Of a stretch of 26,921 bases of DNA, positions 1 to 26,921 are shown piece after piece; within the stretch, counting starts at the first letter, position 1; the number at the start of each line of letters is the position of its first letter. This stretch comes from a virus. The stretch lies in the IMG/VR virus record IMGVR_UViG_3300042526_000259, positions 1 through 26,921 of that record; one strand, given 5' to 3'. The position numbers were made by a program, and so were the translations under genes. The notes under the pieces are model-generated. The model saw nothing but the letters and a program-made list of their open reading frames with translations. It did not search any database and was not told the origin of the DNA.

Positions 1-71
1 TAAATTTGTGGGATTTCTTTTTCTTTGCTAATGAGGCAAAGAAGCCACAACCAAAAACGCCTAAAAAGTAA
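1..71 (+). CDS. C-terminal end of a truncated gene, probable tail-assembly chaperone
   Basis: An open frame enters from the left edge and stops at TAA 69-71. Only about 22 residues are visible, ending in a Lys/Pro-rich tail (KKPQPKTPKK) after an aromatic stretch WDFFFF. In siphoviruses the gene directly before the tape measure is usually the tape-measure chaperone, so position suggests that role. The fragment is too short for a family call. Its stop overlaps an ATG (TAATG at 69-73), the coupling style seen at many junctions in this window. Confidence 0.5.
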   Translation, partial: NLWDFFFFANEAKKPQPKTPKK

Positions 72-77
72 TGGCAG

Positions 78-2378
78 TTGGAAAATGTAATAATTAAATT
101 CGTTGCAGACACATCAGGACTTGAGCCTGCTATAAAGCAACTTGAATTACTTGGTAAGATAAGCAAAGATGATGCGGCCGCGTTTGCGCAAGTAAACAAT
201 GAGCAAAAGGAATTTATCCAAAACTTAAATAAATCCACAACCGAAATGGGCAAATTGTCCAACGAGGTCGATGGGCTTATGGCCGAGATTCAAGCGGGTG
301 TGATGGAAGGATTTGCCGACCATTTAGCTGAGGTAACGAAAGAAACCAAGCAAGCGGGTGGTGGCTTTAAGTCAATGAAGCAGGAGTTGAAAGAATTAAA
401 GGCGCAGATTAGTAGTGGGTCATTAGGCGAAAAGGAATTAAGAGAAGCCACAAAACGCGCCGCAGAGTTAACCGATACGATCGGCGATGTTAACGATAAG
501 GTTAAGGCATTAGCGAGCGACACAAAGCGAATTGATGCGGTTGTGACTGCATTTAGAGGAATAGCGGCAGCGGCTTCAGTTGCTGCGGGTGCTGCATCAT
601 TGTTTGGAAGTGAGAACGAGAAGTTAACGAAAACATTAGCGCAAGCCCAAGGCGCAATGGCATTGTTGCAAGGTGTTCAAGAATTAGCAAACATAGCCAC
701 AACTGAGGGGGCCTTAAGAACGTATGTGTTGGATGGGGCACAAAAGGCGGTGACTGTTAGTGCAAGAGTAATGGGTACAAGCATAGCTACTGCATCTGCG
801 GTTGCAACTGCTGGATTAACTTTATTGATTGCGGGTATAGCTTATTTGGTTACCGAAATGATATTTGCAGAAGATGAAACCGCAAAGTTAGAAAAAAAAC
901 TTGCTACACTTGGCGCTAACAATGAATTGATTGAAAAGAATAATAAAATACGTGCTGAATTAATTAAAGATGCACGTGAGCGTGAATTGGCATTATTAAG
1001 GCAATCATACGAAAAGGAAAAATCGGATTTGATGACAAGTAAAGCCGATGGAGCAGTTATTGAAGAAAACACTATTTTATTATTTAAGAAATTTAAACAA
1101 GAAGAGGCTGATATAAATGATAAGTACAATAAACAAAAAGCCGATGCAGATAAAGCAGCCCGCGAAAAGGCAGCACAAGATAAAAAGATTTCTGATAATA
1201 AAGCATTGCAAGATTTAAAGGCAGCTAACGATAAATCACTACAAGATAGATTGCGACAAATACGTGAAGAAATGGCGGCTAATCAATTAGCAATTGAGTC
1301 TTCCACATCAATTACAGAACAAGCGGCTTACTTTGAAAAATTAACTCAATTAAAGAAAGAACAATTTTTTTTAACTCAAGATTTTACTGATAGCGAATTA
1401 ATTTTAAAGTATGACCAATTTGACAAAGAATATGATGCATTTGTTAGAATGTTGGTGGATAAAAAATACGCGCAAGATGACTATTACGATGCAGATTTAG
1501 AAGCATGGGCAGCAGCCGCACAAAAAAAACAAGATGATGAAAAAGCGGCAGCAGCAAAAACAGCAGCCGAAGACAAACTAAGGAGAGAACAAGCAATAAA
1601 GGAATATACTCAATTAGCAATTTCCTCAGCACAAACTCTTTCCGACACCATCTTCACTATCAACCAACAAAATAGAGATGCCGAAACCGCATCGATATTA
1701 GAATCACTTAGTGAGCGTAAAGATGCTGAGTTGGCAAACAAGAATCTAACAGATGCACAACGCTTACAGATTGAGGAGAGATACGCACAACAAGAAGCAC
1801 AAATAAAACAACGCGCTTGGGAGGCACAAAAACAAGCCGATTTAGCACAAGCAATTATCAATACTGCATTAGCAGTTACCAAGGCATTTGCAACAGTTCC
1901 ACCGCCTGCAAACATATTTGCTGCGGCTGCCGCTGGGGTTGCAGGAGCGGCACAAATAGCCATCATTAGTTCTACACAACCGCCAAAGTTTGCCGATGGT
2001 GGTATGGTAGGAGGTCAATTGCATTCAAGCGGAGGCACATTGATTGAGGCTGAGCGAGGCGAATACGTAATCAATAGACAATCTACATCCGACTATTTAC
2101 CATCTTTAAAAGTGCTTAATAGCGGCGAAGTTGAGCCTACATTCGCAAACAATATCTTAACTGCATTAGCCAACGGAACATTCGACCTTGCGGCACAATT
2201 TCAAACTAAACAGAGTGCAAGTAGTGATGGCATTAACTACGATAAGTTAGACCGAATTATGGCCAAGCACAAATCGAATTTGAATGTCAATATTGATGAG
2301 CAAGGATTAACAACTTTTTTATTGAAAGAAAATAGCCGCGTTGAATTTAGAAACAAAAAAATGAGATACAGAGCATGA
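78..2378 (+). CDS. Tail tape measure protein
   Basis: 766 residues. The tape measure sets tail length and is ejected with the DNA. Seen: an alanine-rich coiled N-terminal part; hydrophobic segments near residues 161-177 and 235-263; a long charged coiled coil (about 265-600) rich in Lys, Glu, Ala and Gln; and a second alanine-rich hydrophobic stretch. After these comes a Gly-rich motif (FADGGMVGG, then GGTLIEAERGEYVIN), a signature seen at the C-terminus of many Bacteroidota phage tape measures. The frame opens just after the TAA at 69-71, and the first usable start in frame is TTG 78. An ATG at 71-73, in the TAATG style used elsewhere here, is one base out of frame. Dropping one G near 80-81 would give MAVENVIIKF, so the start probably carries a frameshift or sequencing error (see findings). 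The gene ends in an ATGA overlap with the next. Confidence 0.9.
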   Translation: MENVIIKFVADTSGLEPAIKQLELLGKISKDDAAAFAQVNNEQKEFIQNLNKSTTEMGKLSNEVDGLMAEIQAGVMEGFADHLAEVTKETKQAGGGFKSMKQELKELKAQISSGSLGEKELREATKRAAELTDTIGDVNDKVKALASDTKRIDAVVTAFRGIAAAASVAAGAASLFGSENEKLTKTLAQAQGAMALLQGVQELANIATTEGALRTYVLDGAQKAVTVSARVMGTSIATASAVATAGLTLLIAGIAYLVTEMIFAEDETAKLEKKLATLGANNELIEKNNKIRAELIKDARERELALLRQSYEKEKSDLMTSKADGAVIEENTILLFKKFKQEEADINDKYNKQKADADKAAREKAAQDKKISDNKALQDLKAANDKSLQDRLRQIREEMAANQLAIESSTSITEQAAYFEKLTQLKKEQFFLTQDFTDSELILKYDQFDKEYDAFVRMLVDKKYAQDDYYDADLEAWAAAAQKKQDDEKAAAAKTAAEDKLRREQAIKEYTQLAISSAQTLSDTIFTINQQNRDAETASILESLSERKDAELANKNLTDAQRLQIEERYAQQEAQIKQRAWEAQKQADLAQAIINTALAVTKAFATVPPPANIFAAAAAGVAGAAQIAIISSTQPPKFADGGMVGGQLHSSGGTLIEAERGEYVINRQSTSDYLPSLKVLNSGEVEPTFANNILTALANGTFDLAAQFQTKQSASSDGINYDKLDRIMAKHKSNLNVNIDEQGLTTFLLKENSRVEFRNKKMRYRA

Positions 2379-4588
2379 ATTGGAAGTTCACATTAATAGA
2401 CAGTTCAAGTGTTTCAACCGTTGTTGAATCGCCAGTAGGTTGGAATGGTATTGGTGGCAACTTAACGCGTAACATTGTGCATCATGGCATCAATATAAAC
2501 ATCTCAACTGATTCATTTGAATGGGTTGGTGAGGCTTACGATTTGCTTTATACCGAGTATCAAACCAATGGCGCTAACGGTCAATACCAAGTGCAAATCG
2601 ATTACGAATGTGCCGATGGCGATGGCTATACAAACTATTTTATTGGTGCATTTGATTTCAATACATTTGAAAGACAATGTGCCGATTATTGCTTCATTAA
2701 GTTAAGCGTTACCGCATCGAAGTGCACCGATGTGTTTATGAGTAGAATGGGTCAAGATGTTGACATTGAGGCAACAACTAACTTTGATGGGCAAGCGATT
2801 ACACCACCATTGTTGAGGGTATTAAACATTGAGGGGCAAGATATATTGTTGCAAGATAAGGCAAACAATACTGGCCAAACGCATTCGGGTTTTTTTAATA
2901 CAGTTTCAACGGGCAATAAGTTTATAGATATACCAGTTTACTTACCTAACAATATTATAAATGAATTTTATTTATTTAATATTAATAATGTAAGTGCAAA
3001 TTATGTAGCAAAAGCGGGAGGCGATGATAACTTAGCATTCCCAATGGATTTAATTGATTGGGTAAAACATGGTCAGTTTTTATACATTACTGGCTTTGAC
3101 AAAAACGATGTTGAAAATTGCGTTAATGGAAATGAGTTTGTTGTAAATTGGAATGCAAAAGGTACATTTACATTAACACCATCGTATAATGGAAACTTTT
3201 CAGTTATATTACGTGTTAACAAAAGAAATCCATTTACTGGAGCATTAGTTGATTTAGGAACTACTACAATAGCATCAGGCATTACATTAACAAATGGTGT
3301 GCCTGCGAGCTTTACATTTGATGAGGGGTTAACGAACAGCACAGTAATTTTATATGACAATGAATATTTGTTTTTTTACTATCACATAGAAATTTTTAAG
3401 TCAACTGGTGGAGGTATAGGTGTTAATGACCCAACTGATTTTCAAATTGTATACGAAAATGATACCTACTTTGAGCAAAAAATAGGCTCAGCATGCGAGC
3501 CATCAGTTGCCACATCAGTTTATTTGCCAGAGTTGTTAAAGTTTTTACCAACTGCATACATGGATGAGGATTGCCCATCCGTAGTTATGGAAGAGGAGTT
3601 AAATCAATGTTTAGACTTTTATCAAATAACTAAGGGCTCATTTATTCGCCAAGTAACCGAGCCAAGTGTTCCAAAATTATTTACATCATACGAATATTTA
3701 TTTGAGCAATGTCGCAAAATATTTAACATCGGTTGGGGGTTTGACAACAACGAAACTGAATTAAAGATTGCACGTATTGAAGAGTTTTATAAGTCAACAA
3801 TAGTTGTCGATGTCGGTTTGGTTGACAAAGCTATATTCACAACCGCAAAAGATTTGATTTACGGAACTATTAACGTAGGTTATAACAAGTGGGAAGCCGA
3901 AGAGTATAACGGGCTTGATGAGATGAATACCGAGCGACAATATCGCAGAAACATCGACTCAAACCCAACTGAGTTAGACTTAATGTCTGACCTTATAAGT
4001 GCAGGATATACGATTGAAATAACACGCAGAAAAAACCAAGCAATAACGGGCACAAGTGATTGGCGTTATGATGATGACTTGTTTATTGTGCACGCTATTG
4101 TTGAGGATGCTAACTTATATGCTTATAGAGGTGTTGACAATGGAGCTGCAAACATCTATTCGCCATCAACACGAATGAATTATGTATTGACACCAGTGCG
4201 CAACTTGTTAAGGTGGTTTAAATCTATTGCCGCAGCGACACCAATAGCAACAAATGAATCGCAAATCTTTACAAGTGGCACTGGTAATTATATTGCAACG
4301 GGTGAAATGACTTCAATTTGTCAAATAGAAAACCAACCTATAACCGAAAACGCAACAATAAGCACTGCGATAATGGGCGATGTATATTATGAAACACCAA
4401 TTTGGAAGACTGAATATGTGACCTTTACCGCACCATTTTCGATGGCAGACTTTGAAGATGTTAAAGTAAATCCTTATGGTGCGATTCGTTTTAGATGCTC
4501 AGACACTTACTACATTGGTAACATTGTTGAAATCAATCACGATCCAAACGAGGGATTAGCAGAATTTAAACTTTTAATTAGAAGATAA
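2375..4588 (+). CDS. Large tail-tip / distal tail-like structural protein
   Basis: 737 residues, starting at the ATG of an ATGA overlap with the tape measure stop. The position directly after the tape measure is that of distal tail or baseplate-hub proteins in long-tailed phages. The N-terminal about 130 residues (WKFTLIDSSS, then VGWNGIGGNLTRN and later FIGAFDF) look beta-rich and resemble the start of distal tail-like proteins in Bacteroidota phages. The middle is beta-rich with aromatic and Asn residues. The C-terminal third is more mixed and may correspond to a hub-like domain. No enzymatic motif, coiled coil or signal peptide was seen. The role as tail-tip component is inferred mainly from size and position. 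Confidence 0.65.
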   Translation: MNWKFTLIDSSSVSTVVESPVGWNGIGGNLTRNIVHHGININISTDSFEWVGEAYDLLYTEYQTNGANGQYQVQIDYECADGDGYTNYFIGAFDFNTFERQCADYCFIKLSVTASKCTDVFMSRMGQDVDIEATTNFDGQAITPPLLRVLNIEGQDILLQDKANNTGQTHSGFFNTVSTGNKFIDIPVYLPNNIINEFYLFNINNVSANYVAKAGGDDNLAFPMDLIDWVKHGQFLYITGFDKNDVENCVNGNEFVVNWNAKGTFTLTPSYNGNFSVILRVNKRNPFTGALVDLGTTTIASGITLTNGVPASFTFDEGLTNSTVILYDNEYLFFYYHIEIFKSTGGGIGVNDPTDFQIVYENDTYFEQKIGSACEPSVATSVYLPELLKFLPTAYMDEDCPSVVMEEELNQCLDFYQITKGSFIRQVTEPSVPKLFTSYEYLFEQCRKIFNIGWGFDNNETELKIARIEEFYKSTIVVDVGLVDKAIFTTAKDLIYGTINVGYNKWEAEEYNGLDEMNTERQYRRNIDSNPTELDLMSDLISAGYTIEITRRKNQAITGTSDWRYDDDLFIVHAIVEDANLYAYRGVDNGAANIYSPSTRMNYVLTPVRNLLRWFKSIAAATPIATNESQIFTSGTGNYIATGEMTSICQIENQPITENATISTAIMGDVYYETPIWKTEYVTFTAPFSMADFEDVKVNPYGAIRFRCSDTYYIGNIVEINHDPNEGLAEFKLLIRR

Positions 4589-5472
4589 TGGCAGCGATAT
4601 TAAATATACCTAATAGCTTTGTAACCTTTTACAACTTGGCGAATGATTTAGGGATTCCCGAGTATGTAACTGATACCGAATGCGGAATACAAAAGGACTT
4701 TTGCTTACCGATTTATGATGAAAAAGATTTAGCTTTTCAAGTAAACATTGCATCAAGCGAAGTATTGACTTCTGCCAATATAGATGTTCAATTAATACCC
4801 GCATCAGGAACGGGAATAACCTTAACTGGGTATAGCATTTCAGTTGTGGCTAATGGCATTTATGGAGGCTCAATACCGATTTATAATATTTATATTAACT
4901 TTTTTGGGAGTGATTTAACTAATGGAATAAGTGAGGGCGATTGTTTTCAAATAGGTATGCTTACGGGTGGCAGTATTGATTTAGCATATTTTGTATCCAA
5001 CCAATGCTTTAAAAAGGTTAACGATAAATGTTTGACAACTAAACTTGAATACATAAACACATCTAACGCTTTTGGGTTTGTTTATAGAGCATTTGGCACG
5101 TTTCCAAACATAGCATTGACAATAAATAAAATCCGTTTACCATTATACTTTAAAGAGCCAAACATTAGCAGCGACAAAACTGTTTACGTTCGCCCTGATG
5201 GAAGCCGCCAACTATTATCGGCGCGATTGGCAAAGCGTTATAAAGGTTATGTCGATGATGTGCCAGAGGAAGTGCATCAAAACTTAGTAATTGCATTGAA
5301 TCACGATGGCATTTACTTCACACCCGAAAACTTTACAACTCAAATACAAGCACGATTTGAGGATGAGTATAACAATAATTATCCCGAAATAATGCAAAAC
5401 GTAAACATTTGGAGCTCAGATTTTACTATCTTTGAAACGCCATTTAACAACTTTAATTCTAACTGCGAATGA
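4588..5472 (+). CDS. Putative minor tail protein, unknown function
   Basis: 294 residues, beginning at the ATG of a TAATG overlap (4586-4590). I do not recognise a family with certainty. The N-terminal half looks beta-rich. A segment near residues 192-240 (VYVRPDGSRQLLSARLAKRY, then GYVDDVPEEVHQNL) reads like a compact alpha/beta domain typical of phage structural proteins of unknown role. Placement between the tail-tip protein and a glycosyltransferase, with translational coupling on both sides, supports a virion or tail-tip part. Several cysteines occur but no zinc-binding spacing is clear. Confidence 0.5.
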   Translation: MAAILNIPNSFVTFYNLANDLGIPEYVTDTECGIQKDFCLPIYDEKDLAFQVNIASSEVLTSANIDVQLIPASGTGITLTGYSISVVANGIYGGSIPIYNIYINFFGSDLTNGISEGDCFQIGMLTGGSIDLAYFVSNQCFKKVNDKCLTTKLEYINTSNAFGFVYRAFGTFPNIALTINKIRLPLYFKEPNISSDKTVYVRPDGSRQLLSARLAKRYKGYVDDVPEEVHQNLVIALNHDGIYFTPENFTTQIQARFEDEYNNNYPEIMQNVNIWSSDFTIFETPFNNFNSNCE

Positions 5473-6338
5473 CAACTGGAATACTTTTAATCGGAATCGG
5501 CCATAAAAACTATGGGTGCATGGCTGCAAACCTTGCAATGTCATTACGTGCAAACGGTTGTCACTTACCTATAACATTAGTAACGCAAGCCGATACTATC
5601 ACGCGTTTAGATGAGGATTATAAAGCTTTGTTTACAGAGATAAAAGAAATCCCGCCACATTGTTACACGTTAAAGGATAATGAAACTTGTTACATTAAAG
5701 CAAAGGCGCACATGGATCAGTTAACTCCTTATGACTATACGTTGTTTATTGATGCCGATGTGATTATGATTAACAATCATAAAATAAACGAGGTAATCGA
5801 ATCACTAAAGGGAATTGATTTCGCGGTAAAGAATAGCGGGTTTAAAAACTATGATAGTGATGAGATTACTGCCGATTCAAAGCAATGGGCTAACTTATTA
5901 GAAGTAAAAGAAGCGTTTGGATTTACAACTGAAAAGATTTGGAATGTGCATTCCGAGTTTATATGGTGGAAAAAAGGACATCCATTGTTTGCAAAGTGGG
6001 TAGAAAACTTTGAAAACATACGTGTAAAGAACATTGAGTTTGCTGGATGCATACCCGATGAGTTACCGCTATGGATTGCAATGTGCCAGTTAGGTGTTGA
6101 CTGCCATCAAGAGATGTATCACCCTACTTTTTGGCCAATGGATTCAACTAAAACAATGCGCTTAAAGGATTTAACAGATGACTATTGTGGTGTATCTATT
6201 GGAGGTAACAGAATAAGTGAAGTGCAATTAACAATCTATAACAACCTTGTGCAAATTCATGCATTAAGAATGAATATGCGATATAAATTTTTACAACAGC
6301 CTAAAAGAAGATGGGCTCCAGAACGCCATACTTATTAA
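5469..6338 (+). CDS. GT-A fold glycosyltransferase (family 8-like)
   Basis: 289 residues, starting in an ATGA overlap. The N-terminus (GILLIGIGHKNYG) is a Rossmann-like strand-loop for nucleotide-sugar binding, and residues 92-99 hold the metal-binding DxD motif (FIDADVIM, D95 and D97) that coordinates the divalent cation and UDP/GDP-sugar in GT-A enzymes. A conserved-looking NVHSEFIWWKKGHPLF segment follows, as in glycogenin-like or family 8 transferases. No signal peptide or membrane segment is present, so it would act in the cytoplasm. It lies inside the structural operon between tail and portal genes, which suggests modification of a virion protein or of a host glycan precursor. The substrate cannot be read from sequence. 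Confidence 0.75.
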   Translation: MTTGILLIGIGHKNYGCMAANLAMSLRANGCHLPITLVTQADTITRLDEDYKALFTEIKEIPPHCYTLKDNETCYIKAKAHMDQLTPYDYTLFIDADVIMINNHKINEVIESLKGIDFAVKNSGFKNYDSDEITADSKQWANLLEVKEAFGFTTEKIWNVHSEFIWWKKGHPLFAKWVENFENIRVKNIEFAGCIPDELPLWIAMCQLGVDCHQEMYHPTFWPMDSTKTMRLKDLTDDYCGVSIGGNRISEVQLTIYNNLVQIHALRMNMRYKFLQQPKRRWAPERHTY

Positions 6339-8075
6339 ATGGAAACCGAAAACAAATACATTATTATTGATGCTGATATCGTTGCAGATGTCGCACGTAA
6401 TCCACACATAGAAGATGAGGAGTATGTTAACTTTCAATACTATTCCGATGGAGAATATCCGCGTAAATTAATCGATGAGGTAAGACCTAACGAACACATA
6501 ATCGTTAAGGAGTATCGTAAGAAAACTTATGAGGCGGTATTTAGCGAGGTTTACGATCGCGTGTTAAATGCACTAAATAAAATACAACGTGCGGATGGAT
6601 TCTTTTTAAAATTTCCAGACACGCAATATCCACGAATTGCCAAAGATGAGGACTTAAAAACATACCTTACTAAAAACTTTACCGCTTCCAAGTCATTAAT
6701 AAATTGGGCTTTTCAAGTGGGCTTAAAACAATATACAATTGATGCTAATGGTGTTATTATTGTGTGGGCAGAACAAGCTGAGCCAACCGAATATAAGAAG
6801 CCGAAACCTTACGTAATTAATTCAAGCAGTATTGTTTACCATTACGAGGGCAATAGCATTATTTACAAAGATGATGACAATGGCAATGTATATTATTCGA
6901 TTGATAAGATTAGTTGGTCTAAGTGGCGAAAGAAAAAGAAAGGAAACGGGTTTGATTTAGTTGAGGAAACATTCCATGGCTTAGGTGTATTCCCTGGCTT
7001 TACTATCGGAGGTGTTGTTGAAGAAGAAGAAGAACTTGGCCGCGAATATCAAAGTAGATTGAAAGCGATGCTCCCATGGCTTAACGTGGCAACGGTTGAG
7101 TTTAGTGATTTACGTGCTGAAATAACGCAGCACATTCATTCAACGGTTTGGATTTACCAAGATGAGCAATGTAAAAGTTGCAACGGTCAAGGCTTTACGT
7201 TTACAAAAGAGCAAGAGCGTGTGCCATGTACTAATAGCAAGTGTAAGGATGGGCAAATACCGACATCGCCTTACGAAACTATACGTGTAAGACCTGCCAA
7301 AACAACGATGGGAGAAGTGCCAGCACCGACTCCACCGATGGGCTACATTCAAAAACAAACCGAGATTGCTGAGTTGCAGGACAAACGCATAAATGAGATG
7401 CGTTATCGTTCGTTAGCTGCCATCAATATGCAGTTTTTAGAGGCACAACCCGCGGCTCAAAGTGGTGTTGCAAAGGCATACGATAGAGATGAAACAAACA
7501 ACACTTTTTATGGTGTTGCAGTTGACATAGGAACTATAATGACTAACATTGCTGAGTTATGTGCGATGTGGAGATATAAAGAGATTTACGATGTGGAAAC
7601 CATTAAGTCAATGGTGCCCGTTTGCGTTGTGCCTAATCAGTTTGATATCTTAGGTAGTCAACTAATACTTGAGGAGATTAAAGCGGCTAAGGATAGCGGT
7701 CTAAACGATGCGGTATTAAGTGCGCAAGAGTTAGAATATATCGTTAAAAGATTCCCTAACGACATTGCAATGCAAGATATGTTGCGCGATGCATTTAACC
7801 TTGATCCTGCGAGTGGTAAAACGCAAGAGGAGAAAGCGTTATTGGTAAGCAATAAAATGTTATCTAAAACTGATGCGGTTATAAGCACATACATTCAAGA
7901 CTTTGTTCAACGTGCATACGCTGAGAATCCTGAATTTAACCGCTTAGATAAGTCAAAGCAACAAGCGGTATTGAATGCATTTGCAGTTGAGAAATTGAAA
8001 GAAATAAACACTAAAGACATATTGTTTAATCAGATATTTGGTGCTACTATTGTAGATAATGGCGCAAGCGAATAA
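6339..8075 (+). CDS. Portal protein with an inserted four-cysteine zinc knuckle
   Basis: 578 residues, starting directly after the glycosyltransferase stop. The portal is the dodecameric ring at one capsid vertex through which DNA is packaged and ejected. Support: length in the usual range; the next gene is a minor head protein of the SPP1 gp7/Mu F type, followed by scaffold and capsid; and an acidic stretch (EEEEELGREYQSRLKAMLP) resembles the start of the portal stem region. Unusual: residues about 278-306 contain CKSCNGQGF and, after 15 residues, CTNSKCKDGQ. C278, C281, C297 and C302 fit a DnaJ-like zinc-binding knuckle. The C-terminal part (about 480-560) is helical with a Gln/Lys-rich pattern. 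No frameshift or truncation was seen. The portal call is by context and overall pattern. Confidence 0.75.
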   Translation: METENKYIIIDADIVADVARNPHIEDEEYVNFQYYSDGEYPRKLIDEVRPNEHIIVKEYRKKTYEAVFSEVYDRVLNALNKIQRADGFFLKFPDTQYPRIAKDEDLKTYLTKNFTASKSLINWAFQVGLKQYTIDANGVIIVWAEQAEPTEYKKPKPYVINSSSIVYHYEGNSIIYKDDDNGNVYYSIDKISWSKWRKKKKGNGFDLVEETFHGLGVFPGFTIGGVVEEEEELGREYQSRLKAMLPWLNVATVEFSDLRAEITQHIHSTVWIYQDEQCKSCNGQGFTFTKEQERVPCTNSKCKDGQIPTSPYETIRVRPAKTTMGEVPAPTPPMGYIQKQTEIAELQDKRINEMRYRSLAAINMQFLEAQPAAQSGVAKAYDRDETNNTFYGVAVDIGTIMTNIAELCAMWRYKEIYDVETIKSMVPVCVVPNQFDILGSQLILEEIKAAKDSGLNDAVLSAQELEYIVKRFPNDIAMQDMLRDAFNLDPASGKTQEEKALLVSNKMLSKTDAVISTYIQDFVQRAYAENPEFNRLDKSKQQAVLNAFAVEKLKEINTKDILFNQIFGATIVDNGASE

Positions 8076-8976
8076 AGAAATACAAGCAACATTAAACGCC
8101 ATTGACAATGGTTTGATTACTTGGAATGAGGCGATGCCTAAAATCCAAGAACAAATCTATCGGAGACTGTTACAATTTCAACGCGAGTTAGGTGTTCAAG
8201 GCGATACGATAACGAACTCTGTTAAGAATATCAAACTATTATCCAGTCTTAAAAGTGATTTGGAAACAATCATTTTAGATGATTCCGATTATGGCGAAAG
8301 TGTAACGAAATTTGCAAAGCTTTACGATAAGGTAAACGCGCTTAACTTTTCTTACTACAAAGCACTTGAAAAGAAATTCAAACCGCCGAAAGTAGTTGAG
8401 GCAATAAGGCAACAATCAATATCGGTTACGTTAGATAACCTAACCGAATCGGGATTAAATCAAAACCTCATCACTCCAGTGCGCGAAATGATTAACACCT
8501 ATGTGACTACTGGTGGAAGTTACTCTAAGCTATCAAAGGAACTAAACAACTACATCAATGGCACACCAACAATTGATGGCGCATTAGTTAGATACACTAA
8601 ACTGATTGCAACCGACTCAATCAATCAATACAACGCCACCGTTAACCAAGCTATTAGCGCGGATTTGGGTTGGGATTGGTTTCGTTATGTAGGCAGTAAT
8701 ATAAAGACAACACGAACGTTTTGTAAGGCATTAACGCAAAAGCAATACTATCACAGAAGCGAACTGCCAAAGATTATCAAAGGCAACTTTGCAGAATTTA
8801 AAGAAATGCAAGGAGAAATCAATCCACGCACTGACTTACCGCAAGGAATGATTGAAGACACCAACCCAAGTAACTTCCAAACTTATCGCGGTGGTTATAA
8901 CTGCGGTCACCAAGCATATCCGATACCCGCTTCGCTTGTACCTAAGAATATAATTGCTACATTTGCAAATAAATAA
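8059..8976 (+). CDS. Minor head / head morphogenesis protein (SPP1 gp7 / Mu F-like)
   Basis: 305 residues, overlapping the portal end by 17 bases. The N-terminal two thirds are helical. The C-terminal domain carries the family signature: TRTFC (C222) followed by a Leu-containing helix and then GGYNCGHQAYPI (C282, H284), which corresponds to the conserved GGxNCxH block of the phage Mu F-like head morphogenesis domain. These proteins bind the portal or capsid interior, act early in procapsid assembly and may be ejected with DNA. Direct coupling to the portal gene matches this role. The next gene starts 17 bases downstream. Confidence 0.85.
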   Translation: MAQANKEIQATLNAIDNGLITWNEAMPKIQEQIYRRLLQFQRELGVQGDTITNSVKNIKLLSSLKSDLETIILDDSDYGESVTKFAKLYDKVNALNFSYYKALEKKFKPPKVVEAIRQQSISVTLDNLTESGLNQNLITPVREMINTYVTTGGSYSKLSKELNNYINGTPTIDGALVRYTKLIATDSINQYNATVNQAISADLGWDWFRYVGSNIKTTRTFCKALTQKQYYHRSELPKIIKGNFAEFKEMQGEINPRTDLPQGMIEDTNPSNFQTYRGGYNCGHQAYPIPASLVPKNIIATFANK

Positions 8977-8993
8977 TTAAACCCAATAATAAA

Positions 8994-9338
8994 ATGGAAA
9001 CAAATCCGACACTATTTAAACTATTAAAGATTACCAACGTGCGAAACGAAGTTAATTACTTCCCACTAAACCGCACAAACAAACAATTTCACGAAACTTA
9101 CAAGCGTTCTTTAAGCAATGAAAAACGCGAGAAGTACAAAGTTGAGGAAGTTGAATTGACAACCGAGCAAGCGGCAGAGTTAGGTGTTGCTGAAGCACAC
9201 TCTATTCTTTACCCACCGACACGCAAAGGGCAACCGAATGCAGCGAACACAAACATCATGGAGATGCTTATTGCGCAAAATGCTAAGTTAATGGAGATGT
9301 TAGAGGCTAAAAACGAAACCACTAAACCAAAGAAATAA
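8994..9338 (+). CDS. Small hypothetical protein in the head operon
   Basis: 114 residues, starting after an A-rich leader (CAATAATAAA). No recognised domain. It is charged, with a basic central stretch (YKRSLSNEKREKYKVEEVELT) and a C-terminal Met/Leu-heptad helix (NIMEMLIAQNAKLMEMLEAK) that probably forms a short coiled coil, ending in a Lys tail. The location between minor head protein and scaffold suggests an assembly cofactor or minor capsid component, but this is inference. It ends in a TAATG overlap with a very short reading frame. Confidence 0.6.
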   Translation: METNPTLFKLLKITNVRNEVNYFPLNRTNKQFHETYKRSLSNEKREKYKVEEVELTTEQAAELGVAEAHSILYPPTRKGQPNAANTNIMEMLIAQNAKLMEMLEAKNETTKPKK

Positions 9339-9394
9339 TGGCAAAGCAAACTAAACCTAAAGGCGGCTGCAAAGGATGCGGTGGCTCACGTTAA
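9338..9394 (+). CDS. Putative 18-residue CxxC microprotein
   Basis: A tiny frame, MAKQTKPKGGCKGCGGSR, begins at the ATG of a TAATG overlap (9336-9340) with the preceding gene's stop and ends at TAA 9392-9394. The TAATG coupling is identical to that of well-supported genes here, and the encoded peptide is Lys/Gly-rich with a CKGCGG motif. This could bind a metal or be a remnant. Nothing is known of its function, and it is too short for statistical support. It fills the otherwise empty 79 bases before the scaffold gene. Confidence 0.4.
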   Translation: MAKQTKPKGGCKGCGGSR

Positions 9395-9417
9395 TTATAA
9401 TTTAAAACATAAACAAA

Positions 9418-10296
9418 ATGGCAATATTAGCTGATACAATTAAAAAATTACTTACCAAAGCGGGTTTCGACCTTAACTCTGAAACATACAGACAACTTAT
9501 AGGCATCAAAGAACTTGTTGCTGAGATACCTGATGAGGTTGACCAATCATTGACTACTCTTATGAGTGCAAATGAGGCTAAGAATAACATCGATATCAAG
9601 AAACATTTTAAAGCCGAGGCACTTGATCCGTTTAACAATAAAGTTTCAACATGGTTAAAGGATAATGGTGCCGATGATGACACTATCAAACTGATTACCG
9701 ATGACCCTAACACGTACAACAAAGTTGAGGTTGCAATTAAAAAGATTGCTGAATTGAAATCAAAGCAAATCGATGGCAAAGGTGATAAAGCAGAACTTGA
9801 ACGTAAGATTAACGAACTAAGCGCACAACTTTCCAAGGCTGCAACTGATGCCGCATTTGAAAAGCAAAGTGCTATCGATGCAATTGTTGCAAAGTATGAT
9901 GGAGAGTTTACAGAGATGGAGATTAACCGCATCATATCATCTAAGAAGTTGCCAGGTCAGTTTGGTTTGGATGTTGAAAGTAAGATTGCGCGTGAGTTTT
10001 TGAATAAAAAACTTGCTGAAAAAAGTGCGGCAATAAAAAAAATTGATGGTAAGTTAAAATTAGTTGCAAAAGATGATGATAAAATGCTTATCTTTGACAA
10101 CGGAAAGGAACTCGACCTTGACACTCTCACAGATATGGCCTTGGCCGACAACAAGTTTTTGAAAGTATCTGACAATGGAGGCGGTATGCCACTAAAGTCG
10201 ACACAGAGCCCACAAAGCTCATCTAAACCATCTGCCGCGGCAGCCAACGCTTTAAGCGACTTAGACATCGCATTGCAAGGTTTCGGGCAGAAATAA
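9418..10296 (+). CDS. Putative capsid scaffolding protein
   Basis: 292 residues, mostly helical, highly charged and lacking cysteine, located immediately before the major capsid gene, which is the classic position of a scaffold. A probable coiled coil spans about residues 105-165 (AELKSKQIDG, then ELERKINELSAQLSKAATDA). The C-terminus is Ser/Gln/Ala-rich (KSTQSPQSSSKPSAAAANA) and ends in a short amphipathic helix (LSDLDIALQGFG) that could be the capsid-binding tail. Overall it resembles the phage minor structural GP20-type scaffold family. The leader TAAAACATAAACAAA before ATG is A-rich without a Shine-Dalgarno sequence. Confidence 0.7.
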   Translation: MAILADTIKKLLTKAGFDLNSETYRQLIGIKELVAEIPDEVDQSLTTLMSANEAKNNIDIKKHFKAEALDPFNNKVSTWLKDNGADDDTIKLITDDPNTYNKVEVAIKKIAELKSKQIDGKGDKAELERKINELSAQLSKAATDAAFEKQSAIDAIVAKYDGEFTEMEINRIISSKKLPGQFGLDVESKIAREFLNKKLAEKSAAIKKIDGKLKLVAKDDDKMLIFDNGKELDLDTLTDMALADNKFLKVSDNGGGMPLKSTQSPQSSSKPSAAAANALSDLDIALQGFGQK

Positions 10297-10309
10297 ACAC
10301 TAAAATATC

Positions 10310-11422
10310 ATGGCATTAGGTTATTGCCCCGCGATGCTCCAACATATGAAATTCATAATTGGACAAAACGCACCAGAACATAAGATTACTCCTACGGGAT
10401 TTTTACGCGCTGCTTTAGAGAAAGGCGCAAACGCGACACCAATCGCTGACTCTTTACAACTTGCAAACACTGCGGGTCATATTAAAGATTTAAGATTGAA
10501 ATACTACCAACGCACAACTCCTGCACAAATGTCAACCGCTGACAACTGTGATATTGACTTAGTACAAGCGTATGATGAGATTACTATTGATACAACTTCA
10601 ATCGTAAAATTCGGATTACATTTTGACCAAGCAACTATCGCACGTTACTGCGATGAGGCTTCTGCAACTGTATCAATCGGTGGTGCACCAACTCCATTTA
10701 TGCAAGAGCACTTAGCAGGATTAATGGCTGCAATGAATGGTTTCGTTGGTAAGATTGACCAAACATTGTTAGGTCAAGTTACATGGGGTACAAATGTCGT
10801 TACGGGTGTAAATACATCAACAACCGTTAACTTCAACGATGACTCTACTGTAAACAACTTCTCTGAGGGTTGGACAAAAGTGTTAACTGATTACAGAAGC
10901 AATGAGGGTCAAGGTAGACCAATCGTTGTTGGTAGTGGTTTGGTTGATTCTGCCTACGTGCAATCTTTAAATCCTGCAATGACTCAATACGCTACGTTAA
11001 ACAACGCGGCCGCTGCTGGTAACATTGATTACTACCACGATATCTACTCAGGTACATCTTGGGGGTCAAATCAATTTGCAGTATTGATGCCTGGAACTTT
11101 TGGTATTGTTGAATTAGACCGTTACAAAGGATTCAGAGCACAACAACTTGGTTTATCTACATTCTGGAACATGGCAATGCCATTTGAAATGCCAGGAAGT
11201 GAGGGTACATTAGGTATGTTAAACATCGATTTCCAATTAAGAGAGATTGACTGCCCTACTGAAACCACAGTTGGTTACGAATCTGCAACACTTGGAGCAG
11301 GATATTCTTTGATTATGTCTAAGAGATTTGCTTTATGGCAAGTGCCAAGTGATGCTTACTTAGCATCTGACAGATTAACTGGCAACAATGGAAGTTTACG
11401 TTACACCGCAACTAACTCTTAA
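10310..11422 (+). CDS. Major capsid protein
   Basis: 370 residues. It directly follows the scaffold candidate and precedes connector genes, and its length fits an HK97-fold capsid subunit. The sequence is of mixed alpha/beta type, with a segment TTSIVKFGLHFDQATIARYCDEA after an acidic strand, then an Ala/Gly-rich helix (about 140-160) and a conserved-looking C-terminal part (PGTFGIVELDRYKGF, then GTLGMLNIDFQLREIDC) reminiscent of P-domain strands. Codon choice and GC are a little higher than in neighbours, as is common for highly expressed genes. The call is from context and composition, as I cannot align to a known capsid. Confidence 0.75.
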   Translation: MALGYCPAMLQHMKFIIGQNAPEHKITPTGFLRAALEKGANATPIADSLQLANTAGHIKDLRLKYYQRTTPAQMSTADNCDIDLVQAYDEITIDTTSIVKFGLHFDQATIARYCDEASATVSIGGAPTPFMQEHLAGLMAAMNGFVGKIDQTLLGQVTWGTNVVTGVNTSTTVNFNDDSTVNNFSEGWTKVLTDYRSNEGQGRPIVVGSGLVDSAYVQSLNPAMTQYATLNNAAAAGNIDYYHDIYSGTSWGSNQFAVLMPGTFGIVELDRYKGFRAQQLGLSTFWNMAMPFEMPGSEGTLGMLNIDFQLREIDCPTETTVGYESATLGAGYSLIMSKRFALWQVPSDAYLASDRLTGNNGSLRYTATNS

Positions 11423-11425
11423 TAA

Positions 11426-12448
11426 ATGAGTTGTTTTGACGGAATCGTAAAACTTAACGGTTGCTCAATTACAGAGGTGCCGCAGGCTGTTTATTCTTTA
11501 AACAGCCTGCCAGGCATTTCATTAAAATCATTTGAGCAAGTAGCCAATAGTGAGCAACAAAACTATATTGGCGTATGGAATGCTATCAATGAACGTGCTG
11601 AGGCGCGTATGAAGAATCAAATTATATCGTATATGTCAACCCGTTACGATATTAAAAGAGTGCGTAGGACAGTCGATGTGTTTGGAGATGATGAATTACC
11701 CTCAACAAGTAATAATTTGTTTAAGGGCATCGTTATAAATTCGGCTTACACACTTGTTGACAATTGGAAGATATCTCCATTGCAAACAACAACGGTTGAC
11801 AAAATAAGATTTTACAAGTCAAGCACCACAACTGCAACGACAATTGATGTAAAATTTTTTAATTACTTATCTAAGGAAGTACTATTCACTAAGACTTTAA
11901 CCGTTGCAAATATGGTTAATGGTTGGAATGAATTCTCTATAATAAAACAATTTGATTGCGCTATTTTGGCCATCGGTTTTTTAGACACAAACATTAACGG
12001 TGTTACCTATTCGACCACCGATTCAGATACGTTTTTTGCAAGTTGCTTTAGCGCCTATTATGATTGTGGAACATGCGGCCAAATCAATGGTTTTGTTTCA
12101 TCAAATACAAGCGCAAACGGAACACTATCATATAACACCATTGCTGACTCATTACAAGTACTATTAACACTTGGATGCAGTTATGATTCTGCGGTGTGCT
12201 CAAATAGAATGCTGTTTGCAGAGGCTTATTGGTATGCATTAGGCATCGAGTTTATGACCGAGCGTTTATATTCGGAAAGAACTAACTTTTACACAACGGT
12301 AAAACGTGAGGAGGCAAACGAGTTATTAGCACTTTACACCACACGTTATGAGGAGGCAATTAAAAACGCATTAGGCGGCATCAAATTAGAATGTGATGCA
12401 TGTTTAGAGTGCAATAGTCAAGTACAAGTGTTTACACAACTACCTTAA
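11426..12448 (+). CDS. Head-tail connector / adaptor candidate
   Basis: 340 residues, starting 3 bases after the capsid stop. The N-terminal about 75 residues (GISLKSFEQVANSEQQNYIGVWNAI, then RMKNQIISYMSTRYDIKRVRR) are helical and look like a connector or adaptor domain. A beta-rich middle domain follows (about 85-190), and the C-terminal third is helical (NRMLFAEAYWYALGIEFMTERL). There are cysteine clusters at CGTCG and CDACLEC. Position after the capsid matches head-completion proteins. Fusion of an adaptor with an extra beta domain would explain its length, which exceeds usual adaptors of 100-200 residues. A strong hairpin sits inside the gene at 11482-11510. Confidence 0.5.
   Translation: MSCFDGIVKLNGCSITEVPQAVYSLNSLPGISLKSFEQVANSEQQNYIGVWNAINERAEARMKNQIISYMSTRYDIKRVRRTVDVFGDDELPSTSNNLFKGIVINSAYTLVDNWKISPLQTTTVDKIRFYKSSTTTATTIDVKFFNYLSKEVLFTKTLTVANMVNGWNEFSIIKQFDCAILAIGFLDTNINGVTYSTTDSDTFFASCFSAYYDCGTCGQINGFVSSNTSANGTLSYNTIADSLQVLLTLGCSYDSAVCSNRMLFAEAYWYALGIEFMTERLYSERTNFYTTVKREEANELLALYTTRYEEAIKNALGGIKLECDACLECNSQVQVFTQLP
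11482..11510 (+). repeat. Perfect 12-bp inverted repeat (hairpin) inside the connector gene
   Basis: GCAGGCTGTTTA (11482-11493) is followed by a 5-base loop TTCTT and the exact reverse complement TAAACAGCCTGC (11499-11510). It begins about 56 bases after the start codon. There is no U-run downstream, so it is not a classical terminator. It may reduce read-through or translation after the capsid gene, or protect the capsid mRNA 3' end. Confidence 0.7.
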
Positions 12449-12903
12449 TGGACATAACATCTAACATACCATTTGTGATTGGCAATATCCTTGCAAAGTT
12501 TCGCGAACTTGGAAACCCTGAAACGGTTTCAAGGGCTGCGGCAGTTGCGGTGCTGCCTGAATTGCATTATCGCATTCATACAAGCGGTAAAAAAACGGAT
12601 GGTAGTAAGATAGGAACGTATAGCAATAGCTATTTAAAGATAAGACAATCACAATACAATCGAACTGCGGATAGTACTGTTATTGCATCGTTGACAAGGC
12701 AGTTAGAGGGTGCTTATACATTAAAAGCAACTGAGAAAGGTTACACAATTGATAATTTAGGCAACACAATAGAAAACGATAGTAAAACAAAAACAGAATA
12801 TTTAACTGAGAAATACGGTGAAATTTGGGCATTGTCAGAACGTGAGCTTGAGATGACTCAAATCGTTGCGCAAGAAACCGCTTTATTAATAATGAACAAA
12901 TGA
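12448..12903 (+). CDS. HK97 gp10-like head-tail/neck protein
   Basis: 151 residues, starting in a TAATG overlap. The middle contains a pattern (ELHYRIHTSGKKTDGSKIG, then YSNSYLKIRQ) typical of gp10-like or neck proteins of Bacteroidota phages, in which a small beta-rich domain is followed by a C-terminal helix. These proteins close the neck or join head and tail. The position between connector and tail-tube genes agrees. The downstream gene overlaps by ATGA. Confidence 0.7.
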   Translation: MDITSNIPFVIGNILAKFRELGNPETVSRAAAVAVLPELHYRIHTSGKKTDGSKIGTYSNSYLKIRQSQYNRTADSTVIASLTRQLEGAYTLKATEKGYTIDNLGNTIENDSKTKTEYLTEKYGEIWALSERELEMTQIVAQETALLIMNK

Positions 12904-13451
12904 ATCTTAAGCAAGTAATAACCGAAATTGACAACGCTATTATCGCAGCGTTACCATTAACACCTAACAAGGCGTTTGGACTTGCTGAGTTTTACTACGA
13001 TGGCGAGAAGCGTTATCCTGGCATTAACATTAATGGCGAAGTAACTAACTGTTTATTGCAAGATCAATACGCAATAAGTTGGTATCATCGTTCGGAGTCA
13101 TCACGACTAACAGTAATTGAAAACAATTTTGGTGACAAGATGGATAAGGTGGAGGAAACAACACCCGTTACGCTTGTCATTTATGCAAATAAAACATTAA
13201 CATCGCAAACAATTAAGGACATATTTGTTTCGGCTATTCCCAGTGTGTTAAGTAAATTAGTGTGTGAGAGCATTAACGTATTTGACTGCACATTCGAGTT
13301 AACGGAAACCGAAATGAATTCAACTTTAGTGTTTAGAGAGGAATGTTCAATACCCGATGTGAGAGTCGGTCTAAACCATGGACTGCTTGCAGTTCGATAC
13401 GAAATCAAACAAACATATCGCAGAGGCTGCACAGTCATTTGCGAGTGCTAA
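12900..13451 (+). CDS. Tail completion/terminator-position protein
   Basis: 183 residues, starting in an ATGA overlap. Not recognised as a family. It has an N-terminal helix (MNLKQVITEIDNAIIAALP), then beta-rich sequence with FYYDGEKRYPGI, and a helix near SQTIKDIFVSAIPSVLSKL. The size and the location directly before the tail-tube gene are those of tail terminator proteins, which cap the tube. This role is inferred from order only. Seven cysteines are present, including CTVICEC at the end. Confidence 0.5.
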   Translation: MNLKQVITEIDNAIIAALPLTPNKAFGLAEFYYDGEKRYPGININGEVTNCLLQDQYAISWYHRSESSRLTVIENNFGDKMDKVEETTPVTLVIYANKTLTSQTIKDIFVSAIPSVLSKLVCESINVFDCTFELTETEMNSTLVFREECSIPDVRVGLNHGLLAVRYEIKQTYRRGCTVICEC

Positions 13452-13463
13452 AAACAAATAATC

Positions 13464-14006
13464 ATGGCATATTATCCATCGGGTTGTGATGAAAACATTA
13501 CCGCCCACAGTTGTGGTACCTGCGGCGTTGAGTTATCGCGCGTTAGAGGAACTGCATTTATAAATAAAAGCTATTACCCAACATTATCTACTGACTTCGA
13601 AGATGAAGCGTTGTGGAATGCGGGCATAGCATCAGGCGCAATCATTGTTTACCCTGAAACACAAGGCGAATTTGATGGTGGAACACCTAACATGGGCCAA
13701 GGTTATGGCGATACTGAAGAGAGTTTAAATTCTTACACTTTCTTATTGTCATTCAAAGACCCTAACTATGTAGGCAATAGAAACCATTACAATAGCGTTA
13801 AGGGCTCACGTAATTTTCACGTAGCATTTAGATCAGAAACAGTGCTTGCCATCAGTGATGAGCCTTGCACAATCGTACCAAAGAATCCGATTGCTAACGA
13901 CTTAAAAGTTGAGCGCACTTGGGATGTAGAAGTTAAGTGGACATCTGACAACTTCCCTGAAGAGTCAGCTATTCCTGCTAACTTGTTTACTTGTTACGTA
14001 GTTTAA
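13464..14006 (+). CDS. Major tail (tube) protein candidate
   Basis: 180 residues, starting 12 bases after the previous stop behind a leader AACAAATAATC. It is beta-rich with SRVRGTAFINKSYY near the N-terminus and GSRNFHVAFRSETV in the middle, and has a CGTCG near residue 17. It is clearly homologous to the next gene (shared patterns NPIAN/NPVAN, KDPNYV/KDPDYV, HYNS, GSRNF). A hairpin with a short T-run follows the stop, as expected after an abundant virion protein. The location after neck genes and before the fibre genes fits the tail tube. It is separated from the tape measure, which lies far upstream in this window. Confidence 0.65.
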   Translation: MAYYPSGCDENITAHSCGTCGVELSRVRGTAFINKSYYPTLSTDFEDEALWNAGIASGAIIVYPETQGEFDGGTPNMGQGYGDTEESLNSYTFLLSFKDPNYVGNRNHYNSVKGSRNFHVAFRSETVLAISDEPCTIVPKNPIANDLKVERTWDVEVKWTSDNFPEESAIPANLFTCYVV

Positions 14007-14011
14007 TCATT

Positions 14012-14042
14012 GGCGGTAACACCCCGTAAGGTGGCCGCCTTT
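14012..14042 (+). terminator. Hairpin after the first tail-tube gene, possible terminator/attenuator
   Basis: GGCGG (14012-14016) pairs with CCGCC (14035-14039), and CACC (14020-14023) pairs with GGTG (14030-14033) inside, leaving loop CCGTAA. Three T bases follow directly and the next stretch is AT-rich. The weak T-run suggests partial termination or mRNA stabilisation, not full stop, since the next gene must also be read. Confidence 0.5.
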
Positions 14043-14056
14043 AATACTTTAAAATA

Positions 14057-14671
14057 ATGGCATTCTATCCATCTAATTGTAATACTATTGAAAGTCATTT
14101 TGCTTGCGGCTTAAGCGGAAGCGGAGGATGCACAAGCATCGAGCTTGCTCGCGTTCGTTCGGTGGCATTGATACACAAAACATTTTACCAACAGTTAATG
14201 ACTGACCCCGAATCGACATTGATTTGGCAAACGGGCATCACTGCGGGAATGATTATAGTTTTGCCGCAAACACATGGCGAGTATAACGGTGGAAGTCCTA
14301 TTGTTGGGCGTGGCTTTGGTTGGAGTGATGAAACATTGATTGCCTATAATTTTGAAGTAAATTATAAAGACCCCGATTACGTTTCTAATTTACCGCATTA
14401 CAATTCAATTACGGGAAGCCGCAATTTTTACTTAGCATTTTGCTCGGAAACATTGATGCGAATATCACAAAGACCAGGCACATTGATTGCAAGTAATCCC
14501 GTTGCAAATTCATTAAAAGATGAGGTAAACTTTGTATTGAATTACAAGTGGATACACGATAAGATGCCATTGGAGTTTAGCATTCCAGATGGTGTATTTG
14601 TTTGCGCCCCATCGGTTGTTTATGGTGCAAGTTTTGACAATAGTTTTGATGAATCATTTGATATACCTTAA
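14057..14671 (+). CDS. Second tail-tube paralogue with C-terminal SFD repeats
   Basis: 204 residues, homologous to the preceding protein over almost the full length (ELARVRSVALIHKTFY against ELSRVRGTAFINKSYY; KDPDYVSNLPHYNSITGSRNF against KDPNYVGNRNHYNSVKGSRNF). It carries a short N-terminal insertion with Gly/Cys (CGLSGSGGC) and a C-terminal extension in which SFD occurs three times at four-residue spacing. It may be a minor tube or tube-end subunit, or a decorated tube protein. The start follows a hairpin and an A-rich leader (ACTTTAAAATA). Confidence 0.65.
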   Translation: MAFYPSNCNTIESHFACGLSGSGGCTSIELARVRSVALIHKTFYQQLMTDPESTLIWQTGITAGMIIVLPQTHGEYNGGSPIVGRGFGWSDETLIAYNFEVNYKDPDYVSNLPHYNSITGSRNFYLAFCSETLMRISQRPGTLIASNPVANSLKDEVNFVLNYKWIHDKMPLEFSIPDGVFVCAPSVVYGASFDNSFDESFDIP

Positions 14672-14673
14672 TA

Positions 14674-16527
14674 ATGGCACAAAAGAATAGGGCAAACATG
14701 CTCACAGATATTGTAAGCAATATCTATAACAATTTAATAAACTTTATAACGGGGCAAAACGCGCAAGATAGGTTTGTAAACTTACTTGATAGCAGTCCAA
14801 ATATATTAAGTGATGCAAGTCAAGCAAATGGCTATGTGTCAACCGATGCAAACAATGAAATGTTTTCAAGCTATTACGATGAGGAGATTTCAAGAGCCGA
14901 TTTGATTTCTGACTTAACTGCTAACTTAGCGGTTGGTGGTAAGTTTTACAGAATAAATGATGCAGTTGGAACAACTATAACATTGTTGGTTACTGCCGAA
15001 AGCAATATAAATTTATATCCATTTGGAATAGATGCCACAACGGGCGAAATAGGAACGTATGATATTACTACCGATGTATTTTCTCCTATTGTTAGTAGCG
15101 CACAAACATTAGCACAAACATTAATATTAGGCAACACTTCAGGCGCCAACGATATTGAATTCGATGCCACACAAGGTTTGTTATTTGACAACGCATCAAG
15201 GTTAAGAGAGGGCACAATTGATGCGGGGCTTGGAGGATTAAAAGGCATTGCTCAGATATGTGGTGCTGGCTATGAGTTAAAGTGGGAGAATGGTAGGTTG
15301 TATGTGATGGGCAGTTCGGGAAACACTATTAGACAATCTTTGTATAATTTGACCACAACTCCAACTGTTACAGATGATGACACATTAGGATATTCAGTTG
15401 GCTCATTATGGACATTAGATGATGGAACTGTTTATGTTTGCAGCGATGCAACTACGGGAGCTGCGGTGTGGGCAATCGGTGGAATTCCCGACCTACAACA
15501 AGTAACGGATGTTAATAATACAACATCAGTAGGTATTACTGTTGATAATGGAACTGAAAGCGTTGTAATTAAGCACAACCAAATAAAAATAGTAAACGCA
15601 TTAGGAGCAGAAGCAGTAATAGTTTCACCAACACTTGCAACAACAACTAATTTTGAAATCCCAAACAAATTAGGAGGCATAGAAACCTTTGCAATGTTGA
15701 GTGATATTACAAGCCTTGTTGCATCAGTTAGTGCAGGCACAAACATATCAGTAACTGGCACAGCAACAAACCCAATAATAAATTCTTTAGCCGATAGATA
15801 TAAAACCTCATCGGTAACAAGTAATACAATAGGCAACGGAAGCAAAACATTCACAGTTGATGCTAATTTAGCTTACATTCCATTGCAAGAGGTATTGATA
15901 GTTTATGACCCATCAAAACACATGCACGGAACGGTTACAAGTTATAGTGGCACTACGCTTGTTGTTGATGTTAAAACGCATACTGGTAGTGGCACTTATA
16001 CATCGTGGGTTATTAATTTAGATGGTGTTCCAATTGATGCAATAACGGGTGTTGGAACTGCTAACCAAATAGCTTACTTTACAAGCGGTCAAGTGATAGG
16101 GTCATTAGATACTGCAACCTATCCAAGTTTAACGGAATTATCAAAAGTTAAAGGTGTAGGTAGTCAAGTTGTAGGAACAACCGACACAAACACACTTACC
16201 AACAAGCGCATAACTGCAAGAACTGGCACAACAACAAGTTCGGCAACGCCAACGATTAACACAGACAATGTTGATTATTATTCAATAACCGCTTTAGCAG
16301 CAGCAATTACATCATTTACAACTAATTTAAGCGGCACGCCAACAATAGGTCAAACATTGTGGATTTCAATTAAAGACAATGGAACTGCAAGGGCAATAGC
16401 GTGGGGCGCAAGTTTTGAAGCATCAACAATAGCATTGCCAACAACAACAGTAATAAGCACAAGGTTAGATGTTGCATTTATTTGGAATGAAGCAACAAGC
16501 GTATGGAGGTGCGTTGGTGTAGCATAA
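14674..16527 (+). CDS. Tail fibre / receptor-binding-type protein
   Basis: 617 residues, starting two bases after the tail-tube paralogue's stop. Low-complexity Thr/Ser/Gly/Ala/Asn-rich beta sequence typical of fibres. Modules: a short N-terminal helix (1-30); a beta part about 80-270; a linker-like DLQQVTDVNNTTSVGITVDN near 273; a module DRYKTSSVTSNTIGNGSKTF and IPLQEVLIVYDPSKHMHG near 371-415; and a C-terminal module (about 500-617) with INTDNVDYYSITALAAAIT and WGASFEASTIALPTTTVIST. The last modules are of a type that recurs in fibre proteins of Bacteroidota phages. No catalytic motif was seen. It probably forms part of the adhesive tail structure. The end overlaps the next gene by TAATG. 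Confidence 0.75.
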   Translation: MAQKNRANMLTDIVSNIYNNLINFITGQNAQDRFVNLLDSSPNILSDASQANGYVSTDANNEMFSSYYDEEISRADLISDLTANLAVGGKFYRINDAVGTTITLLVTAESNINLYPFGIDATTGEIGTYDITTDVFSPIVSSAQTLAQTLILGNTSGANDIEFDATQGLLFDNASRLREGTIDAGLGGLKGIAQICGAGYELKWENGRLYVMGSSGNTIRQSLYNLTTTPTVTDDDTLGYSVGSLWTLDDGTVYVCSDATTGAAVWAIGGIPDLQQVTDVNNTTSVGITVDNGTESVVIKHNQIKIVNALGAEAVIVSPTLATTTNFEIPNKLGGIETFAMLSDITSLVASVSAGTNISVTGTATNPIINSLADRYKTSSVTSNTIGNGSKTFTVDANLAYIPLQEVLIVYDPSKHMHGTVTSYSGTTLVVDVKTHTGSGTYTSWVINLDGVPIDAITGVGTANQIAYFTSGQVIGSLDTATYPSLTELSKVKGVGSQVVGTTDTNTLTNKRITARTGTTTSSATPTINTDNVDYYSITALAAAITSFTTNLSGTPTIGQTLWISIKDNGTARAIAWGASFEASTIALPTTTVISTRLDVAFIWNEATSVWRCVGVA

Positions 16528-17345
16528 TGGGACTACCTTCATACATACTACCGATAATGGGAAAGTCAATATATGACTCCGATGCCCAAGCGTTTATTTC
16601 AGCAGCAGGCATCACTAACCTTACTCAAAAAAGTGCTATAAATACACTTGTGCTTGCTTTAAAAAGTGCAAGTATTTGGACTAAATTTGTTGCCATTTAT
16701 CCGATGGTTGGAGGCACAGCAACAACGCATAAATATAATCTTAAAGACCCAAGAGATTTAGACGCTGCGTTTAGATTGTCATTTTTAGGAGGATGGACAC
16801 ATTCATCAACGGGTGCTTTGCCAAATGGAACTACTGGATATGCAGACACATTTATATTTCCCAATGCTTCATTAGGCGCAAACTCTGGACATTTAAGTTA
16901 CTATTCTCGTACAAATAGTGCGGTTACGAATGAAATCCCAATGGGTGTGACACTTCCATTAGGAGGCACACAATTTTCATTAGTTATAAGAAGAAACACA
17001 AATTTAAAATCATTCCGAGCAACAGAAACAACATTGGTTACGGGGTTTGTCAACAGCACATCAACAGATTCAAGAGGTTTAACATCAGGCTCAATAACAG
17101 CATCAAATAGCAGGAAGATTTATAAAAATGGAAGTTTGTTAAATACTAATTCAAGCACAATAACTTGGGAAAGGTCAACGGGGAAAATATTTCTTGGTGC
17201 GGTAAATGAATCTGGAACAGCTAATTATTTTACAAACAAAGAATGTGCATTTGCAGGAATAGCATCGGGATTAAGCGATGCAGAAGAAAGTAGTTTATAC
17301 ACTGCGGTACAAGCAATGCAAACAAGTTTAAGTAGAAATGTATAA
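16527..17345 (+). CDS. Virion adhesin-like structural protein
   Basis: I place the start at ATG 16527 (TAATG overlap), giving 272 residues; an upstream in-frame ATG at 16503 lies inside the previous gene and is less likely. It begins MGLPSYILPIMGKSIYDSD and has a short helical region (about 20-50) with AQAFISAAGITNLTQKSAIN, then a beta-rich domain with Asn/Gly/Thr/Ser and a final helix ending in LYTAVQAMQTSLSRNV. This pattern recurs in phages of Bacteroidota next to fibre genes and looks like a lectin/concanavalin-type fold. The role in host binding is inferred from its neighbour. Confidence 0.65.
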   Translation: MGLPSYILPIMGKSIYDSDAQAFISAAGITNLTQKSAINTLVLALKSASIWTKFVAIYPMVGGTATTHKYNLKDPRDLDAAFRLSFLGGWTHSSTGALPNGTTGYADTFIFPNASLGANSGHLSYYSRTNSAVTNEIPMGVTLPLGGTQFSLVIRRNTNLKSFRATETTLVTGFVNSTSTDSRGLTSGSITASNSRKIYKNGSLLNTNSSTITWERSTGKIFLGAVNESGTANYFTNKECAFAGIASGLSDAEESSLYTAVQAMQTSLSRNV

Positions 17346-17592
17346 GATGAAACTAACACAACTAACAAAAGAAGAAAAATTGCTTTATGTAGGCTTGCTT
17401 ACAGAGTTACAAAAAGATGAAATAGTAGGGCAGTTATATGCTCCCGATTCTTATTATAATCCTATTCAAGATATTGACAATAACTGGATAATATCGGTTG
17501 AAGAAATTGAACAAACAATAACACCCGAATTTATGTGGGTAAAAGAATTACCTTTGATACCTTATACTCCAAAACAATATAACGAGATTTAA
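17338..17592 (+). CDS. Small hypothetical protein following fibre genes
   Basis: 84 residues from ATG 17338, overlapping the previous stop by 8 bases; an alternative start at ATG 17347 would give 81 residues and a one-base gap. Charged and acidic, with aromatic-Pro segments (YAPDSYYNPIQDIDNNW, later EFMWVKELPLIPYTPKQY). No domain recognised. Proteins with this DSYYNP pattern commonly sit at the end of the structural operon in Bacteroidota phages, which suggests a fibre chaperone or minor structural part, but this is not proven. Confidence 0.55.
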   Translation: MYKMKLTQLTKEEKLLYVGLLTELQKDEIVGQLYAPDSYYNPIQDIDNNWIISVEEIEQTITPEFMWVKELPLIPYTPKQYNEI

Positions 17593-17595
17593 ACA

Positions 17596-17802
17596 ATGAT
17601 ACATTCACACCACCCCGACAATAGCATTTTAGTAATAATTACAAGCATAATCATTCAAGCCGGTGTATGGACTTCAGACTGGTTCGGTAATATGAATTTA
17701 GTCGGCATTTATGACACGATTTATGACTTCGCCAAGTTAGGGGCATTAGTGGTGTCAATGTGGGCTTCTTATCGTGTTGCCAAGAAAAATAAGAATGACT
17801 AA
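17596..17802 (+). CDS. Small membrane protein, holin-like candidate
   Basis: 68 residues. It begins with a His-rich start (MIHSHHPDN), then has a hydrophobic helix (about 10-27, ILVIITSIIIQAGVW), a loop and a second hydrophobic helix (about 45-60, FAKLGALVVSMWASY), ending in Lys. Two membrane spans in a small protein near the end of the late operon is a holin-like layout, but it could equally be an uncharacterised inner-membrane protein. Overlaps the next gene by 8 bases. Confidence 0.5.
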   Translation: MIHSHHPDNSILVIITSIIIQAGVWTSDWFGNMNLVGIYDTIYDFAKLGALVVSMWASYRVAKKNKND

Positions 17803-17974
17803 CCAAGAAATCGTAGAATTAAAGCCATTGATATTAGTCTTGATTATTTTGTTAGTTTATCTTATTGCGATGTTGTATCAATACCGAGAAATTGCCAAGA
17901 ATGTGGGAAGACTATTCAAAGGCGGTGTTGTTGCGTTGTTGGTGATGCTGGGCATCATTGATGAGCAAAAATAA
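17795..17974 (+). CDS. Small membrane protein, unknown function
   Basis: I choose ATG 17795 (59 residues) inside the end of the preceding gene; a GTG at 17774 is in frame but would deepen the overlap. There is one strong hydrophobic segment (LILVLIILLVYLIAMLY, about 11-27), a basic stretch (YREIAKNVGRLFKGG) and a second weaker hydrophobic segment (VVALLVMLGII). It is the last plus-strand gene of the structural operon, and its stop is 3 bases from the stop of the convergent minus-strand gene. It may belong with the preceding membrane protein as a pair. Confidence 0.5.
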   Translation: MTNQEIVELKPLILVLIILLVYLIAMLYQYREIAKNVGRLFKGGVVALLVMLGIIDEQK

Positions 17975-17977
17975 AAC

Positions 17978-18196
17978 TTATTTATACATACGAATGCTAT
18001 ACTTAATAGCCTTAATAATGTCGCAATGATACCAGATTGTTTCATTGTCGATAAGCATACAAGTGTGACCCATCATAGATAGATTAAATCTTTCCATGTC
18101 AATCGGATATTCTTTCAATAAAGTTTCTATTTCTGCTTTGATAAAGCCATATTCATACTTGGTTTTGTAGGTGTTTACTCTTTCTGCAATGCTCAT
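17978..18196 (-). CDS. Small hypothetical protein
   Basis: 72 residues on the minus strand, starting 3 bases after the preceding gene's stop. An N-terminal helix (SIAERVNTYKTKYEYGFIKAEIETLLKEY) is followed by a Met/Cys/His-containing segment (MMGHTCMLIDNETIWYHCD). I know the general shape from Bacteroidota phage hypothetical proteins but cannot give a function. It is the last gene of a minus-strand unit, with no terminator visible between it and the convergent structural operon. Confidence 0.55.
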   Translation of the reverse strand: MSIAERVNTYKTKYEYGFIKAEIETLLKEYPIDMERFNLSMMGHTCMLIDNETIWYHCDIIKAIKYSIRMYK

Positions 18197-18199
18197 AAT

Positions 18200-18523
18200 T
18201 TAGTCTTTGTTTTCGGGAAAGTATTGCTTTAACTTTTCTGAATAATCCTTAAAAAAAATAAAAATAAATTCAGTTATTTCTAATTTACTTAACAACTCAT
18301 TGTCATCGGTTAACACAATAACAGTAGTGTCTGTCATCTTTTCTTTTATTAGCGTTTTAGTAGAATAAAAATACTTTATTCTTACCTCTTTAACATCAAA
18401 AACAAATACCTCATCATTATATTCGTTGGTAGGAATGTCAATATAATCTAACAAATCTTTGTCGAATTCTTTCTCATAAATACAATGTATGCAGTCCATT
18501 ATAATGAATGATGTATTATCCAT
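18200..18523 (-). CDS. Hypothetical protein, acidic
   Basis: 107 residues, minus strand, 36 bases after the metallophosphoesterase stop. Acidic and Phe/Ile-rich, with no recognised domain and a cysteine pair near the N-terminus (CIHC). Alternating hydrophobic and charged residues suggest a small alpha/beta fold. It is transcribed with the phosphoesterase, so a linked role is possible, but nothing in the sequence defines it. Confidence 0.5.
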   Translation of the reverse strand: MDNTSFIIMDCIHCIYEKEFDKDLLDYIDIPTNEYNDEVFVFDVKEVRIKYFYSTKTLIKEKMTDTTVIVLTDDNELLSKLEITEFIFIFFKDYSEKLKQYFPENKD

Positions 18524-18559
18524 TATCGGTTGAATTAGTGGTTAGTGAGTGATTAATCA

Positions 18560-19726
18560 TTAAAAAATATGTGTTATTCTTGCTATTTGACCATTTTCTT
18601 TACAATGTAAAAAACCCTCAACCGCTTTAGGTGCGTGCTGATAACCATTTCTATGATGCCAACTATCTGTTCCACTTGGACTTCTTAAACTTTCAACCGT
18701 TACTCCTATAAAATCCTTGCTTGTTTTGTGATGTACGTGATGCGTATAAATATATCTGTGCTTTGTTTCGCCCCATTCTTGACTAAATTCTTGCGCCATC
18801 AATAGCGGTAAATCTCCTTGCTTTGCCCCATCTCCATGCGTTGTGCCAATCAAATTATTATGATACTTATAACCTTTTCTATGTGCTATGGTACAATCAA
18901 AAGTTATATTCTTACAATCTTTAAAATATGTTTCTACAACTTGGGCCAAAAAGAAACCGTTTGTGTAGTCGTGGTTACTTGGATTAAAAGTAAAGTGAAC
19001 ATCGGCAACACCTATTAATATTTCTAAAACATCAACGTACAACTGTTTGGCAATTAAAAAGTTTGTGTGCCACATTCCATCTGTGTCTTGGGGTGTTCCA
19101 CTGGTAGTTGTTCTTTTTGGATTGTCAATGTGCAATATATCGTTTCCACCAATAAACAATATCTTATCTATATCAAACGAGCTTACTTTTTGCAGTATTC
19201 CTTTTACACCCTCTAAAACTCTTTTAACTGCCACTTGGTTATCGTATGTTTCACCTGATTCAAACGATGTGCATAATTTACCAATGTGAATATCGGCAGG
19301 ATCCAAAACAAGCAAATAAGAATCATTGCTTTTTACTCTTTCTATTTGTGGGAACTTTGGCACATAAGCTTGTAAGTCTTTTAATAGTGCTTCTTTAAAA
19401 TGTTCTTGTTCTTTTGCTTCTGGCTTTTTATAATTTGGATTAACAACAAACAAAGATGCTTCCTTGTTTTTTATCCACATATTTTTTGTGGAGGTATTCG
19501 GCACATCTAAATTGTTGGTGGCATTATAAATACCCTCGTGTTGGTCAAGTATTCTCTTTTTATGCCGTTCAATATAGCGCCTAAATGACCTTACTTTCGG
19601 GTCTTGCTCTCTGGTTGCATTGGTGTTTAATATTTTTGCAACTATTTCGGAGCAAGCCAAACCCTGATGGAGCATTTCAGCTACAATCGAATCATATTTA
19701 TAAAATTCTGATGTAACTTGTGGCAT
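18560..19726 (-). CDS. Calcineurin-like metallophosphoesterase with N-terminal HTH-like region
   Basis: 388 residues. The phosphoesterase core shows the family metal ligands in order: DPADIHIG (D145, H147), FIGGNDILH (N195, D196), NPSNHD (N251, H252, D253), GTTHGDG (H297, D299) and THHVHH (H329-H333). These build the two-metal site of calcineurin-like phosphoesterases and Mre11/SbcD-type nucleases. The N-terminal about 60 residues (YDSIVAEMLHQGLACSEIVAKIL, then RSFRRYIERHKK) look like an HTH or DNA-binding helix bundle. Likely a phage-encoded nuclease or phosphatase acting in the cytoplasm; the substrate is unknown. The gene follows a small protein by 12 bases and is in the same operon. No truncation seen. 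Confidence 0.85.
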   Translation of the reverse strand: MPQVTSEFYKYDSIVAEMLHQGLACSEIVAKILNTNATREQDPKVRSFRRYIERHKKRILDQHEGIYNATNNLDVPNTSTKNMWIKNKEASLFVVNPNYKKPEAKEQEHFKEALLKDLQAYVPKFPQIERVKSNDSYLLVLDPADIHIGKLCTSFESGETYDNQVAVKRVLEGVKGILQKVSSFDIDKILFIGGNDILHIDNPKRTTTSGTPQDTDGMWHTNFLIAKQLYVDVLEILIGVADVHFTFNPSNHDYTNGFFLAQVVETYFKDCKNITFDCTIAHRKGYKYHNNLIGTTHGDGAKQGDLPLLMAQEFSQEWGETKHRYIYTHHVHHKTSKDFIGVTVESLRSPSGTDSWHHRNGYQHAPKAVEGFLHCKENGQIARITHIF

Positions 19727-19738
19727 ATGTATATGGTG

Positions 19739-19960
19739 TTAATCTAACGAAATTGCGTTGTCCTGCAATATCTCAAAGAATTTTTCTTGGAATCGTTCTG
19801 CAAGTTCATACTCTTTGTCTGTGAGGTTGCCATTGTACTTGATTTCATCTCTCATAAACTGCTTGAAATCCCAAAGCACACAATACATAGCACTTGCTTT
19901 GACTGCCAGTTCAAAATCTCCTTTGTCATCTGGTAGATTAAATTTCAATGTTGCTTCCAT
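19739..19960 (-). CDS. Small hypothetical protein, first gene of the phosphoesterase unit
   Basis: 73 residues. An acidic N-terminus (LKFNLPDDKGDFELAVKASAM) leads into a helix with WDFKQFMRDEIKY and a C-terminal helix (ELAERFQEKFFEIL). The pattern recurs in Bacteroidota phages as an uncharacterised small protein. A TATCTTTG promoter element ends four bases before the ATG, so this gene may be expressed from a leaderless or almost leaderless transcript. Confidence 0.6.
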   Translation of the reverse strand: MEATLKFNLPDDKGDFELAVKASAMYCVLWDFKQFMRDEIKYNGNLTDKEYELAERFQEKFFEILQDNAISLD

Positions 19961-19964
19961 TGAG

Positions 19965-19997
19965 CAAAGATAGTGATTTATTCATACAAAAAACAAA
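19965..19997 (-). promoter_or_regulatory. Bacteroidota-type promoter, leaderless or short leader
   Basis: On the minus strand TATCTTTG (19972 to 19965) matches TAnnTTTG. A TTTG box lies 21 bases upstream (19997-19994). The ATG of the 73-residue gene begins at 19960, four bases after the G, so initiation would be at or next to the start codon. The -33 box overlaps the T-rich tail of the terminator of the preceding unit. Confidence 0.65.
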
Positions 19998-20021
19998 GCC
20001 CTCACATTTCTGCAAGGGCTT
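19988..20021 (-). terminator. Rho-independent terminator of the lysis unit
   Basis: On the minus strand AAGCCCT (20021 to 20015) pairs with AGGGCTT (20002 to 19996), with loop TGCAGAAATGTG, then TGTTTTTTG in the minus sense. A seven-base GC-containing stem followed by a T-rich run is a classical intrinsic terminator. It lies downstream of the spanin-like gene. Confidence 0.75.
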
Positions 20022-20048
20022 CTACCTAATAACTAACACTGAACGAGG

Positions 20049-20056
20049 CAAAGATA
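20049..20056 (-). promoter_or_regulatory. Extra -7 element (TATCTTTG) between palindrome and terminator
   Basis: Minus-strand TATCTTTG at 20056-20049 matches the -7 consensus. No clear TTTG box lies at normal distance; that region is taken by the adjacent 20-bp palindrome. A transcript starting near 20043 would reach the terminator at about 19988 after only about 55 bases. Confidence 0.4.
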
Positions 20057-20071
20057 GTATATTATTTTAAA

Positions 20072-20091
20072 TGTTCACGAATTCGTGAACA
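20072..20091. repeat. Perfect 20-bp palindrome
   Basis: TGTTCACGAA followed directly by TTCGTGAACA is an exact inverted repeat. It begins two bases beyond the stop codon of the spanin-like gene. It could be an operator for a dimeric regulator of the -7 element beside it, or part of the 3' end structure of the lysis mRNA. Confidence 0.75.
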
Positions 20092-20093
20092 AA

Positions 20094-20660
20094 CTATTTT
20101 AATCCCACAACTAACCACAATAAAAACATTGCCCCACCAACACACCACGCAGCTATTTTACCTCTCCTTTGTTGTTTTGTTTCTTGTTTACTGATAACCA
20201 ACAGAGTGCTATCGGTAACATTCTCCGCCTTGTAGCCAACTATTAAAGAATCCTTAATCGTTGAAGCCGAATCACAAAGTTGAAACGCAGTAAATAACGC
20301 TGCATAACTTGAATCCTTTACATTGATAATCTCATCACATAGAACAAACACAGTATCGCACTCTTTTGGTAGCCTATCACGCAGTTTCTTTAATAAAGCT
20401 ATGTTAGTGTTGCTCAAAGATATTTCACGTTGTCTAATCGAATCTTTTGCGTTGTTTGCAGTTTGTAGTCTTCGGTTGACTGCTTCTAACTGATTCAGCA
20501 ATATTGCCTGCTCAATGCCGAATTGTTTTTTCATCATTTCCGCTTCTGCTTTGTAGTCGAATGGAATAGTTTTCGGTTTCTCTTTGGCGCAATGGTTAAG
20601 ACCGATAATTAGCAGTAAGCATAGGATAGCGAATGTGATAAGTTGGTATTGTGTTTTCAT
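20094..20660 (-). CDS. Spanin-like membrane/coiled-coil protein
   Basis: 188 residues from the ATG at 20660; an in-frame ATG at 20690 lies inside the previous gene, whereas 20660 has an A-rich leader AAAAACAACAAT. The N-terminal hydrophobic segment (QLITFAILCLLLIIGL) is followed by NHC, which might be a degenerate lipobox (lacks the usual small residue before Cys). A charged helical region about 30-100, likely coiled coil (EAEMMKKQFGIEQ, then LNQLEAVNRRLQ), is followed by a C-terminal hydrophobic segment (AAWCVGGAMFLLWLVVGL). Two terminal anchors around a periplasmic coiled coil match the unimolecular-spanin layout that fuses inner and outer membranes at lysis. Next to holin and endopeptidase genes. 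An Rz-like inner-membrane spanin is the alternative. Confidence 0.55.
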   Translation of the reverse strand: MKTQYQLITFAILCLLLIIGLNHCAKEKPKTIPFDYKAEAEMMKKQFGIEQAILLNQLEAVNRRLQTANNAKDSIRQREISLSNTNIALLKKLRDRLPKECDTVFVLCDEIINVKDSSYAALFTAFQLCDSASTIKDSLIVGYKAENVTDSTLLVISKQETKQQRRGKIAAWCVGGAMFLLWLVVGLK

Positions 20661-20670
20661 ATTGTTGTTT

Positions 20671-20925
20671 TTAGCACCCATCCCCATCAATAACCGCAGT
20701 TTTGGTAGGTGTTTCGGTTGTGAATTTAGTTAAGAATTTTGTATTAATCAACAAGAATGTCGCTGCCAAACCACCCCAAAACGCTTGCTTTAAACTGATT
20801 AATCCTTGCGTTTCTGCGAGTGCTAACGATGTCTGAATGAATGGTAGCAAAACGTAAATTAAGTAATCTGCAATCTTTTTTAGTTGGCGGTTGTCGGGGC
20901 TTCTGTATTTTTGTTTTAGATTCAT
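20671..20925 (-). CDS. Holin candidate
   Basis: 84 residues. A basic N-terminus (NLKQKYRSPDNRQLKKIA) is followed by two hydrophobic segments (about 20-37, DYLIYVLLPFIQTSLALA; about 46-62, KQAFWGGLAATFLLIN) and a polar tail. This is the size and topology of a class II holin, which makes the inner-membrane lesions that release the endolysin. Placement between endopeptidase and spanin-like genes fits. Gap of 10 bases to the spanin-like start. Confidence 0.65.
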   Translation of the reverse strand: MNLKQKYRSPDNRQLKKIADYLIYVLLPFIQTSLALAETQGLISLKQAFWGGLAATFLLINTKFLTKFTTETPTKTAVIDGDGC

Positions 20926-20946
20926 AGTTGTTTTATTGGATGGTAG

Positions 20947-21210
20947 TTATAAAGACCTACGTTTAAAAGCATCCAAAAGTTGTTCAGCACACTTTATTTT
21001 ATAATCCTGATAATCGTTAAACTCTTTTTGTTCAGTAGTTACATAAACAGGCATAATAACATAATAACCATCCTCACTTGGAAAAAATCTAATAGCATCT
21101 TCTTCAGTATCGTGTAAATAACGCTCAGATAAAAATTCAACTGAATTTAATCCATCTTTATAATACCTTGCTTCGGTATTAATTTTAAAAATTCCAAATT
21201 GTTTTTTCAT
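20947..21210 (-). CDS. Small hypothetical protein in lysis unit
   Basis: 87 residues. Aromatic and acidic, with YYVIMPVYVT near the middle and a C-terminal helix ending KRRSL. No recognised domain, no signal peptide. It is inside the lysis unit between a 61-residue protein and the holin candidate, 12 bases after the former. A regulatory or accessory lysis role is possible but not shown. Confidence 0.5.
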   Translation of the reverse strand: MKKQFGIFKINTEARYYKDGLNSVEFLSERYLHDTEEDAIRFFPSEDGYYVIMPVYVTTEQKEFNDYQDYKIKCAEQLLDAFKRRSL

Positions 21211-21222
21211 ATTTAATTTATT

Positions 21223-21408
21223 TCAATTAATTATTTCCCACTCAAACTTCCCCTTAATATTCCATTCAAGCAAGGGCATTATCAAATCGTGTTTATCTTT
21301 CCTGCGAAAATAAACGTGGTCAATCTTTCGACCACCGATGACAATGAAATCAATCTTAACAAAGGTTATAACCTCCTTGCCATTAGTGTAGCGTGTTCCT
21401 CTTGTCAT
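21223..21408 (-). CDS. Very small hypothetical protein
   Basis: 61 residues starting in an ATGA overlap with the endopeptidase stop. Basic (MTRGTRYTNGKEVITFVKIDF, later YFRRKDKHDL) with beta-like pattern and Trp residues at the end. No family recognised. Its coupling to the endopeptidase suggests it is expressed at the same level. Confidence 0.5.
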   Translation of the reverse strand: MTRGTRYTNGKEVITFVKIDFIVIGGRKIDHVYFRRKDKHDLIMPLLEWNIKGKFEWEIIN

Positions 21409-21899
21409 ACTATTGTCATTTTCCAGTTGGTTAATTCATAGTGAGGCATATCCTTGAACGATTTAAAGTTACCGCCCCAAGTCAACTTATTAGATGCCGA
21501 TTGCAACATCTCCCAAAACTCTTTAAAATGCTTTGCCGAGTAGTCAAGTTCACGTTTGCCAACCTTGACAAATGCTATGTCAAAAGCACGAGATGGATAA
21601 TAATTATGCGGTGATTGCCCGGCACGAGCGTTAGTTATCTTCGGTCTTTTAGCATAATACACTTCCTGCATTGCATTGTTTCTGTATGTGCATACAATTA
21701 TAACGTGAACATCGTTGTGAATAGCGTTAAATTGCGCTTCTGCTTTCTTGTAAGCGTTGGCTAATGTTGGGTGTAGTTCCTCAATCAAACGTGATTCAAA
21801 GGGCTTGGTTTCATCTCTGGGTTTCATATTGTTTTGTTTATTACAATAGCATTCGTGTATGTCATTCGAGCCATAACACGCACAACTATTTGGTTTCAT
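21405..21899 (-). CDS. M15-family zinc endopeptidase (endolysin)
   Basis: 164 residues from the TAATG-overlap start at 21899. It carries the VanY/L-alanyl-D-glutamate peptidase pattern: SPHNYYPSRAFDIAF (zinc ligands H98 and D107) and MPHYELTNW (H153, with E155 next). Such enzymes cut the stem peptides of peptidoglycan. There is no signal peptide, so release would need the holin. The N-terminal 24 residues are Cys-rich (CAC, later CYC) and an internal ATG at 21827 with an A-rich leader (TAATAAACAAAACAAT) is an alternative start giving a standard-length enzyme beginning MKPRDETKPFESRL. The true start is therefore uncertain. Confidence 0.85.
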   Translation of the reverse strand: MKPNSCACYGSNDIHECYCNKQNNMKPRDETKPFESRLIEELHPTLANAYKKAEAQFNAIHNDVHVIIVCTYRNNAMQEVYYAKRPKITNARAGQSPHNYYPSRAFDIAFVKVGKRELDYSAKHFKEFWEMLQSASNKLTWGGNFKSFKDMPHYELTNWKMTIV

Positions 21900-22315
21900 T
21901 AGCTTATTTTTAAATTCATAATCTCAATATCAAAAGGCACTTCTATGCCCTCTACACCATCTTTCTCTGCGTAACTGTTAAGCAGATAACCAATCGGAAA
22001 CGAACACTTCGGAGCTACTCTAAAAGCATAACCATCGTTAGCCTTACATTCAATGTAATAACCCCAGTGCAATCTAACCTTAACAAGTTCACCGATTTGG
22101 TATCTACCTAATCTTTGGATAATGCGCTGCCCTTTGATGTAAGCGTAAAAATACAACACGCAATAGTTTTCCTCTTTTCTGATGCCCAAACGGATGCTAT
22201 TCCAGTGATGCCAACCTCTGCTGAAGCCTATGACCTTTTGCACACCTTCGGATTTCGCGAAATGAGAAATAATAAATTCGCACGATAGATTTGTTGGTTT
22301 ATAGAGCAGTTTCAT
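21899..22315 (-). CDS. Hypothetical beta-rich protein in lysis unit
   Basis: 138 residues. I choose ATG 22315, which forms ATGA with the stop of the preceding two-TM gene; a longer frame starting at 22477 would run across that gene and is rejected. Sequence is beta-rich (SIRLGIRKEE, then YCVLYFYAYIKGQRII, VKVRLHWGYYIEC, then GVEGIEVPFDIEI) with Cys and Trp. No domain recognised; a small sandwich or substrate-binding fold is possible. It precedes the endopeptidase by a TAATG overlap, so it may be a lysis or virion-associated partner. Confidence 0.5.
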   Translation of the reverse strand: MKLLYKPTNLSCEFIISHFAKSEGVQKVIGFSRGWHHWNSIRLGIRKEENYCVLYFYAYIKGQRIIQRLGRYQIGELVKVRLHWGYYIECKANDGYAFRVAPKCSFPIGYLLNSYAEKDGVEGIEVPFDIEIMNLKIS

Positions 22316-22503
22316 TTTTTCAACCATTGTTGCATAAAGCCAGCACCGCACACCGCGCTTGTTAGCGAGGCGCAAAATGATAAAGTAAAGGTAAGCAACT
22401 CGGAATTTCCAAAGAAAACTCCAGTCATTGCGAATTTGATTGCCCAAAAGGACATAAAAAGGGCTGATAATGCCCATAGGATAAGTGATGGTTTTGTTTT
22501 CAT
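22312..22503 (-). CDS. Small two-span membrane protein, antiholin/holin-like
   Basis: 63 residues with two hydrophobic segments (LILWALSALFMSFWAI, about 7-22, and LLTFTLSFCASLTSAVCGAGFM, about 36-57) and a Lys tail. It lies 3 bases after the preceding gene and overlaps the next by ATGA. Two spans and presence in the lysis unit suggest a holin-related or antiholin role, but the call rests on topology and context. Confidence 0.55.
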   Translation of the reverse strand: MKTKPSLILWALSALFMSFWAIKFAMTGVFFGNSELLTFTLSFCASLTSAVCGAGFMQQWLKK

Positions 22504-22506
22504 ATT

Positions 22507-22680
22507 TTAAAAATTTTCGGGGTCTAATTCCTCATTAAGTAATTGTTCTAATTTCGGTGATAAATAAACTGGTGTGTTACCGTTAGTAATGTCCGTTAAT
22601 ACCCAACCGCCTCTGATGTTGTTTTCGCGGTCATCATTTTCGTAATCAAAGTGCAATGTTAATGTTAGTGTTGTTGTCAT
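22507..22680 (-). CDS. First gene of the lysis unit, small hypothetical protein
   Basis: 57 residues from ATG 22680. A longer in-frame start at 22731 would lie within the -33 box and upstream of the -7 element, so 22680 is preferred. The N-terminus has a Thr/Leu repeat (TTTLTLTLHF), followed by acidic sequence and ending in DPENF. No domain recognised. It is the promoter-proximal gene of the operon. Confidence 0.55.
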   Translation of the reverse strand: MTTTLTLTLHFDYENDDRENNIRGGWVLTDITNGNTPVYLSPKLEQLLNEELDPENF

Positions 22681-22701
22681 GTTATTAGTTTTAAATTTTG
22701 G

Positions 22702-22732
22702 CAAAGATAAAGTAAAAATAATTAAATACAAA
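22702..22732 (-). promoter_or_regulatory. Bacteroidota-type promoter for the lysis unit
   Basis: Minus strand TTTG (22732-22729), 19-base spacer, then TATCTTTG (22709-22702). This matches the Bacteroidota TTTG / TAnnTTTG consensus and spacing. The start of transcription would be near 22695, about 15 bases before the ATG at 22680. Confidence 0.75.
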
Positions 22733-22755
22733 TTTTATTTTTAAAAATATTGTTG

Positions 22756-22763
22756 TAGGTTTG
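22756..22763 (+). promoter_or_regulatory. Early promoter -7 element, divergent
   Basis: TAGGTTTG at 22756-22763 matches TAnnTTTG on the plus strand. A TTTG box is not perfect at the normal spacing; the upstream stretch is T/A-rich. It precedes the first early gene by about 40 bases and faces away from the lysis promoter at 22702-22732, making a compact divergent switch region. Confidence 0.55.
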
Positions 22764-22802
22764 CGGTCTAATTTAACAACTAACAATTAAACAACTAAAC
22801 AA

Positions 22803-23048
22803 ATGACACCAGTAAACAACAAATCAATGTTAGCATTTATCTTCTTACAAATGGAGAAGTTAGATAATAATGAAATCGATGTGCAAACTGCATCAGCACA
22901 AGCTAATTTAGCAAAACAAGCAAACAATGCTTTAATGTATGAACTAAAGAGAGCAGATATTCAAATGAAATTAACGCAGCACAATGCAGTTTATAAAGAT
23001 GGTTTAAAATTGCGTGAAGCGGAATCTAAAAACTTTGACAATGCATAA
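22803..23048 (+). CDS. Small hypothetical early protein
   Basis: 81 residues, helical. A pattern EKLDNNEIDVQTASAQANLAKQ followed by ELKRADIQMKLTQHNAVYKDGLKLREAESK is common in uncharacterised Bacteroidota phage early proteins, but the function is unknown. The leader ACAACTAAACAA lacks a Shine-Dalgarno sequence. It overlaps the next gene by 8 bases. Confidence 0.6.
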   Translation: MTPVNNKSMLAFIFLQMEKLDNNEIDVQTASAQANLAKQANNALMYELKRADIQMKLTQHNAVYKDGLKLREAESKNFDNA

Positions 23049-23676
23049 TTTATTCTTTAAAAAAATATCGGATAATGAATTTACAATAGGTGGAACTATT
23101 GACATTATAGAACGCAAAATTAAATCAGTTGAGGTTGATGGGGAAACTTACACTAAAACTGAAATAATAGATAAAACTATTGATGTTTCTGAATTAGAAA
23201 AATATAATTGGCACAAGTATGATATTGAATTTGATTTTTTTAATCTAAAATATGTGTTCAATGAATATCAAGGTTTCACTTACCAATCATTAAGTCAAAA
23301 ATATTCTAAAATTGGGGTATCATCAAATGAATGTGTTGCAAGGTATGAGATACTATTTAATGAGGGTGTATTGGATAAAAGAATAATTAAAATTTACACA
23401 TCAAAAGAAAATATTACTCGAGTTTATTTAGATAAATATTTTGATGGGGTATCAATTGACATTTTAGTATTTGATTACGGATTCAACAATAAATTATATT
23501 GTACTATAAAATTGATTGACTTTTTTTCAATAGAAGATAAGACAATATTATTAGATTATAGAGAATACAAGTATTTTTTTATGGAAGAATTCAATGTTGA
23601 TATTGATGAAGAATTAAATGTTATAACTGCAATTAAATTGATAAAGAAATTAATTAAAAACAAAACTAACAACTAA
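23041..23676 (+). CDS. AT-rich orphan protein, unknown function
   Basis: I place the start at ATG 23041 (211 residues); an upstream ATG at 23014 is within the preceding gene. The sequence is visibly more AT-rich than neighbours and rich in Asp, Lys, Ile and aromatic residues. No recognised domain. Repeated Tyr/Phe/Asp patterns (YDIEFDFFNLKYVFNEY) and a long N-terminal beta-like part suggest an alpha/beta fold with no membrane segment. The late part has two adjacent helices (ITAIKLIKKLIKN). Its base composition and lack of similarity to its small neighbours suggest later acquisition. Confidence 0.55.
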   Translation: MHNLFFKKISDNEFTIGGTIDIIERKIKSVEVDGETYTKTEIIDKTIDVSELEKYNWHKYDIEFDFFNLKYVFNEYQGFTYQSLSQKYSKIGVSSNECVARYEILFNEGVLDKRIIKIYTSKENITRVYLDKYFDGVSIDILVFDYGFNNKLYCTIKLIDFFSIEDKTILLDYREYKYFFMEEFNVDIDEELNVITAIKLIKKLIKNKTNN

Positions 23677-23680
23677 CAAC

Positions 23681-23884
23681 ATGCAAGCAGTAATAGAAGA
23701 AATATCAATAACATACTCACAAGAATGTGATGAATCAAGCCAAGACTGGCAGTCACTTAAAATATTTACAAGCGATAACGGATCGGGTAAATACATAGTT
23801 TTTGAAACAGAACGATGGGCTATTGACAGTATTGATGAACTTATAGAAATACTTAACGATTTTAAACTTAAAGCAGGAATATAA
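23681..23884 (+). CDS. Small hypothetical early protein
   Basis: 67 residues. Acidic, with a Ser/Asp/Glu N-terminus and a helix near the end (IDELIEILNDFKLK). The pattern GSGKYIVFETERWAID is familiar from unnamed Bacteroidota phage proteins. Leader ACTAACAACTAACAAC directly before the ATG. Function unknown. Confidence 0.55.
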   Translation: MQAVIEEISITYSQECDESSQDWQSLKIFTSDNGSGKYIVFETERWAIDSIDELIEILNDFKLKAGI

Positions 23885-23900
23885 ACTAACAACTAACAAA

Positions 23901-24068
23901 ATGAAACAACTTATCCAACGCTTACTATTCGGTTACCGAAACAACCCAGCAGCCTACACCCCTAAAGGAGGCGCAAAATTAACGTATAAAGGTGGCAATG
24001 CAGAGGCCATACATTCTGCACTTGTATTAATGCAATATAACATTAAACATGCCAAAGGAATCAATTAA
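23901..24068 (+). CDS. Small hypothetical protein (55 residues)
   Basis: ATG 23901 follows the leader ACTAACAACTAACAAA and the frame runs to TAA 24066-24068. The peptide starts MKQLIQRLLFGYRNNPAAYT and then has KGGAKLTYKGGNAEAIHSAL, a Gly/Lys-rich core with a terminal helix. The start leader matches that of other early genes here, which supports it as real. It overlaps the next gene by 20 bases. Function unknown. Confidence 0.55.
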   Translation: MKQLIQRLLFGYRNNPAAYTPKGGAKLTYKGGNAEAIHSALVLMQYNIKHAKGIN

Positions 24069-24426
24069 GACACGCAATAGAAAAATAAGCCGCTATATTA
24101 GTGATGCCTACGTTAACATCATTAGACCTGAAGCAATCGACCCTAAACACTGGGATATGTGGCTGAAACATAATGCAGGATTAACCCAAGTTGAAATCGC
24201 TATGTTATTTCACGTAAAGAAGTATGAAGTTGTGCAAATATTGGCAACGGTTGTGGAGCTTTTAAAGTACAAACCAAAAATTATCGAAAAGGAATGGACA
24301 CAAGAGTTTCGTGTATGGATTGATGGGCAGTTATTTAGAGATAAAATAAGGGCCAAACTACATGCCGCTTATAAGGTGGCTAAAAAAACGAATACAAATC
24401 AGTTATTAATAATGTCAGAAGTATGA
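24049..24426 (+). CDS. HTH-type DNA-binding protein
   Basis: 125 residues. A basic start (KTRNRKISRYI) is followed by a helix-turn-helix-like segment at about residues 44-65 (GLTQVEIAMLFHVKKYEVVQIL), then a charged helical C-terminus. It could be a transcription regulator of the early or late genes, or a small terminase-like protein; the sequence does not settle which. It overlaps the next HTH gene by ATGA. Confidence 0.55.
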   Translation: MPKESIKTRNRKISRYISDAYVNIIRPEAIDPKHWDMWLKHNAGLTQVEIAMLFHVKKYEVVQILATVVELLKYKPKIIEKEWTQEFRVWIDGQLFRDKIRAKLHAAYKVAKKTNTNQLLIMSEV

Positions 24427-24671
24427 ACATAACCGCAGAGCAACCAAGAATCAAACCAAGCAAGGAACAACTTAAGCAAGAATATAAACAGATGTTAGCA
24501 CTTGTCGAACACAACGGATCGCGACCCGCGAAATGCAATCCGATAACCGAAGCCGCTAAACAATTTGGGTACACTCGGCCAGGTATTGCTCGGTTAATGA
24601 ATGGCAAAGTTGACCGTTGGAAGCCACAACATTTCATGATTTATGATTTTCTTAAAGCATATTTAACATAA
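24423..24671 (+). CDS. Second small HTH protein
   Basis: 82 residues, starting in an ATGA overlap. A charged N-terminus leads to a helix-turn-helix-like segment at about 41-62 (ITEAAKQFGYTRPGIARLMN), then aromatic C-terminal sequence. Its coupling to the preceding HTH protein suggests a regulator pair. DNA targets cannot be read from sequence. A promoter for the next unit lies just downstream. Confidence 0.55.
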   Translation: MNITAEQPRIKPSKEQLKQEYKQMLALVEHNGSRPAKCNPITEAAKQFGYTRPGIARLMNGKVDRWKPQHFMIYDFLKAYLT

Positions 24672-24697
24672 ATTAACACTTTAGTTGAAAATATTAT

Positions 24698-24727
24698 TTT
24701 GAGGTAATGAATTTAAGTGTACATTTG
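24698..24727 (+). promoter_or_regulatory. Bacteroidota-type promoter for the recombination genes
   Basis: TTTG (24698-24701), 18-base spacer and TACATTTG (24720-24727) match the TTTG / TAnnTTTG consensus. Transcription would start near 24734, about 34 bases before the ATG at 24768. Confidence 0.7.
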
Positions 24728-24767
24728 CATCAACAAATAACAATTACTAATTTTAAAAACTAACAAA

Positions 24768-24974
24768 ATGAACACTTACAAATTAACATTTAACAACGGA
24801 GCAAAATTGCAAACTACAACTAATAATTTAGATCAAGCACATTCTAAAATTGTTTCTTACATTAATAAAAACAATTTAAATAGTTGTGTTATTGTTTGTC
24901 CTAATGGTGTTATAAGAACAGTTGTTAAAAACGGAAACTGGCATCATACACATAATGGATTTTTATTTAACTAA
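24768..24974 (+). CDS. Small hypothetical protein
   Basis: 68 residues, first gene behind the promoter at 24698-24727. Asn/Thr-rich, with a beta-like core (SCVIVCPNGVIRTVVKNG) and a His/Trp-containing tail. No domain recognised. A short GC-rich hairpin follows it. Confidence 0.55.
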   Translation: MNTYKLTFNNGAKLQTTTNNLDQAHSKIVSYINKNNLNSCVIVCPNGVIRTVVKNGNWHHTHNGFLFN

Positions 24975-24983
24975 CAAAACAAA

Positions 24984-25000
24984 GGGGGCTAAACACCCCC
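24984..25000 (+). terminator. Short hairpin between early genes
   Basis: GGGGG (24984-24988), loop CTAAACA, then CCCCC (24996-25000). The downstream bases AATTT are only weakly T-rich, so partial termination or mRNA processing is more likely than a full stop. Confidence 0.4.
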
Positions 25001-25030
25001 AATTTACTAACCCAATAAAAACAAACTAAC

Positions 25031-25321
25031 ATGAACTCAATCAACATCATCACAAAAGTATCAACGCTAACAACGTGGCAAATCGAAAATTCTAAAGAGC
25101 GCATTGAATACGAAAGCGACAACGAAACATTCTACGTATGGAATAAAGACAATGAAATAACCGCTTCTATTGACCGTAAAGATGCATTCTGGACAATGCA
25201 ACTATGTGACCTTGCAGTTAGTAACGACAAGCACGAAATTAACTTACAATTTAACGATTACATCCCGCACACCTCATTTCTTTCAATGGTATTAACCGAT
25301 TTTTTACACAAAAACAAATAA
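25031..25321 (+). CDS. Hypothetical protein
   Basis: 96 residues. Acidic and mostly beta-like (TTWQIENSKERIEYESDNETF, later MQLCDLAVSNDKHEINLQF). No domain recognised, no membrane segment. It is preceded by the A-rich leader AACAAACTAAC and followed after 9 bases by the SSB-like gene, so it belongs to the recombination unit by position. Confidence 0.5.
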   Translation: MNSINIITKVSTLTTWQIENSKERIEYESDNETFYVWNKDNEITASIDRKDAFWTMQLCDLAVSNDKHEINLQFNDYIPHTSFLSMVLTDFLHKNK

Positions 25322-25330
25322 ACAAACAAA

Positions 25331-25654
25331 ATGACAATCAAAGGCACAATTAAGCGCATTGGCGCAACAGTATCAGTTAGTGATGGAAAATTCTCAAAGA
25401 GGGAACTTATCTTAACCACAAATGACCAGTATCCGCAAATCGTATCAATTGAACTGCAACAGAAATCCTGCTCACTTGCAGATTCGCTTTCAGTTGGTCA
25501 GGACATTGAAGCGCACATCAACATCAGAGGGCGAGAATGGACATCACCGCAAGGTGAAGTAAAGGTGTTCAACACTATTGCTTGTTGGAAGATTGATAGT
25601 AATCCATTTACGGAGGCAGCAGCACCAAGTAATAATCAAGAAGTACCATTTTAA
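25331..25654 (+). CDS. DUF3127/SSB-like DNA-binding protein
   Basis: 107 residues. The start (TIKGTIKRIGATVSVSDGKFSKRELILTT) and the following strands with a Trp-Thr loop (REWTSPQGEVKVFNTIACWK) fit an OB-fold of the DUF3127 type common in Bacteroidota and their phages. The C-terminus ends in EVPF, resembling the acidic/aromatic tail used by single-strand binding proteins to recruit partners. Adjacent to the putative annealing protein, it likely coats ssDNA in recombination. Confidence 0.65.
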   Translation: MTIKGTIKRIGATVSVSDGKFSKRELILTTNDQYPQIVSIELQQKSCSLADSLSVGQDIEAHINIRGREWTSPQGEVKVFNTIACWKIDSNPFTEAAAPSNNQEVPF

Positions 25655-25676
25655 TAACCCTTAAAAACAAATAACA

Positions 25677-26372
25677 ATGAACACACAAGTTTCAATCGTA
25701 CAACAATTGCCAATTTCAGAACTTATGAACTTGGCCAAAGCATTCGCAGAAAGTGGAATGTTTTCAGACACAAAATCAGCAGCCCAAGCAATAGTAAAAA
25801 TACAAGCAGGGCAAGAAATTGGAATTCCTCCTTTCGCTGCTATGACTGGTATCCACATTATTCAAGGAAAGCCGACAATCGGAGCAGGTCTTATTGCATC
25901 AAGACTTAAAGGGAGTGGCAAGTATGACTATCGTGTTGTTGAGGCATCAGAAAAGGTTTGCAGCATTGACTTTTATCAAGGTAACACAAAGATAGGTAAT
26001 AGCACATTTACCATTGAAGATGCGAAAAAAGCACTAACCAAGAATATTGACAAATTTCCAAAGAATATGTTATTCGCAAGGGCTATTAGTAATGGTGTGA
26101 AGTGGTATTGTCCGGACATCTTTAGTGGACCAGTGTATGTGCCAGAGGAAATGCAAGTGGTAACTACTGAAGATGCTACCCACATTGAAGTTGACACAAC
26201 AATTGATGAGATTATCAATGATATTCAAGTGTGTGTTAGTTTAAATGAATTACAAGCTATTTGGAAAGCAGTTCCTAAAGACATTAAACTTGACTTAAGA
26301 GTGTTGGCTGCAAAGGATGATATGAAAGCTAAATTAACAACTATTTCATTAACATCTAAAACTGAAGCATAA
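25677..26372 (+). CDS. RecT-like single-strand annealing protein candidate
   Basis: 231 residues. Shows a conserved block seen in many phage RecT-like proteins: AAQAIVKIQAGQEIGIPPFA, then IHIIQGKPTIGAGLIASRL (about 35-77), and later FPKNMLFARAISNGVKWYCP (about 127-146), where the Arg/Lys-containing helix corresponds to the usual ssDNA-binding helix. It sits between an SSB-like protein and Gp157, the normal neighbourhood of a recombination cassette. Likely catalyses ssDNA annealing in the cytoplasm. I am less sure of the exact RecT subfamily. Leader AAAAACAAATAACA lacks a Shine-Dalgarno sequence. Confidence 0.6.
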   Translation: MNTQVSIVQQLPISELMNLAKAFAESGMFSDTKSAAQAIVKIQAGQEIGIPPFAAMTGIHIIQGKPTIGAGLIASRLKGSGKYDYRVVEASEKVCSIDFYQGNTKIGNSTFTIEDAKKALTKNIDKFPKNMLFARAISNGVKWYCPDIFSGPVYVPEEMQVVTTEDATHIEVDTTIDEIINDIQVCVSLNELQAIWKAVPKDIKLDLRVLAAKDDMKAKLTTISLTSKTEA

Positions 26373-26866
26373 TGAAAACTACAATCTTTCAAATCGAACA
26401 AAGCTATAATCAATTAGCAGAAGAACTTATAGAGAATGGGGGTGAGTTAACCCCCTCTCTTGAGGAAGCACTTGCAATTACTGAAGAACAGTTGCAAAAC
26501 AAATCTGTTGCCTATTCATTTGTAATAAAACAAATGGATGCTGATGTTGACATCATTGAGGCTGAAATAAAGAGGTTGCAGAACTTAAAGAAGCAACGTG
26601 AAAAGGCATCTGAATACCTTAAAGACCGCATTAAACACGCAATGGATTTATTTAGCATTGAAGAAATAAAGACACCATTGGTAAAGATTAACTTTCGCAA
26701 ATCTGAAACAGTTGAGGTTGATGATGTAAACCAACTGCCTGCTGCATACAAGGTGGTCAAAGTTACTGAACAAGCAGATAAGGCAGCTATTAAAGCAGCA
26801 TTAAAGGATGGTGTTGATGTTGCTGGTTGCAGTATAGCAACACATCGTAATTTGCAGATTAAGTAA
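26372..26866 (+). CDS. Gp157 family protein
   Basis: 164 residues, starting in a TAATG overlap with the preceding gene. The N-terminal part is acidic, followed by a coiled coil about 55-95 (IEAEIKRLQNLKKQREKASEYL) and the typical Gp157 C-terminus with KTPLVKINFRKSETVEV and LPAAYKVVKVTEQADKAAIK. The Siphovirus Gp157 family, named from Streptococcus thermophilus phage work, is often next to recombination genes, but its biochemical role is unclear. Strong hairpin inside the gene near its start. Confidence 0.8.
   Translation: MKTTIFQIEQSYNQLAEELIENGGELTPSLEEALAITEEQLQNKSVAYSFVIKQMDADVDIIEAEIKRLQNLKKQREKASEYLKDRIKHAMDLFSIEEIKTPLVKINFRKSETVEVDDVNQLPAAYKVVKVTEQADKAAIKAALKDGVDVAGCSIATHRNLQIK
26431..26460 (+). 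repeat. Inverted repeat near the start of the Gp157 gene
   Basis: AGAGA, a two-base bulge AT, and GGGGGT (26438-26443) pair with ACCCCC (26450-26455) and TCTCT (26456-26460), with loop GAGTTA. The stem begins about 60 bases after the ATG. No T-run follows. Confidence 0.65.
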
Positions 26867-26921
26867 TTATTACTTATATTTACCAAGTTGTTTCGATTCC
26901 ACATTATAGAAACATAATAAT
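26867..26921. other. End of window, no gene seen
   Basis: The last 55 bases are AT-rich and hold no start codon with a usable frame on the plus strand. I see no clear promoter or hairpin. The piece TTCGATTCC resembles a tRNA T-loop but has no supporting arms. Confidence 0.5.

Follow-up and report, generated by a model that had tools for sequence, protein, structure and literature searches.

OOP, an RNA of lambdoid phages, is transcribed from a promoter of its own and ends at its own terminator. In the pR'-tR' leader of phage lambda (6S RNA), the terminator is read through with Q into the late genes. In Bacteroides thetaiotaomicron, the small RNA GibS (BTnc035) is intergenic, carries a conserved unpaired 5' seed, and base-pairs in the region of start codons, no chaperone being known (PMC7366714). 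In Bacteroides, neither Hfq nor ProQ is obvious (PMC7366714). A search of the open-access literature, which covers part of the literature as a whole, found no small RNA of a Bacteroidetes phage.

The DNA analyzed here is an IMG/VR virus record of 26,921 bases (“the window” refers to this whole stretch) that is ascribed to an uncultured phage of Bacteroidetes; exonucleases of Flavobacterium phages resemble the exonuclease of the window, and its promoters and gene starts are of the Bacteroidetes type. One intergenic gap contains a cassette that, judged by comparison of sequences, is very probably a small-RNA gene. The best explanation as a whole, a free-standing phage small-RNA gene that includes targeting of early genes by a seed, is considered probable.

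Layout of the locus and the predicted RNA

Along the minus strand, the lysis operon is followed by a 133-base gap with the cassette, a 73-aa open reading frame (ORF), and a gene for a DNA repair exonuclease. The structural operon on the plus strand stops at 17974, facing the lysis operon and the module described below. The features of this region are as follows.

21405-21899, minus strand: M15 endolysin of the lysis operon
Between the endolysin and lipoprotein genes, minus strand: holin-like 84-aa gene of the lysis operon
20094..20690, minus strand: lipoprotein/spanin-like gene, the last of the lysis operon; an internal ATG is probably the true start
20072..20091, no strand: perfect 20-bp palindrome TGTTCACGAATTCGTGAACA, an insert that separates the old -33 TTG from the -7 box, with 8-bp repeats TTAAAATA on both sides
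20049..20056, minus strand: -7 element TATCTTTG of promoter P1; TAnnTTTG is invariant in 51 distinct relatives
19987..20044, minus strand: predicted small RNA of about 58 nt, GUUCAGUGUUAGUUAUUAGGUAGAAGCCCUUGCAGAAAUGUGAGGGCUUUGUUUUUUG, with predicted ends; it starts exactly 4 nt past the -7 box
20030..20044, minus strand: conserved unpaired 5' box GTTCA(A/G)TGTTAGTTA
20031..20038, minus strand: putative seed UGUUAGUU (RNA bases 7-14), the exact complement of AACTAACA (RNA form AACUAACA) at early-gene start codons
19995..20022, minus strand: intrinsic terminator hairpin of 12 pairs with a GAAA loop; T-run to about 19987
19994..19997, minus strand: -33 box TTTG of promoter P2, at the hairpin/T-run border; not kept in relatives L082 and L092, which have an insert there
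19965..19972, minus strand: -7 element TATCTTTG of P2; +1 predicted at 19960 (start rule of PMC6847099)
19739..19960, minus strand: 73-aa ORF that opens the inserted module; each of its 20 near-identical relatives has the cassette upstream
18560..19726, minus strand: DNA repair exonuclease (phrog_704) of the module, E 9e-68
17774..17974, plus strand: last gene of the opposing structural operon; its C-terminus ALLVMLGIID matches convergent gene ends in many of the relatives L118-L166

According to the Flavobacterium johnsoniae start rule, the last G of TAnnTTTG is at -5 (PMC6847099), and the RNA start of P1 is therefore predicted at 20044. The RNA, which the host RNA polymerase would transcribe, is predicted to comprise 22 unpaired bases, the 12-bp GAAA-loop hairpin, and the T-run; with the terminator hairpin, its fold has a z of -3.2. 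On its own, TATCTTTG is weak evidence, occurring 7 times in the window (TAnnTTTG occurs 47 times), and the P1 unit stands above chance because it is conserved in relatives.

All of the elements named by the first-pass annotation are present, with small shifts in coordinates: the perfect palindrome, the TATCTTTG-type -7 element of P1, the intrinsic terminator, and a second promoter (P2) whose upstream box lies at the hairpin/T-run border, with a TTG 21 nt upstream of the -7 element. The short transcript that it had proposed stands as a prediction, and its length and start are revised from about 55 to about 58 nt and from 20043 to 20044.

Conservation of the cassette and its genomic contexts

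Relatives were sampled in several ways. A search with the exonuclease gave close relatives (L002-L006), of which L004-L006 lack the palindrome, differ in upstream sequence, and retain P1, the RNA, and the terminator. Scanning by pattern recovered 52 cassette-bearing contigs, and 51 distinct cassettes were compared. Sampling by protein (the 73-aa gene and the lipoprotein) was added to avoid selecting for conservation. The cassette lies upstream in 20/20 close relatives of the 73-aa gene that have upstream sequence, and within 1.7 kb in 59 of the 60 lipoprotein-selected loci that have downstream sequence; the sole negative locus is on a contig ending after 1.3 kb. It directly follows the lipoprotein gene in 35 of these 60 loci, and in nearly all of the remainder (about 24 of the 60) the two are separated by an accessory gene that has a promoter of its own and a different leader RNA. 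All cassette phages belong to one clade of uncultured Bacteroidetes phages.

The promoter varies in a way that preserves it. The -7 box reads TATCTTTG, TATATTTG, or TACATTTG in the 51 distinct cassettes, with change confined to the two free positions of TAnnTTTG, and it is separated from the conserved box by 4 nt in 49 of them, a spacing that places +1 on the first G of the box. Upstream of the -7 box, a TTG is found at 17-20 nt in 42/51 cassettes despite differing upstream genes. The RNA thus appears to have its own promoter of the host-consensus type (TAnnTTTG in 51/51), and the window itself is without the -33 TTG. The 15-nt box has a pairwise difference of 0.033 and the hairpin one of 0.009, as compared to 0.335 at third codon positions and 0.111 at first and second positions in the adjacent lipoprotein gene; the box is thus 10-fold and the hairpin 37-fold less divergent than neighboring third codon positions. 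These figures come from pattern-selected loci, and the loci selected by protein (73-aa gene, lipoprotein) look alike. Substitutions in the hairpin keep pairing in 99.6% of cells, including one double change, from C-G to A-U, that two relatives show. Near-identical copies of the hairpin are annotated “terminator” in two T4-like phages; the hairpin is thus of a general terminator type, and the specific part is the promoter-box-hairpin unit.

Conservation, promoter-preserving substitutions, and hairpin-preserving changes strongly support the small-RNA reading, which the first-pass annotation had raised as a possibility. Comparison of the relatives shows a predicted unit composed of a Bacteroidetes-type housekeeping promoter (TTTG / TAnnTTTG), a conserved unpaired 5' box at the predicted +1, and a strong GNRA-loop terminator, and shows this unit kept whole through changes of both neighboring genes. 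A leader peptide ((A/G)TG TTA GTT ...) was considered and rejected, as there is no conserved frame or stop across alignment indels; the cassette appears to be conserved without coding.

Two variants on this arrangement were observed. At L193:7030-7090 (minus strand), a divergent cassette has the body GTTTTCATAGTTAAGTTAAGTTAAGTTTCC ahead of the same hairpin; the endolysin of L193 is 85% identical, and a homing-endonuclease-like (GIY-YIG-like) insert adjoins it. In about 24 relatives (L119:9230-9340, L263, L268, L269, L280, L283, and others), a second conserved RNA occupies the same promoter position after the lipoprotein gene. It has a 5' hairpin with the loop GUAGGAG followed by a long terminator hairpin with the loop CCUCCUAC; the loops are complementary and anti-Shine-Dalgarno-like, and stem changes look compensatory. 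Varied accessory genes (e.g., DNA methylases) lie behind this second RNA, which has no match in Rfam.

The region behind the terminator is variable. Of 53 distinct contexts, 35 have the end of a convergent gene, mostly a relative of ORF 17774-17974, within 60 nt past the terminator, and 34 of these 35 lack any co-directional ORF of 50 aa that begins in the next 300 nt; with a convergent gene in this place, P1 can yield only a short RNA. In relatives, the T-run and the opposing gene's stop codon share bases, and where the module is missing, the terminator of the cassette directly adjoins the ends of ORF 17774-17974 relatives. The window and about 17 relatives have a module consisting of P2, the 73-aa gene, and the exonuclease inserted behind the terminator. 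As only part of the relatives have this module, P1 and the terminator are the conserved device, and P2 arrived with the module, which it serves; the two promoters are not the single “relay” that the first-pass annotation had described. The P2 +1 at 19960 is the A of the ATG of the 73-aa gene, and a leaderless mRNA is therefore predicted. In 8 of the 20 module-bearing relatives, the P2 mRNA would begin with AACUAACAACAAUG (an 11-nt leader, AACTAACAACA), whereas the window allele is without this leader. The 73-aa ORF has no Pfam or PHROG match. The stretch 17978-19972 (P2, the 73-aa ORF, the exonuclease, and two small ORFs) looks like an exchangeable module between the terminator and the opposing operon, and this junction is a hot spot for accessory genes. 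In L082 and L092, a tandem-like insert of ACACCGMACATT units lies between the terminator and P2.

These contexts bear on other readings of the cassette. The first-pass annotation had allowed for an attenuated leader, with P1 as the real promoter of the 73-aa and exonuclease genes and the hairpin as a regulated terminator subject to antitermination. The co-directional module shortly after the terminator in the window and about 17 relatives is compatible with such a leader, but the 35/53 contexts in which the following gene is convergent rather than co-directional, with P1 and the terminator equally conserved, mostly refute it, and the module has P2 as its own promoter; this reading is very improbable, and as a general role, attenuation of the 73-aa/exonuclease genes is rejected because most relatives have no co-directional gene downstream. 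Transcription from P1 could alternatively oppose read-through of the structural operon into the lysis operon, with the RNA as a by-product of a cis-antisense or collision device. The location at a convergent junction, where the T-run overlaps the opposing stop codon in relatives, would suit such a device; yet conservation of the cassette is no lower in phages, such as that of the window, that have about 2 kb of module between it and the opposing gene, and the first 15 nt of the RNA are conserved although collision has no need of them, which makes this account improbable. The promoter and terminator might also be kept as short homologies for exchange of accessory genes, in which case the RNA would have no role. 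Module borders fall exactly at the promoter/+1, an accessory gene and another leader lie between the lipoprotein gene and the cassette in about 24/60 loci, and recurrent sharing by exchange could still lower divergence. However, hairpin changes keep pairing, the -7 box varies only at its free positions, and the box stays beside +1; such a recombination linker is judged quite improbable.

Palindrome, putative seed, and candidate targets

The palindrome TGTTCACGAATTCGTGAACA is the longest perfect palindrome of the window (the next has 14 bp); by our own arithmetic, about 0.05 palindromes of 20 bp are expected in the window at 37% GC. As the first-pass annotation had stated, it covers the place of a -33 box, spanning -28 to -47 of P1, and in the window lineage no TTG is present 17-23 nt upstream of the -7 box. 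It is found in only 4/60 lipoprotein loci, in which the distance from the stop codon to the -7 box is 40 nt rather than the 8 nt seen otherwise. Other alleles read ATTAAAATAATATAC, without the palindrome, and an additional stretch containing the dyad sets the window apart from alleles with GTTGTGGGATTAAAATAATATAC-TATCTTTG. The ancestral -33 TTG, in the end of the lipoprotein gene, has been shifted away from the -7 box by the insert. Comparison of alleles thus indicates that the palindrome is a lineage-specific insertion displacing the -33 box, and in the window lineage the RNA would be either under the control of a protein or weakened. In one relative (L003), the dyad is retained with an altered center. 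Among other viral contigs, 22 carry the palindrome, many of them of one family, a number not clearly above chance by a rough estimate; the dyad GTTCACGATTTCGTGAACA lies in shared conserved sequence of one viral contig family (L210, L212, L214, L216, L217, L219, L223, L227).

An operator function, in which a dimeric regulator of the phage or host binds 20072-20091 and represses or activates P1, is a tentative suggestion. The perfect dyad over the upstream region of P1, its retention around a changed center in L003, and the loss of the -33 TTG are in its favor. Against it, the palindrome is restricted to 4 of the 60 loci and might just as well form a hairpin at the 3' end of the lysis mRNA, 2 nt past its stop codon, or be a small insertion. 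The helix-turn-helix (HTH) proteins at 24049-24671, which the first-pass annotation had proposed as binding partners, have relatives in L193 (the 82-aa one also in L362), and both of these phages are without the palindrome, so that a dedicated HTH-palindrome pairing is unlikely.

Several small early genes have AACUAACA in their translation-initiation regions; the seed UGUUAGUU could pair with it there and would thereby block translation of these genes, in the manner of B. thetaiotaomicron GibS. The candidate sites in the window are the following.

22778..22785, plus strand: AACTAACA, putative target upstream of ORF 22803
23664..23678, plus strand: two AACTAACA copies upstream of ORF 23681
23884..23898, plus strand: two AACTAACA copies upstream of ORF 23901; 13/15 relatives of the gene retain the motif
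24758..24765, plus strand: AACTAACA upstream of ORF 24768
25024..25031, plus strand: AACTAACA overlapping the ATG of ORF 25031; 15/17 relatives retain the motif

In the window, AACTAACA is present at 5 of 11 early genes and at 0 of 31 structural, lysis, and module genes (Fisher p 0.0005, tested after the pattern had been seen). Of the 708 distinct gene starts in 18 cassette phages, 54 have the motif, a 45-fold enrichment relative to ORF interiors, with its first base mostly at -10, -8, or -7, whereas control phage loci without the cassette have it at 1/946 and 0/747 starts. A family of 55-aa genes keeps the motif in 13 of 15 members though the rest of the leader diverges, and a family of 96-aa genes in 15 of 17. 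The predicted pairing is limited to the 8 nt of the seed, without extension. Shuffled seeds equal the real one in 3/300 (8-mers), 36/300 (7-mers), and 26/300 (9-mers) cases; a duplex-energy test of the RNA against all leaders was not significant, and total genome counts of AACTAACA show no excess over a reversed control motif. L193, with its different RNA body, has no AACTAACA leaders, and L362 has neither cassette nor motif; both agree with covariation of seed and target, but two phages are too few to count. As the cassette phages form one clade, finding seed and motif together amounts to little more than one event. Support for seed-motif pairing is only moderate (about 1% by shuffling).

A at -3 and -6 is favored in Bacteroidetes initiation (PMC6847099), and AACTAACA could itself be a translation-initiation element that supplies A-3 and A-6 when it lies at -10 or -7. 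On this basis, the small-RNA gene may be real while its seed acts on host mRNAs or via a protein, with AACTAACA merely an A/C-rich initiation motif of this phage group. The restriction of pairing to 8 nt and the energy test are in line with such an alternative, a serious one that nonetheless has less for it than against it. It is countered by the near absence of AACTAACA from leaders of control Bacteroidetes phages and by the fact that the exact complement of AACTAACA is the core of the conserved box. Within the preferred small-RNA reading, targeting of early genes through UGUUAGUU is accordingly proposed with reserve, as a possibility somewhat short of an even one. That one seed turns off unrelated early genes sharing AACUAACA at their start codons, as a multi-target riboregulon in a Bacteroidetes phage, is conceivable but doubtful.

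Comparison with known small RNAs

Rfam holds no family matching the RNA (the best, BTnc049, scores 21.3 bits against a cut-off of 81.9). In the bacterial genomes searched, the full cassette has 0 matches; 3 matches to a looser promoter-and-box pattern are without the terminator and were judged to be chance. In the isolated phages searched, only the generic hairpin was found (T4-like terminators and weak matches in human-faecal phages), and the unit was not. As read here, the RNA works like a known kind of regulator, yet it is a new family. The unit is conserved enough for a direct check in metatranscriptomes, and the target motif is specific enough for proof or disproof with reporters. If the targeting is true, it shows early-gene shut-off by a phage at the RNA level in hosts without Shine-Dalgarno initiation; if the riboregulon is true, a small RNA coordinates the phage's own gene program in hosts that (Bacteroides at least) have no obvious Hfq/ProQ.

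Like lambda pR'-tR', the cassette has a promoter followed by a terminator and would yield a short RNA beside lysis genes; unlike it, most relatives here have a convergent gene, with nothing to express past the terminator. OOP of lambdoid phages and sar of P22 are likewise short phage RNAs and antisense regulators of phage genes (PMC12197685), but each is antisense to one gene, whereas here several separate putative targets are matched by a short motif only. PreS of lambda and DicF (53 nt) resemble the RNA as phage-derived, trans-acting small RNAs (PMC12197685); PreS is Hfq-dependent, and both act on host genes (dnaN and ftsZ), in contrast to the early-gene targets proposed here. GibS is host-encoded, with an extended seed and two tested targets, whereas the RNA described here is phage-encoded, about 58 nt long, and has a predicted 8-nt seed and putative targets. 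Like GibS, it is an intergenic Bacteroidetes RNA with its own promoter, a conserved unpaired 5' seed, an intrinsic terminator, and (here predicted) pairing at start codons (PMC7366714).
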